The notes beneath the pieces were generated by a model. It was given only the letters and a program-made list of their open reading frames with translations. It did no database searches and was not told where the DNA came from. Source: Candidatus Rokuibacteriota bacterium (GTDB lineage Bacteria; Methylomirabilota; Methylomirabilia; Rokubacteriales; CSP1-6). From it: DNA of 64,000 nt. Position numbers and translations under genes: made by a program. The DNA is taken from the NCBI GenBank assembly GCA_030647435.1, contig JAUSJX010000029.1, forward strand, positions 1 through 64,000, read 5' to 3'. Each line of letters starts with the position of its first letter. Within the stretch, counting starts at the first letter, position 1. Below are positions 1 through 64,000 of the stretch, piece after piece.

Positions 1-21
1 TGGGGGCTTAAGACCGGGGGC

Positions 22-639
22 TCAAGACCGGATGGACAGGGTCAGGTGTCGCTTGAGCTCGTCCACGCATTGCTCCATCACCGTGATGTCCTTTGTCACC
101 TTGCTCATGAGGATGGCGCCCTCAAGGCTGGCCACGAGAAAGTGGGCCGCCCCCTCGGGATTGCAGTCGGCTCTGAGCCGCCCGGACGCCTGACCCTGGC
201 GCAGCGATCGGGCCAGTGTCGCGCGCCACTGGACGAAGATCTCGGCCAGCCGCTGCCTGAAGCCCTCGTGGACGTCGGACAGCTCGGAGGCGAGATTGCC
301 GATGGGGCAGCCTCCGACGCAGTTGCGCTGGCGCAGGTTGTCAAGGACACGGTCGAGGAAGCCGTGGATCTGCGCTACGGGATCGCGATCGGGATCGGCG
401 AAGGCCGGTTCGAGGGTGCGCTCGAGAAAGCCGCGCACCAGCCGGTCGATGAGGGCGTAGCAGAGCTCTTCCTTGCTCTTGAAGTGGTAGTAGAAGTTGC
501 CCTTGCCCACGCCGCTCTCGCGGAGGACATCGTCGAGCGAGGTGCAGTGGTAGCCCTGCAGGTGGATCAGGCGGGCGGCTGCGTCGAGGATCTGATCCCT
601 CGTCGCGGCTCCCTTTGCGCTCTTCGTCTCGGTCAGCAT
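22..639 (-). CDS. TetR/AcrR-family transcriptional repressor
   Basis: A DNA-binding repressor of about 205 residues. The N-terminal helix-turn-helix reads ATRDQILDAAARLI then VGKGNFYYHFKSKEEL, the usual TetR layout. The C-terminal ligand domain carries GGCPIGNLASELSD, a pattern common in redox- or electrophile-sensing TetR proteins of the NemR/AcuR type; its Cys pair could be a sensor (inference). The frame stays open to a TTG at 690, but that lies inside the palindromic operator, so the ATG at 639 is preferred. The dienelactone hydrolase gene lies just upstream on the same strand and may be a regulated partner. Confidence 0.85.
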   Translation of the reverse strand: MLTETKSAKGAATRDQILDAAARLIHLQGYHCTSLDDVLRESGVGKGNFYYHFKSKEELCYALIDRLVRGFLERTLEPAFADPDRDPVAQIHGFLDRVLDNLRQRNCVGGCPIGNLASELSDVHEGFRQRLAEIFVQWRATLARSLRQGQASGRLRADCNPEGAAHFLVASLEGAILMSKVTKDITVMEQCVDELKRHLTLSIRS

Positions 640-668
640 GTGCCCGTCACGCCCCCTTGGACAACGTA

Positions 669-690
669 TTGTACCAAACAGTCGGTACAA
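669..690. promoter_or_regulatory. Palindromic operator for the TetR gene
   Basis: A perfect inverted repeat, TTGTACC-N8-GGTACAA, lies 30 bases upstream of the tetR ATG. It begins where the predicted -10 box ends, so it covers the transcription start, as expected for autorepression. That the neighbouring TetR protein binds it is inference from position and symmetry. Confidence 0.7.
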
Positions 691-719
691 CTCTATCTTA
701 CGAGTGGTTCCGGCGTCAA
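690..719 (-). promoter_or_regulatory. Promoter of the TetR gene
   Basis: On the minus strand TTGACG (719-714), an 18-base spacer and TAGAGT (695-690) form a sigma-70-like promoter. The start point near 683 would fall inside the palindrome at 669-690. Confidence 0.55.
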
Positions 720-737
720 GATTTAGTATTTATGCTT

Positions 738-1460
738 CTAACTCAGATACTTGCCGAGCCAAGAGCGCATGGTGTCCCAGGCGTTCTGGGCGGCCACCGG
801 GTCATAGGATGCCCGGTCGTTGCAGAAGAAGCCGTGCCCGGCCCCCTTGTAGACCTTCACCTCGGCCGTCTTCTTGAGCCGCTTGAGGGTTTCGTCCACG
901 CGCCTGACCTGGTCCATCGGGATCATTCGGTCCGCTTCGCCAAAGAAGCACAGCACCGGGCACTGGATGCGGTCCGCCAGGTTGATCGGCGCGGCCGGCG
1001 TGTCGGCCGCGATGCCGCCGCCGTAAAACGGCACGGCGACCTTGATGGCCGCGGGGTGCCGGCACGCGGTGAGGAAGGCGATGCGGCCGCCGACGCAGAA
1101 ACCTGTGATCCCGATGCGATCGCCCCGCACGTCGGGCCGGCCCTTCAGGTGCTGGATGACCACGCCCAGCTCGGCCATCAGGACGGCGTCGTCGAACTTC
1201 TGGATGTAGCCGATCGCGCGCGGCACGTCCTCGTATGGCACGATCGGGCTGCCGAAGCGGTAGAAGAGATCGGGCGCGATGGCGACGTACCCCTCCCGCG
1301 CGATGCGCTCCGCTACGTCCTTGATATGGGCGTTGAGACCGAACGCCTCCATGACGACGATGACGGCGGGATGGGGCCCGGGACCTGCGGGCCGACAGAG
1401 GTAGGCCGGCATCAGGCCGTCGGCCGTGGGCAGCGACTCCATCTCGGTGCGAAGATCCAT
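738..1460 (-). CDS. Dienelactone hydrolase family protein
   Basis: An alpha/beta hydrolase of 240 residues, the usual length for the dienelactone hydrolase (carboxymethylenebutenolidase) family. The catalytic triad is visible: Cys122 in GFCVGG, Asp177 in GEAD and His209 in GHGF. Family members hydrolyse dienelactones in chlorocatechol breakdown, but many act on other small esters or lactones, so the substrate is open. No other aromatic degradation gene is nearby. Starts at ATG 1460 after GGGGGAA. It lies between the DUF2889 gene and the TetR gene on the same strand. Confidence 0.85.
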   Translation of the reverse strand: MDLRTEMESLPTADGLMPAYLCRPAGPGPHPAVIVVMEAFGLNAHIKDVAERIAREGYVAIAPDLFYRFGSPIVPYEDVPRAIGYIQKFDDAVLMAELGVVIQHLKGRPDVRGDRIGITGFCVGGRIAFLTACRHPAAIKVAVPFYGGGIAADTPAAPINLADRIQCPVLCFFGEADRMIPMDQVRRVDETLKRLKKTAEVKVYKGAGHGFFCNDRASYDPVAAQNAWDTMRSWLGKYLS

Positions 1461-1473
1461 GAGTTCCCCCGCG

Positions 1474-2358
1474 CTAGAAGCTCAAGAGCTTGAGAAGGTC
1501 CGCCGTCAGGTCGTACAGCTGGGCGCAACCACTCTCGCCGCCCAACTGTGTCTGGATGCGCTTGCGCAGCTCCCCGTCCGCCGGCTGGCCCACGAGGGAC
1601 CCGATCTTGCCTTGGGGCTCCGTGCAGATGCCCTGGTACGGCAGCCGCGAGGTGATGGAGTCTGCCGCGGCCACGGTTCCGGTCTCCAGGTCGATCTCGA
1701 TATGGAGGTCGAAGCCGTGGACGTTGTCGTGCATCGAGTGGAAGAGGTGCAGCCGCGAGCCCGTCCGCACGAGCCGCATGACTTTCTTCCGCACGAAGAT
1801 CCGTCGCGCACCGGGAGGCGGGCTGTAGAGATCCGCGACCATCGGCGTCGAGACGACCCGCGTCTCGAGCAGCGCGCGGCCCGCGGCGCTGTAGGTAAAG
1901 CAGGAGCCGGGGAGATCGATCCATCCAGTAGTATCGAGGTCCCAGCAGGCGCGCGCGCCACCGGCGAGAAGCCCAGCCGTCGCCTCGCGGGGGAGCTTGG
2001 TCGCCTGACGCGCGAGGCGCGCGATCTCGATACCGGCGTCTACGAGGAGCCGCGAGCCCGGCCCCGACCCCGCCAGCTCCGCCAGGCGCCGGCTGAAGCC
2101 CGCCACCATCCGCGCGCCGGCGAGCCGCCCGAACCGCTCGGCGGCCGCGGGATCCGCCGCGCCGTCGAGAACCCGCGCCACGGCCTCGCGCACCTCGTAG
2201 CGCGGCGAGGGCGTGCACACCGCCGCGAGCTCCACGGCCGCGTCGTCGTCGGTGAGCCGCACGCTATGAGTGAAGGCGTCGTCGTGCGTGTTGTCCACCC
2301 AGCCTTCCATGCTCCGCTCGTAGCGGTCGCGCCCGCCGAGGTACGGAGAGGTGATCAC
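1474..2358 (-). CDS. DUF2889-family protein
   Basis: About 294 residues resembling DUF2889 proteins, which have no settled function. Seen here: a central [21 protein letters not shown] stretch split by charged residues, and a C-terminal acidic/Cys segment ([16 protein letters not shown]). No signal peptide or membrane helix. The start is taken as GTG 2358, which overlaps the copA stop in a GTGA pair, implying translational coupling; the longer open frame only runs back over the YHS domain of copA. Confidence 0.7.
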
Positions 2359-4790
2359 TTGGAGAGGTACTTCTCCGGATTGGCGTCGAACTTCTGCTTG
2401 CACCCCACGGCGCAGAAGTAGACCATCTGCCCCTTGTAGTTCGATTGGGCGGCGGCCTTCTTCGGGTCGACCTCCATGCTGCACACCGGATCCTTCGCCA
2501 TGGCGCGTTCTCCCTCCTCGGGCAATGTGGTGTGGAAGCGCTTGAGCCTCAGGCTGTTGGCGACCACCGAGACCGACGACAGCGCCATCGCCAAGCCCGC
2601 CAGGATCGGCGAGAGCAGCACGCCCCAGAGCGGGTAGAGCGCCCCGGCGGCCACCGGCACCAGCACGATGTTGTACCCGAAGGCCCAGCCCAGGTTCTCC
2701 TTGATGATCCGGATGGTCCGGCGCGACAGCTCCACCGCCGTCACGACCCCATGGAGATTTCCCCTCATCAGCGTGACGTCGGCGGCCTCGATGGCCACGT
2801 CCGTGCCCGAGCCCATCGCGATACCGACGTCGGCCTGGGCCAGGGCCGGCGCGTCGTTGATTCCGTCACCGACCATCGCGACCAGCCGGCCTTCCCCTTG
2901 CAGCCGCTTGATCTCGGCCGCCTTCTGCTCAGGCAGCACTTCGGCCAGCACGCGGTCGATGCCGGCCTGGCGGGCGATCGCCTCCCCCGTCAGCCGCGTG
3001 TCGCCCGTGAGCATGGCGACCTCGATGCCCAGCGCCTGGAGAGCCGCCACCGCCGCGCGAGCGTCGGGCTTGAGGGCATCGGCCACGGCAACGAGGCCGT
3101 GGGTCTCTCCGGCGAAAGCGACGTACACGACGCTCTTGCCCTCGGCGGCGAGCCGCCGGGCCACGGGCTCGAGCCCCGCGACGTCGAGACCGCGCGCCTG
3201 CATCATGCGCGCGTTGCCCAGCAGGATCCGTCCGTCGGGGGCCACCGCGTCCACGCCCTGGCCGGGGACGGCCTGGAACTCGCTCACCGGCGGCAGCGCG
3301 AGCCCGCGCGCCTTGGCCTCGGTGACGATGGCCTCGCCCAGCGGGTGCTCCGACCCCTGCTCGGCGGCAGCCGCCAGCGCCAAGACGCCATCGGCGTCGA
3401 AGCCGGGCCCCGGGACGACGTCGGTAACGACCGGCTTCCCGACAGTGAGCGTTCCCGTCTTGTCGAAGACCACAATGCCAACCCGGTGGAGCAGCTCGAG
3501 CGCCCCCGCGCTCTTGACGAGCACGCCCAGCTCGGCGCCCTTGCCCGTGCCGACCATGATGGCCGTGGGCGTGGCCAGCCCCATGGCGCAGGGGCAGGCG
3601 ATGACCAAGACGCCGACGGCGTTGGCCAGCGCGTAAAAGAAGGAGGGCTCCGGACCCCAGGCCCACCACACGCCGAAGGTAAGCGCGGCGATGACGAGGA
3701 CCACCGGCACGAAGACGCTCGCGACGCGGTCGGCCAGCCGCTGGATCGGCGCCTTGGATCCCTGCGCCTCCTCGACCAACCGTATGATCTGGGCGAGCAC
3801 CGTCTCGCTTCCAACGCGCGTGGCCCGGAAGGTGAACGCGCCGGTCCGGTTGACCGAGCCCCCGACGACCGCGGTCCCCGGCCTCTTCTCGACAGGAAGG
3901 CTCTCACCGGTGAGCATGGACTCGTCCACTGTCGAGGCGCCCTCGACCACCTGGCCGTCCACCGCGACGCGCTCGCCGGGCCTCACTCGGAGCAGGTCCC
4001 CGACCAACACGAGGCCGATGGGCACGTCCTCTTCCTTGCCGGCCCGCACAACGCGGGCCGTCTTGGGCCGGAGCGCGATCAAGCGTCGGATGGCTTCGGA
4101 GGTGCCACCCCGCGCGCGCGCCTCGAACCAGCGCCCGAGGACGAGAAAGGTCATGAGCAGCGCCGAGGCCTCGTAGTACGGCATGGCGCCCGTGGTCGCG
4201 AACACGTTGGGCCAAAGCGTGACCGCCACGCTGAAGAAGTACGCGGCGTTGGTGCCGATGGACACCAGGGTGTTCATGCTGGCCGAGCGATGTCGCAGCT
4301 CCGCGAGGAATCCCGCGTGGAACTGCCAGCCCACCCAGAACTGCACCGGCGTCGTCAGAGCCCAGAGCAGGAACGGGTCGCGCAGCCAGTGAGGCGCCCA
4401 GGAAAATACCTCGTGCATACTCCCGAGCAGCACCGGGACCGACAGCGCGGCGCCCGCTACGAACTTGAGTCGCAGGCGCCGGTTCTCCCGCGCGCGTTCG
4501 GCCTGTTCGCGATCGGCGGCCTCGGGTGTCGCCGCGATGTCGGCGGGCACGGTGTAGCCCGCCGCATCCACAGCCCGGCGAAGCGCGTCAAGCGAGGGGC
4601 CGCCGGCGCCCAGGCGGACAGTGGCGCGCTCGGTGGCCAGGTTCACCGCTGCCGTCTTCACGCCCGGCACGCCCAGCAGCGCCCGCTCGACCTTGCCAAC
4701 GCAGGCCGCGCAGTGCATCCCCTTCACGGGAAAGTCGAGCCGCGCTTCCTCTCCCATCGTCCTCGCGGGCATCTCGGTGGGCATTGTCAT
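2355..4790 (-). CDS. copA: Cu(I)-exporting P1B-type ATPase with C-terminal YHS domain
   Basis: An 811-residue copper pump of the inner membrane. An N-terminal metal-binding domain has GMHCAACVG (Cys27, Cys30). TGES (294-297), the membrane CPC (399-401), phosphorylated Asp443 in DKTGT and GDGIND follow in order. The late membrane segments carry YN and MALSS, the P1B-1 pattern specific for Cu(I)/Ag(I). From residue 764 an in-frame YHS domain ([20 protein letters not shown]) is attached, an unusual C-terminal position. An internal ATG at 2501 has AGGAGGGAG just before it, so a separate small YHS protein may also be made (inference). CsoR lies directly upstream. Confidence 0.95.
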
Positions 4791-4800
4791 GGCCGGACCT

Positions 4801-4859
4801 CTATCCTACAGCCTTGGCATCCTACCGCCTTGGCATCCTACCGCCGTGGCATCCTACCG
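4801..4859. repeat. Three tandem 16-bp repeats between csoR and copA
   Basis: Units at 4812-4827, 4828-4843 and 4844-4859 read CCTTGGCATCCTACCG, with T to G at one base in the third. A decayed partial copy lies at 4801-4811. The csoR stop codon (4856-4854) sits inside the third unit. On the minus strand each unit contains GGTAGGATGCC just upstream of copA. This could be an operator array or simple slippage. Confidence 0.85.
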
Positions 4860-5135
4860 CCCCGAAAACCGGGAGAACACCTCGAGCAGCTCGTCCACCT
4901 TCTTCTGGCGGTCGCGCGTGCTGCCCGAGCGTATGGCGTCGGCGACGCAGGACTCGATGTGGCGCCCGAGAAGGAGCCGCTGCACCTGCTCCACGGCGCC
5001 CTCCACGGCCGTCAGCTGGAGCAGGATGTCGACGCAGTACTTCTCCTCTTCCACCATGCGCTGGATGCCCTGCACCTGCCCCTCGATGCGCCGCAGCCGG
5101 CCGAGGGCCTTGACCTTGGTCTCGTCGTCAATCAC
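4854..5135 (-). CDS. csoR: CsoR-family copper-sensing repressor
   Basis: A 93-residue all-helical repressor of the CsoR/RcnR family. The Cu(I) ligand set Cys-His-Cys is present: Cys in YCVDIL, then His and Cys in HIESC, four residues apart. LRRIEGQVQGIQRM is the conserved first helix. The start is GTG 5135, which overlaps the TGA of the ceramidase-like gene in a GTGA pair. It sits between that gene and copA on the same strand, so it most likely represses this copper operon from the operator at 5926-5941. Confidence 0.92.
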   Translation of the reverse strand: MIDDETKVKALGRLRRIEGQVQGIQRMVEEEKYCVDILLQLTAVEGAVEQVQRLLLGRHIESCVADAIRSGSTRDRQKKVDELLEVFSRFSGR

Positions 5136-5920
5136 GTCCGCTCCTCCGCGGCCGCCGGGCGCCTGGCGTCGAGACCCCGCAGCAGCCACCAGGCCGCGAG
5201 AGCCGCCGTCAGGTGCTTGAGCGTGTGGCCGCTCAGCAAGTGTCCCATCGAAAACATCGGGCCGTCCAGAACCTCGAAGAGCTTCGCGGCGCCGTAGATG
5301 GCGATGACACCGACGAGGTAGCCGCCGTGCGTGTAGCGCGCAGGGAAGAGCCACAGCGCCAGGGGTATCAGCGCCGCCGGAGCGAATTGCACCAGGGCGT
5401 AGGGCCGCAGGTCGCCCGCGCCGTGGAGCTCGCCCGCGTACCAGTATGCGACGCTGCCCGCTCCAGCCAGGAGAAGCACCGGCAGCAGCGCGATCCCGGC
5501 GGTCACGCTCACGCGCTCGGCCACGACCGCGGCCAGGAGAGCCATGAAGCCGATCGTCATGGGCAGCCGGTCCCACACGAGCCGCGCGTTGTCAGGCGCC
5601 CAGTGGTAGTACGCCGAGCCCACGCCGGTGAGCGCGACACCCGCGAAGAACAGCGCGTACGGCCAGCGCTCGCGGGACTCGACGAACGGGGCGGCCGCGC
5701 CGACAGGGGCCATCAGGACCTGCCGGAGCCCCAAGAGCCCAACGACCAGGAAAGGCAGGTTGGAGAGCACCGCCCACCCGTTGGGGGCGCCCCCGAGGGG
5801 GCGCGTGTCGGCAAATCGGTGATAGGCGGGATCCTGCGGGATGGGCGGCACGACACATGCGGCCGTCACCGCCGCGGCAGTGATGCCCAGCAGCACTCCT
5901 ATCCGCGCCCCCCGTGTCAT
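5132..5920 (-). CDS. Ceramidase-like (CREST superfamily) membrane protein
   Basis: A polytopic membrane protein of about 262 residues with roughly seven hydrophobic segments. It matches the alkaline ceramidase/CREST hydrolase pattern: GSAYYHWAPDNARLVWDRLP in one part and SGHTLKHL near the C terminus supply the Asp and His residues that bind catalytic zinc in the family. Substrate here is unknown. It is the first gene of the copper operon and overlaps csoR by four bases. ATG 5920 is chosen over ATG 5950 because the operator and promoter lie between them; the transcript would then be leaderless. Confidence 0.75.
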   Translation of the reverse strand: MTRGARIGVLLGITAAAVTAACVVPPIPQDPAYHRFADTRPLGGAPNGWAVLSNLPFLVVGLLGLRQVLMAPVGAAAPFVESRERWPYALFFAGVALTGVGSAYYHWAPDNARLVWDRLPMTIGFMALLAAVVAERVSVTAGIALLPVLLLAGAGSVAYWYAGELHGAGDLRPYALVQFAPAALIPLALWLFPARYTHGGYLVGVIAIYGAAKLFEVLDGPMFSMGHLLSGHTLKHLTAALAAWWLLRGLDARRPAAAEERT

Positions 5921-5925
5921 GGCAT

Positions 5926-5957
5926 ATACCCTACAGGGGTACTCTACCATGGGTCAA
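5926..5957 (-). promoter_or_regulatory. CsoR-type operator and promoter of the copper operon
   Basis: The plus strand reads TACCCTACAGGGGTA at 5927-5941, a near-perfect TACCC/GGGTA palindrome of the type bound by CsoR repressors. On the minus strand TTGACC (5957-5952), an 18-base spacer and TAGGGT give a promoter whose spacer and -10 lie within the operator. The predicted start is at or next to ATG 5920, so the mRNA is probably leaderless. Confidence 0.7.
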
Positions 5958-6002
5958 GGCGGGGGGTCGCAGCGGCGCGCCCGGGGGATGCCCGGCGCCG
6001 CT

Positions 6003-6365
6003 TCAGGCCGGCAGGTCGGGAAAGAGCGACGGCTGCGCCGGCCCCGCGGCGGGGCGCCGGCGGCTCCCCGACTTGGCGACCTTGCCGGCACGAGCCGGCG
6101 CCTTGGCGGGGGGGCGCTCCCGCTTCGGCCGCGCCCAACCCTTCTGGTGGGCGATCTTGTCTCCCTGCTTGATCAGCAGGAGGTCGACCAGGCGCGCCAG
6201 CGGGTTGGCGAGGAGATCGAGGTACTTGTCCCAGTATCGCGGCGTGTAGGCCAGCGTCTTCATCTGCTCAGCCGCGAGCATGAGGGCCCCGCGGTCACCC
6301 TTTCGGGCCGCCAGCCGGAGCTGTTCGACAATGCGCGCCCGACTGATGCGGGACGGGCGGGTCAC
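6003..6365 (-). CDS. Hypothetical basic protein
   Basis: About 120 residues, not recognised. The N-terminal half is helical (IVEQLRLAARKGDRGALMLA, then YTPRYWDKYLDLLANP). The C-terminal 45 residues are rich in Lys, Arg, Ala and Pro and end PSLFPDLPA. No signal peptide. GTG 6365 overlaps the stop of the MetE-like gene in GTGA, so the two are probably translated together. The basic tail suggests nucleic acid contact, but this is a guess. Confidence 0.6.
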   Translation of the reverse strand: MTRPSRISRARIVEQLRLAARKGDRGALMLAAEQMKTLAYTPRYWDKYLDLLANPLARLVDLLLIKQGDKIAHQKGWARPKRERPPAKAPARAGKVAKSGSRRRPAAGPAQPSLFPDLPA

Positions 6366-7414
6366 GCGACGCCCAGCTCGCGGCGGATCATGCGCGCCGC
6401 CACCACCATCGAGCGGAGCTTGGAGACCCCGACCCAGCGCGGCGTCTCCCACAGCCCGCAGTCAGGCACGAGCCAGAGACGTGCTGCGGGGATGTGCTTG
6501 AGCGCCAAGCGCACGCGGTCGGCGACCTCCTCCGGCGTCTCCACCCGGAAGGCCTTCACGTCAATCACGCCCACGGCGACTTCCTTGTCGGTGGGGAACT
6601 CGCTCCAAAGCTCGATCTCGCTCATCTCCCTGTTCGCGTACTCGAAGACGAACTGGCTGACCCGCGCGTCGAGCAGCCGGGGATACAGCGGCCGGTACTG
6701 CCGTGGTGACGCGAACGAGTTGTTGTGCGCGTTCCCAAAGCACACGTGCAGGGCTGTCTTGACGGTGATCCCTTCGAGCGCCGCGTTGAGCGCCGACACC
6801 ATGGGCCCGGCCTCGCCTTTCAGGATGCGATGCTTGCCGGCGGTCATGACGTAGTTCGGCTCGTCCACCTGGATGAAGTCACAGCCCGCGGCCACGAGGG
6901 CCTTCATCTCGGCGTTGACGAGCGCGATGAGGTCGGCGATCAGGCTGTCCTCGGAGGCGTACGGCCCGCCGCGACGGAGCGGGATGAGCAGCGTGATCGG
7001 CCCGGGCACGGCCACACGCATCGGCCGGTCCGCATGCGGGCGCGCGAAGCGGAACTCATCGACGATGCCGAGCCCCTCGGGCGCGGTAATCCTGTCCACG
7101 ACCTCGTACGGGCAATGGCTGTCGTAGTTGGGAGCGCCCAGTCGCCGCGGGACCGGCAGCGGTCGGATGCCGGCCAGCCGGTCGTAGAAGCCGCGGATGA
7201 AGGTCACGCGGCGCATCTCGCCGTCGGAGATCACGTCCACGCCCGCCTCGACCTGGTCCCGGATGGCGAGGCGGACGGCGTCGTTGTAGGCCTCCTGGAG
7301 GTCCATCGGTCCCAGGCGGTCCGCGGCGGCCGCCTCCCGCACGAGGTGGAGCCAGGACGGCAGCCCGTGGCTGCCGCACACGGTGGTCGGGATCAGCGGC
7401 ATGGGGTCGGTCAC
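6362..7414 (-). CDS. MetE C-terminal-domain-like protein (cobalamin-independent methionine synthase family)
   Basis: A 350-residue TIM barrel matching only the catalytic C-terminal half of MetE. Zinc ligands can be placed: His and Cys in ALHVCFGN and a late Cys in VPDCGLWETP; QVDEPNYV is the conserved substrate-binding stretch. Single-domain members are common in bacteria and archaea and may take methyl groups from donors other than folate. The missing N-terminal half argues against a standard MetE. It follows rng on the minus strand. Confidence 0.8.
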   Translation of the reverse strand: MTDPMPLIPTTVCGSHGLPSWLHLVREAAAADRLGPMDLQEAYNDAVRLAIRDQVEAGVDVISDGEMRRVTFIRGFYDRLAGIRPLPVPRRLGAPNYDSHCPYEVVDRITAPEGLGIVDEFRFARPHADRPMRVAVPGPITLLIPLRRGGPYASEDSLIADLIALVNAEMKALVAAGCDFIQVDEPNYVMTAGKHRILKGEAGPMVSALNAALEGITVKTALHVCFGNAHNNSFASPRQYRPLYPRLLDARVSQFVFEYANREMSEIELWSEFPTDKEVAVGVIDVKAFRVETPEEVADRVRLALKHIPAARLWLVPDCGLWETPRWVGVSKLRSMVVAARMIRRELGVA

Positions 7415-7438
7415 GGCTCTCCTCCCGCGCGGCCCGCG

Positions 7439-8971
7439 CTAGCGGAACAAGAGGTCGTACTGCTCGCGATGGTACGAGGGCATGCTCTGGACGGCGACTT
7501 TGCGCGCGACCAGGCCCTGAAGTCGCTCGAGGCCGTCGCGCTCCTCGGCCTCGATGTGGTACGCGATCTCCGGGTGGGCGCGGATGACCACCTCGTGGCC
7601 GCCTCCCTCCCGAGCGCCCGCCTGGACCTTCCGGAAGATCTCGGCGGTGAGCGTCAGGTCGGACTTGACGGTGCCCGCGCCCTTGCACGTCGGGCACGCC
7701 GATGTCAGCAGGGATAGGAGCCCCTGGCGCACGCGTTTGCGCGTCATCTCGACTACTCCGAGCTCGGAGATCTCGAGGACGTTGGTGCGGGCCTTGTCGT
7801 CGGCGAGCGCCTTCATCAGGGCCTTGAAGACCTGGTCGCGGTGCTCCGCGCGCTCCATGTCGATGAAGTCGATGATGATAATACCGCCCAGGTCGCGCAG
7901 GCGGATCTGCCGGATGACCTCGGTGGCGGCTTCGAGGTTGATCTTCAGCACCGTCTCCTCGAAGTCGCGCTTGCCGACGTACTTGCCCGAGTTGACGTCG
8001 ATCGCGACGAGCGCCTCGGTGTGGTCGATGACGATGTAGCCGCCGGACTTGAGCCACACGCGGCGCCGGAGCGCCTTGTCGATCTCCTTCTCGATGCCGG
8101 TCGACTCGAACACCGGCTGCGGCGCCTCGTACAGCTTGACGCGGGAGGCGAGCTGCGGCACCAGCGACTCGGCGAAGTGGAGGCACTTCTCGTAGGCAGC
8201 GGGGGTGTCGACGAGGAACTCCTCGATGTCCGGGGAGAAGAGGTCGCGAACGACGCGGAAGGTCAGGTCCATCTCCGCGTGCAGGAGCGACGGCGCGGGC
8301 GCCGACTCGAAGCGGCTCTGCACCTGGCCCCACAGCCGCGTCAGGAACTGGATGTCGGCGATCAGCTCCTCGGCCGGCTTGCCTTCGGCGACCGTGCGGA
8401 CGATGAACCCGCCGGGCGGCGGGGGCAGGCCCTTGACGATCCCCCGCAGGCGGTCGCGCTCGGCGTCGTCCTGGATGCGGCGCGAGACGCCGACATGACC
8501 GCTCTGCGGCATATAGACGATGTAGCGGCCGGGGATGGAAACGAAAGAAGTGATCCGGGCGCCCTTCGTGCCCAGCGATTCCTTTGAGACCTGGACGAGC
8601 ACCTCCTGGCCCTTGCGCAGGACCTCCTCGATGGGCGCCACGGCGTCACGCCGGTGCTCGGGCTCGCCCTCGCCCTCGCCGTCGTCGAGATCGACCGCGT
8701 CCTCATCGGCGTCGGGTGCAATGGCGCCGGGATCCTCGCCGCGGTCCGCCGTGTAGTCGCCGGCGTAGAGGAAGGCGTCCTTCTGGAGGCCGATGTCCAC
8801 GAACGCGGCCTGCATGCCGGGCAGGACGTTGGTGACCACGCCCTTGTAGATGTTGCCGACGATGGAGCGGCGTCCGGCGCGCTCCACGTACAGCTCGACG
8901 AGCTGCGTTCCATCCTGCACGGCGAGACGGGTTTCCGTCACGCCGGCATTGACGACGATACGCTTTCCCAC
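7439..8971 (-). CDS. rng: Ribonuclease E/G family endoribonuclease
   Basis: A 510-residue RNase G-type enzyme. An S1-like domain occupies the N terminus (IVGNIYKGVVTNVLPGMQAA), with an acidic insertion near residues 85-105. The DNase I-like catalytic part has VAIDVNSGKYVGK and IIIDFIDM with the metal-binding Asp residues. ACPTCKGAG is the zinc-link. It lacks the long E. coli RNase E tail, so it is the G form, acting in rRNA 5' processing and mRNA decay. It follows rodA, the common mre-rodA-rng order. Confidence 0.93.
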   Translation of the reverse strand: MGKRIVVNAGVTETRLAVQDGTQLVELYVERAGRRSIVGNIYKGVVTNVLPGMQAAFVDIGLQKDAFLYAGDYTADRGEDPGAIAPDADEDAVDLDDGEGEGEPEHRRDAVAPIEEVLRKGQEVLVQVSKESLGTKGARITSFVSIPGRYIVYMPQSGHVGVSRRIQDDAERDRLRGIVKGLPPPPGGFIVRTVAEGKPAEELIADIQFLTRLWGQVQSRFESAPAPSLLHAEMDLTFRVVRDLFSPDIEEFLVDTPAAYEKCLHFAESLVPQLASRVKLYEAPQPVFESTGIEKEIDKALRRRVWLKSGGYIVIDHTEALVAIDVNSGKYVGKRDFEETVLKINLEAATEVIRQIRLRDLGGIIIIDFIDMERAEHRDQVFKALMKALADDKARTNVLEISELGVVEMTRKRVRQGLLSLLTSACPTCKGAGTVKSDLTLTAEIFRKVQAGAREGGGHEVVIRAHPEIAYHIEAEERDGLERLQGLVARKVAVQSMPSYHREQYDLLFR

Positions 8972-9041
8972 GGCAGCAATCCCCAGTTCGGAGGCGTGAG
9001 CCCCCGGTGCACGACAGGAGGCCCGCCAGAGGCGGGCCCGG

Positions 9042-10136
9042 TTACTGGAACTGCCGCATTCGAACCGAGAGGAGGAGCCCCAGCGCCATGAACGACACGA
9101 CCATGGACGACCCGCCGTAGCTCATGAGCGGGAGCGGGATGCCCACGACGGGCAACAGCCCCGTTACCATGCCCAGGTTGATGAGCGTTTGGGCGGCGAA
9201 AAGGGCCGTGACGCCCAGGGCGATGATGCGCCCCCGGGCCTCCCGCGTGCCGACGGCGATCTCGAAGCCCCGCACGATCAGGACCCCGTACGCCAGGATC
9301 AGCACCAGACAGCCGACGAACCCCCACGTCTCGGCGAATACGGCAAAAATGAAATCCGTGTGGCGCTCCGGAAGAAAGGCCAGCCGGCTCTGCGTCGCAC
9401 CGCTGATGCCCTTGCCCAGGAGTTGGCCGGAACCAATGGCGATTTTCGCCTGAATCACATTGTACGCCGTCCCGAGCGGATCCCGGAACGGATCGAGGTA
9501 CACGAAGAGCCGGTCCCGCTGGTACGGCTTCAGCGCGAGCCAGCCGAGCGGCATGAGGGCGACGCCCGCCGCCACCAGCGCGCCCAGGATGCGCAGGCGC
9601 ACGCCGACGCCGATCAGCACGGCTCCCAGCACCGGCAGCAGCACCAGCGCCGTCCCGAGGTCCGGCTGGCGGACCACGAGCGCGAAGGGGACCGCGACGA
9701 GGACGATGATCCAACCGAATGTTCCCCGCGGGGTCTGCTGGGGCGCGCGGCGCCAGGTCAGCGCCCAGGCGAGCGTCAAGATGAAGATCAGCTTGAAGAG
9801 TTCGGAGGGCTGGAACGTGAGCGGTCCGAGGTGGATCCAGCGCCGCGCGCCCGAGACCGTGCGCCCGAGCACGACCACCGTCACGAGCAAGCCCAGGCCG
9901 AGGAGGTACAGAGCCGGCGCGGCCCTGACGAGGCTCCGGTAGTCGAACGTCACGACCGCGAAGAGGGCCATTGCGCCCACGCCCACCCACATGAGCTGCC
10001 GCCAGGCGAGCCCGGGGCCCCCGCGGCCGAGCCCGAGGCTCGACAGGGACACGACGCCCAGGAGGATGATCGCGAACGCGGCGCCCAACAGCGGCCAGTC
10101 CACGTTCTTCAGGAGCCGGCGGTCCACCCGCAGCAT
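9042..10136 (-). CDS. rodA: Rod shape-determining protein RodA (SEDS glycosyltransferase)
   Basis: A 364-residue polytopic membrane protein of the SEDS family, the peptidoglycan polymerase of the elongation complex and partner of PBP2. Ten or so hydrophobic segments; conserved GARRWIHLGPLTFQPSELFK, RQPDLGTA and GIPLPLMSYGGSS. ATG 10136 overlaps the mrdA stop by one base (TGATG). A hairpin (GGCCCGCC-AGA-GGCGGGCC) lies just after the stop, without a T-run, so rng may be read through. Confidence 0.95.
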   Translation of the reverse strand: MLRVDRRLLKNVDWPLLGAAFAIILLGVVSLSSLGLGRGGPGLAWRQLMWVGVGAMALFAVVTFDYRSLVRAAPALYLLGLGLLVTVVVLGRTVSGARRWIHLGPLTFQPSELFKLIFILTLAWALTWRRAPQQTPRGTFGWIIVLVAVPFALVVRQPDLGTALVLLPVLGAVLIGVGVRLRILGALVAAGVALMPLGWLALKPYQRDRLFVYLDPFRDPLGTAYNVIQAKIAIGSGQLLGKGISGATQSRLAFLPERHTDFIFAVFAETWGFVGCLVLILAYGVLIVRGFEIAVGTREARGRIIALGVTALFAAQTLINLGMVTGLLPVVGIPLPLMSYGGSSMVVSFMALGLLLSVRMRQFQ

Positions 10137-11947
10137 CAGCCGTCCCCGCCGATCTGAACCATCGCGACCTTCTCGAGGAAGATCGCCTGGTAGATCTGCC
10201 GCGCGATGGGCGCCGCCACCTGGCCGCCTTTGCCGCCGCGCTCGACCAGGACGACCACGACGACTTCGGGGTCGTGCGCGGGCGCAAAGGAGGCGAACCA
10301 GGCGTGGTCTTGCCCCTTGGAGCTGTCGCTCTTGGCCACGCTCTGTGCCGTGCCGGTCTTGCCCGCGACCTCCACACCGGGGATGCGCGCGGCGGCTCCC
10401 GTGCCGCCTTCGTTGACCACGCCGGACAGCGCGTCGCGCAGAAACGCCCACACCACCGGCGAGAGGTCCACGCGCCCGGTCATCTTGCTGGAGGACGAGT
10501 AGGCGAGCGTGCCGTCCACGCGCTCCACGCGCTGGACGAGGCGAGGCCGCCAGAGGACGCCGCCATTGGCTACGGCGGACATCATGCGCGCCACCTGCAT
10601 CGGCGTCACGAGCAGCTGCCCCTGGCCGATGGACATGTTGACGGTGTCGCCCGACTGCCAGCCGCGGCCGTCGCCGCGTCGCCGGCCGTCGAGGAACGGG
10701 ACCAGCCCGGGCTTCTCGCCGCCCAGGTCCACGCCCGTGTTTGATCCGAGCCCGAAGGCCCGGGCGTAGCGGGCGATGGCCTCGGGCCCGACCTTGAGCC
10801 CCGCCTGGTAGAAGAAGATGTTGCAGGAGCGGACGAGCGCCGAGCGCGTGTCCACCCACCCGTGGCCGCCTGGCTTCCAGTCCTTGAAGGTCCACCGCCC
10901 CAGGTGGAACTCGCCGTTGCAGTAGATCCGGTCCATGGGCGTCAGCGAGCCCTCCTGCAGCCCCGTCGCCGCAACGATGACCTTGAAGAGTGAGCCGGGC
11001 GCGTACTGGCCCTGGAGCGCGCGGTTCATGAGCGGCGTCAGCGGGTCGCGGACGACCTTGAGCCAGTCTTCCTTCTCGACGTTCCCAGTGAGGCGGTCGA
11101 GCGCGAACGCGGGGCTCGATGTCATGGCGAGGACATCGCCGTTGCGCGGATCCATGACGACCACGGCGCCCGAGCGCCCCGCCATGGCCCGCTCCGCCGC
11201 CTCCTGGATCCGCCGGTCCACCGTGGTGATGACCTGGGCGCCCGGGTCGGGCTCCTCCCGCCGCATGACCTGCACGGGGCGGCCGAGGGCATCCACCTCG
11301 ATGCGCTCGCCGCCGTCGCGGCCGCGGAGGTACTCATCGAGCAGGCGCTCGAGCCCGCTCTGGCCGATCATGTCGCCGCGGCGGTAGCGCCCCTGCTTCA
11401 TCTGCTCGTCGCTCACCTCCCTGACGTAGCCGAGGAGGTGCGCGGCGAACGTGCTCGTGGGGTAGACGCGCTGGGGCTCGACCTCGACAACGACACCGGG
11501 CAGCTCGAGCTTGCGCTCCTCGACCTTGGTGACTTCCTCGAGGGTGAGCCCGCGCCGCACGCGCACGGGGCGGAAGGAGTCGGGCGGGACGCGATCGAGC
11601 GCCTCCTCGAGCTCGCGCATGGGAAACTTGAGCAGCACCGACAGCCTCGCCAGGACCGTGTCGCGGTCATCCATCTCCCGCGGGATGAGCGACAGGGTGA
11701 AGGCGGGACGGTTGTCGACGAGGGCCAGACCGTTCCGGTCAAAGAGGATGCCGCGCGGGGCCGCGACGGGACGGACCCGGATGCGGTTCCTCTCAGACAG
11801 CTCCTGGAGCTTGCCGCCCTCGAGCACCTGGAGGTACCAGAGCTGGCCCAGCAGCCCGACGAAGGCGACGGCGACCGCGGCGGACAGCGAGAGGACGCGA
11901 CGCCGCCACGCCTCCCGACGCGCCGTGGACTCGCCGGTTAGATCCAC
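10136..11947 (-). CDS. mrdA: Penicillin-binding protein 2 (transpeptidase)
   Basis: A 603-residue class B PBP that cross-links peptidoglycan in lateral wall growth with RodA. One N-terminal membrane anchor (about residues 21-38), a dimerisation/pedestal region, then the transpeptidase domain with SLFK (nucleophile Ser319), SCN and KTGTAQ. GTG 11947 is chosen: it overlaps the mreD stop by ten bases and gives the normal PBP2 start; the longer open frame only shadows mreD. Confidence 0.95.
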   Translation of the reverse strand: MDLTGESTARREAWRRRVLSLSAAVAVAFVGLLGQLWYLQVLEGGKLQELSERNRIRVRPVAAPRGILFDRNGLALVDNRPAFTLSLIPREMDDRDTVLARLSVLLKFPMRELEEALDRVPPDSFRPVRVRRGLTLEEVTKVEERKLELPGVVVEVEPQRVYPTSTFAAHLLGYVREVSDEQMKQGRYRRGDMIGQSGLERLLDEYLRGRDGGERIEVDALGRPVQVMRREEPDPGAQVITTVDRRIQEAAERAMAGRSGAVVVMDPRNGDVLAMTSSPAFALDRLTGNVEKEDWLKVVRDPLTPLMNRALQGQYAPGSLFKVIVAATGLQEGSLTPMDRIYCNGEFHLGRWTFKDWKPGGHGWVDTRSALVRSCNIFFYQAGLKVGPEAIARYARAFGLGSNTGVDLGGEKPGLVPFLDGRRRGDGRGWQSGDTVNMSIGQGQLLVTPMQVARMMSAVANGGVLWRPRLVQRVERVDGTLAYSSSSKMTGRVDLSPVVWAFLRDALSGVVNEGGTGAAARIPGVEVAGKTGTAQSVAKSDSSKGQDHAWFASFAPAHDPEVVVVVLVERGGKGGQVAAPIARQIYQAIFLEKVAMVQIGGDG

Positions 11948-12432
11948 GTGTGCCTGCCGCGCAGCATGTGCGCCAGCTCGACAGCGAGCACGCAGGCCGC
12001 GCCGAGGAAACCGTTGTAGAGGGCCTGCGGCAGGATCACGCGGACGAGGAGCTCGCCGATCGAGGCCGGGAAGTGGAAGAGCTGCAGCAGTCCGAACCGC
12101 ACGAGTCCTTCGGCGACGGTCAGGAGCACGAGGCCGGGGATCTGCACCAGCGGGTGGCCGACCCAGAGCCTTCCGGGCAAGAGGCCCATCGCGAAACCCG
12201 CCAGCGCGCGGGAGAGCGCCTGCACGCCCAGGAGACCGCCGCCCGTCGCGTCCTGGAGGAGCCCGGCCGCGAACCCGACGAGGCAGCCCGCCTCGGGCCC
12301 GCGGCGAAGCGCGATGAGCGCGGTCAGGATGAACGGCAGGTCCGGGGTGACACCACCCACGCTCCACGACGGCACGACGCTCGACTGGGCGAGGCTGCCG
12401 CCGAAAGCCATCAGCAGGAGGGAGAGGCGCAT
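11938..12432 (-). CDS. mreD: Rod shape-determining protein MreD
   Basis: A 164-residue hydrophobic protein with about five membrane segments, right for MreD, which links MreC to the elongation complex. Recognition rests on size, hydrophobicity, LPDLPFILTALIAL-type pattern and position between mreC and mrdA. Starts three bases after the mreC stop. Confidence 0.85.
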   Translation of the reverse strand: MRLSLLLMAFGGSLAQSSVVPSWSVGGVTPDLPFILTALIALRRGPEAGCLVGFAAGLLQDATGGGLLGVQALSRALAGFAMGLLPGRLWVGHPLVQIPGLVLLTVAEGLVRFGLLQLFHFPASIGELLVRVILPQALYNGFLGAACVLAVELAHMLRGRHTWI

Positions 12433-12435
12433 CCC

Positions 12436-13314
12436 TCAGCCGTCCGGGGTGAAGAGGCCGGCGACGTCCTGCGCCGGCTGGCCCGTGAGCAGCAGCACTT
12501 CCTCGACCCTTGCTGCGTCCACCGCCGGCGCCAGCACCGCGAAGTGGAAGAGCGCCGAGCCCTTGTCCTCAATCGCGGTCACGCGCCCGACCGGGATCCC
12601 CTTCGGGAAGAGCGTGCCCAGGCCCGAGGTGACGATGAGATCGCCCGGGGCGACCCCGGCGCCGTCGCGCGCCATGAACTTGAAGCGGACACCGCCGCCC
12701 GGCTCACCCTCGACGAGGCCGGGCGTGCGGGTGCGCTGGACGACGGCGCCGACGGTCGAGGTCGGATCGTTGAGAAGCTGGACGATCGAGGCGCCGGATC
12801 TCACCTGGGCCACCCGACCGACCAGGCCCTCGGAGACGATGACCGGCATCTGCTGCGCAACACCGTCGGCGCGGCCGCGGTTGACCGTCAGCGACCGCGC
12901 CCAGCCGCCGGCCTCGCGGCCGATGATCTCGCCGGTCAGGGTTGCCAGCGGCATCCGATCGCGCAGCGCGAGCAGCCGGCGCAGCCGGTGGTTCTCCTGG
13001 TCGGTTTCGCGAACCTGCAGCGACTGGACGCGCAAGCGCTCGTTGTCGGCGCGCAGGGCCATATTCTCGCTTCGCACGGTCTTCCAATCCGTGAAGGTGA
13101 GCCAGGCGCTGAGGGCGCCGCGGTGGGCGTTGGCGAGCAGGCTCTGGACCGGGGTAATCGCCAGCGCGACGAGGTCGGCGGCCCGCGTCGGTCCCCCGCC
13201 CCGCGTCTGGACCGTCAGCAGGAACAGGGACGTCAGCAGCACCGCGAGGAGCAGCGCGTATCTGCGAAATCTCACCGACACCACCTGCGTCAACGATCTC
13301 CCGACCAGCCGCAC
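12436..13314 (-). CDS. mreC: Rod shape-determining protein MreC
   Basis: A 292-residue periplasmic scaffold with one N-terminal membrane helix, a coiled coil around residues 70-110 (MALRADNERLRVQ) and a beta domain containing LVGRVAQVRSGASIVQLLND and GDLIVTSGLGTLFPKGIPVG, which is highly conserved in MreC. It follows mreB closely and precedes mreD. Confidence 0.93.
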   Translation of the reverse strand: MRLVGRSLTQVVSVRFRRYALLLAVLLTSLFLLTVQTRGGGPTRAADLVALAITPVQSLLANAHRGALSAWLTFTDWKTVRSENMALRADNERLRVQSLQVRETDQENHRLRRLLALRDRMPLATLTGEIIGREAGGWARSLTVNRGRADGVAQQMPVIVSEGLVGRVAQVRSGASIVQLLNDPTSTVGAVVQRTRTPGLVEGEPGGGVRFKFMARDGAGVAPGDLIVTSGLGTLFPKGIPVGRVTAIEDKGSALFHFAVLAPAVDAARVEEVLLLTGQPAQDVAGLFTPDG

Positions 13315-13326
13315 GCGGCGAGCGGG

Positions 13327-14451
<1,125 letters not shown>

Positions 14452-14645
14452 TCAGTCTTTCCGGGAGGATGGCGTGCACGGATGGGTCCGGCGCTGGGCC
14501 ACTTCGGGCCCGGCACGTCAAGCCGCAATCTTTTCACCTATTTGAGTCCGATAGCCCCCGCAGGGCCGGGCGGACAGCGCGGGCCCGGTCGTCTGCCGCG
14601 GCAGGCGCACGGAAAATGTGTCAGCATGACGCGATCCTCACGGGC

Positions 14646-15683
14646 ATGAGCATCGACGATCTCGAGGTCTGGTTCGACAAGGGCGTGACGGACGGCCTGC
14701 CCGTCGTGCCGCCCACGCGCGAGCGCGTAGAGCGGATGCTCGCGGGGACGGCGCTCGATCGGGCGGAACTCGTGGCCGAGGTCGCGCCCAACTACGGCCG
14801 CGCGACGGTGGAAAAGGTCGCCGTGAACGCTGTGATGGCAGGCTGCCGCCCCGAGTACCTGCCGGTGGTGCTGGCGGCGGTCGAGGCCGCGTGCGACCCC
14901 GCCTTCAACCTGCACGGCATGTCCACGTCCACACACTTCTCGGCGCCGCTCATCGTGGTGAATGGGCCGATCCGCGAGCGCGTCGGGCTCAACTGCTCCT
15001 TCGGCGTGTTCGGACCGGGCTACCGCGCCAACGCCACCATCGGCCGCGCGCTGCGCCTCGTCATGATCAACGTGGGCGGCGCCAAGCCGGGCGAAACCTC
15101 GATGTCGACCTTCGGCCACCCGGGGCGCTACACGTACTGCATCGGAGAATACGAGGAGGCGAGCCCCTGGCCGCCGTACCACGTCGAGCGGGGATTCGGG
15201 CCGGAGGAGAGCACGGTGACCGTGTTCGCCGGCGAGGCACCGCACGGCATCTCGGACCATGCGAGCCGCACGCCCCGGAGCCTCGCCGGTTCACTCGGCT
15301 GGTCCATGTGCGGGCTGTGGAACATCAAGCACTTTCCTCTCTACTCCCACACCATGCTGGTCGTCGGCCCCGAGCACGCCCGCACCTTCGGCGACGGCGG
15401 GTGGAGCAAGGCGGATCTCAAGCGGCACCTCTTCGAGACCGTGCGCGTGCCCTACCGTACGCTGCTGCCGGACGCGGAGAACGGCGAGGGCACCAACTTG
15501 CGCTTCAGCAAGGCTCGCGAGCCGGGCCCGGAGGAGCTCATACCCAAGTTCCCCTCGGCCGACGAGATCCACGTGGTGGTGGCCGGCGGCACGGCCGGAC
15601 GCTTCTCCATGGCGGTCGCGGGCTGGCTCGGGACCAAGAACGGTTCCGCCCCGATCACCGTGCCGGTCCGAAAGATTCCTTGA
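14646..15683 (+). CDS. Conserved protein with DGLPVVPPT motif, function unknown
   Basis: About 345 residues. I recognise the type (DGLPVVPPT near the N terminus, then VAVNAVMAGCRPEYLPVV and AAVEAACD) as a conserved bacterial protein, but know no reaction. Features: several Cys (MAGC, LNCSFGVFGPG, SMCGLWN), a GYRANATIGRALRL helix and a C-terminal HVVVAGGTAGRFSMAV segment. I recall similar proteins near UGSC-type selenoproteins, but that is memory, not shown here. ATG 14646 fits the family start. Its TGA overlaps the -35 box of the first csp gene. Confidence 0.7.
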   Translation: MSIDDLEVWFDKGVTDGLPVVPPTRERVERMLAGTALDRAELVAEVAPNYGRATVEKVAVNAVMAGCRPEYLPVVLAAVEAACDPAFNLHGMSTSTHFSAPLIVVNGPIRERVGLNCSFGVFGPGYRANATIGRALRLVMINVGGAKPGETSMSTFGHPGRYTYCIGEYEEASPWPPYHVERGFGPEESTVTVFAGEAPHGISDHASRTPRSLAGSLGWSMCGLWNIKHFPLYSHTMLVVGPEHARTFGDGGWSKADLKRHLFETVRVPYRTLLPDAENGEGTNLRFSKAREPGPEELIPKFPSADEIHVVVAGGTAGRFSMAVAGWLGTKNGSAPITVPVRKIP

Positions 15684-15708
15684 CACGCGCGGGGCGATGG
15701 GCTATCCT
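15680..15708 (+). promoter_or_regulatory. Promoter of first cold-shock gene
   Basis: TTGACA at 15680-15685, a 17-base spacer and TATCCT at 15703-15708: a strong sigma-70 type promoter. The -35 overlaps the stop codon of the upstream gene. Transcription would start near 15715, leaving a leader of about 183 bases. Confidence 0.75.
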
Positions 15709-15714
15709 CCGTGC

Positions 15715-15897
15715 AGGTTGTAGGTTCACCCGGTAGTCGGATACGTAGCGATTATGCAGTCGCTAGATTCGAAACCAACGCCGCGAGGACCTCAAGTCCC
15801 GCGGCGTTTTTGTTTGCCCTCCGATCCCGGAGGGCGCCCCCGCCATGGTGGCGGGGTATCACTGAGGCGCAAGCCTTAAAGAAAGAGGTAGATACAG
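15715..15897 (+). ncRNA. Structured 5' leader of first csp gene
   Basis: A 183-base untranslated leader holding three hairpins in order: a terminator-like stem (15778-15807) with a T-run, GCCCTCCG-N4-CGGAGGGC (15816-15835), and CCCCGCC-N5-GGCGGGG (15838-15856), then the ribosome binding site. The second csp gene has the same order and similar sequence. A six-codon upstream ORF (ATG 15845) ends in TGA before the csp start. Confidence 0.6.
15778..15811 (+). terminator. Attenuator-like terminator in csp leader 1
   Basis: ACGCCGCG-A-GGAC, loop CTCAA, GTCC-CGCGGCGT followed by TTTTTG. Twelve paired bases with one bulged A on the left arm. It lies about 65 bases after the predicted start and 90 bases before the csp ATG, so it would stop most transcripts unless bypassed. 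Confidence 0.7.
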
Positions 15898-16098
15898 ATG
15901 GCTCAGGGCAGCGTGAAGTGGTTCAACGATGCGAAGGGGTTCGGTTTCATCTCCCAGGAGGACGGCGAGGACGTGTTCGTGCACTTCAGCGCCATTCAGG
16001 CTTCCGGTTTCAAGAGCCTGACCGAGGGCGACAAGGTCGAGTTCGAGGTGAGCCGGGGCCCCAAGGGCCTCCAGGCCGCCAACGTCCGCAAGGCCTAA
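15898..16098 (+). CDS. Cold-shock protein (CspA family), copy 1
   Basis: A 66-residue single OB-fold RNA/ssDNA-binding protein. RNP1 KGFGFI and RNP2 VFVHFS are both intact, and [13 protein letters not shown] is the family signature. It acts as an RNA chaperone, often but not always in cold. The ATG follows GAGGTAGATACAG. A second copy, about 85 percent alike, lies 320 bases downstream with its own promoter. Confidence 0.95.
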
Positions 16099-16110
16099 GG
16101 ACGGCCCCAA

Positions 16111-16143
16111 AGGCCGGGCCCCGGAAACCCCGGGGCCCGGCCT
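16111..16143 (+). terminator. Hairpin after first csp gene
   Basis: A perfect 14-bp inverted repeat (AGGCCGGGCCCCGG and its complement, 5-base loop) starts 12 bases after the stop codon. There is no T-run, so it may protect the 3' end or pause polymerase rather than terminate. Confidence 0.5.
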
Positions 16144-16188
16144 GCCCCAACCCCAGCCGGCCTCCCGAGGCCTGCGCGCAAAACGGTC

Positions 16189-16217
16189 TTGACAGGGTCT
16201 ACCCCCTCTGCTAGTTT
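16189..16217 (+). promoter_or_regulatory. Promoter of second cold-shock gene
   Basis: TTGACA at 16189-16194, 17-base spacer, TAGTTT at 16212-16217. Start predicted near 16224, leaving a leader of about 196 bases. Confidence 0.7.
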
Positions 16218-16223
16218 CTGCCC

Positions 16224-16419
16224 GTCTGGAACAGTCCGTGACGCACTTGATCCGTACGTGAACGAACAGTTCGTCTCCTAGGGATGTAAACGCCGCGAGG
16301 ACTCGCGTCCTCGACGGCGTTTTTTTGTTCCCCCCGATTCTGGGGGAGCCCCGGCCATGGTGGTGCGGGGATCACAGGGGCGGCTTCATCGTCGTCCCAA
16401 CGAGAGAGGAACCAGACGT
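16224..16419 (+). ncRNA. Structured 5' leader of second csp gene
   Basis: Same architecture as the first csp leader: terminator-like hairpin with T-run (16290-16326), then a CCCCC-loop-GGGGG stem and a CCCCG...CGGGG stem that again surrounds GCCATGGTGG, then a purine-rich ribosome binding site. The ATG within that motif (16357) is in frame with csp here, whereas in leader 1 it hits a stop, so it is not a conserved upstream peptide. Confidence 0.6.
16290..16326 (+). terminator. Attenuator-like terminator in csp leader 2
   Basis: ACGCCGCGAGGAC, loop TCGC, GTCCTCG-A-CGGCGT, then seven T. Thirteen pairs with one bulged A, now on the right arm, so the shape is kept while the sequence differs from leader 1. 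Confidence 0.75.
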
Positions 16420-16620
16420 ATGGCACAAGGCACGGTCAAGTGGTTCAACGATGCGAAGGGATACGGCTTCATCCAGGTTGAGGGCGGTGAGGATGTCTTC
16501 GTCCACTACAGCGCCATTCAGGCCCAGGGCTTCAAGAGCCTGGCCGAGGGCGACAAGGTCGAGTTTGAAGTCACTAAGGGCCCGAAGGGGCTGCAGGCCT
16601 CCAACGTCCGAAAGGTCTAG
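16420..16620 (+). CDS. Cold-shock protein (CspA family), copy 2
   Basis: A 66-residue CspA-type protein with KGYGFI and VFVHYS as RNP1 and RNP2. ATG 16420 is used because the family starts [10 protein letters not shown] and GAGAGGA precedes it at proper distance; an in-frame ATG at 16357 would add 21 non-conserved residues encoded by the leader hairpin. A strong terminator follows. Confidence 0.94.
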
Positions 16621-16640
16621 CTTCCCACGCTGAACACTCG

Positions 16641-16672
16641 ACGGCCCGCCGGGCCCTCCGGCGGGCCGTTTT
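16641..16672 (+). terminator. Rho-independent terminator of csp copy 2
   Basis: ACGGCCCGCCGG, 5-base loop, CCGGCGGGCCGT, then TTTT: a perfect 12-bp stem. Confidence 0.85.
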
Positions 16673-16700
16673 ACTTTCCCGCTCCCGCGTCGGGGCAAAG

Positions 16701-16773
16701 AAAAGCCCCGACGGCGTCTGCGGCATCGATCCATCCGTGCCGCCCCGCTGGTGAATAGCGGGACCGTCGGGGC
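16701..16773 (-). terminator. Branched terminator of a minus-strand small transcript
   Basis: On the minus strand GCCCCGACGG-type arms (16773-16764 with 16714-16705) enclose two inner stems (CCCGC...GCGGG and CGGCA...TGCCG) and are followed by CTTTTCTTT. It ends nothing on the plus strand and lies downstream of the 13-codon ORF at 16866-16825, so it probably closes that unit. Confidence 0.6.
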
Positions 16774-16824
16774 CGGTGGTTCCTGGGTCCTCCAGGCCCA
16801 CCTGCAACTGCCTACATCCGGGCC

Positions 16825-16866
16825 TTAGGAGGCGACCACCTCACAGATCACCGCAGGGGTACACAT
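16825..16866 (-). CDS. Thirteen-residue ORF with near-perfect Shine-Dalgarno, unknown
   Basis: ATG 16866 to TAA 16825 encodes MCTPAVICEVVAS. It is preceded by GGAGGTGATCC (16882-16872), a full complement of the 16S rRNA 3' end, which is much stronger than other sites in this window. A possible promoter lies near 17012 (TAGGAT) and a branched terminator follows at 16701-16773. It could be a leader peptide, a small functional peptide or a chance ORF inside a small RNA. Two Cys; no Tyr or Trp. Not recognised. Confidence 0.4.
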   Translation of the reverse strand: MCTPAVICEVVAS

Positions 16867-17069
16867 CGGCTGGATCACCTCCCTTTCTCGGCGCGGCCCA
16901 AATCGGGGCCCAGGACCACTACCTCGCACCGGACGCCGACTCCCGGCCCGAGGCTCGGTCACATCGCCCACGGCGTGATTGCCACGGGGGACGATCAAGG
17001 AAGCCTGTGTGCGCTCCGACCGATTTGATCCATCCTACCTAACTCGCTTCCGGTGCAAAAGAGTTTTTT

Positions 17070-17381
17070 TCACTTCACCGCGATGCGGCCGTGGTTCTTC
17101 TCGAGCACCTCGCGGCCCACACCCGGCACCTTCTCCAGGTCGTGCAGCCGCTTGAAGGGTCCGTGCGCCTCGCGCCAGGCCATGATCTTCTTGGCCGTGC
17201 CCGCGCCGACTCCTTCGAGCTTCATGAGCTCGGCCTGACCGGCCTCGTTGATGTTGACCTTGTGCTCCGCCTGGGAGGCTTCCTTGGCCTCGCCCTTGGC
17301 GTGCTTGTCCTCCGACGCGAGCGCCGCTCCCGCGCACCACACGCAGGCCGTCACCACCGCGATCCACCTGAGCATCTTCAT
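17070..17381 (-). CDS. ComEA-like helix-hairpin-helix protein
   Basis: About 103 residues: a signal peptide (MKMLRWIAVVTACVWCAGA), a charged linker, and a ComEA-type double helix-hairpin-helix (VNINEAGQAELMKLEGVG, LEKVPGVGREVLEKN) that binds DNA. Related proteins receive DNA during uptake across the envelope, though many short ones are uncharacterised. ATG 17381 follows AAAGGAGG at ideal spacing. No other competence gene is in view. Confidence 0.85.
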   Translation of the reverse strand: MKMLRWIAVVTACVWCAGAALASEDKHAKGEAKEASQAEHKVNINEAGQAELMKLEGVGAGTAKKIMAWREAHGPFKRLHDLEKVPGVGREVLEKNHGRIAVK

Positions 17382-17477
17382 ACGCGCCTCCTTTGGAATG
17401 GGTGCACTGCTGGAGCCGATTCCATCCCGGAAAGCGCGGGCTGACAATGCCCACAATTCGAGACAGGAGAGACGTAT

Positions 17478-17792
17478 CTATTCGGCGTCAGGTCGTGCGA
17501 GGCGATCCAGGTAGACGTTCCACTCCCACGGCAAAAGGGACTGCTTTGCCGAGTTGCAGTCCTTACAGGCCGGCACGACATTGGCCCGGACGGACTTGCC
17601 CCCGCGGATCAGGGGCACCACGTGGTCGAGGGTGAGGCTGCGGGCGCCGACCTCGCGCCCGCAGTAGTGGCAGCGGCCGTCCGCGATCCGTCGCTTCCAC
17701 CACCCGCTCTGGCGAAGCTCGCGCGCCCGCACCTTCTCGCGGCGGATGCCCGCCGCGTCGCCCTCGGGCACGAACCGCTCCGTCGCGGTCAT
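17478..17792 (-). CDS. HNH endonuclease
   Basis: A 104-residue HNH nuclease: CHYCG, then LDHVVPLIRGG and NVVPACKDCNSAK, which give the two Cys pairs holding structural zinc and the catalytic His. ATG 17792 overlaps the stop of the ABC-F gene (ATGA). Stand-alone HNH proteins of this size are widespread; the role is unknown. It is last in the minus-strand series beginning near 24.8 kb. Confidence 0.85.
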   Translation of the reverse strand: MTATERFVPEGDAAGIRREKVRARELRQSGWWKRRIADGRCHYCGREVGARSLTLDHVVPLIRGGKSVRANVVPACKDCNSAKQSLLPWEWNVYLDRLARPDAE

Positions 17793-19726
17793 GCTCCGCC
17801 CGTGGCGGCCGCGAGCTGCAGCGACAGCTCCTCCCACTCCTTCATCAGCCAGACGACCTGCCCTTCCGCGTCCTTGCGAGCCTGGGCGATCTGCCGGGCC
17901 CGCTCGCCGTCGCGGTAGAGATCGGGGTCGGCCAGCGAGAGCGAGATCTCCTCGAGCCGCCGCTCCATGGTCGAGATCTGCGTCTCGACGGCCTGGAGCC
18001 GCGCCTTGATGGCCTTGATCTCGCGGTCGAGCGCCTTGCGCGGCGCCTGGACTTTCTTCTGCGGAGGCTTCGACACGGGCCCCGCAGCCGCTCCACCGGC
18101 AGGCACGCGGGGTGTCACGGCGGGCGCTGCCTCGGGTTGGGCCTTGCGCGCGAGGTAGTCGTCGTAGTTGCCCAGGTGCGTGGTCAGGCGTCCCCGGTCC
18201 ACCTCGACCACCTGCGTGGCGATGCGGTTGATGAAGTAGCGGTCGTGCGAGATGAAGACGATGGTCCCGGTGAAGGCCGCGAGCGCCCCCTCCAGCACCT
18301 CCTTCGAGGCCAGGTCGAGATGGTTGGTCGGCTCGTCCATGCACAGGAGCGCCGCCGGCCGCACCAGCATCTTGGCCAGCGCCACCCGCGCCTTCTCCCC
18401 GCCCGAGAGGACGGAGATGCGCTTGTCCACCTGGTCGCCGCTGAAGAGGAAGGAGCCCAGGATGGTCCTGAGACGCTGAAGCGTCGAAGCCGAATCCGCC
18501 TGCTCCAGCTCTTCGAGCACGGTCCGCGCGGGGTCGAGGGCGTCCAGCTGGTGCTGGGCGTAGTAGTGCACCGCGACGTTCGCCCCGAGCGCCCGCTCGC
18601 CGCGGTCGAACGGCAGCACGCCCGCCAGCATCTTGAGCAGCGTGGACTTGCCCGCGCCATTGACGCCCACGAGGGCGACCCGTTGCCCGCGCTCCACCGC
18701 GAATTCCATCCCGGCGTACACGACGTTGTCGCCGTAGGCCTTGTGGACGCCGGTCAGCCGGGCGACGGTGCGGCCGGTGCGCGGCGGTTGGGGAAAGGCG
18801 AAATGGATGCGCCGCGAGTCCCCGCCGACCTCGATCCGCTCGATCTTGTCGAGCATCTTGACGCGGCTCTGCACCTGCCGCGCCTTGGTCGCCTGGAAAC
18901 GGAAGCGGTCGATGAAGCGCTCGATCTCCGCCACGCGCTTGGCCTGGTTGCGCTGCCGCGCCTCCAGCAGCGCGTGCCTGGCCTCGCGCTCGACCAGGTA
19001 GTGGTCGTAGTCGCCCATGTAGAGCGTGACCACGCCGTCGGCCATCTCGGCGATGGAGGTGACCATGCGGTTCAGGAAGTAGCGGTCATGCGAGACCACG
19101 ACCACGCTGCCGTCGTAGGAGGAGAGAAAGCTCTCGAGCCAGGCGAGCGACTCGAGGTCGAGGTGGTTCGTGGGCTCGTCGAGCAGGAGGAGATCCGGAC
19201 GAAGCAGGAGGAGCCGGGCCAGCGCCGCGCGCATCCGCCAGCCGCCCGAGAACTCGCCGAGGGGCCGGTGGACGTCGGCGGAAGCGAAGCCGAGCCCGCC
19301 CAGGATGATCTTCGCCTCGGCCTCGAGGCGGTAGCCGCCGAGGGCCTCGAAGCGGTGCTGCACCTCGCCGTAGCGCTCCGTCAGCTCCGGGCCCGCGTCC
19401 GCCGCGGCCATGAGCGCAGCCAGGCGCTCGAGCTCCGCCTCGAGGCGCCAGACCTGGTCGAAGCCGGACAGCGCCTCGGCCAGCACGGTGCCGGCCTCGG
19501 TCGCGCCGACTTCCTGGGGGAGATAGCCGACGGTCACGTCGGTGTCACGGTGCACTCGCCCGGCGTCCGCATCCTCGACGCCCGCCAGGATCCGGCACAG
19601 CGTGGTCTTGCCCGTGCCGTTGGGCCCGCAGAGGCCGATGCGCTCGCCCCGGCCGATGCGCCAGGAGACCTCGCGGAGCAGGGGCTGGCCGCCGTACCCC
19701 TTGGAGACGGCGTCGAGCGCGATCAC
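17789..19726 (-). CDS. ABC-F family ATPase
   Basis: A 645-residue soluble protein with two ABC domains and no membrane domain. Walker A motifs GPNGTGKTT and GVNGAGKST, signatures FSGGWRMR and LSGGEKARVA, joined by a charged linker, with a C-terminal coiled coil (residues about 555-640). This is the ABC-F layout (Uup/YheS/EttA relatives), which act on the ribosome in translation or protect it from antibiotics. Proximity to an MFS exporter in the same unit fits drug tolerance, but that is inference. Confidence 0.9.
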   Translation of the reverse strand: MIALDAVSKGYGGQPLLREVSWRIGRGERIGLCGPNGTGKTTLCRILAGVEDADAGRVHRDTDVTVGYLPQEVGATEAGTVLAEALSGFDQVWRLEAELERLAALMAAADAGPELTERYGEVQHRFEALGGYRLEAEAKIILGGLGFASADVHRPLGEFSGGWRMRAALARLLLLRPDLLLLDEPTNHLDLESLAWLESFLSSYDGSVVVVSHDRYFLNRMVTSIAEMADGVVTLYMGDYDHYLVEREARHALLEARQRNQAKRVAEIERFIDRFRFQATKARQVQSRVKMLDKIERIEVGGDSRRIHFAFPQPPRTGRTVARLTGVHKAYGDNVVYAGMEFAVERGQRVALVGVNGAGKSTLLKMLAGVLPFDRGERALGANVAVHYYAQHQLDALDPARTVLEELEQADSASTLQRLRTILGSFLFSGDQVDKRISVLSGGEKARVALAKMLVRPAALLCMDEPTNHLDLASKEVLEGALAAFTGTIVFISHDRYFINRIATQVVEVDRGRLTTHLGNYDDYLARKAQPEAAPAVTPRVPAGGAAAGPVSKPPQKKVQAPRKALDREIKAIKARLQAVETQISTMERRLEEISLSLADPDLYRDGERARQIAQARKDAEGQVVWLMKEWEELSLQLAAATGGA

Positions 19727-19753
19727 GGCGGGCCTCCCCCTATCTCTCTTCCC

Positions 19754-20152
19754 CTACCCCATGGTCTGGACGCGGTCCGGCGCGATCGTGAAGATCACGC
19801 GCACCTCGCCCGGCTTGCGGTACGGGTAGCGGTCCTGGCCCAGGTACTTCTTCGAGAGCGCGTCGATATGGGCGTCGGCGCCCGACTCGGTGACGGCGGC
19901 GACGCGGCCCCTGACCTGCACGTACCGGTAGGGGTTGTCGGGATCCATGATGGACAGCGCCACCGCCGGAGTGCGGCGGAGGTTCTTGTCCTTCAGGCGC
20001 CCCTTGGCGGTGTTGATGCGGAGACGGCTGCCGTCCCAGTCGAACCACACGGGCGTCACCTGAGGCGTGCCGTCGGCGTTGAGCGTCGCCAGGTTTGCGA
20101 AGGCCTTCTTCGTCGTGAGCAGGTCGCTGTATGCCTCGGGAATGGCGCTCAT
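19754..20152 (-). CDS. PPOX-class F420/FMN-dependent oxidoreductase
   Basis: A 132-residue split-barrel flavin/deazaflavin protein. LATLNADGTPQVTPVWFDWDG and the RYVQVRGRVAAV strand match the PPOX class F420-dependent group (Rv1155 type). These enzymes reduce small substrates with F420H2 or bind FMN. ATG 20152 overlaps the TGA of the AhpD-like gene (ATGA). Confidence 0.88.
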   Translation of the reverse strand: MSAIPEAYSDLLTTKKAFANLATLNADGTPQVTPVWFDWDGSRLRINTAKGRLKDKNLRRTPAVALSIMDPDNPYRYVQVRGRVAAVTESGADAHIDALSKKYLGQDRYPYRKPGEVRVIFTIAPDRVQTMG

Positions 20153-20499
20153 TGTGCGGATCCTTTCTTGACTTCGTCCATGACGGCGAAAGCGTGGCGA
20201 ACGGACTTCATGCTGATCGTGCCGCCCATGATGGCGCCGATGTCGAGCGTCTCTGCGATCTCCGCGTCCGTCGCGCCCAGGTGGAGGACCTCCTCCACGC
20301 GGTGCTCGATTCAGTCGAAACAGTTCTGGACGACCGCGACGCTGAGCGCCGTCAGCTCCTTGTGCTTCTTGCTGAGGGCCCCGTCGGCGAACACCCGCCT
20401 GCCGACCTCGCCCACGACCGCGGGCACCTTCATCGGGCTCTTGGCGATGAGGCCGTTGAGCCGTTTGCGCTCCTGGTTCTTCTCGTGGAGGTGGATCAT
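20149..20499 (-). CDS. AhpD-like/carboxymuconolactone decarboxylase-family selenoprotein
   Basis: A 116-residue protein if TGA at 20313-20311 is read as selenocysteine (residue 63). Upstream: LSKKHKELTALSVAVVQNC; downstream in frame: IEHRVEEVLHLGATDAEI, exactly the AhpD pattern, so TGA replaces the second Cys of the redox CxxC (Cys60-Phe-Asp-Sec63), with His66 nearby. The frame runs on to a TGA that overlaps the next gene's ATG. A hairpin starts 12 bases after the TGA. ATG 20499 follows AAGGAGG and overlaps the preceding stop. AhpD-like proteins are thiol-based peroxide or redox enzymes. Confidence 0.8.
20281..20298 (-). promoter_or_regulatory. Bacterial SECIS-like hairpin
   Basis: On the minus strand GTGGAGG-AGGT-CCTCCAC: a perfect 7-bp stem with a G-containing tetraloop at bases 23-26 counted from the U of UGA. 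Position and the GGU in the apical loop agree with known bacterial SECIS elements read by SelB. Confidence 0.65.
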
Positions 20500-21014
20500 G
20501 CGCCCTCCTTGGGCGGTACGTCGGTGAGCATCCGGGCGCGGGCCTCGGCCAGCCCGCGCAGGGCCAGCAGCAGCCGCACCATGCACTGCTGGACCAGGGC
20601 CGCGTCCTGCGCCGTGGGATCGGCCATCCACGCTCTCGCCCACTCGCGGCTCCCGGCCTTCAAGCCGAGCGTGGGCGACAGCTGCTCGAGGCGGAGCAGC
20701 AGGTCGTCCGCCGGCAGCCCTGCCGCCCGCAGCCGGGCGACCACGGCGCCGCGCACCGCGGCGTTCCACATGCCCGTCAGCGCCTCGAGCAGCGCCGCGT
20801 AGCAGGTCGCGTCGGGCTTCTGCTTGAGGTGCTCGACCACAACCGCCAGCAGCGGATGGACGGCGGGCTCGCCCTCGTCGTCCACGCCGGCGAGCCCGGC
20901 CAGCATCGGGTCCCGTCCGAGCTCGGGCAATTGCTCGAGGAGGTCGAGGAGCTCGGCCACGGGGACGGGAGGCAGCCCTGCAAGCCGGTCGAGGAGCGGC
21001 GCGTCGCCTGCCAC
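20496..21014 (-). CDS. Hypothetical helical protein
   Basis: About 172 residues, Leu- and Ala-rich, all helical, soluble, not recognised. Segments such as LLDLLEQLPELGRDPMLAG and LVQQCMVRLLLALRGLAEAR suggest a helical repeat or bundle. GTG 21014 lies just beyond the MFS stop; its own stop overlaps the ATG of the AhpD-like selenoprotein, so translation is coupled. Confidence 0.7.
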   Translation of the reverse strand: MAGDAPLLDRLAGLPPVPVAELLDLLEQLPELGRDPMLAGLAGVDDEGEPAVHPLLAVVVEHLKQKPDATCYAALLEALTGMWNAAVRGAVVARLRAAGLPADDLLLRLEQLSPTLGLKAGSREWARAWMADPTAQDAALVQQCMVRLLLALRGLAEARARMLTDVPPKEGA

Positions 21015-21015
21015 G

Positions 21016-22563
21016 TCAGGACCCCGAGGGCGCCGCGGGCTCCTGCGCGACGGCCAGGTCACGCGCCTGTCCCGCCGGCACGAGGAAAGCCGAGGCAAGC
21101 GCCGCCACCGCGACGACGAGCCCCACCACGAAGACGCTGCCCACGGCGTGCGCCATCGCGGGCCGCATCTGGCCGAGGACGTCGGCGCCCAGGCCCGCGC
21201 GCGTCACCGGGTTGACGATCAGGTCGGGGTGGGCGACGACCTCGCGCAGCCTATCTTGTAAACCCGCCGGCGCCGCCGCGAGCAGCGCGGAGAGCTCCTG
21301 GTGGAGACGCTGGGCCATGACCGAGCCCATCACCGCCACGCCGACGGCGCCGCCGATGGTGCGGAAGAAGCCCGTGACCGACGTCGCGGAGCCGAGCAGC
21401 GAGCGCGGGACGGCACTCTGGACCGCGATCAGCATCGGCACGAAGACGAGCCCCATGCCCACCCCGGCCAGGATCATGTCGCGCACCGCGGCGCCCCGCG
21501 TCAGCGACTCGTTCCAGCCCGCCAGCAGGACAAAGGCCAGCGTCAGGAAGAGCATGCCCGCCACCACCACCGAGCGATAGCCGACGCGCAGCACGAGACG
21601 CGCGCCCAGGATGGAGCAGGCGACCCAACCGATCACGAACGGCATGAGCACGAACCCCGCCTGCGTCGCGCTGCTGCCGGTCACGGCCTGGAGAAAGAGC
21701 GGCACGAAGGTGATGGCGCCGAACATGGCCATGCCCGACAGGAAGCCCGTCGCCGCCGCCGCCCGGACCATCGGGTTCGCGAAGAGCCCGAGCGGCACCA
21801 CGGGCTCGACGGCCTGCCGTTCGATCATCACGAATAAGACCAACAGCAGGGCCGAGAGCCCGAGCAGCGCCAGCACCTCGGGTCTCCACCACGAGGCGCC
21901 GCGCCCGGCCTCGACAAGTCCGATCAGGAGCGCCGAGATCGCCGCCGCGAAGACCGCCGTGCCGGCATAGTCGAAGGCCGCCGTGCGCCGCGCAGTCCGC
22001 TCGCCGGCCAGCCCCCACCTGATGGCGGCCATCGCGAGGAATCCGAATGGCAGGTTGATGTAGAAGACCGCGCGCCACGAGACCGCGTCGGTCAGGAATC
22101 CGCCGATGAGCGGGCCCACCAGCGAGGCCACGCCCCAGACACCCGAGAAGTACCCCTGCATCTTGGCGCGGCGCTCGAGCCCGTAGAGGTCGGCGATGAT
22201 GGTCATGCCGATCGTGATGAGGGACCCCGCGCCGAGCCCCTGGATGGCGCGGAAGACGATGAGCTGGGTCATGCTCTGGGACAGGCCGGACAGCGCCGAG
22301 CCGATGAGGAAGAGGCTCAGGCCCGTGAGGTAGACGCGGCGGCGTCCGAGCTGGTCGGCGAGCCGGCCCCAGAGCGGCATGGTCACCGTCGAAGCCAGGA
22401 GGAAGCCCGAGAATACCCAGGAATAGATCTGGATGCCGCCCAGGGTCGCGATGACCGTGGGCATGGCCGTGGCCACGACCGTGGACTCCATGGCCGCGAG
22501 GAAGACCGATCCCATGACGCCCGCCAGCACCAGCCGACGCCGCAGCTCCGCGTGCTCGGTCAT
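21016..22563 (-). CDS. MFS drug-efflux transporter, DHA2 (EmrB/QacA) type
   Basis: A 515-residue membrane protein with about 14 helices. GRLADQLGRRRVY is the loop 2-3 MFS motif, and GVWGVASLVGPLIGGFLTD is motif C of drug/proton antiporters. It should export drugs or metabolites by proton exchange. ATG 22563 overlaps the DUF971 stop (TGATG); an in-frame extension further upstream is a shadow of that gene. Confidence 0.92.
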   Translation of the reverse strand: MTEHAELRRRLVLAGVMGSVFLAAMESTVVATAMPTVIATLGGIQIYSWVFSGFLLASTVTMPLWGRLADQLGRRRVYLTGLSLFLIGSALSGLSQSMTQLIVFRAIQGLGAGSLITIGMTIIADLYGLERRAKMQGYFSGVWGVASLVGPLIGGFLTDAVSWRAVFYINLPFGFLAMAAIRWGLAGERTARRTAAFDYAGTAVFAAAISALLIGLVEAGRGASWWRPEVLALLGLSALLLVLFVMIERQAVEPVVPLGLFANPMVRAAAATGFLSGMAMFGAITFVPLFLQAVTGSSATQAGFVLMPFVIGWVACSILGARLVLRVGYRSVVVAGMLFLTLAFVLLAGWNESLTRGAAVRDMILAGVGMGLVFVPMLIAVQSAVPRSLLGSATSVTGFFRTIGGAVGVAVMGSVMAQRLHQELSALLAAAPAGLQDRLREVVAHPDLIVNPVTRAGLGADVLGQMRPAMAHAVGSVFVVGLVVAVAALASAFLVPAGQARDLAVAQEPAAPSGS

Positions 22564-22889
22564 CAGTGGCCGCCGGTGCAGCCGGCGCACTTGCACAACG
22601 CGCGCAGGACGGGAAACGGGTAGAGGCTCTCGTGGCCGTCGGACCACGTCACGCGAAGCCCTTCGGGCAGCTTCTTGATGTCCCGCGGCCAGCTCATGGC
22701 GGGGGACAGCGCCGTTTCGGCCTCGCCCTTCCGGGCCGGATCGTCCAGCCGCAGCTTCTCGAACGGATAGATGCTCGAGTGTTTGTCCGCCCACGTCACG
22801 CCGACCGCGTACCGGCCCACCAGATGCACGTCCGTGGGCTCATCGGGACTGGGCTGACCCAGAATGGGCAGGTTGATCTTGATCGCCAT
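22563..22889 (-). CDS. DUF971 protein with apparently swapped halves
   Basis: A 108-residue protein of the DUF971 type. Normally a WsDG...LR..CpCA.C half comes first and a GrYAv...GHdtGIY...LR half second. Here VGRYAVGVTWADKHSSIYPF comes first and LRVTWSDGHESLYPF with CKCAGC second, which looks like a circular permutation (comparison from memory). DUF971 domains are linked to Fe-S/ApbC and gamma-butyrobetaine hydroxylase proteins. The cysteines at the C terminus could bind metal. Confidence 0.75.
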   Translation of the reverse strand: MAIKINLPILGQPSPDEPTDVHLVGRYAVGVTWADKHSSIYPFEKLRLDDPARKGEAETALSPAMSWPRDIKKLPEGLRVTWSDGHESLYPFPVLRALCKCAGCTGGH

Positions 22890-22893
22890 ACTG

Positions 22894-23802
22894 TCAGGCC
22901 GCCGCCGCGCCCAGCTGCCGCCCCGCCAGGAGGTAGTGCACGGCCATGTTCTGGTACGGCCCCCACGCGGCAGCGCGCCGCCTGACGGCCGCCTCGTCGA
23001 GGGGCCGCCCCCGGTTGTAGAAGTGCTCGAACGCGCGGCGAACCGCGAGATCGCCCGCGGCGCAGACGTCGCCTCGGCCGAGGTGGCGCGCGAGGAACCA
23101 GTCGGCCGTCCACCGGCCGAAGCCGCGCACGGCGGTGAGCTCCTCGACAACTTCTTCGTTGGAGCGTCCGCCGAGGGCGGTGAGATCGAGAGCGCCCGAG
23201 GCCACCTGGCGCCCGAGGCCCACGATGTACTCCGACTTGCGCGTCGTGAGCTGCATCCGGCGCAGCTCGCTCACCCTCGCCCGCGCCAGCCGCTCCGCCT
23301 CGGGAAATCCGTAGACGGTGTGCCCGCCCACCTCGACCGCCGTGCCGAAGCGGCGCACGAGCCGGGCCTTGACCGCGAAGGCGAATGACAGGTTGACCTG
23401 CTGGGCGCACACCGTGCCGACCAGCATCTCGAAAGGCTGCGGGGCGAGGGTGGGTCTCAATCCCCGGAGGCGCGGCACGAGAAAGCCCAGCACGGGGTCT
23501 TGCTCCGCGACGCGGTAGAACCCTTCGACGTCGAGACCGAGGCCGCAGATGCGCGCGACCTCGTCCGCGGCCGCCTCGAGCACGCGCGCGCTGCGCTCCC
23601 CCGGCGTGGACACGAGGAGCCGCGCGCCCTCGACGCTGCCCGTCCAACGCACCTCGTAGCCGCACCAGCGACGGCCCACCTTCACGGCGCGACGGAACAC
23701 GCCCGGCGACAGCCGGTTGGCGGGATCCTCGCCCCAGAGGTGGAAGCGCTGGAGCGTGCGCGGGACGTCAAGGAAGCCTTCAACCCGAATCTCGGTCTTC
23801 AT
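22894..23802 (-). CDS. AlkA-type 3-methyladenine DNA glycosylase
   Basis: A 302-residue HhH-GPD DNA glycosylase. The hairpin GFGRWTADWFLARHL is followed by the catalytic Asp in AAGDLAVRRA, and CAQQVNLSFA is the conserved helix. It removes alkylated bases to start base excision repair. The N-terminal 120 residues correspond to the AlkA_N fold. Confidence 0.88.
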   Translation of the reverse strand: MKTEIRVEGFLDVPRTLQRFHLWGEDPANRLSPGVFRRAVKVGRRWCGYEVRWTGSVEGARLLVSTPGERSARVLEAAADEVARICGLGLDVEGFYRVAEQDPVLGFLVPRLRGLRPTLAPQPFEMLVGTVCAQQVNLSFAFAVKARLVRRFGTAVEVGGHTVYGFPEAERLARARVSELRRMQLTTRKSEYIVGLGRQVASGALDLTALGGRSNEEVVEELTAVRGFGRWTADWFLARHLGRGDVCAAGDLAVRRAFEHFYNRGRPLDEAAVRRRAAAWGPYQNMAVHYLLAGRQLGAAAA

Positions 23803-23853
23803 GGCGGGCTCTCAGTCTACCAGAGCCGTCCCGGGTGGACACGCCGTCCAGGA

Positions 23854-24753
23854 TCAGTGGCGGATGTCGAAATAGAGCGGACCGGGAGGGACGGGCGGAC
23901 TGTTCCCCAGCCGCTTGACCACGAAGTTGAAGTCCACCAGATCGGCTGCGAAGGGGCGGAGCATGGCGCAGGCGGCGGACTCGGCGGGCAGCGGCACGAG
24001 GAGCTGGCGGACGCCCCGCGCGCGCAGGACCCCGACCAGACTCGCGAAGGCGCCGAGTGCCTCGGGTCCTTCGAGCATCAGGTCGAAGGCCTTGACCGCG
24101 CGGAAGGCGAACGGGTCGAGCCCGCGCGCCGCGCGGTCGTCCCACACGGACAGCCAGGCGGTGCCGCGGCGGCTGATCGCCGTCCAGCTGCCCGCGTAGG
24201 CGCCCTCGGGCGCGGGCGAGAAGAGCTCCCGCTCGAGGAAGAGCGGCGCGAAGTGGTTGGACTGGACGGCGGCGAGTCTCAACCGCATCAGGTGCGGGTC
24301 GCGGTAGAGATCGAACTGGACGGCCCGGGGCTCGGCCATGCCGTCGAAGCGCGCGAGCTCCAGCACCAGGTAGTCGAAGCGGGCTACCGTCTCCCACCCG
24401 AGCGCGGTCACCATCTTCATCGACGGGACATTGGATGTCTTGATGAGCCCCGTGAGGTAGCCGGCGCCCTGGGCCTGGGCCCACTGCTCGGCGGCCTCGA
24501 GCAGGGCCGGCCCCAGCCCCCGACGCTGGAGGCCCGGCTGGACGCGCGTATTAAAGGAGTAGCCCGTCCTGCATCTGACCCCGCCGACCCGCACCTCCGT
24601 CAGCGCCAGGCACTCGACTCCGATGACGGCGCCCTCGCGCTCTGCCACCAGCACCTGGGAAACGGGGTAGGCGTCGGTACGGGCGAAGAAGTGAGCGCGG
24701 GCCTGGATGAGGGACGCCCCCGCGTGGGGCGCCGTACCCTCGAGGGCAAGCAA
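23854..24753 (-). CDS. GNAT-family N-acetyltransferase with C-terminal extension
   Basis: At least 299 residues. The N-terminal GNAT fold includes VLVAEREGAVIGVECLAL and RVQPGLQRRGLGPALLEAAE, the acetyl-CoA-binding motif A. The C-terminal half looks like a second, degenerate GNAT-like fold. The TTG at 24753 starts inside the expected first strand; the frame remains open upstream with TVLREATEDDHPS, so the true start is probably near 24800 but no ATG, GTG or TTG is in frame there. Substrate unknown. Confidence 0.75.
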   Translation of the reverse strand: MLALEGTAPHAGASLIQARAHFFARTDAYPVSQVLVAEREGAVIGVECLALTEVRVGGVRCRTGYSFNTRVQPGLQRRGLGPALLEAAEQWAQAQGAGYLTGLIKTSNVPSMKMVTALGWETVARFDYLVLELARFDGMAEPRAVQFDLYRDPHLMRLRLAAVQSNHFAPLFLERELFSPAPEGAYAGSWTAISRRGTAWLSVWDDRAARGLDPFAFRAVKAFDLMLEGPEALGAFASLVGVLRARGVRQLLVPLPAESAACAMLRPFAADLVDFNFVVKRLGNSPPVPPGPLYFDIRH

Positions 24754-24990
24754 GGAGGGGTGGTCGTCCTCGGTCGCTTCCCGAAGGACGGTGTCCCCTG
24801 CAATCTGGGTCAGGAGCGAATGGGTCGTAGGCCCTCCCTCCGCGATCGAGTCCTTCTCCGGCTGCGCTCGGCCGCCATCCTACCCCAGGCCGGAAGACTG
24901 GGGCGGTGAAAGAATCGCGATGCGGGCGTTGCCACGGTATCCCGGCCGGCGTAGGTTTTCGGCACCTCTCCCACGTTCCAGGAGGACGCC

Positions 24991-25798
24991 ATGACAGACC
25001 TTGTGCTCGTCGAGCAGTCGGAAGGGGTCCGGACGCTCACGCTCAACCGGCCCGATGCCCTCAATGCCCTGACGGTCCCAGCCATGGCGGCGCTGGCCGA
25101 CCGCCTCGAGGAGGCCGCCGCGGATCCCCCCAGGCGCCGCCAGGTCCGGTGAGCGCGCAGTGGTGATCACGGGCGCGGGCAACGCCTTCTCGGCGGGCGG
25201 TGACCTGGCGTTCCTCCAGGAGCTGCCGGCCATGCCGCCGGCCCGCATCCGCGAGGTGGTCTACGGCACCTTCCAGCGCGTGCCGCGGGCCATACGCTCT
25301 ATGGACAAGCCCGTGGTCGCCGCCGTCAACAGCGCGGCCGTGGGCGCCGGGTGCGAGATCACGGTCGCCTGCGATTTCCGGATCGCCTCTTCGCTCGCGC
25401 GTTTCGGCGAGGTCTGGATCAACCTCGGCTGCGTGCCGGCGCTCGGCGGGATGTTCCTCCTGCCGCGGATCGTGGGCCTGGCGAAGGCGACGGAGCTCGT
25501 GATGACCGGCGAGATCATCGACGCCGCGGAGGCCCTGCGCATCGGCCTCGTGAACAAGGTCGTCATCCCGCCCGACCTTCCGCGCGCGGCCTTCGAGCTC
25601 GCGCGGCGGCTGGCGCGCGGTCCCGCGCGCGCGCTCGCGGCGGCCAAGACCGCGCTCAACCGCGGGCTCGACTCGACGTTCCTTGCCGAGCTCGAGGCGA
25701 CGCTCGAGCAGCAGACCGCCTGTTTCGCCACGCGGGACTTCGCCGAGGGCGTGGAGGCCCTGGCGGCCAAGCGCCCGCCCCGCTTCACCGGCGCCTAG
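24991..25798 (+). pseudogene. Enoyl-CoA hydratase/isomerase, frameshifted at a C6 run
   Basis: Two frames together encode a full crotonase. Part one, ATG 24991 (GGAGG before it), gives LNRPDALNALTVPAM; part two continues AVVITGAGNAFSAGGDLAFL and GLVNKVV, with the CoA-binding and oxyanion-hole Gly residues. Removing one C from the run at 25126-25131 restores a continuous frame through DPPGAARSGERAVV. Sequencing or assembly error is more likely than decay, since all else is intact. Would hydrate enoyl-CoA in fatty-acid oxidation. Confidence 0.8.
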
Positions 25799-25836
25799 CC
25801 GAAGGGCGGCGACCGGGGCCACGGCTATCGCCCTCG

Positions 25837-27658
25837 TCAGCGCAGGTGATACGGGACGTTCGTGACGACGACGTTCTTGCGGAAGAGCAGCGCCCCCTTG
25901 ATCAGGAGCGCCGTCTGGTTGTGGAGCAGGTGCTGCCACCACTTGGCCGGCACGAATTCGGGGACGACGGTCGTGACCATGTGATTGTCGCCGATCGCCA
26001 GCAGGTGGTCGAGGTATTCCAGGAACGGATGGAGCAGTGACCGGTAGGGTGAGGACAGCACGACGAGGGACGCGCCCATGCCCCACTTGATCCATTTCTC
26101 CTCGAGGCGCCGCGTCTTGTCCGGGTCGAGCTCGACGTAGACGCCCTTGACCGACGGCGAGAGCATTCGCGCGTACTGGAGCGCGTGGAGCACGCCCTTG
26201 TGGAGGTCGCCCACCAGGACCAGCACGGTGTGCCCCATGGGCGGGTGGCCTTCGAAGCCGTCCAACGACAGCTGCGCCGCGACCTGACCGTAGTGCCGAT
26301 TGATGCTCACGAAATGGGCGATCAGGAGCCCGCCCAGGATCATCACGATCCAGGCTCCGCCCACGAACTTCGTGACGCCGACGATCAGCATCACGAGCCC
26401 CGTGGTGGCCGCCCCGAGCCCGCTGACCGCGACGCACCACCGCCATCCTGCCGGGCGCCGGCTGATCCAGCGCCGCACCATGCTGGACTGGGACAAGGTG
26501 AACGAGGTGAAGACCCCTACGGCATACAACGGGATCAGCGCGTGGGTACTCCCGTCGAACACCGCGATGAGTGTCGCGGAGGCCACGCCGAGCATGATGA
26601 CTCCGTTTGAGAACACCAGCCGGTCGCCCCGGCTCGCGAACTGCCTGCGCAGGTAGCCATCGCGGGCCATGAAAAACGCCAGCCGCGGAAAGTCCGCGAA
26701 GGCGGTGTTGGCGGCCAACGCCAGGATGATCACCGAGATGGCCTGAACGAAGTAGTAGAGGAGCCCGCTCCCGAAGATCCGCCGTGTCAGCTGCGACACG
26801 ACGGTCTCCTCATCGTGCGGGACGATGCCGTGGATCGAGGCCAGCAGCGTGATGCCCACGAACAGCGCGATCATGATCAGGCCCAGCGCGACCAGCACGG
26901 TCTGCGCGTTTTTCACCTCCGGCGGCTTGAACGCCGTCACCCCGTCCGAGACCGCCTCGATCCCGGTCAGGGCTACGGCGCCGGAGGCGAACGCCCGCAG
27001 GATCAAAAAGACACCCAGCGTCTCTGTGGCTTCGCGGACGGGCGGCGGCGGCGGCAACACGGGGAGCCCCCAGACCACGTAGGCGCCGAAGCCGTAGAGC
27101 ATCAGGAGCGCGTAGGCGCCGATAAAGAGATAGCTCCAGACCGCGAAGAAGCGGGCGGACTCGCGGATGCCCCGGAGGTTGGCGAGGCCGATCAACCCGA
27201 CCAGGCTGACCCCCCAACAGGACGCGGTACGGGAAGAGCGCGGGCAACGCCGACGTCAGCGCAGCGACGCCGGCCGACACGCTCACCGCGACCGTCAGGG
27301 TGTAGTCGATGAGCAGGGCGGCGCCCGCCGTGAGACCCGGATAGACGCCCAGGTTGTCCTTGGTGACGAGGTAGTCGCTGGCGCCCTGCGGGTACGACGC
27401 GATCGTCTGCCGGTACGAGCTGATGACGACGGCGATGACGACGCCGATGGCCACGCCGATGGGCACGGCGTACGTGAGGGCCGCGACCCCGGCCAGCACG
27501 AGCACCCGCAGGATCTCCTCCGTCGCGTAGGCCACGGAGGAGAGGTTGTCCGAAGCGAACACTGCGAGCCCCGTGGCCTTCCCGAGGCGCTCGTGGCGTG
27601 CCTGCGCCGTGGCCAAGGGGCTCCCGACCAGGAGCTTCTTGAGGGAGTTGAGGTTCAC
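25837..27658 (-). pseudogene. KimA-type potassium permease, copy 1, frameshifted at a C6 run
   Basis: GTG 27658 begins MNLNSLKKLLVGSPLATAQ, the same as copy 2, and the frame breaks at the run 27210-27215. Dropping one base restores LLGVSLVGLIGLANLRG. The remaining 450 residues cover the later membrane helices and the cytosolic C-terminal domain (VLVLVGDLHKGVLHALQYAR). Same family as B. subtilis KimA, a proton-coupled K+ importer. Intact otherwise, so an indel error is likely. Confidence 0.8.
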
Positions 27659-27694
27659 CGGACGTTCCCGAAAGCCATACCCCAGCCGGGTCGG

Positions 27695-29518
27695 TCAGGC
27701 CTTGAGGTGGAAGGGAACGTCCACCACCGCGATGCCCGGCCGGAAGAGCAGCGCGCCCTTGACCAGAAGCGCCGTCTGGTTGTGGAGCGCGTGCTGCCAC
27801 CAGTGGAGCGGCACGAACTCGGGGATGACGATGGTGATGACCCCGTGCGGCGCCTGGCTCTGTATGCGGTCCATGTACTCGAAGAGCGGCCCCAGCACCG
27901 ACCGGTAGGGTGACGACAACACCACCAGCGGCACCCCGCAGCCCCCTTTGGCCCAACGCTCCTCGAGCCGAAGCGTGCGGGCCGGGTCAAGCTCGACGTA
28001 GACCGCCCTGGGGTTCGAGGACAGCGACTGTGCGAAGCGGAGCGCCCGCACCACGCCCATGTGGAGATCGCCCACCAGCACGAGCACCGTGTTGGTCATC
28101 GGCGGCTCGTCGGACAGGTGTTCGAGCGAGAGCTGTCCGGCGACGTCTACATAGTGGCGGCGGATGGACACGAACATCATGACGAGGAGCGGGATCAGCA
28201 GCACGACCACCCAGGCGCCGTGGGTGAACTTGGTGGCGGTGATGACCATCACCACGAGCCCCGTCGTGGCGGCGCCCACCGCGTTGACCCACCAGCGCCA
28301 CCGCCATCCCGGCTCGCGCCGGACGAGCCACCGTCGGACCATGCTCGCCTGCGAGAGCGTGAAGGAGAGGAACACGCCCACCGCGTACAGCGGGATCAGC
28401 GCGTGCGTGCTCCCGCCAAAGAGCACGAGCAGGAGCGCCGCCGTGCCGCCCAGGATGAGGATGCCGTTGGAGAACACGAGCCGGTCGCCCCGCGTGCCGA
28501 ACTGGCGCGGCAGGAAACCATCCCGGGCGAGGAAGAAGGACAGCCGCGGAAAGTCGGCGAAGGCGGTGTTGGCCGCCAGCACCAGGATGAGCATGGTCGA
28601 GCCCTGCAGCGCGTAGTAGAAGAGGCCCTCGCCGAAGATCTGGCGCGCCAGCTGGGAGACGATGGTCTCCTCCGGGAGCGGCGTCAAGCCGTAGTGCCGC
28701 GTGAGGAACGTGATGCCCATGAAGAGCGAAATCAGGATGATGCCGAGCCACGCCAGCACGACGCGCGCGTTCTTCGCCTCGGGCGGCTTGAAGGCCGGCA
28801 CCCCGTCCGAGACCGCCTCGACCCCGGTGAGCGCCGCGCAGCCCGAAGCGAAGGCGCGGAGGACCAGGAAGAGCGTCAGCTCCTGCGCTCCCGGGATGAC
28901 CGGGCGCACCGCCTGAGCCGGCGCGTCCAAGCCGAAGGTCCAGCGGACGAGCCCGTAGACGATCAGGACGCAGAATCCGGCGATGAACAGGTAGGTCGGG
29001 AGCGCGAAGAGCTTGCCGGACTCGCGGATGCCCCTGAGGTTGGCGAGCGTGACGAGTGCGACGAACGCCACGCCGATGACGATGCGGTACGGGTAGAGCC
29101 ACGGCACGGCGGACGTCAGCGCCGCGACCCCCGCCGCCACGCTGACGGCCACGGTCAGCACGTAGTCGATCAGGAGCGCCCCGCCCGAGATGAGCCCCGG
29201 AAGCGTGCCGAGGTTGTCCTTGGTGACGATGTAGGAGCCGCCGCCCTGCGGGTAGGCGAGGATGGTCTGCCGGTACGAGCTGACGACCACCGCGATCAAG
29301 ACGGCGATGGCGACGCCGATGGGGATCGAGTAGTGGAGGGCGACCGTGCCGGCCAGGACGAGGATGAGCAGGATCTCCTCGGTCGCGTACGCGACGGAAG
29401 AGAGCGCATCCGAGGAGAAGACTGCGAGCGCAGAGGTCTTGGAGAGCCGCTCGTGGCGGGCCTGCGCCGTGGCGAGGGGACTCCCGACCAGAAGTTTCTT
29501 GAGGGAGTTGAGGTTCAC
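27695..29518 (-). CDS. KimA-type potassium permease, copy 2
   Basis: A 607-residue APC-superfamily permease resembling KimA/YdaO: SSDALSSVAYATEEIL, SYRQTILAYPQGGGSYIVTKDNLG and LIDYVLTVAVSVAAG are typical. About 12 membrane helices, then a soluble C-terminal domain (from about 440). In Firmicutes such proteins import K+ and respond to c-di-AMP; no such riboswitch is visible here. Start GTG 29518 mirrors copy 1. The two copies are close paralogues in tandem, 36 bases apart. Confidence 0.85.
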   Translation of the reverse strand: MNLNSLKKLLVGSPLATAQARHERLSKTSALAVFSSDALSSVAYATEEILLILVLAGTVALHYSIPIGVAIAVLIAVVVSSYRQTILAYPQGGGSYIVTKDNLGTLPGLISGGALLIDYVLTVAVSVAAGVAALTSAVPWLYPYRIVIGVAFVALVTLANLRGIRESGKLFALPTYLFIAGFCVLIVYGLVRWTFGLDAPAQAVRPVIPGAQELTLFLVLRAFASGCAALTGVEAVSDGVPAFKPPEAKNARVVLAWLGIILISLFMGITFLTRHYGLTPLPEETIVSQLARQIFGEGLFYYALQGSTMLILVLAANTAFADFPRLSFFLARDGFLPRQFGTRGDRLVFSNGILILGGTAALLLVLFGGSTHALIPLYAVGVFLSFTLSQASMVRRWLVRREPGWRWRWWVNAVGAATTGLVVMVITATKFTHGAWVVVLLIPLLVMMFVSIRRHYVDVAGQLSLEHLSDEPPMTNTVLVLVGDLHMGVVRALRFAQSLSSNPRAVYVELDPARTLRLEERWAKGGCGVPLVVLSSPYRSVLGPLFEYMDRIQSQAPHGVITIVIPEFVPLHWWQHALHNQTALLVKGALLFRPGIAVVDVPFHLKA

Positions 29519-29539
29519 CGGAAGGTTCCCGAAGGCTTT

Positions 29540-29568
29540 ACCCTAGCCGCGCCCCGCGTCAAGGTCAA
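29540..29568 (-). promoter_or_regulatory. Promoter of the kimA tandem
   Basis: Minus strand TTGACC (29568-29563), 17-base spacer, TAGGGT (29545-29540), ending about 20 bases from the GTG start. Confidence 0.6.
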
Positions 29569-29685
29569 GCGTCGCGGCCGAAGGGCGCCGGGGCACCGCC
29601 ATCCTTGTGTGGACGGCACCGGGTTGCTAGGCTCCAGCTGATCGGTGCCACGGACGCGCGAGCACGCCAAACCAAGGAGACACCC

Positions 29686-30168
29686 ATGGACATCCTGGTT
29701 CCGGACATCGCCATCACCGAGAAGGTTGTGCGGTCGGTGGGCGTGTACCTCTTCCTGCTGGTCGCCTTCCGTGTGGCGGGCAAGCGCCAGCTGGGGCAGC
29801 TCACGGCCTTCGACCTGGTCGTGCTGCTGGTCATCAGCAACGTGCTCCAGAACGCGGCCATCGGCAGCGACAGCTCCTTGGGCGGCGGGCTTGTCGGCGC
29901 CTCCGTCATCATCGCGCTCAACTGGGTGGTGGCGTGGCTCACCTTCCGCCACAAGCGCCTCGAGAGAATCGTCGAGAATGTCCCGACCGTCCTCGTCAAG
30001 CACGGCCAAGTCCTCCACGCGAATCTCGACCGCGAGCACATGAGCATGCCCGAGCTGCGCGCCGCCCTCCGCAAGGAAGGCATCACGACGATGAGCGAGG
30101 TCCGCTACGCCATCCTCGAAGAGGATGGGCACGTGAGCGTCATCCCCCGGAGGCCCGTGCCCGCGTGA
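29686..30168 (+). CDS. DUF421 (YetF-type) membrane protein
   Basis: A 160-residue protein with two or three membrane helices followed by a cytosolic DUF421 domain (RIVENVPTVLVKHGQVLHANL, ELRAALRKEGI). KRQLGQLTAFDLVVLLVISN is the hallmark stretch. Function is not established. ATG 29686 follows AAGGAG. It overlaps the DedA gene by four bases. Confidence 0.85.
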   Translation: MDILVPDIAITEKVVRSVGVYLFLLVAFRVAGKRQLGQLTAFDLVVLLVISNVLQNAAIGSDSSLGGGLVGASVIIALNWVVAWLTFRHKRLERIVENVPTVLVKHGQVLHANLDREHMSMPELRAALRKEGITTMSEVRYAILEEDGHVSVIPRRPVPA

Positions 30169-30818
30169 CCGAGTTCGCCGGCTGGTTCGCCACACAGGCG
30201 GGCGTCCTGGACCCGGGTACGGCCGTCGCTCATTGGGGCTATGTCGCCGTCTTCGTGCTCGTGATCCTGGGCAATGCAGGGGTGCCGGTCCCCGAGGAGA
30301 TCGTACTGGTGGTGGCGGGTTTCCTCGTGTGGCGCGGCCAGCTGCGCCTGGATCTCGTGCTGGCGGTCGGCTTCGTGAGCGCGGTGGTCGGCGACAACGT
30401 AGGCTACTGGATCGGCCGCCGCTTCGGCCGTGGCGCACTCGAGCGCCACGCCCACTGGATCCTCGGCCACCCCGAGCGGCTCGGGGCGATGCAGGCGTTC
30501 GTCGGGCGGCGGGGCGCGATGGCAATCTTCGTCGCGCGCTTCGTTCCTGGGCTGCGCTTCATGGCCGGCCCCTTGGCGGGCGCGCTCGGGCTCGGCGTGT
30601 GGCCCTTCCTCGCCGCCAACGTCCTCGGGGCAGCCGTCTACGTCCCGATCATGGTCGGCGGCGGCTGGGCGCTCGGCTACGGGTTCGGCGACTACGTGGA
30701 GCCGCTGCGCCACATCGTGGGCAACGTAGAGCACGTGGCGCTCGGGCTCGTGGTCGCGGCGGCTGCCGCGGTCCTGGGGTGGCGCGTCATCCAGGCCGCG
30801 CGCGGCCGCCGTCCGTGA
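30165..30818 (+). CDS. DedA-family membrane protein
   Basis: A 217-residue DedA/SNARE-associated (VTT domain) protein: GNAGVPVPEEIVLVVAGF, VGDNVGYWIGRRFGR, ARFVPGLRFMAGPLAGALG. Some DedA proteins flip lipid carriers such as undecaprenyl phosphate. GTG 30165 overlaps the DUF421 TGA (GTGA). Confidence 0.9.
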   Translation: MTEFAGWFATQAGVLDPGTAVAHWGYVAVFVLVILGNAGVPVPEEIVLVVAGFLVWRGQLRLDLVLAVGFVSAVVGDNVGYWIGRRFGRGALERHAHWILGHPERLGAMQAFVGRRGAMAIFVARFVPGLRFMAGPLAGALGLGVWPFLAANVLGAAVYVPIMVGGGWALGYGFGDYVEPLRHIVGNVEHVALGLVVAAAAAVLGWRVIQAARGRRP

Positions 30819-30830
30819 GTGAAGCCCGGC

Positions 30831-31802
30831 CTAGTGGGCCTTGGCCTCGCTGAAACCGTCCGAATCCTTGAGCCGCTCGTCCGTGCCGGGAATGTAGCGC
30901 CGCTCCAGCTCCTGAAAATGGGCGACCCTGGCCATGACGTGGTGGCTCTCGGTCGGGTGGCCGACCTTCGTCCGCTCGATCGCCCACTGGGCCTGCTCCT
31001 CGTTCTTCGTGAGCTCGTGCATGGCGTTCCACACCGAGTACATGGCGGCATGGGCGCCGTACAGCGTGATGAAGATGAACTTGTAGCCGAGCTCGCCCAG
31101 CTCGCGGAACGTGAGCGGGCTGGGGTCCTTGTGCCAGCGGAACGACGAGGAGTAGTTGAAGGCCAGCGGCAGCTTGGGGTGCGTCTGCTTCATCGCCCGG
31201 GCGAACTCGATGGCCGGCCCGCGGTCGGAGTTCGAGAGCTCGGACCAGACGAGGTCTACGCCGGCATCAGCGTAGGCGCGGCCCCGCCAGACGGCCTCCT
31301 CCATGCTGCCGCCGACCGCTCCGTACGCATCGGTGCGCGCGATGATCACGAACTCCCGGTCCAGCCGGTCGCGCTCGGCGAGCGCCGCCTTGTACTTGCC
31401 GATGGCTTCCTCGCGGGACACGACGGTCTTTCCGGCGATGTGACCGCACCGCTTGGGAAAGCGCTGGTCCTCGAGATGGATGCCCGCCACGCCGGTCTTC
31501 ACGAACTCCTGGACGGTCCGCATGGTCGACAGCGCGTTGCCGTAGCCGTCGTCGGCGTCCGCGATGATCGGCACCTCGACGGCGCTCGCCACCATGGACG
31601 CCGTCTTCGCCACTTCCGTCATCGTCAGGAGCCCCATGTCCGGCCAGCCGTTCATCATGGCGACGGAGTAGCCGCTCAGGTAGATGGACTTCATCCCCGC
31701 GCTCTCCGCGATCTGCGCATCGAGCGGCGAGTAGATCCCGCCGGTGAAGAGGTACGGCTCGTCGCGGAGCAGCTGCCGGAACGCCTTGCCCTTGCTTTCC
31801 AT
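30831..31802 (-). CDS. Isocitrate lyase/PEP mutase family enzyme
   Basis: A 323-residue TIM barrel of the ICL/PEPM superfamily. ADADDGYGNA binds Mg2+, GIHLEDQRFPKRCGH carries the Cys of the lyase active site (KRCGH), and ARTDAYGAVGGSMEEA follows. The active-site Cys points to a C-C lyase such as 2-methylisocitrate lyase rather than a phosphonate mutase, but substrate is uncertain. ATG 31802 has AGAGGAG ahead. It follows the zinc-ribbon gene and lies downstream of the sigma-54 activator. Confidence 0.85.
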   Translation of the reverse strand: MESKGKAFRQLLRDEPYLFTGGIYSPLDAQIAESAGMKSIYLSGYSVAMMNGWPDMGLLTMTEVAKTASMVASAVEVPIIADADDGYGNALSTMRTVQEFVKTGVAGIHLEDQRFPKRCGHIAGKTVVSREEAIGKYKAALAERDRLDREFVIIARTDAYGAVGGSMEEAVWRGRAYADAGVDLVWSELSNSDRGPAIEFARAMKQTHPKLPLAFNYSSSFRWHKDPSPLTFRELGELGYKFIFITLYGAHAAMYSVWNAMHELTKNEEQAQWAIERTKVGHPTESHHVMARVAHFQELERRYIPGTDERLKDSDGFSEAKAH

Positions 31803-31816
31803 GGTGATACTCTCCT

Positions 31817-32002
31817 CTAGGGTCGCGCGGGGAGCGTCGCCGCCCATGGCAGCTCCAGCAAGCTCTCCGCGCAGCTCCCGCAGTAGTGGGTGGACTCCAG
31901 CTGGTACGAGCAGCCGGGACAGCATGCGGCCCCGCACTCGATGCAGCCCAGCCGCTCAAACGCGAACTGGACTTCGCTCCCGCAGCGGCAATGCTCGGCC
32001 AT
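31817..32002 (-). CDS. Small zinc-ribbon protein
   Basis: A 61-residue Cys-rich protein: CRCG, CIECGAACCPGC, HYCGSC. At least eight Cys could hold two zinc ions. No known function. ATG 32002 follows GAGGAGG at 5 bases; 14 bases separate it from the lyase gene, so they form one unit likely controlled by the upstream sigma-54 activator. Confidence 0.75.
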   Translation of the reverse strand: MAEHCRCGSEVQFAFERLGCIECGAACCPGCSYQLESTHYCGSCAESLLELPWAATLPARP

Positions 32003-32038
32003 GTAAACCTCCTCGTCGTTCAGGCTGCCAGCACGCGT

Positions 32039-32054
32039 TGCAAGAAGTGTTCTC
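32039..32054 (-). promoter_or_regulatory. Weak sigma-54-like promoter candidate
   Basis: Minus strand GAGAAC-N5-TTGCA has the -12 TTGC and the right spacing but AG instead of GG at -24. It lies about 75 bases downstream of the nearest enhancer-like palindrome. Confidence 0.25.
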
Positions 32055-32115
32055 TGTCCGTAAGTGGTTGATTTCAATTGAGAGGGTGGCCAGAGACTGC
32101 GGCGAGCATGGATCG

Positions 32116-32252
32116 ATAGTGAGACATTCTAGTCCCACTATTGAGCAAAATGGATTCTTGGTCTGGCTAAACTGTGGGAAAAACAAGCGTTTACTGCCTA
32201 ATAGGATATGAGACTATTATAGCTCACTACTGAGTCTTGTACGTCTCACTTC
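32116..32252. promoter_or_regulatory. Three enhancer-like palindromes
   Basis: Sites at 32116-32141, 32205-32230 and 32227-32252 share a 10-6-10 layout with consensus ATAGTGAGAC-N6-GTCTCACTAT. The first has nine of ten arm bases paired; the second and third are weaker and centred 22 bp apart, two helical turns. They sit upstream of the zinc-ribbon/lyase unit and right after the Fis-type activator gene. The whole intergenic stretch 32003-32226 is AT-rich against its surroundings. Confidence 0.65.
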
Positions 32253-33591
32253 TGAAGGGCCGCATGTCGATGGCGTATTTCACTATGAGCCGGTGGAAGT
32301 TGCGGCGCGTGATGCCGGCCCGCTTGGCTGCCGCCGAAACATTGCCCCTGGCTTCACCGAGGAAGCGCTCAATGGCCTCTCGCTCGACGCGGGCAACCGC
32401 GCGCTCCTTCGCCTCGAGAAAGCTCTCGCCGGCCCGCATGGGGACCGGGGCGTTCTCCTGGAGATGGAGCGGCAGCAGCGCGACCTCGATCTGGCGGCTG
32501 GTCGCCAGGACCACGGCGCGCTCGATGATGTTCTCCAGCTCGCGCAGGTTCCCCGGCCACGGGTAGCGCTTGAGGAGATCGAGCGCCTCCGGAGCGAAGC
32601 GGTCCACCTTCTTGTTGACCTTTGCCTCGGCCTTCCGCAGGAAGTGGTGGGCCAGAACGGGGATGTCCTCGGTCCGCTCCCGCAGCGGCGGCAGCGTGAT
32701 CGTGAAGGCGTTGAACCGGTAGAACAGGTCCTCGCGGAACTCGCCCGTCGCGATCGCCTTCTCGAGCAGCCGGTTGGTCGCGGCGATGACGCGGACGCGC
32801 ACTTTGCGCGTGACGACGTCGCCCACGGGCTTGCTCTCCCCGGTCTGCAGCACGCGCAGGAGCCGGCTCTGCATCTCAGGCGGCATATCGCCGACCTCGT
32901 CGAGGAAGATGGTGCCGCCATCGGCCTTCTCGAACAGCCCCGGCTTGTCGGCGACGGCTCCCGTGAAGGCGCCCCGCTTGTGGCCGAAGAGCTCTGACTC
33001 GAGCAGCGTCGGCGCCAGGGCCGTGCAGTTCACGGTAATGAGCGGCTTGTCGCGCAGGTTCGAGTAGCGGTGGATGGCGCGGGCGACCAGCTCCTTGCCC
33101 GTGCCCGACTCGCCCAGGATGAGCACGGTCGTGGGCGTGGCCGCGACGCGGACGATCAACTGCGCCACGTCCTTCATCTTCGGGTTCTGGCCGATGATAA
33201 AGTCGCCCTCCGCCTGCGCCTGCAGCTCCCTCAACATGAGCGAATACCGGTCTTCCAGCTCCTCCGACCGTTTGCGCTCCGCCAGGAGGTCCCACATGAA
33301 TCGCGCGCTGGCGCCGCCCATCACCTCCGTCGCCGCCGGCTTGAGCTCGAGGATGATCCGCTGGACTTCAGGGCTTCCCGTGACGTCGATGACGAGATCG
33401 AGGCGGGGGTCCGCGATGAGCGACCGTAGATCCGTCACGACGGGGATGTTGAGCCGCCGCGCGAGCTCGAGGCCCGGCGCCCAGGCGTTGACGTCGGCGA
33501 CGCCCAGGATGGTCACGGTCGGATCGCCCGCAAACATCTCCAGCAGGGCGCGCCCGCCCTTGCCGGCGCCGATGATGGCGACCGTGGTCAT
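32227..33591 (-). CDS. Sigma-54-dependent activator with N-terminal Rossmann domain
   Basis: A 454-residue regulator. Residues 1-110 form a dinucleotide-binding fold ([27 protein letters not shown]), then the AAA+ domain: Walker [15 protein letters not shown] for contacting sigma-54, [19 protein letters not shown]. The C terminus is a Fis-type helix-turn-helix ([18 protein letters not shown]). The Rossmann part in place of a usual receiver or PAS domain implies sensing of NAD(P) or a bound ligand (inference). Likely targets the zinc-ribbon/lyase unit downstream. Confidence 0.92.
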
Positions 33592-33610
33592 GCGCGGGCG
33601 TGCGGGGCGT

Positions 33611-34972
33611 TCAGAACGGCTGCGGCACCCGTTCGGGCTCCGCCCGGTTCTCGAAGGACGCGTACTCGGGGATGAAGGTCAGCTTGATCACCCCGGTCGG
33701 CCCGTTCCGCTGCTTGCCGATGATGACGTCGGCCATGCGCTCGTCCTCTTCCTTCTGGAGCCCGTAGCGGTCGGGGCGGTACAGGAAGAGGATCAGGTCG
33801 GCGTCCTGCTCGAGCGCGCCCGATTCGCGCAGGTCGGAGAGCTGCGGCTCCTTGCTCTGGCGGCTCTCCACCGCCCGCGAGAGCTGCGACAGCGCCACGA
33901 CGGGCACGTCGATCTCCTTGGCCAGCGCCTTCAGCGAGCGCGAGATTTCCGAGATCTCCTGCTGGCGGTTCTCGGGGTTGCGCCCGCGCATCAGCTGCAG
34001 GTAGTCGATGACGATCATGTCGAGACCGTGCTCGGCCTTCATGCGTCGCGCCTTGGCGCGTGCCTCGAGCACCGAGAGCGCCGGCGAGTCGTCGATGAAG
34101 ATAGGCGCCTCCGCCAGCCGCCCGGCGGCATTGGTCAGGCTGGTCCAGTCCCGCGTGTCGAGGTAGCCGGTGCGAACCTTGTGCGAATCCACGCGCCCCT
34201 CGGCGCAGAGCAGCCGCTGCACCAGCTGCTCCTTGGACATCTCGAGGCTCAGCACGAGTACCCGCTTGTGGTTCCGGACGCCGGCATACTTGGCGATGTT
34301 CATCGCGAAGGCCGTCTTACCCATGGACGGCCGGCCCGCGATGATGATGAAATCGCTCGACTGGAAGCCGGAGGTCATCTCGTCCAGCTTGCCGAACCCC
34401 GTCGCCAGGCCGGTGATGTGCTCCTTCTGGTCGTAGAGCTTCTCGATCTGCTCGAATGTGCCCTTGAGGATGGACCGCACGGGGATCGCCGTGCCCTGCA
34501 TGCGTCGCTCGGAGATCTGGAAGATGAGCCGCTCCGCGTCGTCCAGCACCTTTTCGACGTCGTCCCGGCCTTCGTAGCTCTTGCCGATGATCTCGGTGGC
34601 GATGCGGATCAGGTCCCGCAGGACGGCCTTCTCGCGGACGATGCCGCCGTAGGAGAGGAGGTGAGCCGCCGTCGCCGCCTCCTCCACGAGCGCGCCCAGC
34701 GTCGCGGGCCCGCCGACCTCGTCGAGCTCGCTCCGGCGGCGCAGATCCTCGGAGACCGTCAGGAGGTCGACCGGCTCGTTCCGCTCGAAGAGCGCGAGCA
34801 TGGAGTCGAAGATTTTGCGGTGGCCCTCCTTGTAGAAGTCGGAGGGCTTGAGGAGCTCGACGGCTTTCGGCAGGCTCTCCCGGTCCAGCAGCATCCCGCC
34901 CAGCACCGCCCGCTCCGCCTCCAGGCTGTGCGGCGGGATTTTGGAGGTGAGCAGATCGGCGAGGGTTGCCAC
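33611..34972 (-). CDS. dnaB: Replicative DNA helicase DnaB
   Basis: A 453-residue hexameric helicase. N-terminal primase-interacting domain ([17 protein letters not shown]), then RecA-like motor with [14 protein letters not shown] (Walker A), [10 protein letters not shown] (Walker B) and [18 protein letters not shown]. Acts at the replication fork. Last in the rpsF-ssb-rpsR-rplI-dnaB unit. Confidence 0.97.
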
Positions 34973-34974
34973 GG

Positions 34975-35418
34975 CTACTCGCGGGTAACGGAGACCTTGA
35001 GCTGCCCGGTCACCTCGGCGTGGAGCCGAACGGGCACGGTGAAGTCACCCACACTCTTGATGGGCTCGTCCAGCGCGATTCGCCGCCGCTCGACCTCGAC
35101 CCCGTGCTGGGAGAGGAACGCGGCGAGATCCGCCTTGCCGATGGAGCCGAAGAGGCGCCCTTCGTCGGAGGCCTGGCGGGCCTGGGTGAAGTGCAGCGCC
35201 TCGATGGCCCGGGCCTGCTCCTGCGCCTGGGCCGTGAGCTTTGCCGCCGCCGCGTCCTGGCTCGCCTTGATCTGCTCGAGATTCTTCAGGTTGGCCGTCG
35301 TCGCGTGGAGCGCCAGCTTGTGCGGCAGGAGGTAGTTGCGCGCGTAGCCGTCGGAGACGTCCCGGACCTCGCCGCGGCGCCCGAGCGCGGGCACGTCGTC
35401 CATCAGGATGATCTTCAT
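34975..35418 (-). CDS. rplI: 50S ribosomal protein L9
   Basis: A 147-residue protein: MKIILMDDVPALGRRGEVRDVSDGYARNYLLP split over the N domain, a long central helix and a C domain. Binds 23S rRNA. Confidence 0.97.
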   Translation of the reverse strand: MKIILMDDVPALGRRGEVRDVSDGYARNYLLPHKLALHATTANLKNLEQIKASQDAAAAKLTAQAQEQARAIEALHFTQARQASDEGRLFGSIGKADLAAFLSQHGVEVERRRIALDEPIKSVGDFTVPVRLHAEVTGQLKVSVTRE

Positions 35419-35456
35419 CGCCGATTCCCCGTTCCTGAGCTGTTCAAAAATCTGGG

Positions 35457-35702
35457 CTATTCGGAGATCTGGGCCAGCAGCGCCACGGTTCGCGCCCGCC
35501 GGATGGCGCGCGTGAGCTGGCGCTGGTGACGGGCGCAGCTGCCGGAGATCCGCCGCGGGGTGATCTTGCCCCGTTCCGATACGAAGTTCTTCAGCCGGCG
35601 GACGTCCTTGTGGTCGATGAGCTGCACCTTGTCCATGCAGAACTTACAAACTTTGCGCCGGCCGAACCGGCGCCGCTTGACTGGCTTGCTCGCTGGCGGA
35701 AT
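35457..35702 (-). CDS. rpsR: 30S ribosomal protein S18, probable AUU start
   Basis: An 81-residue S18: [17 protein letters not shown]-type [36 protein letters not shown]. Between the ssb stop (35717-35715) and the first conserved residue the frame holds only GAG GAT AGG AAC ATT, and AGGAGGATAGGAAC sits directly before ATT, so translation should start at AUU 35702. The only internal ATG (in CMDK) would delete the conserved basic N terminus. Lies between ssb and rplI. Confidence 0.92.
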
Positions 35703-35714
35703 GTTCCTATCCTC

Positions 35715-36125
35715 CTAGAAGGGGACTTCGTCTTCCCCTTCGGCTGCTGATGCCTCCACGGCTTCCGGCGCCCCTGGGGCGCCCGCCGCCGACTTGCTCC
35801 GTCCCATGAACTGTACGCGCTCCGCGACGACCTCGACGACGTTGCGCTTCTGGCCGTCCTTCGTCTCCCAGTCCCGCGTCTGCAGCCGCCCCTCGACCAT
35901 GATCGGGCTGCCCTTGTCGAGGTACTCGCCGCAGCTCTCCGCCTGCTTGCCCCATACCACCACGGTGAGGAAGCATGTCTCCTCGCGCTTCTCGCCGCTC
36001 TGCGTGGTGTAGTTGCGGTTCACCGCGAGGCGCAGGTCCGCGACGGCGGTGCCGCTCGGCGTATACCGGAGCTCCGGGGGACGCGTCAGGTTCCCCATCA
36101 GGAACACCTTGTTGAGACTCGCCAT
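35715..36125 (-). CDS. ssb: Single-stranded DNA-binding protein
   Basis: A 136-residue OB-fold SSB: LNKVFLMGNLTRPPELRYT, VWGKQAESC, GSPIMVEGRLQTRDWE, and the acidic tail EGEDEVPF that recruits partner proteins. ATG 36125 overlaps the rpsF stop (TGATG). Confidence 0.96.
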   Translation of the reverse strand: MASLNKVFLMGNLTRPPELRYTPSGTAVADLRLAVNRNYTTQSGEKREETCFLTVVVWGKQAESCGEYLDKGSPIMVEGRLQTRDWETKDGQKRNVVEVVAERVQFMGRSKSAAGAPGAPEAVEASAAEGEDEVPF

Positions 36126-36478
36126 CAGGCGCTCTCCTCGACGGCCGCGGGCTCCCGCTTGGGCGTCCCACGGACGCGCTTCTTGACCGGCACGCGCGTC
36201 GTCATGAAGCGAAGCACCTGCTCGGTCAGCCGGAGCTGGCGCTCGAACTCCTTGATGGTGGCCGGCTCGGCCGAGCACTCGAGGACGGCGTAGGTGCCCT
36301 CGCGCTGCTTGCGCAGGTCGTAGGCCAGACGGCGCTTGCCCCAGCTCTCGGCCTTGCCGAGCTCGGCGCCGAGGCCCTTCAGGTTTTCCCCGAGCTTGGT
36401 CAGAAGCGCCGCAACCTCCTCGTCGGTAGGCCGCGGATCGATAATCACCAGGATCTCGTACGGATACAGACTGTTCAC
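36125..36478 (-). CDS. rpsF: 30S ribosomal protein S6
   Basis: About 117 residues: YPYEILVIIDPRPTDEE, GKRRLAYDLRKQREGTY, LRFMTTRVPV. GTG 36478 is preferred over the TTG at 36487 because AGGAG lies directly against the TTG but nine bases from the GTG. First gene of its operon. Confidence 0.95.
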   Translation of the reverse strand: MNSLYPYEILVIIDPRPTDEEVAALLTKLGENLKGLGAELGKAESWGKRRLAYDLRKQREGTYAVLECSAEPATIKEFERQLRLTEQVLRFMTTRVPVKKRVRGTPKREPAAVEESA

Positions 36479-36515
36479 CCCCCTCAACTCCTATGGATCA
36501 TTTCGGAAGCACTTG

Positions 36516-36544
36516 ACGATACCAGAAGCGCCGTTCGAACACAA
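36516..36544 (-). promoter_or_regulatory. Promoter of the rpsF-ssb-rpsR-rplI-dnaB operon
   Basis: Minus strand TTGTGT (36544-36539), 17-base spacer, TATCGT (36521-36516), about 30 bases upstream of the rpsF GTG. Confidence 0.6.
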
Positions 36545-36595
36545 CTCATGCGGCGATCATGGCGTGGCCTTCGCGCAGCGGTCAAGACGTGGACA

Positions 36596-36633
36596 AAAAG
36601 ACACGGCCCCCGCCGGTTGACCGGCAGGGGCCG
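36596..36633 (-). terminator. Terminator after groEL
   Basis: Minus strand CGGCCCCTGCCGG-TCAA-CCGGCGGGGGCCG then TGTCTTTTTG; separates groEL from the rpsF operon. Confidence 0.75.
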
Positions 36634-36658
36634 CGCCCCGCAAAATTCTGCGAACGGC

Positions 36659-38281
<1,623 letters not shown>

Positions 38282-38412
38282 CTGATTCTCCTCCTCGTTC
38301 GTTCGATGGAATGGGCCGGCCCGTCTTGGCCGGCCGGGATGTGTCCCGGATAGCGCTCCAGGTCGCTGCTGCCGACCTAGGCGCCTACTCAGCGCCGCGG
38401 CCGCCTTCGCCT

Positions 38413-38700
38413 CTATTCAAGGATGCAGAGGATGTCCTCCTCGCGGAGGATCAGGTACTCCACGTCGTCGAGGGTGACCTCGGAGCCCGAATACTTGCCG
38501 AACAGGATCTTGTCGCCGGTCTTGACGTCGAGGGGAATCTTCTTTCCCTCGTCGTTGACCTTGCCATTCCCGACGGCGATCACCTTGCCCTCCTGGGGCT
38601 TCTCCTTGGCGCTGTCCGGGATGATGATGCCGCCCTTCCTGGTTTCCTTCTCTTCCTGCCGCTTGATGAGGATGCGGTCGTGCAACGGACGAATCTTCAT
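38413..38700 (-). CDS. groES: Co-chaperonin GroES (Hsp10)
   Basis: A 95-residue Gro[30 protein letters not shown] (mobile loop), [14 protein letters not shown] 38700 follows GGGAGGCGAT. Under CIRCE control. Confidence 0.97.
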
Positions 38701-38765
38701 GGCCAAATCGCCTCCCGATAGATAAGATGTTGACGTTTCTGACCGGTTCGTGACCACTCTAGTGG

Positions 38766-38792
38766 TTAGCACTCACCGAAGACGAGTGCTAA
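38766..38792. promoter_or_regulatory. CIRCE element (HrcA operator)
   Basis: TTAGCACTC-N9-GAGTGCTAA, an exact match to the CIRCE consensus. It overlaps the -10 end and start site of the groES promoter, so HrcA should repress groESL in the absence of heat stress. Confidence 0.97.
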
Positions 38793-38819
38793 CATAGCAG
38801 TCGGGGTCTGGTGAGTCAA
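38791..38819 (-). promoter_or_regulatory. groESL promoter
   Basis: Minus strand TTGACT (38819-38814), 17-base spacer, TATGTT (38796-38791). Confidence 0.8.
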
Positions 38820-38863
38820 GAGCAAAAAAGTCTTTTCCACTCAATATCTTACACGGAGACCAC

Positions 38864-39859
38864 ATGGCCCCACCGTCCCCCAAGCCTTCCATCCTGATTT
38901 CTCGCATACTCCCTGAAGAGGCGGTCGCCCGCGCCCGGAGCCGGGCCGTGGTGGATCTCCACGAGGCTGATAAGCCGCTCGGGCGGACCGAGCTCATCGC
39001 GAGGCTCAAGGGCCGCCAGGGCCTCGTCTGCCTCATCACCGATGTCATCGATGCCCCACTCCTGGCCGCCTGCCCGGATCTCAAGGTCGTGGCCAACGTG
39101 GCCGTCGGCTTCAACAACATCGACGTGGCGGAGGCGACCAAGCGCGGCGTTGTCATCACGAATACTCCCGACGTCCTCACCGAGACCACGGCCGATTTCG
39201 CCTGGACGCTCCTCATGGCGACGGCCCGGCGGGTGGTCGAAGCGGATCGCTACGTCCGCGAAGGCAAGTTCACGCAGTGGGAGTTCATGCTGCTGCTGGG
39301 GGGCGACATCCACGGCAAGACCCTCGGCATCATCGGCTTCGGCCGCATCGGCCGTGCCATGGCCAGGCGGGCGCGCGGCTTCGACATGCGTGTCCTCTAC
39401 CAGGACGCCGTGGCCGCCGACCCCGCCACGGAACGGGAGCTCCGGGCCACGAGGACCGACACGGCGACCCTGCTCCGGGAGTCGGACTTCGTCACCCTCC
39501 ACACGCCGCTCCTGCCGGAGACGCAGCACCTCATCAATGCCCAGTCGCTCAGAACCATGAAGAAGACGGCCTACCTCGTCAACGCCTCGCGGGGCCCAGT
39601 CGTCGACGAGGCTGCGTTGGCGCAGGCGCTCAAAGAGGGGTGGATAGCAGGCGCGGGCATCGACGTTTTCGAAGAGGAGCCCAAGGTCCACCCGGGCCTC
39701 ATGGGTCTGCCCAACGTGGTCCTGTCACCCCACATCGCCAGCGCCTCGTCGGACACGCGCCTGCAAATGGCCAACCTGGCCGTGGACAACTGTCTCGCCG
39801 TGCTCGAGGGCAGCACTCCCCCGACCCCGGTCAACCCCGAGGCGCTCGCGCGACGGTAG
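38864..39859 (+). CDS. D-2-hydroxyacid dehydrogenase (glyoxylate/hydroxypyruvate reductase type)
   Basis: A 331-residue NAD(P)-dependent dehydrogenase. GKTLGIIGFGRIGRAMARRA is the Rossmann motif; NASRGPVVDE, the Arg in that stretch, Glu in DVFEEEP and His in LSPHIASAS form the catalytic set. NVAVGFNNIDV is typical of the GyaR group acting on glyoxylate or hydroxypyruvate. Divergent from groES; nearly abuts the fbpC-like gene. Confidence 0.9.
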   Translation: MAPPSPKPSILISRILPEEAVARARSRAVVDLHEADKPLGRTELIARLKGRQGLVCLITDVIDAPLLAACPDLKVVANVAVGFNNIDVAEATKRGVVITNTPDVLTETTADFAWTLLMATARRVVEADRYVREGKFTQWEFMLLLGGDIHGKTLGIIGFGRIGRAMARRARGFDMRVLYQDAVAADPATERELRATRTDTATLLRESDFVTLHTPLLPETQHLINAQSLRTMKKTAYLVNASRGPVVDEAALAQALKEGWIAGAGIDVFEEEPKVHPGLMGLPNVVLSPHIASASSDTRLQMANLAVDNCLAVLEGSTPPTPVNPEALARR

Positions 39860-39861
39860 TG

Positions 39862-40953
39862 GTGGGCCCGCTAGAGCTTCGGGGGGTTTCCAAGCGCTTC
39901 TCCGCTGACGGCCTACCGGCGGTAGACCGCCTGTCTCTCAGCCTCACTCAGGGAGAGATCCTGGCTCTGCTTGGCCCCTCGGGCTGCGGCAAGACAACGA
40001 CCCTGCGGATCATCGCGGGGCTCGAAACCCCCGACTCAGGGACCGTCGCGATGCGCGGACGGATCGTAGGGGGATCCGGGCACGCGGTCCCCGCCGAAGA
40101 ACGCGGCATCGGCATCGTCTTTCAGGACTATGCACTCTTTCCTCACCTCACTGTTGCCGAGAACGTGAGCTTCGGCCTCCTGAAGCTCCGCCGGGGCGCC
40201 CGCCAGACCCGCGTCGGCGAGGTTCTCGATCTGGTCGGCATGAGCGGGTTCGAGCGACGCTATCCGCACGAGCTCTCCGGAGGGCAACAGCAGCGCGTTG
40301 CCGTCGCCCGCGCCATGGCGCCGGCGCCGACCCTGATGCTCCTGGACGAACCCTTTTCCAGTCTTGATGCCGACCTGCGCGCGCAGATGCGCGACGAGAT
40401 CGAGCGCATCCTGCGTTCGACAGGCACCACGACCGTGTTCGTGACTCACGACCAGGAGGAGGCTTTCACACTGGCCGATCGCGTCGGCGTCCTCCATGCG
40501 GGCCGGATGGAACAGCTCGACACGCCGGAGCAGGTCTACCATCGGCCCGCGACGCGTTTCGTCGCGGCTTTCGTGGGGGCGGCGGACTTCCTTCCCGGCA
40601 CCGTCACGAGCCATGGCGTCGCGACGGAAGTGGGGATCTTCGCCAACGTGGACCAGTTGGAGCCAGGCGAGAGCGTGGACGTGATGATCAGGCCCGGCGA
40701 CATCACCTTCGTCGCCGAGGACGACGGCCTCGGCACGATCGCCAGCCGGCACTTCCGGGGCTCGGAGACGCTCTATTGCATACTCTTGCCCTCCGGCCAC
40801 CGGGTCCACTCTTCTCAGCCGTCGGCGTCGGCCATTCCCACCGGGATACGAGTCCGGGCCACGGCGCATGTCCTCCACGTGGTGGCGTTCACATCCAAGC
40901 CGGCCGCGGGTGAGCCAGCCGCGGGTGAGCCCGCCTCGGGTGAGCCCGGCTGA
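39862..40953 (+). CDS. fbpC: Fe(III)-type ABC transporter ATPase
   Basis: About 363 residues. Walker A GPSGCGKTTT, signature LSGGQQQRVAVARAM, Walker B LMLLDEPFSSLD, H-loop VTHDQEEAF, then a TOBE-like C-terminal domain. The C terminus ends in three AGEP/SGEP repeats, absent from typical FbpC. GTG 39862 (or 39859) follows the preceding stop at once. It is on the opposite strand from its presumed partners fbpB and fbpA, and its stop abuts the fbpB stop. Confidence 0.88.
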   Translation: MGPLELRGVSKRFSADGLPAVDRLSLSLTQGEILALLGPSGCGKTTTLRIIAGLETPDSGTVAMRGRIVGGSGHAVPAEERGIGIVFQDYALFPHLTVAENVSFGLLKLRRGARQTRVGEVLDLVGMSGFERRYPHELSGGQQQRVAVARAMAPAPTLMLLDEPFSSLDADLRAQMRDEIERILRSTGTTTVFVTHDQEEAFTLADRVGVLHAGRMEQLDTPEQVYHRPATRFVAAFVGAADFLPGTVTSHGVATEVGIFANVDQLEPGESVDVMIRPGDITFVAEDDGLGTIASRHFRGSETLYCILLPSGHRVHSSQPSASAIPTGIRVRATAHVLHVVAFTSKPAAGEPAAGEPASGEPG

Positions 40954-42591
40954 TCAGAATCCAGAGCGGCGGGCAGTCAGGCGGACCAGCGCCACGACCG
41001 GCAGGAGCCCGATCGCGACGAGGGTCAGCGCCGGCACGGAGGCTTCCTGCCACATCGCCTCTGAGGTCCGCTCCCAGATCTCGACCGCGAGCGTATTGAA
41101 ACCGAGCGGCCGAAGCAGGAGCGTGGCGGGCATCTCCTTCATCGTCTCGACGAAGACCAGCACGACGGCCGTCAGCAGACTGCCGCGCAGCAATGGCACG
41201 TGTACCCGGCGGAGCGCGCCGCCGGACCGGACCCCGAGCGAACGCGCCGCATCATCGAGGCTCGGCGAGATCTTGCTGAGGCCGGCCTCGACGCTTTGCA
41301 GGCTCACCGCCAGGAATCTCACCAGGTAGGCGAGGACGAGGCCGGCCGCGGAGCCGGTGAGCAGGAGCCCGAGCGGCCGTTGCAGCCACCGCTCGAGCTC
41401 GGGCACGATCGCGTGATCCACCCAGGAGAGTGGCAGGAGCACGCCGACCGCGATCACCGCGCCGGGCAGCGCGTATCCCATCGAGGCGAACCGGGCGGCC
41501 AGGCGAACCGGGGGCGTGGCGTGCAGGCGCCCGGCATAGGCCAGCAGCACCGCCAGCACACATGCCAGAAGGGCGGTTGCCGTCGCGAGCGTGCAGGTCC
41601 GCCCGAGCAGGGCGATGAAGTCCGGCGCGACCTGGCCAGCCCGGAGCGCACCGGCGCCCCACCACGCGAGCTGTCCCACGGGAAGCGCGAAAGCCAGCCC
41701 GAGCACGATGAGGCACGCGGCCGCGGCAAGAGCCGCCCTAAAGCCGCGGAGCCTGGGCGGTGGCGGCATGGGCCCGCGCCGGCGCGACTCAGCGAATCGC
41801 GCCCGGCCGCGTGAGCGACGCTCGAGCAGAATCAGGGCCAGCGCGAAGAGGAGCAGCACGCTCGCCAATTGCGTGGCGGCCACCCGGTCGAACATGCCGT
41901 TCCACACCCGGTACACAGCCTCCGTGAGGGTACGGAAACCGAATGTCGCGACGGTGCCGAAGTCCGCGAGCGCCTCCATCATGGCCAGGGCCACGCCGGC
42001 GGCGAGAGACGGGCGCGCCAGGGGCAGCGTGACGTGCAGGAATGCTCCCAGCCGGGACCGTCCCAAGGTCCGCGCGGTCTCGATGCCGGCCACGCCCTGC
42101 TCCCGGAACGCCACGCGCGCGAGCAGGTAGACGTAAGGATAGAACACGAGCGTCATCACGAGGATGACGCCCCAGGAGGACCGCATCTCGGGAAGACGGT
42201 TCCCCTGACCCAGCCAGCTACGCAGCGTGCCCTGAACGGGCCCCGCGTAGTCGAAGAGGCCGAGGAAGGCGAAGCCGATCACATAGGCCGGCACGGCCAG
42301 CGGCAGAATCAGCGCCCACTCGAAGAGGGCACGACCTGGGAAGCGGTAGTGGACGATCAGCCACGCGAGGCCCGTGCCCACGAGGAGCGTACCGGCGCCG
42401 ACCCCGGCCAGGAGCAGCACGGTGTTGAGGACCAGCTCGACCAGCTGCGTGCGCCAGAGGTGGAGCCAGACCTCGCCCCGGGGTCGCGCCAGTGACGAGA
42501 GGACGGCCGCGATGGGCACCGCCAAAACGCTCGCGATCCCCACCGCGACCCAGGTCCACGGGTACCCGCTCGCCGACCGAAGCGCGATCAT
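40954..42591 (-). CDS. fbpB: Fe(III) ABC transporter permease
   Basis: A 545-residue fused double permease with about 12 membrane helices and two EAA-type loops (AGIETARTLGRSRLGAFLHV; LDDAARSLGVRSGGALRRV). This tandem layout is typical of FbpB/SfuB iron transporters. It follows the binding-protein gene. No terminator is seen at the tail-to-tail junction with fbpC. Confidence 0.9.
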   Translation of the reverse strand: MIALRSASGYPWTWVAVGIASVLAVPIAAVLSSLARPRGEVWLHLWRTQLVELVLNTVLLLAGVGAGTLLVGTGLAWLIVHYRFPGRALFEWALILPLAVPAYVIGFAFLGLFDYAGPVQGTLRSWLGQGNRLPEMRSSWGVILVMTLVFYPYVYLLARVAFREQGVAGIETARTLGRSRLGAFLHVTLPLARPSLAAGVALAMMEALADFGTVATFGFRTLTEAVYRVWNGMFDRVAATQLASVLLLFALALILLERRSRGRARFAESRRRGPMPPPPRLRGFRAALAAAACLIVLGLAFALPVGQLAWWGAGALRAGQVAPDFIALLGRTCTLATATALLACVLAVLLAYAGRLHATPPVRLAARFASMGYALPGAVIAVGVLLPLSWVDHAIVPELERWLQRPLGLLLTGSAAGLVLAYLVRFLAVSLQSVEAGLSKISPSLDDAARSLGVRSGGALRRVHVPLLRGSLLTAVVLVFVETMKEMPATLLLRPLGFNTLAVEIWERTSEAMWQEASVPALTLVAIGLLPVVALVRLTARRSGF

Positions 42592-42627
42592 GAGGCCGGC
42601 GCCATCGCGGGCCCCCGATCGCGCCGT

Positions 42628-43653
42628 CTACTTGTAGCCGGCGCGGTCGGCAAGCCGCGTGGCTGCCGCCTGGAACTCCCCGGCGGCGGCCACATTCGTA
42701 TCGTCCTGCTTGAACTTTCCCCACTTGGCGAGAATCGGGCTGACGGCGGCCTGGGGATTGGCCGGGTACTCGAAGTTCGAGTCGGCGAAGAGCTGCTGGG
42801 CTTCAGGGCTCGTGAGGAACTCGATCAGCTTGATAGCTTCGGCCCGGTTCTTCGAGTGGGCCGTCACGCCGGCCCCCGAGATATTGATGTGCGTGCCGGT
42901 CGTCTGCTGGTTGGCCCAGAATGGGGCGACCGGGAAGCTCGGATCCTTGGCGACGATGCGGCCGAGGTAGTACGTGTTGGTCAGACCCACGTCGCACTGG
43001 CCTGCGGCCATGGCCTCGAGGATCTTCGTGTCACCGTTGATCAGCGTGGGATTGTTGGCAACCCAGCCGCGGACGAGGGCTTCCGTCTTGGGCTCGCCGT
43101 AGCGCTTGATCATCGTCGCCAGGAGCGACTGATTGTAGACGTGACTCGATGTCCTCAGGCACACGCGGCCCTTCCACTTCGGATCGCCGAGCGCTTCGTA
43201 GGTCGAGAGCTCATCGGGCTTGACCCGCTGCGTGTTGTACATGATGGTGCGCGCGCGCACCGTCAGTCCCACCCAGCGGTTCTCGGGATCGCGCAGGTGG
43301 GCCGGGATACTGGCCTGAATCTCGGGCGAGTCCACCCGCGCGAGCAGACCCGCCCGGGCGGCGTTCCACAGATTGCCGGCATCCACCGTGATCAAGACGT
43401 CGGCTGGGGTCCTGTCACCCTCGGCCTTCAGCCGTTCGAAGAGCTGCCCCGTCTCACCGCCCAGGCTCTGGATCTGGATTCCGGTCTTCTTGGTGAACGC
43501 TTCCATGGCCGGTTCCTGACCGTAGTGCGAGCGAGCGGAGTAGACCACCAACTCCCCAGCCTCGCCCAGGGCCGCGCCGGCCAGGCTTAGCACCGTCAGC
43601 ACCGCAGCCAGGACCGCGAGCCCGGCACAACCGTCACGCCATATGCGCGCCAT
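42628..43653 (-). CDS. fbpA: Fe(III)-binding periplasmic protein
   Basis: About 341 residues: signal peptide, then ELVVYSARSHYGQEPAMEAF and GLTNTYYLGRIV, where the Tyr pair is the ferric-ion ligand of FbpA/FutA proteins. ATG 43653 is six bases after GAGGAG; the ATG at 43659 touches that sequence. Preceded by an iron-box promoter. Confidence 0.9.
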   Translation of the reverse strand: MARIWRDGCAGLAVLAAVLTVLSLAGAALGEAGELVVYSARSHYGQEPAMEAFTKKTGIQIQSLGGETGQLFERLKAEGDRTPADVLITVDAGNLWNAARAGLLARVDSPEIQASIPAHLRDPENRWVGLTVRARTIMYNTQRVKPDELSTYEALGDPKWKGRVCLRTSSHVYNQSLLATMIKRYGEPKTEALVRGWVANNPTLINGDTKILEAMAAGQCDVGLTNTYYLGRIVAKDPSFPVAPFWANQQTTGTHINISGAGVTAHSKNRAEAIKLIEFLTSPEAQQLFADSNFEYPANPQAAVSPILAKWGKFKQDDTNVAAAGEFQAAATRLADRAGYK

Positions 43654-43709
43654 AGTCATCTCCTCGTATTTGGTGCCCCGACCACCGCTCGGGGGAGCCG
43701 GATAACATC

Positions 43710-43745
43710 GAAGGTGAGGCTACCCTAACTCCAGGAGTGTGTCAA
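43710..43745 (-). promoter_or_regulatory. fbpA promoter with DtxR/IdeR-like iron box
   Basis: Minus strand TTGACA (43745-43740), 17-base spacer, TAGCCT (43722-43717). Over the -10 lies TTAGGGTAGCCTCACCTTC (43728-43710), matching 15 of 19 bases of the DtxR/IdeR consensus TTAGGTTAGSCTAACCTAA. Suggests iron-dependent repression by a DtxR-type protein rather than Fur. Confidence 0.65.
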
Positions 43746-43781
43746 GGCTAACTCTATGGGCGCGGCGGGCTGGGACGAAAG

Positions 43782-44996
43782 CTAGAGGACCGTCGCGAGG
43801 CGTCGGGTGAGCCGCTCGAGGCGGTGGTGAAGCGCCTCGACCACCACGGCCGGCGCCCGATGGGCTCGGGCGCGCGCGAGCGCCTCGACCACCACGGCCT
43901 TGGCGGCGATAAAGTCACGCAGCCGGTGCTCGTGGATCTTCGCCATCTCTTCCCACGGTCGCGCGTCGAAGATTCGCGCGCCGCGGGCCGCGGCTTCCCA
44001 CAGCTCGCGCGAGGCCTCCCAGCGCGAGCGCCGCTTCTCCCGCCAGGCCAGCCGCGCGAGGAGCCGCTCCCGCGCGGGGCTCGCGAGGCCGCGGTCGAGC
44101 GCCCTCCGGTAACAGGCCTCGCCACGGTCGGGGTCGGCCGTCTCCCAGAGCCGGCCGAGCCCCGCCAGCTCGTCCGGGCCGAGATCGACTCCGGGCGCCT
44201 GCGCAACGGTCTTCGCCACCCACCCGGCGAGCGCCGCGAGGGACAGGATGTCGTGCCGGTTGTGCTCGAAGACGCGCGGCAGCTCCCCGGGGGACTTGCG
44301 TCTCAGATAGTCGAAATACACCTGCGGGATCAGCGCGCCCGGCAGATCGTCCTCCCGGACGAAGCCGAGTGCATGCTGCTCGACGGTACCAAGGCGACAG
44401 TCGGGCAGCCTCGCGCTCCACAGCCGCCGTGCGGCGGGTAAGAGGTCGAGGTGGAAAGCGGCTTCCGGCCAGCGACGCCGGGCGAGCACGAAACGCGTCT
44501 CCAGGAGCGGCAGGTCGAAGCCGGCGCCATTGTACGTGACCAGCCCATCGACCTCCCGCAGGAGCGGATCGAGGGCGGCCAGAAGCGCCGGTTCTTCGTC
44601 GAGGTCGCGCATGAAGTACTGCCTCACCTCGAACTCGCCGCCGTCGAAGAAGCCCACGCCCACGAGGAAGGCATAGGTGCCCGTGCCGCCGGCCAGACCG
44701 GTCGTTTCCGTGTCGAGATAGAGGAGGCGCGGCCCACGCGGCGGCGCGTCGACGCGCGCCATCAGCGCGAGCGGCCCATGCGCCATGTCGCGCGCGGCCT
44801 CGAGCGGCTGCCGGCCGTGGCGGTAGCCCTCGGCGAAGCGCCGGCGGACGCAGAGGACGCGCCCCTTCTCGGTCTCCTCGACGGCGCCGCCCAGGAGGTC
44901 CTCGAGCGAGGCCGTTTGGCGAGAAGCGGCATTGATCCGGCTCTTGGCCTCGAGCCGCCGGATGACGCGGCTGAGGTCGGGGATGGCGTCGCTCAC
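43782..44996 (-). CDS. mrfB: MrfB/YprB-type DEDD exonuclease with helical C-terminal region
   Basis: A 404-residue protein with an RNase H-like exonuclease fold: LLYLDTETTGL (first Asp/Glu), VTYNGAGFDLPLLETRF, and EHNRHDILSLAAL supplying the last acidic residue, the DEDDh order. The C-terminal 150 residues are helical, TPR-like. Pairs with the helicase gene upstream exactly as yprB with yprA in B. subtilis (MrfAB, excision repair of mitomycin adducts). 13 bases separate the genes. Confidence 0.85.
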   Translation of the reverse strand: MSDAIPDLSRVIRRLEAKSRINAASRQTASLEDLLGGAVEETEKGRVLCVRRRFAEGYRHGRQPLEAARDMAHGPLALMARVDAPPRGPRLLYLDTETTGLAGGTGTYAFLVGVGFFDGGEFEVRQYFMRDLDEEPALLAALDPLLREVDGLVTYNGAGFDLPLLETRFVLARRRWPEAAFHLDLLPAARRLWSARLPDCRLGTVEQHALGFVREDDLPGALIPQVYFDYLRRKSPGELPRVFEHNRHDILSLAALAGWVAKTVAQAPGVDLGPDELAGLGRLWETADPDRGEACYRRALDRGLASPARERLLARLAWREKRRSRWEASRELWEAAARGARIFDARPWEEMAKIHEHRLRDFIAAKAVVVEALARARAHRAPAVVVEALHHRLERLTRRLATVL

Positions 44997-45009
44997 GCGG
45001 GCAACGCGC

Positions 45010-47361
45010 TCAGCGACGGGCGACGAGGCGCTTGAGCAGGTGGAGCGCGACCGGCTTGGCGCGGCGGCCGACCTCGTTCACGGGGCCCACGCAGGAGGGA
45101 CAGCCCGCAGGACACGCGCAGCTCTCGAGCGTCTCGAGGCCGCGCGCGAGCAGCTCCGGCAGGACCTCGAAGATGCGCTCGGCGAGCCCGATGCCGCCCG
45201 GCTGGTTGTCGTAGAGGTAGATGGTCGGGGTGAACTCGTTACCCTGGACGAGCTGGGCCCGCATCGTCTCGCGCGTGACCACCTGGCCCTCCGCCGAGGG
45301 CGTGCCGTCGCCGAGCCACGCGCCGATGTCGCGGATGTCGCAGAGGAGGAAGATCGGCGCCAGCGAATGGAGCAGGCGCGTGAGCGCGCGCAGCCCGTCG
45401 ACGAGCTCGTCGCGGTGCGGCGAGATCTCGGCGAGCATCGCCGGGGCGACGGTCAGCCACGCGGCCGTCGTCTGCATCTCCTGCTGGGGCAGCTCGACCT
45501 CGCCCGAGCCGACGTTCTCCATCGTGCCCATCTTGATCTTCTTGAAGCCCACGACCTTTTCCGCGACGAGCACCTCGCCCTGCTCGGCCACGAGCCCCGG
45601 GGTCTCCTGCCGGGTGAACCGCTGGAGCATCCACACGCCTTTGGCGCTGATGGCGTCGGTGAAGTAGTCGACCACGACCTTCTTGACGTAGGCGACCTTT
45701 TCCTCGTCCTCTCGGTAGTGGAGCTCCTGGACCTCGAACGGCTCGCCCTCGACCATGTAGATGGCCTTGGGGTAGACCATCGAGAAGGCGCTCTTCCAGT
45801 CCACCTCGGCGATGATCTGCCGGCGCTTGACCTGCTTCGCGTCGCGCGCCGTGGTGTCGATCACCAGGAAGTTGTCGGAGGTGACCGTGCGGAGCGAGAT
45901 GTGGTCGGCCGGGTACGTCTCGGATGTCCAGTGGAACTGCTCGCCCGCGCGGTGGAGCAGGCCCTCCTCCTCGAGCGCGGCGAGGTGAGGCTGGACTTCC
46001 AAGCCGAAAGCCTCCTGCCCGCCGAAGGGCAGCTCGAAGGCCGCGCACTTGAGGTGGTTGACCAGGATGAACGGGTTCTCCGGATTGATGCGCGCGTGCT
46101 CGGGCGGCGCGCCGAAGAGGTAGTCGGGATGCGCGGCCAGGTACTGGTCCATGGGCGAGGAGGTCGCCACCAGGATCGCCGCCGACCAGGCGCTCCTCCG
46201 CCCCGCGCGGCCGGCCTGCTGCCACATGGAGGCGATGGTGCCGGGGTAGCCCGCCAGGATGGCCACGTCCAGGTGGCCGATGTCGATGCCGAGCTCGAGC
46301 GCGCTCGTGGCGACGACTCCCAGGACCTCGCCCGAGCGCAGGCCCTGCTCCACCTCGCGCCGGCGCAGCGGGAGATAGCCGCCGCGGTAGCCGCGGACGA
46401 TACCGGCATCCCCCGTCCTGTCCTCGACACCCCTCTTGATGGCGGAGAGCAAAACCTCGGTAGACAGCCGGCTCTGCGCGAAGACGATGGTGGCGATCTT
46501 CTCCTTGAGGAGCTGGATCGCGAGCGTCGCCGCTTCGCCGAGATAGGGCGCGCGGATGCCCAGCTCCTTGTTGACCACCGGCGGGTTGTAGCACAGGAAG
46601 AGCTTCTCCCCCGTGGGCGCGCCGCTCTCGCTCACCTCGCTGACAGCCTCGCCCGTCAGCCGCTCGGCCAGCTCGCGCGGGTTGGCGATGGTCGCCGAGG
46701 CCATGATGAACTGCGGCGAGGAGCCGTAGTGCCGGCAGATGCGCTTGAGCCGCCGCAGGACGTTCGCCAAGTGGCTTCCGAAGACGCCGCGGTACGCGTG
46801 GAGCTCGTCGATGACGACGTAGCGGAGGTTCTGGAACAGGTTCACCCACTTGGTGTGATGCGGCAGGATTCCCGAGTGGAGCATGTCGGGGTTGGTGAGC
46901 ACGAGGTTGGCCCGCGCGCGCACCGAGCGGCGCGCGTCCTGCGGCGTGTCCCCGTCGTAGGTGTACATGCGCATGTCGGGCAAGGTCTTCGCCAGCTCCA
47001 TGAGCTCGGCCAGCTGGTCCTGGGCCAGCGCCTTGGTGGGAAAGAGATAGAGGACGCGCGATTCGGGCTGCTGGACGAGAGCCTGGAGCACCGGCAGGTT
47101 GTAGCAGAGCGTCTTGCCGGACGCGGTCGGCGTCACGACAACCAGGTTCTCGCCCTTCGCGACCGTGTCATAGGCCTTGGCCTGGTGCGAGTAGAGCTGC
47201 TGGACGCCGCGGCCCCGGAGCGCTTCGAGCAGGCGCGGATCGAGCGATGAGGGAAACGGCGCCAGGACCGGAGGCTTGCCTTCGAAGTGGCGTGTGGCAG
47301 TGATGAGGGGACCGGTGCGGGAGGAAGTCAGGAGACTGTCGAGGATCTCCTGCAGCGACAT
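45010..47361 (-). CDS. mrfA: MrfA/YprA-type DEAD/DEAH helicase (DUF1998)
   Basis: A 783-residue SF2 helicase. Walker A VTPTASGKT, DELH box VIDELHAYRG, MASATIANP, then the second RecA domain with QQAGRAGRR. The C terminus is DUF1998 with four Cys (CACPAGCPSC) for zinc. MrfA-type 3'-5' helicases act with MrfB in DNA interstrand/monoadduct repair. Confidence 0.9.
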   Translation of the reverse strand: MSLQEILDSLLTSSRTGPLITATRHFEGKPPVLAPFPSSLDPRLLEALRGRGVQQLYSHQAKAYDTVAKGENLVVVTPTASGKTLCYNLPVLQALVQQPESRVLYLFPTKALAQDQLAELMELAKTLPDMRMYTYDGDTPQDARRSVRARANLVLTNPDMLHSGILPHHTKWVNLFQNLRYVVIDELHAYRGVFGSHLANVLRRLKRICRHYGSSPQFIMASATIANPRELAERLTGEAVSEVSESGAPTGEKLFLCYNPPVVNKELGIRAPYLGEAATLAIQLLKEKIATIVFAQSRLSTEVLLSAIKRGVEDRTGDAGIVRGYRGGYLPLRRREVEQGLRSGEVLGVVATSALELGIDIGHLDVAILAGYPGTIASMWQQAGRAGRRSAWSAAILVATSSPMDQYLAAHPDYLFGAPPEHARINPENPFILVNHLKCAAFELPFGGQEAFGLEVQPHLAALEEEGLLHRAGEQFHWTSETYPADHISLRTVTSDNFLVIDTTARDAKQVKRRQIIAEVDWKSAFSMVYPKAIYMVEGEPFEVQELHYREDEEKVAYVKKVVVDYFTDAISAKGVWMLQRFTRQETPGLVAEQGEVLVAEKVVGFKKIKMGTMENVGSGEVELPQQEMQTTAAWLTVAPAMLAEISPHRDELVDGLRALTRLLHSLAPIFLLCDIRDIGAWLGDGTPSAEGQVVTRETMRAQLVQGNEFTPTIYLYDNQPGGIGLAERIFEVLPELLARGLETLESCACPAGCPSCVGPVNEVGRRAKPVALHLLKRLVARR

Positions 47362-47424
47362 GGCTCATCCTATGTTTAGTGTGAGAGCCTTGTCAACTTC
47401 CGGCCGCCGTGCCACCGTGTAGCC

Positions 47425-47826
47425 ATGCTCCGGCTCCTGCCGCCGCTCTGCTGGACGGGGCTCATCGTGTACTTCGGCGGCGGCCAGTGGGACGGGGCCC
47501 ACACCGCCGAGTGGCTCGGTCCCCTTCTCCGCGCGCTCCTGCCTGCCGCGTCACCTGAAGCGCTGGCGGCCGCTCATCTCCTCATCCGCAAGGCCGGTCA
47601 CATCATCGAATACGCCGTCCTCGCCGGTCTCTGGCGGCGAGGCGTGGGAGGCGCGTGGGCGCCGCTGGGCTTAGGAGTGCTGACGGCCTGTCTCGACGAG
47701 CTTCGCCAGTCGTTCACGCCCGGACGCGTGGGCAGCATGGTCGACGTGCTCCTCGACGGAGCAGCCGCTGCGACGGCGCTCGGGCTGATCGCCCTACGCG
47801 CACGGCTTCGCGGGGCCGTCTCGTGA
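47425..47826 (+). CDS. VanZ-like membrane protein
   Basis: A 133-residue VanZ-family protein with four membrane helices: KAGHIIEYAVLAGLW, DELRQSFTPGRVGSMVDVLLDG are characteristic. Function in most bacteria unknown; VanZ itself gives low teicoplanin resistance. Ends in a 4-base overlap with the next gene. Confidence 0.85.
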   Translation: MLRLLPPLCWTGLIVYFGGGQWDGAHTAEWLGPLLRALLPAASPEALAAAHLLIRKAGHIIEYAVLAGLWRRGVGGAWAPLGLGVLTACLDELRQSFTPGRVGSMVDVLLDGAAAATALGLIALRARLRGAVS

Positions 47827-49280
47827 GGCAACCCGCCGAGTGGCGGCAATCGGATCTGCCCCAGCCGCCTCCCTACACCCTCCGCAACGTCGTGCGCATC
47901 ATCGGCCCCGGCGCCATCCTCCTGGGACTGTCGCTCGGCTCGGGTGACTGGATCCTCGGGCCGGCCGCCACGGCCCGCTGGGGCCCGGGCATACTCTGGA
48001 TCTGCACGATATCCGTCCTGCTGCAGGCGCTGCTCAACACGGAAATGGCCCGCTACACGCTCGCGACGGGCGAGTCCGTCTTCGCGGGCTTCATGCGCGT
48101 GGCGCCCGGGCCGCGCGTGTGGGGACCGGTCTACGCGCTCCTGCACCTCGGGCAGGTGGGCTGGCCGGGCTGGGCGCTCGCGGCGGCCTCCACGCTCACC
48201 GCGGCCTTCCTTGGGCGCATGCCGCGAGCCGAGGACGGGGCCGTCATCGTCGGCCTGGGCTACGCAATCTTCCTCGGAGCCGTCGCGGTGACTCTGCTCG
48301 GCGCGCGGGCCCGGCGAACGGTCGAGTGGGCCGAGTGGCTCGTCATGGCCTGGACGCTCGGGTTTCTGGCCGTCCTCGGGCTGCTCCTCGTTCCCTGGAG
48401 CGTCTGGCAGGCCGTCGCCGTGGGCTTCGTGTGGCCCTCCCTGCCCGCCGAACGGGACGTGAGCTTCGATTGGGTGCTGCTCGCCGCGTTCGCCGCCTAC
48501 TCGGGCGGAGGCGGCACCATCAACGCGGCGCTCACCCACTGGCTTCGGGACAAGGGCTTCGGCATGGCGGGTACGATCGAAAGCCGGCCGGTAGTGGTCG
48601 GCGGCGAGAGCGTCCGCTTCGCGCGGGACGGGATGACCTTCGCACCGACCGAGGCCAACCTCGGCAAGTGGCGGCAGTGGTGGCGCTACTTGAGAACCGA
48701 CTTCTGGTACCTCTGGACGGCCGGCTGTCTCGCCGGCATGGCGCTCCCCGCGCTGCTCGCGGCTCACCTTGCTACGCGCGGGGAGATCTGGACCGGCGTG
48801 GGCGCGCCCGCATGGCTCGCGCAGGCCATCGGGTGGCGCTACGGGTTCGTGGTCTGGACGCTCGTGCTCCTCACCGGCTTCGCCATCCTCGCCCTGACGC
48901 AGGTCGGCATCGTCGAAGGCTTCGCGCGGAGCGTGACGGACATCCTGTGGACGGCCCGCGCGCGGAGGCGCGCACCGGGAGCGGAAGGGCCGGCGGGCGG
49001 CCTCTACTACGCCGTCCTCGTGGCCTTCACGGCGGCCGGCTGCGCGGCCATGACGCTCGCGGACCCGTTCCGGCTCATCCTGATCGGCGCCAACGTGGCG
49101 GCGCTCAATTTCGTCCTGCTCTCCCTGCACACGGTCTGGATCAACCGCGCGCTGCTCCCGCGGGAGCTGCGCCCGTCCCTCTGGCGCGAGCTCGGCGTGC
49201 TGGCCTGCGGGGCTTTCTTCGCGGCGCTGCTGGCCAAGGTCGTGCGCGACCCCGCGCGGCTCTCGGGGCTCTTGGGCTAG
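47823..49280 (+). CDS. Nramp-superfamily-like transporter lacking DPGN
   Basis: A 485-residue membrane protein with about 11 helices related to Nramp. The first helix has LGSGDWILGP where metal-transporting Nramps have DPGN, and the sixth helix has SGGGGTINAALTHW without the usual MPH, so the Mn/Fe site is not conserved. RDKGFGM is a group-specific motif. Substrate unknown. GTG 47823 overlaps the VanZ-like stop. Confidence 0.75.
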   Translation: MRQPAEWRQSDLPQPPPYTLRNVVRIIGPGAILLGLSLGSGDWILGPAATARWGPGILWICTISVLLQALLNTEMARYTLATGESVFAGFMRVAPGPRVWGPVYALLHLGQVGWPGWALAAASTLTAAFLGRMPRAEDGAVIVGLGYAIFLGAVAVTLLGARARRTVEWAEWLVMAWTLGFLAVLGLLLVPWSVWQAVAVGFVWPSLPAERDVSFDWVLLAAFAAYSGGGGTINAALTHWLRDKGFGMAGTIESRPVVVGGESVRFARDGMTFAPTEANLGKWRQWWRYLRTDFWYLWTAGCLAGMALPALLAAHLATRGEIWTGVGAPAWLAQAIGWRYGFVVWTLVLLTGFAILALTQVGIVEGFARSVTDILWTARARRRAPGAEGPAGGLYYAVLVAFTAAGCAAMTLADPFRLILIGANVAALNFVLLSLHTVWINRALLPRELRPSLWRELGVLACGAFFAALLAKVVRDPARLSGLLG

Positions 49281-49310
49281 CCAGACCCAGTCAGGCCAGA
49301 TCGAAGAAGA
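49281..49310. repeat. Left 30-bp direct repeat of the accessory island (pirin tail remnant)
   Basis: CCAGACCCAGTCAGGCCAGA and the next 10 bases match 54982-55011 at 28 of 30 positions. On the minus strand it encodes EIFFFDLA-stop, close to the pirin C terminus EVLLFDLA-stop. So the 3' end of a pirin gene is present here without the gene. Confidence 0.75.
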
Positions 49311-49338
49311 AAATCTCCCTCAGACCGGAAGCGCATGG

Positions 49339-49353
49339 CGCTAACTGTTGGAC
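49339..49353. repeat. Integron core-like repeat
   Basis: CGCTAAC-T-GTTGGAC: the two outer boxes of an attC fused with nothing between. May be a collapsed attC or the array edge. Confidence 0.4.
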
Positions 49354-49383
49354 CGACTCAAGCATGTGGCTCCCTCCTCTGCC

Positions 49384-49467
49384 CGCTAACGACACAAGGT
49401 AACCGGCGCCCACCGGCGGCGGGTTATTAGCCGCCGGTGGGCGTCCGCGTTGACCGGCGGGTCAGGC
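49384..49467 (-). repeat. attC-like recombination site 1
   Basis: Read on the minus strand: GCCTGAC, spacer, GGTCAAC, a 14-bp perfect palindrome arm pair (49430-49443 with 49407-49420), GGTTACC, spacer, GTTAGCG. Inner boxes pair except for one extra C on the 5' side, the extrahelical base that sets attC polarity. This polarity agrees with the minus-strand cupin gene ending 32 bases away. The outer GCCTGAC deviates by one base. Confidence 0.6.
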
Positions 49468-49498
49468 GTCCGCCGGCAATTCATCATTCGCCACGTAA

Positions 49499-49909
49499 CT
49501 ACGGTATCGGGTCAAGGAAGGGGGTGTCGGGATCGCTCGTGTAAAAGATCACGAGTCGCAAAGGCTCAGAACTACTGCGGTTGTAGCCCGTCATCTTCAC
49601 ATTCGGTGGTTCCACAAACGCTTGGCCCGCTTTCACAATGATTGGCGCACGCCCCTCTAGCTCTAAGGTGAATGCGCCCTCCAAGATAAACACCGTCACC
49701 GGGAATCGGTGCGTATGGAATACGGTCTTGTCGCCCGGATTAAAACTAGCCGTCAGAACTCGAACTTCTTGTTTCTCTCCCCTGGGCATGCCCGATACGA
49801 TCTCTTTCAAGAGCAATTGAGGCTTGGCGGTACTTTGCCCTTGCGCCATCGACTGCGAACCGATGAACAGACCGGCAAGCAAGAGGCTAACTCGCATCGA
49901 CATGTTCAC
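49499..49909 (-). CDS. Secreted cupin-domain protein (cassette gene)
   Basis: A 136-residue protein: signal peptide (MRVSLLLAGLFIGSQSMAQ), then a small beta barrel with FHTHRFPVTVFILEGAFTLELEG, the cupin motif. Metal binding by the His residues is probable. GTG 49909 is seven bases after AAGGAG. Lies between two attC-like sites and reads toward site 1, as integron cassette genes do. Lower GC than the chromosomal neighbours. Confidence 0.8.
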   Translation of the reverse strand: MNMSMRVSLLLAGLFIGSQSMAQGQSTAKPQLLLKEIVSGMPRGEKQEVRVLTASFNPGDKTVFHTHRFPVTVFILEGAFTLELEGRAPIIVKAGQAFVEPPNVKMTGYNRSSSEPLRLVIFYTSDPDTPFLDPIP

Positions 49910-49960
49910 ATGTAGTCTCCTTACGGCAGGGCATAGAACGGTGGGAATCGGAGGGAGGAC

Positions 49961-50027
49961 GCCTAACGCCCGCGCTAACCGGCGCGCGCCGTCCGGGCGC
50001 GCGTCCGTGTTGAGCGCGTGGTTGGAC
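49961..50027 (-). repeat. attC-like recombination site 2
   Basis: Minus strand: GTCCAAC, 4-base spacer, CGCTCAAC, a GC-rich stem (CGCGCGCC with GGGCGCGCG), GGTTAGCG, spacer, GTTAGGC. All four consensus boxes are present and the inner pair has one extra C on the 5' side. A textbook attC of 67 bp in the orientation of the adjacent minus-strand genes. Confidence 0.75.
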
Positions 50028-50259
50028 GTCGCGAGTGATGTTCCGCATAGGCGTCAAGAAGCCGCCGAATCATTCGCTGATACTGCGTGTTGTGCTTCCG
50101 TGCCTCCCCTTTGAAGAATTCAACGCTGCGCTTGCTCAACGCGATCGTGACCTTGACGCCCTCCTCCCGGAAGACGAGGTCCTCCGGTCGCGGAAGGAAG
50201 TCACGAACGACCTTCAGTCTCCCGAGCGGCTCATCCGTGTATCTGATTTTTGCGCTCAT
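49975..50259 (-). CDS. BrnA-like antitoxin (CopG/ribbon-helix-helix type)
   Basis: About 94 residues: VKVTIALSKRSVEFFKGEARKHNTQYQRMIRRLLDAY is the BrnA-type DNA-binding pattern, split here between strand and helices. The last 19 residues (SRRPTTRSTRTRARTARAG) are encoded by attC site 2. ATG 50259; overlaps the toxin-like frame by 29 bases. Confidence 0.75.
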   Translation of the reverse strand: MSAKIRYTDEPLGRLKVVRDFLPRPEDLVFREEGVKVTIALSKRSVEFFKGEARKHNTQYQRMIRRLLDAYAEHHSRRPTTRSTRTRARTARAG

Positions 50260-50401
50260 AGATTGCCTTACCCCTTCGCCAGTAGCCAGCACCAAAGATT
50301 CGAACGACATCCTCGCGATACGTGAAGCGGACCGTCAGTACTCCCGCCACGCCAGAGGCAAGCGGGTCGTTGGTTGCGGGTAGATCGTCCGCTGCTTGTG
50401 G
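50231..50401 (-). pseudogene. Fragment of a BrnT-like toxin
   Basis: An open frame without a good start codon encodes LTVRFTYREDVVRIFGAGYWRRGKAIYERKNQ, like the C terminus of a BrnT-type ribonuclease toxin. An upstream stretch in another frame (QRTIYPQPTTRLPLAWREY) would join it if one base were added near 50355. No N-terminal toxin half is found. Overlaps the antitoxin start, as in brnTA pairs. Confidence 0.5.
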
Positions 50402-50404
50402 TCA

Positions 50405-50660
50405 GTATGCTCCGACCCGGCGCCGGCGCTCGGCAGTTCGCCGGGCTTGGCTCCGAGGACCCGTCACTGCCCTGCGGCGGTCGAAGGTCGGCTGGCCCCG
50501 GAGGCGGCGTTCCGCCCAGGCTCAGCCGCGCCCGGAAGCGGGAGCGCAGCGGACGCTGTAGGGTTGTCGGCCGCAGCCGATTGTTGGGCTGTGAACGCCC
50601 AAACGATACTGGCAAAGCCAACACTGAGGCCTTCGACCCCACACCTATTTTCTGCCCTGC
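50405..50660. other. Gene-free stretch
   Basis: GC-rich at 50420-50560, then mixed. A minus-strand GCCCAAC beside a small palindrome near 50575-50600 could be one arm of a third attC, but no matching GTTRRRY box was found. No convincing gene. Confidence 0.4.
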
Positions 50661-51499
50661 CTATCGCAGGGGGACGGCGCCGTTGGCCAGCATGACGCGG
50701 TCACCGTCCGGACTCAGGACGAAGTCGAGAAATTTCTTGATGGAGGGCGTCGGCTCTCCCTTGATGGCGAAGAAAAAGTCACGCGTCAGAAAGTAGCGCC
50801 CGCTCTTGACGTGCTCTGGGGTGGGAGCGACACCGTTCAGGGTAAGAGCCTTCACCTTCCCGCCGCTCTGTTCCACCACGGTCATGCTGGTCATCCCGAT
50901 GGCATGTTGTGTGTCCGCCAGCCCTTTGGCCATGTCGCCCCCCCGCGCCATCACCTTGACCGTCTCCGCTTCTTTCAGCTCCTTGAAGCAACTGACCTTT
51001 GCCCGAATCACCTCGGGGTCTACCTCTGTGGGGGGCGAGTGAGCACGGCAATGGCACTGTCGGGACCGCCTAGGAGTCGCCAGCTCCGGCTCTTGCCGCT
51101 GTATACATCACATACCTGGGCCTCGGTAATGTTCGTGATTGGAACGCCAGCGTTGACCGCGAAGACGATCGCCCCCTTCGCCACCTCGATGACTCGCAGT
51201 TTCCCTTTCTCGATATCCTCAGATTTGAGTCCATGGCTGGCCAAGGCGATCTGAATCTTTCCCTCCGCCAGGGCTTGGAGGCGTGCCCCGGTCCCCAGTC
51301 CCTTGCCGGTCTCTATCTGGGGATCGGACGCCCGCTGTTGATAGGCGGTGGCAAGCGCCGTCGCCAGTGGGAGCATGCCACTTGAACCGTCAAGGACGAT
51401 CTTTTCCTCCCCCCATGCCGGCACAACCACGAGCGCCCATAGCAGCAAGATCGTGAACCGCACACTTTTTGACGAGAAGCTATGCTTTCTTGGCGACAC
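50661..51499 (-). pseudogene. PstS-like phosphate-type substrate-binding protein, frameshifted
   Basis: GTG 51499 starts a signal peptide (FTILLLWALVVVPAWG) followed by IVLDGSSGMLPLATALATAY and VCDVYSGKSRSWRLLGG; the frame stops at 51020. The next frame carries VIRAKVSCFKELKEAETV to PDGDRVMLANGAVPLR. Adding one base in the G6 run 51030-51035 joins them as LTRPPTEVDPEVIRAK. Resembles PBP-like proteins of the PstS group. No permease or ATPase nearby. Confidence 0.75.
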
Positions 51500-51574
51500 A
51501 ATGTCTCCTCTGTTGCCCAACGCGCGGAGGCGTGGTCCGCAACACGCCGGTGTTTTCCATCGTGGCAAGCACGG

Positions 51575-52189
51575 TCATCTGTTGTCCGGCGAATCCGCGG
51601 CCGGATCACAAGCTGGCAACACCTCGCGAAATTCGGGGCGCTGCTTCCATTCGGGTATCGGCGGCGTGTAGTTCTCGCGCGGCGCAAACGCCGAATGCTC
51701 AACAACCTGCATCTTGTGGATGTAGCGGGGACAGTTTGGGAAAATGGCATGGGCATCCACCCGCACAATCAGCTGGGCGCCAACAAACTCGGAGAGCAGC
51801 GGATCATCGTCGTGCATGGTCGCCCGACCGTTCACCCGCAGGCGCTTGGGACTCTCGAAGTCGATGAATAGCATTCCAACCTGCGGGTTGACGAGGATGT
51901 TGCCGAGGCTCTTGAACATCCCGTTGCCATCGTAGCTGGGAAACGCGAGCGTCCGCGGGTCGACCACGCGGACAAAGCCGGGCAGGCCGCCTTTGTACGA
52001 GCAGTCCGGCCGCCCATCGGCGTCGGCCGTGGCAAGGAAGAACAGGGGGCGGCTCCCGATGAACACTCGATCGCCGTCCGTGAACGTGTCGTGCGCAACG
52101 ACCTCGACGAGGCGGTCGGCAAGCCTGCGCGTGGCAAAACGATCCTGGAGCTGGCGCGAGCCGTCGTGATACATGGGCCCGTTCATCAT
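51575..52189 (-). CDS. Pyridoxamine 5'-phosphate oxidase-like flavoprotein
   Basis: A 204-residue split-barrel protein: FIGSRPLFFLATADADGRPDCSYKGG, FPSYDGNGMFKSLGNILVNP, GMLFIDFESPKRLRVNGRA are typical of the PNPOx-like group that binds FMN. ATG 52189 follows GGAGGGGAAG. Reaction unknown. Confidence 0.85.
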   Translation of the reverse strand: MMNGPMYHDGSRQLQDRFATRRLADRLVEVVAHDTFTDGDRVFIGSRPLFFLATADADGRPDCSYKGGLPGFVRVVDPRTLAFPSYDGNGMFKSLGNILVNPQVGMLFIDFESPKRLRVNGRATMHDDDPLLSEFVGAQLIVRVDAHAIFPNCPRYIHKMQVVEHSAFAPRENYTPPIPEWKQRPEFREVLPACDPAADSPDNR

Positions 52190-52792
52190 CTTCCCCTCCT
52201 GCTGCTCCGGCACGGATAACTCTATCTCTCTTGAACTGCGATATCCGGCTGCGTAGTTCTGAATAGCGCAACGAACGAGCCCGGCCGAGCTCCGTCGGCA
52301 CCCGCGTTTACGCGAAACCGCAGGGCACGCCTTCGTTCCCATGCCGTGATACACCGCGAGGCGCCGCAAGATATCACCTGGACCTCCGAGTGAAGGCCCC
52401 GCCAGAAATGATGGGATAGGGGATCTGGCTGTTCGACCGAATGGCGATAGCCATGCTGGCAACGCTCCCTTCTGATCGTGCGCCCAGAACATAGCCGAGC
52501 GGGTCGGAGTCCGCAAGGCGTATCCGACGGGTGACGCGCTACTCCAGCTCCAGCGTGTTGTGGGCGAACATGTCCTCCGGTTTGACCGTGCGCGGGGGCA
52601 TAGCCAACATACACGCCCGTATCGGCGGTGGCATGGCGGCAGGAGCAGGCGACGGAACTCGGAGACGCGTGCATTGACGGCGCCTCTGTAGCGGGAGCAG
52701 TATGGGCCGGGCTGGAGCTAGTTTCTTTCGCCCGGTCGCGGGCCAGTCTTCCCGCGAGACATTGGGCAACTCGCATGCGGAGGATTGAGGCT
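52190..52792. other. 600-bp stretch without a clear gene
   Basis: No frame has convincing codon use or similarity. A minus-strand end AMPPRTVKPEDMFAHNTLELE (to 52539) reads like the tail of a lost gene. The plus-strand promoter for the CBS gene should lie near its right end. Confidence 0.4.
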
Positions 52793-53482
52793 ATGAGGAT
52801 CCAAGAGATCATGACACGGGATGTGATCACCGTTGCCCCCCAGACCCCGATCCGCGAGGCCGCGCGCCTCATGGTGGACCACGGCGTCAGCGGCCTGCCT
52901 GTCGTGGACGAGCATGGGAAACTGGTCGGTGTGCTCAGCGAGGGTGACCTGATCTTGCGACAGAGGGCTCGACAGCGGGTGCCCTGGTGGCGCGCCTTCT
53001 TCCAGGACGGCGAGCGGCTGGCCCGCGAGTACCAGAAGGCCGCGGGGACGACGGTGGCGGAGGTCATGACCAAGGCGGTGATCTCGGTGAGCCCCGATCT
53101 CCCGATCGAGGCGGCCGCTCTCATTCTGGATCAGCGCCGGATCCGGCGTGTCCCCGTGGTGGCCGACGGCCGGGTCGTGGGGATCGTGAGCCGGGGAGAT
53201 CTTGTCAAGGTCCTGGCAAATGCGCCGAGCCCGGTTGGCGGGCCGACCTCCGACAGTCAGCTCGTGAGCGAGATGCGAGCGCGGCTTGCGAAGGAACCCT
53301 GGGCCTCCCATCACGGGATCGTGGTCGCCGCGGAGAAGGGGGAGCTCCTGATCTGGGGGCTGGTCGCCTCCGAGGCGGAGAAATCAGCCGTCGAGACCAT
53401 GGCGCGGTCCCTGCCGGGGGTGAAGGGCGTCCGGAGCCGGCTGCTCGTGGAGTCGGAGATTCCGTACTCGTACGGGATGTGA
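52793..53482 (+). CDS. CBS-pair and BON domain protein
   Basis: A 229-residue cytosolic protein. Two CBS domains (IMTRDVITVAPQTPIREAARL; VMTKAVISVSPDLPIEAAAL) that usually bind adenine nucleotides, then a BON domain (ELLIWGLVASEAEKSAVETMARSLPG). Likely a stress or energy-state sensor. ATG 52793; the frame's upstream extension is not conserved in pattern. Confidence 0.9.
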   Translation: MRIQEIMTRDVITVAPQTPIREAARLMVDHGVSGLPVVDEHGKLVGVLSEGDLILRQRARQRVPWWRAFFQDGERLAREYQKAAGTTVAEVMTKAVISVSPDLPIEAAALILDQRRIRRVPVVADGRVVGIVSRGDLVKVLANAPSPVGGPTSDSQLVSEMRARLAKEPWASHHGIVVAAEKGELLIWGLVASEAEKSAVETMARSLPGVKGVRSRLLVESEIPYSYGM

Positions 53483-53873
53483 TGCGCGGAGGGGCCGCTC
53501 GCCTCTCAGCGGCCGCACCCAGGACTGGATGCTGGCGGCGCCAGGCCGAGCCGCGACAACAAGGAGCCTCCCTCGGCCTTCTCCCGATTTCGCAGGAAGT
53601 GCCGCTTCCTGGAAACCAGGCTCGCCCTCGGCGGCTGATATTGGGGCGCAACCATCTCCAGGGCGGTGCTCGCGACACGATCCACGGCGTGACGATGGCA
53701 TGGGCCGATGTGCCTAAGAAAAGGTGCCGCACGACAACTGCCCGGTCCGCGGGGCGGCGCGTCCCCGCGAGACCGGCCACCGTTTTTTTGAGCGACTAGG
53801 GTCAACACGGCCACATAGGGGGCCGTCTATGCTGGGCAGGTTGCCGTCTGTCGTCGTCGACGTCGGCGGCGGG
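53483..53873. other. Intergenic stretch with no gene found
   Basis: About 390 bases between the CBS gene and the convergent amidohydrolase gene. No ORF with support; no clear terminator. Confidence 0.5.
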
Positions 53874-54899
53874 TTAGACGTCTATCCGGTAGACACGAGC
53901 CGCCGTGTCGTGGAACATCGCGGCGCGCTCGAACGTCGAGTAGCCCTTGGACAGCCGCTTGAAGGCGTTGTACATGACGTTGTAGGAGTACGAGACCTTA
54001 TCAACTGGGAAGTTGCTCTCGAACATGCACCGGGTGGGGCCGAACTGCTCGATGCAGTACGTCATGAAGGGCGCCATCGACGCCGCCAGCTCTTCCGAGC
54101 CGATGGGCGTGTTCCGCGCATGCCAGTCGAAACCGGTGCGCGGCATGCCGATGCCGCCCAGTTTCACGTAGACGTTGGGGCACGCCGCGACGGCGGCGAT
54201 CCCGCTCCGCCAGGTGGTCAGCACCTCGTGGTCCCGGTTGGCGTACGGGCCGATCCGCAGCAGCCCGCCGATATGGTTCAGGATGACGGTCAGGTCGGGG
54301 ACGGCCTTGGCGAACGCCGCCAACTCGGGCAGCTGCGGAAAGTACAGCCACCCCTCGAGGGACAACCCCATCCGCGCCAGCACCCGCGCGCCGGCCCGGA
54401 ACTCGTCACTGGCCAGCTGCCCCTGCCTGTTGTGCGCGGCAGTGTTCTCCACCTCCGGGTGGGGATCCCACGTCACGGAATGGCGGATGCCCCGGAAGCG
54501 GTTGGGGCTGGCCGCCCGCAGCGCCTCCAGCACCGGCGCCACGCGCGCGCCCAGGTTCAGGTTGGCGTGACCGACGATGGCGGCGGCGGCCCGGCCGGGG
54601 CCGTACAGACCGCTCGCGCTGGCCGCGGCCAGCCCCTGGACGAATTCGACTTCGCCGACGGGACGCATCTCCTCAGGGCCGTCGGCGCGGTACATGGCTC
54701 GCGCCTCGATGAACACGGTGGAACGCACGTTGTGACCGCTCTGCATGTCGGCGGCCAGCTCGTGGAGCAAATATCGCTGGTAGGGCAGGCGCGAGGTGCG
54801 AAAGTCCCAGAAATGGTGATGGGGATCGCAGATGGGCATCTCCGGCTCCACGGCCGGTTCCGAAGTCAACGCGAGCCAGTCAGTTCCTCCGAACGGCAT
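53874..54899 (-). CDS. Amidohydrolase-2 family metal-dependent hydrolase
   Basis: A 341-residue TIM barrel: ICDPHHHFWDFRTSRLPYQRY (N-terminal metal His pair), VILNHIGGLL, and CMFESNFPVDK with the late Asp/Asn metal region. Family members are decarboxylases or lactonases (2-pyrone-4,6-dicarboxylate lactonase type). ATG 54899 follows CGGAGGTGCCGAT. Confidence 0.85.
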   Translation of the reverse strand: MPFGGTDWLALTSEPAVEPEMPICDPHHHFWDFRTSRLPYQRYLLHELAADMQSGHNVRSTVFIEARAMYRADGPEEMRPVGEVEFVQGLAAASASGLYGPGRAAAAIVGHANLNLGARVAPVLEALRAASPNRFRGIRHSVTWDPHPEVENTAAHNRQGQLASDEFRAGARVLARMGLSLEGWLYFPQLPELAAFAKAVPDLTVILNHIGGLLRIGPYANRDHEVLTTWRSGIAAVAACPNVYVKLGGIGMPRTGFDWHARNTPIGSEELAASMAPFMTYCIEQFGPTRCMFESNFPVDKVSYSYNVMYNAFKRLSKGYSTFERAAMFHDTAARVYRIDV

Positions 54900-54981
54900 A
54901 TCGGCACCTCCGTAAAAGTTGGCGCTGTTTCTCATCAACCAGACTGCTCACTCGGCCAACCAGACCCCGTCAGACTAAATC

Positions 54982-55011
54982 CCAGACCCCGTCAGGCCAG
55001 ATCGAAGAGGA
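54982..55011. repeat. Right 30-bp direct repeat at the pirin 3' end
   Basis: Matches 49281-49310 at 28 of 30 bases and covers the last codons and stop of the intact pirin gene. A further partial copy, CCAGACCCCGTCAG, lies at 54960-54973. Confidence 0.75.
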
Positions 55012-55690
55012 GCACCTCGGCGTCGGCCGCGCCGGCGATCTCGAGCGCCGCCTCGTCGCTGACCGCGGCGCCGTCACCGGCACCGAGCGTCGAGCCGTTG
55101 AGGCTCACCGCGCCGCGCGCCACATGGACCCAGGCGTAGCGCTCGGGCGCCGGCGCATGGCGCACCGACTCGCCCGGCTGGAGCACGGCTGTCCAGAGGT
55201 CTGCGTCCTGGTGGATCGTGACGGCGCCGTCCCGTCCGTCGCCCGCGGCGATGAGGCGAAGACGGCCGCGCCGCTCTTCCTGCGGAAATCGCTTCTGCTC
55301 GTAGCCGGGAGGGAGCCCGCGCTCGCGCGGCAGGAGCCAGATCTGCAGGAAGTGCACCGGCGCCTCCGGCGACGGGTTGAACTCGCTGTGGGTCACGCCC
55401 GTGCCCGCGCTCATGCGCTGCAGATCCCCCGGCCGGATCACCGCGCCGTTGCCCATGCTGTCCTTGTGCTCGAGGGCGCCGTCGAGCACCCAGGTCAGGA
55501 TCTCCATGTCACGGTGCGCGTGCGTGCCGAAGCCCTCGCCGGGCTTGACGCGATCCTCGTTGATGACGCGCAGCGACCGGAAGCCCATGTGCCTCGGGTC
55601 GTGGTACGAGGCGAACGAAAACGTGTGGCGCGTGTCGAGCCAGCCGTGGTCGGCGTGCCCGCGCTCAGCCGCCGGGCGGATGGCGATCAT
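54992..55690 (-). CDS. Pirin-family protein
   Basis: A 232-residue double-cupin (YhhW/pirin type): RHTFSFASYHDPRHMGF, GFGTHAHRDMEILTWVL and VTHSEFNPS supply the metal-binding His and Glu residues. Some have quercetin 2,3-dioxygenase activity. ATG 55690 overlaps the amidohydrolase stop (ATGA). Confidence 0.92.
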   Translation of the reverse strand: MIAIRPAAERGHADHGWLDTRHTFSFASYHDPRHMGFRSLRVINEDRVKPGEGFGTHAHRDMEILTWVLDGALEHKDSMGNGAVIRPGDLQRMSAGTGVTHSEFNPSPEAPVHFLQIWLLPRERGLPPGYEQKRFPQEERRGRLRLIAAGDGRDGAVTIHQDADLWTAVLQPGESVRHAPAPERYAWVHVARGAVSLNGSTLGAGDGAAVSDEAALEIAGAADAEVLLFDLA

Positions 55691-56880
55691 GGCGCCGTGA
55701 CGACGGCGCCGCGCGCCAGGACGAGACGGACGTCAGCGAGGGCGCCGATGCGCTCGGCGGGCTGCCCGGCCACCGCAAGGAGATCGGCCGCGTACCCCGG
55801 CGCTACACGGCCGGTCTCGCCGCCCAGCCCGAGCGCCTCGGCCGCCACCGAGGTCGCCGAGCGGATCGCCTCGAGCGGCGTCATGCCGTACTTGACCATC
55901 AGCTCGAGCTCGGGCAGCAGGCTGCCGTGGAAGTTGAGCGGCGTGCCCGAGTCGGCGCCGGCCGCGATGCGCACCCCGGCCTTGGCCGCGCGCTGGAAGC
56001 TCGCGATGTGGTGCGGGATCACGGCGTCGGACTTTCGCACCATGAAGTCGGGGATGCCAGCGGCGAGCCCGCCCGCGGAGATGGCGGCGGGCGCCGCCAG
56101 CGTCGGCACGAGGAACACGCCCTTGCGCTTCATGGACGCGATGATCTCGTCGGTCAGGAAGATGCCGTGCTCGATCGTCGTGATGCCGGCCTCGATGGCG
56201 TCGGCGATCCCGGAGGCGCCCTGGGCGTGCGCGGCGGCAAGCCGTCCTGCCTTCCCGGCCTCCTCGACGGCCGCGCGCATCTCCTCGAGCGTCAGCTGCG
56301 GCGAGCCCGGCTCGACCCCCGGCGTCATCACGCCGCCCGTCGCGATGAGCTTGATCACATCGGCGCCCGCCTTGAGCTGCTCGCGCACCGCCTTCCGCGC
56401 GTCGTCGGGGCCGTCGGCCTCGCGCCCGAGCCAGTTGCCGTGGCCGCCGGTCATGCAGACCGGGCGCCCAGCGGCGAGGATGCGGGGCCCAAGGAAGAGC
56501 CCCTCGGCGACGGCGCGGCGGACGGAGAGCTCGACGTACTCGCGCCCGCCGAGATCCCGCACCGTCGTCACGCCCGCGTCCACCGTTTGCCTCGCGCGCA
56601 GGAGCGCCTTGAGCGCCGTCAGCGCGACGGGCTCGTCCTTGAGCACGCGCACGGGATCTGCCTCGGCGCCGAGGCAGAGGTGCACGTGGCAGTTGATGAG
56701 CCCCGGCAGGAGCGTGCACCCCGAGAGGTCGATGTGCCTGCCTCGGGGCGCGCGCGCCTCGTCCACCACCGAGGCAATGCGCCCGCCCTCGACGACCACG
56801 GCGCGGCCGCGCGCTGGCTCCGCGGCCGTGCCGTCGATCAGGGACGCTCCCATCAGGACCAGCGTCTCCATCGCGGCCAT
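55687..56880 (-). CDS. Amidohydrolase (imidazolonepropionase/prolidase-like)
   Basis: A 397-residue amidohydrolase-1 enzyme: LLPGLINCHVHL, ATGGVMTPG (Lys in VIKLIATGG), AAHAQGASGI, TTIEHGIFL and AGADSGTP give the metal and catalytic residues. Such enzymes commonly cleave dipeptides or cyclic amides; the linked peptide-type permeases fit that. ATG 56880 overlaps the dppC-like stop. Confidence 0.9.
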   Translation of the reverse strand: MAAMETLVLMGASLIDGTAAEPARGRAVVVEGGRIASVVDEARAPRGRHIDLSGCTLLPGLINCHVHLCLGAEADPVRVLKDEPVALTALKALLRARQTVDAGVTTVRDLGGREYVELSVRRAVAEGLFLGPRILAAGRPVCMTGGHGNWLGREADGPDDARKAVREQLKAGADVIKLIATGGVMTPGVEPGSPQLTLEEMRAAVEEAGKAGRLAAAHAQGASGIADAIEAGITTIEHGIFLTDEIIASMKRKGVFLVPTLAAPAAISAGGLAAGIPDFMVRKSDAVIPHHIASFQRAAKAGVRIAAGADSGTPLNFHGSLLPELELMVKYGMTPLEAIRSATSVAAEALGLGGETGRVAPGYAADLLAVAGQPAERIGALADVRLVLARGAVVTAP

Positions 56881-57791
56881 CAGACGTTCAGCCGGGGGTC
56901 CAGCGTGTCGCGGAGGCCGTCGCCGAGCAGGTTGATGCCGAGCACCGTCACGAGGATGGCCAAGCCCGGGAAGGTCGCGAGCCACCACGCCGTCGAGAGG
57001 TAGACACGTCCGTCGGCGAGCATGCCGCCCCAGGTCGGCGTGGGCGGCTGGACTCCCAGCCCCAGGAAGGACAGCGCGGACTCGATGACGATCACGCGCG
57101 CCATGTCGAGCGTGGCGACCACGAGCCACGGCGTGAAGGCGTTCGGCAGCACGTGGCGGACCAGCACGCGCCCGTCCCGGCTGCCGAGCGCGATGGCCGC
57201 CTGCACGAACTCGCGCTCGCGGATCGAGAGCACCTCGCCGCGGACGACGCGCGCATACACCACCCACGAGGACACGCCGATGACGATGATGATGTTGCGC
57301 AGGCTCGGCCCGAGCACGCCGATGACGGCGATGGCGAGCAGGATGAACGGAAAGGCCAGCTGGATGTCGGCCAGGCGCATGAAGAAGTCGTCCACCTTGC
57401 CGCCGAAGTAGCCGGAGACGAGGCCGACGGCCATGCCGAGCACGCCGGAGATCAGGACGGCCGAGAACCCCACGGCGAGCGCGATGCGCGAGCCGAAGAT
57501 CACGCGGGCCAGGATGTCCCGCCCCAGGTGATCGGTGCCGAGCACGTGGACGCGGCCGGCGGCACTCTGCCACCCGGGCTCCCGGAGGCGCTCGTTGATG
57601 TCCTGCTCGAGCGGGTCGAAGGGCGTGAGCCACGGGGCGAAGACGGACGCCAGCAGCACCGTGATCACGACGCCCAGGCCGAAGACCGCGGTGCGGCGCC
57701 GGGCGAGCCGCTTGAGCGTCATCACCCACCGCCGCTCCTCGACCGCGACCGGAGCGGACAGCGCGACGGCGGTGCTGTTGGGCGGCGTCAT
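56880..57791 (-). CDS. Dipeptide/oligopeptide ABC permease, DppC type
   Basis: A 303-residue inner-membrane permease with six helices. LGTDHLGRDILARVIFGSRIAL is the DppC signature and the EAA loop is EFVQAAIALGSRDGRVLVRHVLPN-like. Works with the DppB-type partner just upstream. No binding protein or ATPase gene is in the window. Confidence 0.92.
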   Translation of the reverse strand: MTPPNSTAVALSAPVAVEERRWVMTLKRLARRRTAVFGLGVVITVLLASVFAPWLTPFDPLEQDINERLREPGWQSAAGRVHVLGTDHLGRDILARVIFGSRIALAVGFSAVLISGVLGMAVGLVSGYFGGKVDDFFMRLADIQLAFPFILLAIAVIGVLGPSLRNIIIVIGVSSWVVYARVVRGEVLSIREREFVQAAIALGSRDGRVLVRHVLPNAFTPWLVVATLDMARVIVIESALSFLGLGVQPPTPTWGGMLADGRVYLSTAWWLATFPGLAILVTVLGINLLGDGLRDTLDPRLNV

Positions 57792-58708
57792 CAGCGGTAC
57801 CTGATCCGCGGATCGAGCCAGGTGTAGGCGATGTCCACGAGGAAGTTCAGGAACACGAAGGTGGTGGCGAGGATGAAGACGGCCGCCTGCACCACGGGGT
57901 AGTCGCGGTTGAAAATGGCCTGCACCGAGAGGCGCCCGACCCCGGGCCAGGCGAAGATGATCTCGGTGATGACGGAACCGCCGAGCAGCGTGCCGAGCTC
58001 GATCCCGACGATGGTGACGATGGGGATCGCCGCGTTCTTGAGCGCGTGCTTCCAGACCACCGGCTGCTCGCTGACTCCCTTGGCCCGCGCGGTGCGGATG
58101 TAGTCCTGCCCCAGCACCTCGAGCATGCCGGAGCGCGTCAGCCGCGTGATGCGCGCCGTGGTGAAGAGCCCGAGCGTCACCGCCGGCAGGATGAGGTGCT
58201 CGAAGCCGCCGCGACCCGAGGAGGGCAGCCAGCTGAGCCGCACCGAGAAGACCAGGATCAGCATGATGCCGAGCCAGAAGGTCGGCATGGCCTGGCCCAT
58301 GAGGGCGACCACGGTCGAGATGTAGTCGATGGGCGTGTTCCGCTTGACCGCCGAGATGATGCCGGCCGGAATGGCCAGGCACAGCGCGAGGAGGAGCCCG
58401 GCGCCGGCCAGCTCGTACGTCGCGGGCAGCCGTTCCAGGACGAGGTGCATGGCGGGCTCGCCGTGGCGGAGCGACTCGCCGAAGTCGCCGCGCAGCGCGC
58501 CCTTGAGAAAGCGGAGGTACTGGACGGCCACGGGATCGTCGAAGCCCATGGCCTTGCGGAAGCTCGTCACGTCCTCGGCCGTCGCGTCGGGCGGCAGGAG
58601 CAGCGCGGCCGGATCACCGGTGAGGTGCAGGATCAGGAACACGACGACTGAGACGCCGAAGAGCACGAGCACCGCCTGCCACAGCCGGCGGAGCAGGTAG
58701 GACCTCAT
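57791..58708 (-). CDS. Dipeptide/oligopeptide ABC permease, DppB type
   Basis: A 305-residue permease: VFGVSVVVF-like first helix, LTGDPAALLLPPDAT, GDFGESLRHGEP, and DYIRTARAKGVSEQPVVWKH as the EAA loop. ATG 58708 overlaps the stop of the methyltransferase gene (ATGA), so a transport operon is coupled to an RNA-modification gene. Confidence 0.92.
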   Translation of the reverse strand: MRSYLLRRLWQAVLVLFGVSVVVFLILHLTGDPAALLLPPDATAEDVTSFRKAMGFDDPVAVQYLRFLKGALRGDFGESLRHGEPAMHLVLERLPATYELAGAGLLLALCLAIPAGIISAVKRNTPIDYISTVVALMGQAMPTFWLGIMLILVFSVRLSWLPSSGRGGFEHLILPAVTLGLFTTARITRLTRSGMLEVLGQDYIRTARAKGVSEQPVVWKHALKNAAIPIVTIVGIELGTLLGGSVITEIIFAWPGVGRLSVQAIFNRDYPVVQAAVFILATTFVFLNFLVDIAYTWLDPRIRYR

Positions 58709-60081
58709 GCGGGAACGCGCTCCAATCGCGCCACGGCCTCGATGTGCGGCGTGTGCGGGAACATGTCCACCGGCTGCACCCACTCGAGGCGATAGCCGCC
58801 GCGCACGAGCTCGCCCAGGTCCCGCGCCAGCGTCGCCGGGTTGCACGAGACGTAGACGATCCGCGCGGGGCCCATCTGCAGGAGCGCGCGCAGCGCCTTC
58901 GGGTGGAAGCCCGCCCGCGGCGGGTCCGCCACGACCACCTCCGCGCTCACGCCCTGGGAGCAGAGCTGAGGCAGGACGAAGCGGACTTCCCCGGCGAGGA
59001 AGGTGCAGTTCGTGATGCCGTTGGCGGCGGCGTTTCGGGCCGCATCGTCCACCGCGGCCTGCGTCATCTCGACGCCGTACACCCAGCGGCAGCGCGTGGC
59101 CAGCTGCAGGCTGATGGCGCCCGTGCCGGAGTACAGATCCAGCACGGTCTCGCCGCCCGTAAGACCCGCCGAGTCCAGCACGAGGGCGAAGAGCCGCTCG
59201 GCCTGCGCAGTGTTGGTCTGGAAGAACGAGTTGGCCGAGACCTGGAACTCGAGCCCGCCCACCAACTCGCGGATGTGGTCGCGGCCGCCGAGGAGGTGCT
59301 CCTCCACGCCCACCGCCACGCTCGCCTTCTTGGGGTTGACGTTCACCACCACGCTCGTGGTCCGTGGCTCGCGCGCCGAGAGCCGCTCGGCCAGGGGCGC
59401 CAGCTCCGACACCGCCGGCGACGAGGTGACGATGTTGACCATGCTCTCGCCCGTCCGGTACCCCTCGCGCAGCATGAGGAAGCGCAGGAGCCCCTCGCCG
59501 GAGTCCTGCTCCCACGCGGTGAGCCCGCTCGCGGCGAAGAACCGCCGCGCCTCGTCGAGCAGCGCGTTCATGCTGTCTGACTGGAGGAGACACCGCTCGA
59601 TGTCGAGGACCGCGTCGTAGCGCGCCGCCTCGTGGAGGCCCACCGTCAGGCCCGCGCCATCCCCGGCGCGCGCGACGGTGAACTCCATCTTGTTCCGGTA
59701 GCCGTAGGTCTCCACGGCAGCGAGGATGGGGCGGACGTCGACGGGACCGAGGCCGCCCAGCCGCTCGAGCGCGTCGGCGACCTGCTTGGACTTGAACGAC
59801 AGCTGCGCCTGGTAGTCCACGTGCTGCAGCTTGCAGCCGCCGCAGCGTCCGAAGTACGGGCACGGGGCCTCGACCCGGTGCGGCGACGGAGTCTCGATGG
59901 CCTCGATCGTGCCGCGGCCGAAGCGGGAACGAGCCTGGTCGAGGCGGACGCTGAGGCGGTCACCAGGCACGCCGCCCCGTACGAAGACCACGTAGCCGTC
60001 CGCCCGGCCGACGCCTTCGCCCCCGAATGCGAGGTCGTCGATGGTGACGGACAAGCGTTGACCGCGCTGGGGCCGGCTCAT
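58705..60081 (-). CDS. 23S rRNA (uracil-5-)-methyltransferase, RlmD/RlmCD type
   Basis: A 458-residue RumA-type enzyme: TRAM domain (LSVTIDDLAFGGEGVGR), Fe-S cluster cysteines CPYFGRCGGCKLQHV plus Cys in DIERC, SAM motif VLDLYSGTGAISL, VVADPPRAGFHPKAL and catalytic Cys in YVSCNPATLARD. ATG 60081 is next to the predicted transcription start, so the mRNA may be almost leaderless. Confidence 0.92.
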   Translation of the reverse strand: MSRPQRGQRLSVTIDDLAFGGEGVGRADGYVVFVRGGVPGDRLSVRLDQARSRFGRGTIEAIETPSPHRVEAPCPYFGRCGGCKLQHVDYQAQLSFKSKQVADALERLGGLGPVDVRPILAAVETYGYRNKMEFTVARAGDGAGLTVGLHEAARYDAVLDIERCLLQSDSMNALLDEARRFFAASGLTAWEQDSGEGLLRFLMLREGYRTGESMVNIVTSSPAVSELAPLAERLSAREPRTTSVVVNVNPKKASVAVGVEEHLLGGRDHIRELVGGLEFQVSANSFFQTNTAQAERLFALVLDSAGLTGGETVLDLYSGTGAISLQLATRCRWVYGVEMTQAAVDDAARNAAANGITNCTFLAGEVRFVLPQLCSQGVSAEVVVADPPRAGFHPKALRALLQMGPARIVYVSCNPATLARDLGELVRGGYRLEWVQPVDMFPHTPHIEAVARLERVPA

Positions 60082-60090
60082 GGCAGCGTC

Positions 60091-60119
60091 ATGATAAGGG
60101 CCGCTCCCGGGGGAGTCAA
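60091..60119 (-). promoter_or_regulatory. Promoter of the methyltransferase-dpp unit
   Basis: Minus strand TTGACT (60119-60114), 17-base spacer, TATCAT (60096-60091). Start near 60084, three bases from the ATG. Confidence 0.7.
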
Positions 60120-60120
60120 T

Positions 60121-60150
60121 TTGACCCCCTCGAAACCGCGTCCGTATCCG
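60121..60150 (+). promoter_or_regulatory. Promoter of the DUF721-TPR-LolB-like unit
   Basis: TTGACC (60121-60126), 18-base spacer, TATCCG (60145-60150). Its -35 is one base from that of the divergent promoter. Confidence 0.6.
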
Positions 60151-60176
60151 TATGGCAGCGGGGGGACGGGTCAAGT

Positions 60177-60701
60177 ATGATGGAACGCACGATGGGCACG
60201 CGCGGCGGCCGTAATCCGGTAAGGGTCGGCAACCTGCTGACCGCGGCGGTCCCGGCCTTGGCCGAGCGGATGCTCGAGGAAGCGATACGCCGGGAGTGGG
60301 CGCAGACGGCGGGCCCCGAGGCAGCCCGACGCTCCCGCCCCGGGGCGCTCCGGCAGGGCACGCTCGAGGTCAGCGTCGACAACTCCCCGTGGCTCCAGGA
60401 GCTAACGCTGCGCTCTGCCGCCATCGTGGCCGCGCTGCGGAAGCGCCACGGCTCGGCCGTCATCGGGGTGCGGTTCGCGCTGGGCAGCGGCCGTGGCGAC
60501 GCCGACGTCGCCGCGCGGCCCTCGCGCGCGGGCACCGAGGCGCCCGAGCGGCGCCTGACCGTCGAGGAAGCGCGGATCGTGGATGCGGCAGCCGGCCAGC
60601 TCCCCGATCCCGTGCTCGCATCGTCGCTCAAGAGGCTTCTGACCAAAGACTTGCTGGCGCGCGGCGAGCGACGTGCTCCCGCCGCTTCGGAGCAGCCATG
60701 A
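60177..60701 (+). CDS. DUF721 (DciA-like) protein
   Basis: Up to 174 residues; several Met near the start (60177, 60180, 60192). WAQTAGPEAARRSRPGALRQGTLEVSV with NSPWLQELTL is the DUF721 core, split here by a linker. DciA proteins help load DnaB; the C-terminal half is low-complexity. Overlaps the TPR gene (ATGA). Confidence 0.8.
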   Translation: MMERTMGTRGGRNPVRVGNLLTAAVPALAERMLEEAIRREWAQTAGPEAARRSRPGALRQGTLEVSVDNSPWLQELTLRSAAIVAALRKRHGSAVIGVRFALGSGRGDADVAARPSRAGTEAPERRLTVEEARIVDAAAGQLPDPVLASSLKRLLTKDLLARGERRAPAASEQP

Positions 60702-62464
60702 CCCGATTCTGGATCGTCCTCTCGGCCGCGGTCGCGATCGCAGGCTGCGCGTCGATGGAGCCCCTGACCGCCGCCGATGACGCCGGCGCGACGGCCGACG
60801 CGCCGCCCCCGAAGATCCGCGACCCGCGCGCCGCCGCGTACTACTTCTACTCGGTCGCCCAAATGCACGCCCGCGCAGGCCGCGTCCAGGACGCCATCGT
60901 CTCGCTCCGCCAGGCCATCGACCGCGATCCCGACACGGCGGCGCTGTGGGTGCAACTCTCCCAGTGGCTGGCGCGCGCCAACGAGCCGGCCAAGGCCGTC
61001 GAGGCAGCGCACAAAGCCATCGCGCTCGAGCCCGGCAACGCGACGCCCCATCTCACGCTTGCCGACATCTTCCGGCGTCAGCGCCGCTTCGCCGACGCCG
61101 AGGGCGAGCTCGAGAAGGCCATCCAGCTGGCGCCCGGCTCGCCCGACGCCTATATCGCCCTCGCCCAGCAGGACCTCGAGCTGAAACAGTTCGACAAGGC
61201 GCGGGCGGTGCTGCTGCGTCTGGTCGCGATCCAGCCCGGCTCGGCCCAGGCCCAGAACCTGCTCGGACGGGTGGCCATCGAAGGCGAGCAGTGGGACGAG
61301 GCGATCACGCGCCTCAAGGGCGCGGTCGAGCTCGACCCCGACATGGACGCGGCGTGGATGGCGCTCGGCTTCGTGTACGAGACGCGCCAGCAGCCGGAAG
61401 AAGCGCTCAAGGTCTACCGGCAGGCGCTGCAGGCCAACCCGGAGAACATCACCTTCGTCGAGCGGCTGGGTGACGTGCTGGTCCGGCTCGGCCGCTTCAA
61501 GGAGGCGCAGCAAGAGGTCGAGGCGCTGGCGGAGGGCGCGCCGCGCGACCCGCGCATCTGGATCAAGCTCGGCGCGATCTACTACGAGCAGAAGCAGTGG
61601 GATCGCGCCGTGGCGGCCTTCCGCAACGCCGTCGCGATCGAGCCCACCAACCTGCGGGCGCGCTATTTCCTCGCCACCGCGCTGATGGATTCCGGCAAGG
61701 ACGCGGAGGCGGTCGCCGAGCTCGAGAAGATCCTGGCCGCCGACCCGCGCTCGGTCGACGCCCGCGTCCAGCTCGCGTTCCTCCACGGCCGCGCCAAGCG
61801 CCACGACGAGGCCATCCGGCTCCTGCAGGAAGCCGTCAACATCGAGCCCAAGCGGGCCGAGCTCTTCCTCTACCTGGGCACCGCGTACTTCCGGGCCCAG
61901 CAGTACGACCGCTCGCTCGCCGCGCTCCAGGAAGGGCTCGGCTTCGACGCCAACAACAAGGACCTGGTCTTCCAGACGGGGGTCGTCTACGAAAAGCAGG
62001 GGCGCTTCGACGACGCCGTGGGGGCCTTCCGCCGCGTGCTCGTGCTCGACCCCAAGCACGCCGAGTCCTACAACTACATCGGCTACATGTACGCCGAGCG
62101 GGGCCAGAACCTGACCGAGGCCGTGCAGCTCATCAAGCGCGCGCTCGACCTCGACCCCGAGAACGGCTACTTCATCGACAGCCTGGGCTGGGCCTACTAC
62201 CAGCAGGGACGCTACGCCGACGCGCTCAAGGAGCTGCAGCGCGCCGTGTCCTTCGCCAAGGAAGACCCGGTCGTCCTCGACCACCTGGCCGACGCGTACA
62301 TCAAGACGGGCCGCACCGACGACGCGATCACGGTCTGGGAGCGCGCGCTCAAGGCGGACGTCGACAGCAGCGTCACCGGGACGATCAAGAAGAAGCTCGA
62401 CGATGCGCGCGACAAGGCCCGCCGGTCCAAGGGCGGTGACCGTCCCAAGGCCGAGCAGAAGTAA
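60698..62464 (+). CDS. TPR-repeat lipoprotein
   Basis: A 588-residue secreted lipoprotein: signal with lipobox AIAGC (Cys16), then about a dozen TPR units of 34 residues (for example AYIALAQQDLELKQFDKARA, YYQQGRYADALKELQRA). It should sit on a membrane as a protein-interaction scaffold. Ends with a Lys-rich tail. Overlaps the next gene. Confidence 0.9.
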   Translation: MTRFWIVLSAAVAIAGCASMEPLTAADDAGATADAPPPKIRDPRAAAYYFYSVAQMHARAGRVQDAIVSLRQAIDRDPDTAALWVQLSQWLARANEPAKAVEAAHKAIALEPGNATPHLTLADIFRRQRRFADAEGELEKAIQLAPGSPDAYIALAQQDLELKQFDKARAVLLRLVAIQPGSAQAQNLLGRVAIEGEQWDEAITRLKGAVELDPDMDAAWMALGFVYETRQQPEEALKVYRQALQANPENITFVERLGDVLVRLGRFKEAQQEVEALAEGAPRDPRIWIKLGAIYYEQKQWDRAVAAFRNAVAIEPTNLRARYFLATALMDSGKDAEAVAELEKILAADPRSVDARVQLAFLHGRAKRHDEAIRLLQEAVNIEPKRAELFLYLGTAYFRAQQYDRSLAALQEGLGFDANNKDLVFQTGVVYEKQGRFDDAVGAFRRVLVLDPKHAESYNYIGYMYAERGQNLTEAVQLIKRALDLDPENGYFIDSLGWAYYQQGRYADALKELQRAVSFAKEDPVVLDHLADAYIKTGRTDDAITVWERALKADVDSSVTGTIKKKLDDARDKARRSKGGDRPKAEQK

Positions 62465-63194
62465 GCTCGCCGGCCTGCTGCTGGGCGCGCTCGCCCTGTC
62501 GGGCGGCTGCGCTTCGCTTCCGCCGCGCCAGCCGCTCCCGCCCGACGTCCTGGCCGCGCGCGCCACGCTCGAGGCGCGCTGGCGCGACTTCCACGACCTG
62601 CGCTCCCTGGCCGAGATCAGGATTCGCCGGGGCACACGCATCGAGCGCCTCTCGGGCGTGCTCCTCCTCCGCGCGCCTGCCTCGCTCCGCTTCGAAGCCC
62701 TGACGCCCTTCGGACCGCCCCTGCTCGTCGTCGCCTCCGATGCCGACGCCGTCACGCTCTGGGAGGTGCTCAGCGAGCGCGCCTTCATCGGGCGCTCCTC
62801 CCCGGATGCCACCCGCCGCTGGCTTGGGCTGGCGCTGGGCGCCGAGGAGCTTGTCAGCCTCCTGGCCGGCTATGCCCTGCCCGCCCGCGACCCGCTCTCG
62901 GGCCAGATGCTACCGCCGGATGACATCGGTCCATCGCTGGCTTTGGAAACCGCCGACGGCCGCCAACGAATCTGGCTCGACCCGGCCTCCGGCGACGCCC
63001 GCCAGATCGAGTGGACGGGCGGCTCCCAACCGGCCCGCGCCGTCTTCGTCCCTGACGGTGTGCGACTCGCGACGCTCGACGGGAAGCTCGACGTGACGGT
63101 ACGCTACCGAGACCCTCGGCGGGACTCCGGTTTCGACCCCGAGCTGCTCAAGCTGACTGTCCCGCAAGGTGTGAGAATCCAAGACTTCCGTTGA
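62436..63194 (+). CDS. LolB/DUF4292-like lipoprotein
   Basis: A 252-residue lipoprotein with lipobox SGGC and a beta-rich body (LRSLAEIRIRRGTRIERLSGV, LRFEALTPFGPPLLVVASD), similar to LolB-type or DUF4292 proteins that handle lipoproteins at the outer membrane. GTG 62436 overlaps the TPR gene by 29 bases. Confidence 0.75.
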   Translation: MTVPRPSRSKLAGLLLGALALSGGCASLPPRQPLPPDVLAARATLEARWRDFHDLRSLAEIRIRRGTRIERLSGVLLLRAPASLRFEALTPFGPPLLVVASDADAVTLWEVLSERAFIGRSSPDATRRWLGLALGAEELVSLLAGYALPARDPLSGQMLPPDDIGPSLALETADGRQRIWLDPASGDARQIEWTGGSQPARAVFVPDGVRLATLDGKLDVTVRYRDPRRDSGFDPELLKLTVPQGVRIQDFR

Positions 63195-63220
63195 CCGTCC
63201 GCAAGGGGGCGTGGTAGGCT
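63191..63220 (+). promoter_or_regulatory. Promoter of ispE
   Basis: TTGACC (63191-63196) overlapping the preceding stop, 18-base spacer, TAGGCT (63215-63220). Start near 63227 supports a CDS start at 63259-63262. Confidence 0.55.
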
Positions 63221-63261
63221 TTACCGCTTTGTTGAAGCGGCCGGGAAGCGCTCGACACTTG

Positions 63262-64000
63262 GTGCTGCGAACCTCGGCCAAGGTCAATCTGGCCCTCGAG
63301 GTTCTGGGCAAGCGTTCCGACGGATACCATGAGTTGTCCACCGTGATGCAGGCGGTGGATCTTTTTGACCGCTTGACGGTGGAGAGGGCCGAAACGATCA
63401 CGCTCGAGACGAGCGACGCCGCCCTCCCCACCGACGACCGCAACCTGGTCGTCCGCGCGGCGCGGCTCCTCCGGGAGGCGTCGGGCATCCAAGCCGGGGC
63501 GCGGATCGTGCTCGACAAGCGCATCCCGGTGGCGGCAGGGCTTGGGGGCGGCTCGAGCGACGCGGCCGCTACGCTCTGGGGGCTCAACCGCCTCTGGGGG
63601 CTGCGCTGGCGTCGGGAGCGGTTGATGGCACTCGCGGTCAGGCTCGGGATGGACGTGCCGTTCTTCCTCGGTCCGGGACGGGCGGTGGGGACGGGGCGCG
63701 GCGAAGTGCTCAAGCCGGTGCCGACCGTGGGCGGCTACGCGATGGTGCTCGTTAATCCGGGAGTCCCGCTGTCCACGAGAGAGGTGTACGGGCGGGTGCC
63801 CGTGGGATGGCACGCGAAGCCCGAGGGCACCAAGCGGATGCTGGAGGCGCTCAGGACGCGGAACGCGGCCAAGGTCGCCGCGGCGCTGACGAACCACCTC
63901 GAGCGCTGGGTCGAGCCGGCCATGCCGGTGATCGGGCGGATGAAGGCGGCGCTGCTGGCCGCAGGTGCGCTCGGCGCGGTGATGTCGGGCAGCGGGCCGA
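63262..64000 (+). CDS. ispE: 4-diphosphocytidyl-2-C-methyl-D-erythritol kinase (partial)
   Basis: GHMP kinase cut by the window end (about 246 residues seen). SAKVNLALEVLGKRSDGYHE, KRIPVAAGLGGGSSDAAATL (ATP loop, split here), LGMDVPFFL and MSGSGP are IspE hallmarks. It phosphorylates CDP-ME in the non-mevalonate isoprenoid pathway. Start GTG 63262 (or TTG 63259) fits the promoter. Confidence 0.95.
   Translation, partial: MLRTSAKVNLALEVLGKRSDGYHELSTVMQAVDLFDRLTVERAETITLETSDAALPTDDRNLVVRAARLLREASGIQAGARIVLDKRIPVAAGLGGGSSDAAATLWGLNRLWGLRWRRERLMALAVRLGMDVPFFLGPGRAVGTGRGEVLKPVPTVGGYAMVLVNPGVPLSTREVYGRVPVGWHAKPEGTKRMLEALRTRNAAKVAAALTNHLERWVEPAMPVIGRMKAALLAAGALGAVMSGSGP

Follow-up and report, generated by a model that had tools for sequence, protein, structure and literature searches.

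A probable CMD/AhpD-fold selenoprotein with a CxxU active site, encoded through an in-frame UGA in Methylomirabilota

Introduction

Selenoproteins of the CMD/AhpD-like type, in which selenocysteine (Sec) forms part of a CxxU motif, were described in Sargasso Sea data in 2005 (PMC1088965) and in GOS data in 2008 (PMC2398784), and a CMD domain-containing selenoprotein, AhpD-like 2 (PF02627, CxxU), is catalogued in a 2026 review (PMC13188914). The rules given there for a bacterial SECIS element call for a stem of 4–16 bp, a loop of 3–9 nt with a G in the first two loop positions, a distance of 16–37 nt from the UGA, and a minimum free energy (MFE) of at most −7.5 (PMC13188914). The review also cites a MAG from the Methylomirabilota for which 63 selenoproteins were predicted (PMC13188914).

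This report concerns a gene in a 64,000-nucleotide stretch of a Candidatus Rokuibacteriota contig, hereafter the window. A preliminary description, made from the sequence, had likened the gene to CxxU AhpD-like selenoproteins known from metagenomes, and the three sources above bear this out; because such proteins have already been reported and listed, the gene is not new in kind. Our reading, to which we give a probability of about 0.96, is that it encodes a thiol-selenol oxidoreductase of the CMD/AhpD fold with a CxxU active site, in which Sec63 is inserted under the direction of SelB and a SECIS element. Its interest lies in being a clean, conserved selenoprotein gene, cut short by standard annotation, in an uncultivated phylum of soil and groundwater.

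Gene layout and reading frame

The features of the locus, with the evidence for each in brackets, are as follows.

20496..21098, minus strand: upstream gene for a 200-aa protein without a family match (conserved neighbour)
20504..20510, minus strand: ribosome-binding site AAGGAGG (seen in the sequence)
20149..20499, minus strand: AhpD/CMD-like selenoprotein gene, CxxU, 116 aa (Pfam CMD, orthologues, pN/pS)
20311..20313, minus strand: in-frame TGA at codon 63, decoded as selenocysteine where CxxC has its second Cys (orthologues, solved Cys homologues)
20281..20298, minus strand: bacterial SECIS hairpin with a stem of 7 bp and an AGGU loop (folding, published rules, pair counts, background)
19754..20152, minus strand: downstream gene for a PPOX-class oxidoreductase, F420-type (TIGR03618; 123.8 bits, above cut-off; conserved neighbour)

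The selenoprotein gene starts at ATG 20499–20497, within an ATGA (20499–20496) that it shares with the stop of the upstream gene, and its terminal TGA (20151–20149) overlaps the ATG of the PPOX gene (20152–20150). The frame proposed earlier, from ATG 20499 through TGA 20313–20311 to a TGA overlapping the next ATG, is thus correct base for base. The active-site motif of the read-through product is QNCFDU, in which the TGA takes precisely the place of the second CxxC cysteine; the preliminary description had made this same assignment, which is upheld by a CMD match that spans the TGA and by solved homologues with Cys at the site (CDDC, CPGC, or CDGC).

Coding potential and distribution of the gene

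The read-through product matches the Pfam CMD family (PF02627) across the TGA with 51.7 bits (E = 9.2e-14; cut-off 23). When every TGA in the window was scanned for codon usage on both sides, TGA 20313–20311 ranked first, scoring +16.5 upstream and +14.7 downstream. Two other TGAs, at 27697 and 12438 on the minus strand, also passed the scan; these look like a gene end followed by an in-frame start, and have no convincing selenocysteine context. All 30 orthologues compared are free of frameshifts and remain in frame through the downstream half, and over 435 pairs the median pN/pS was 0.29 downstream of the TGA (45 codons) vs. 0.31 upstream (40 codons). Purifying selection downstream of the TGA is therefore equal to that upstream.

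Codon-by-codon comparison placed a TGA at the position of codon 63 in each of 30 relatives' genomes and each of 33 GTDB loci, with Cys in none; the two sets probably overlap, and some of these 63 loci may represent the same organism twice. A search of 95 Methylomirabilota genomes found a match in 46, of which 44 carried the full-length gene including the TGA, one a broken copy (G019), and one a distant relative with Cys at the Sec site (CEGC; G049). GTDB matches fell within Rokubacteria, NC10, and other Methylomirabilota only. Plasmid records held only homologues below 60% identity. Since the GTDB scan looked for short conserved peptides and so would overlook distant relatives, the subfamily is described here as confined to Methylomirabilota in these searches, with Sec predicted from the sequence in every member found.

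The SECIS hairpin

The hairpin GTGGAGG-AGGT-CCTCCAC begins twelve bases after the TGA, which places its loop 19 nt after the UGA. Folding of the 36 nt that follow the UGA gave an MFE of −17.9 kcal/mol, the hairpin by itself one of −11.3, and the element at 20298–20281 agrees with all of the published SECIS rules (7 bp, AGGU, 19 nt, MFE). A hairpin resembling a bacterial SECIS had been proposed at this distance from the TGA, and the proposal holds in its exact position, its agreement with the rules, and the conservation of its pairing. All stem positions pair in each of 27 distinct orthologue sequences (100%); five of the pairs are invariant, pair 2 is U-A or U-G, and pair 3, the one that changes on both sides, is C-G, G-C, or U-A. 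The covariation of the stem is real but narrow. It is nevertheless telling at pair 3, because the change on the 5′ side is synonymous (Val GTC/GTG/GTT) while that on the 3′ side alters the amino acid (Asp/His/Asn).

Rule-abiding hairpins of at least this stability follow about 4.5% of the window's 1457 TGAs. By itself the hairpin therefore gives only moderate evidence, and it is the conservation across all orthologues, with the double-sided changes, that makes it strong. Hairpins also lie 17–21 nt after the Sec codon of selD and of four further CMD genes with CxxU in this genome. The one in the CxxU CMD gene L035 is weaker than the rule requires.

Selenocysteine machinery and other TGA-bearing genes

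The machinery for Sec insertion, proposed earlier as a check on the reading, is complete in this genome (G000). The genes for tRNA-Sec (UCA anticodon, 71.3 bits), selA, and selB are clustered on contig C56, and selD, which has an in-frame TGA of its own in CAGUASK (L018), lies elsewhere, on contig C98. tRNA-Sec was found in 51 of 60 relatives, this genome counted, and in 28 of the 33 among them that carry the TGA gene. Two of the five carriers without tRNA-Sec have selA and three have a Sec-type selD, so that missing contigs are the likely reason for its absence. The latter three (G002, G025, G035), one of which is rated 100% complete, count against the Sec reading in that they have the TGA gene with neither tRNA-Sec nor selA found, although a Sec-type selD is present in each. 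An in-frame TGA is present in selD of these three genomes and of G003; a second selD match has no TGA in G002 and has one in G003.

One TGA was present in six of the 17 CMD matches of the genome (G000). The five TGA-bearing CMD/AhpD-like matches other than the present gene are L027, L030, L032, L035, and L036, and in the four whose sequences were read the motifs are CRYU, CPFU, CDYU, and CEHU, each followed by a hairpin. Among AhpC-TSA (peroxiredoxin/thioredoxin-like) matches in the genome (L128–L142 and others), 18 of 33 contained one in-frame TGA, and in all eight that were read the TGA occupied the active-site position (e.g., TPGU, WUPHC). One further TGA-bearing peroxiredoxin-like gene (WGNIU; L145, G000:C29:103781–104149) is on the window's contig, outside the window. 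The sequences of the AhpC-TSA matches point to a very large redox selenoproteome in this genome. Taken with the present gene, the many TGA-bearing peroxiredoxin-like genes point to a redox system that would be unusually dependent on selenium in these bacteria.

Alternative readings of the TGA

A sequencing or assembly error, or a nonsense mutation in a pseudogene, might be suspected behind the TGA in view of the fragmented source assembly (176 contigs), yet the same codon is TGA in 63 of the 63 loci checked (sets that may share organisms), and purifying selection acts on the downstream half, which has no frameshifts. A base error at 20313–20311 is very unlikely, since the TGA recurs at the corresponding codon in dozens of relatives that were assembled separately, and we regard error or gene decay as scarcely credible. 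Nor is there much to recommend a true stop, with a 62-residue product and the remainder untranslated or forming a separate gene. A standard gene caller would indeed end the ORF at the codon-63 TGA, a truncation that the preliminary description foresaw; however, the Pfam domain extends across the TGA, the sequences on either side of it share the same codon usage and selection, and the alignment reveals no conserved start codon belonging to the second half. Such a stop strikes us as extremely improbable.

Decoding of UGA as Cys or Trp, whether by a suppressor tRNA or through an altered genetic code, deserves slightly more weight and is still very improbable. Cys is the residue at this site in homologues, and tRNAs that insert Cys at UGA have been described in certain bacteria. 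Against this, the UCA tRNA of this genome is a typical tRNA-Sec (71.3 bits) within a selA-selB cluster, a conserved SECIS hairpin would be needless for plain decoding, and UGA terminates many genes here, the selenoprotein gene among them. Sec coding is strongly supported by these sequence comparisons, and UGA codon 63 is almost certainly decoded as selenocysteine at the active site.

Protein fold and proposed chemistry

The AlphaFold2 model of the protein is all-helical with a mean pLDDT of 84.5 (65–73 over the first 40 residues), and its best PDB matches by Foldseek are lpg0406 and TM1620. The modeled CMD fold agrees with the Pfam assignment. Cys60 and Sec63 are positioned at the start of helix 61–73 in the model; Glu48 precedes Cys60 by 12 residues, and His66 follows Sec63 by three (Sec+3).

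In the mechanism that we propose, SelB and Sec-tRNA(UCA), guided by the SECIS 12 nt downstream, would insert selenocysteine at UGA codon 63, creating a CxxU active site at the helix start with Glu48 and His66 nearby. By analogy with the AhpD family, from which chemistry, substrate, and electron partner are all inferred, Sec63 would most likely attack either a peroxide or a disulfide partner (a peroxiredoxin, for instance), with Cys60 resolving the intermediate and a cellular reductant reducing the Se-S bond. A peroxidase role should be read as an inference, because the nearest solved relatives are of the CMD type and the His lies at Sec+3, not at +4.

Genomic neighborhood

The genes are arranged in the order MFS efflux, 200-aa protein, AhpD-U, PPOX (TIGR03618), ABC-F, and HNH, and this cluster is kept across most Rokubacteria loci, the three most distant excepted (L099, L101, L102). 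The upstream 200-aa protein had no match in Pfam or NCBIfam, and an Rfam scan of the 64-kb window returned no match at gathering scores. PPOX proteins of the TIGR03618 class may use F420, a cofactor that this organism probably makes, since its genome has cofD. An unlikely extension of these observations is that a Methylomirabilota-specific, all-Sec AhpD subfamily, translationally coupled to an F420-type PPOX, forms an F420-linked selenol redox system; if this is so, electrons would reach a selenoprotein by a new route.

Comparison with known systems

The likeness to AhpD that was first noted stands as regards the CMD/AhpD fold and the CxxU motif; the nearest solved relatives, though, are TM1620 and lpg0406, and not Mycobacterium tuberculosis AhpD. 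That enzyme likewise has a CxxC at a helix start, and its Glu118 stands 12 residues ahead of the first Cys, Cys130, the spacing of Glu48 and Cys60 here, but it is a weak structural match (Foldseek TM ~0.42–0.44, E > 1), its His lies at +4 vs. +3 here, and the place of His132 is taken by Asp62. Three members of its five-residue proton relay (Glu118, Cys130, His132, Cys133, His137) are matched here, by Glu48, Cys60, and Sec63. Because the relay is incomplete, the protein is AhpD-like and not AhpD proper.

Several NCBIfam models, namely the GSU3128 family, TIGR04169, and ArsM/AhpD selenoprotein, describe related AhpD-type domains, some of them in known selenoproteins, yet they score only 27.9, 39.5, and 31.7 bits against cut-offs of 110, 120, and 510. 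No model in NCBIfam covers the subfamily, and misannotation will therefore continue until one is made.

The best matches in both sequence and fold are TM1620 (1vke, 1p8c) and lpg0406 (5dik), with 27–33% identity and TM scores of 0.64–0.70. The CxxC of these proteins aligns with the CxxU, so that they have Cys where the gene described here has Sec. With the catalogued CxxU CMD/AhpD-like 2 selenoproteins, compared by description, the gene shares its Pfam family, Sec in place of the second Cys, and a SECIS downstream, whereas the members found here come from Methylomirabilota only and adjoin an F420-type PPOX gene.
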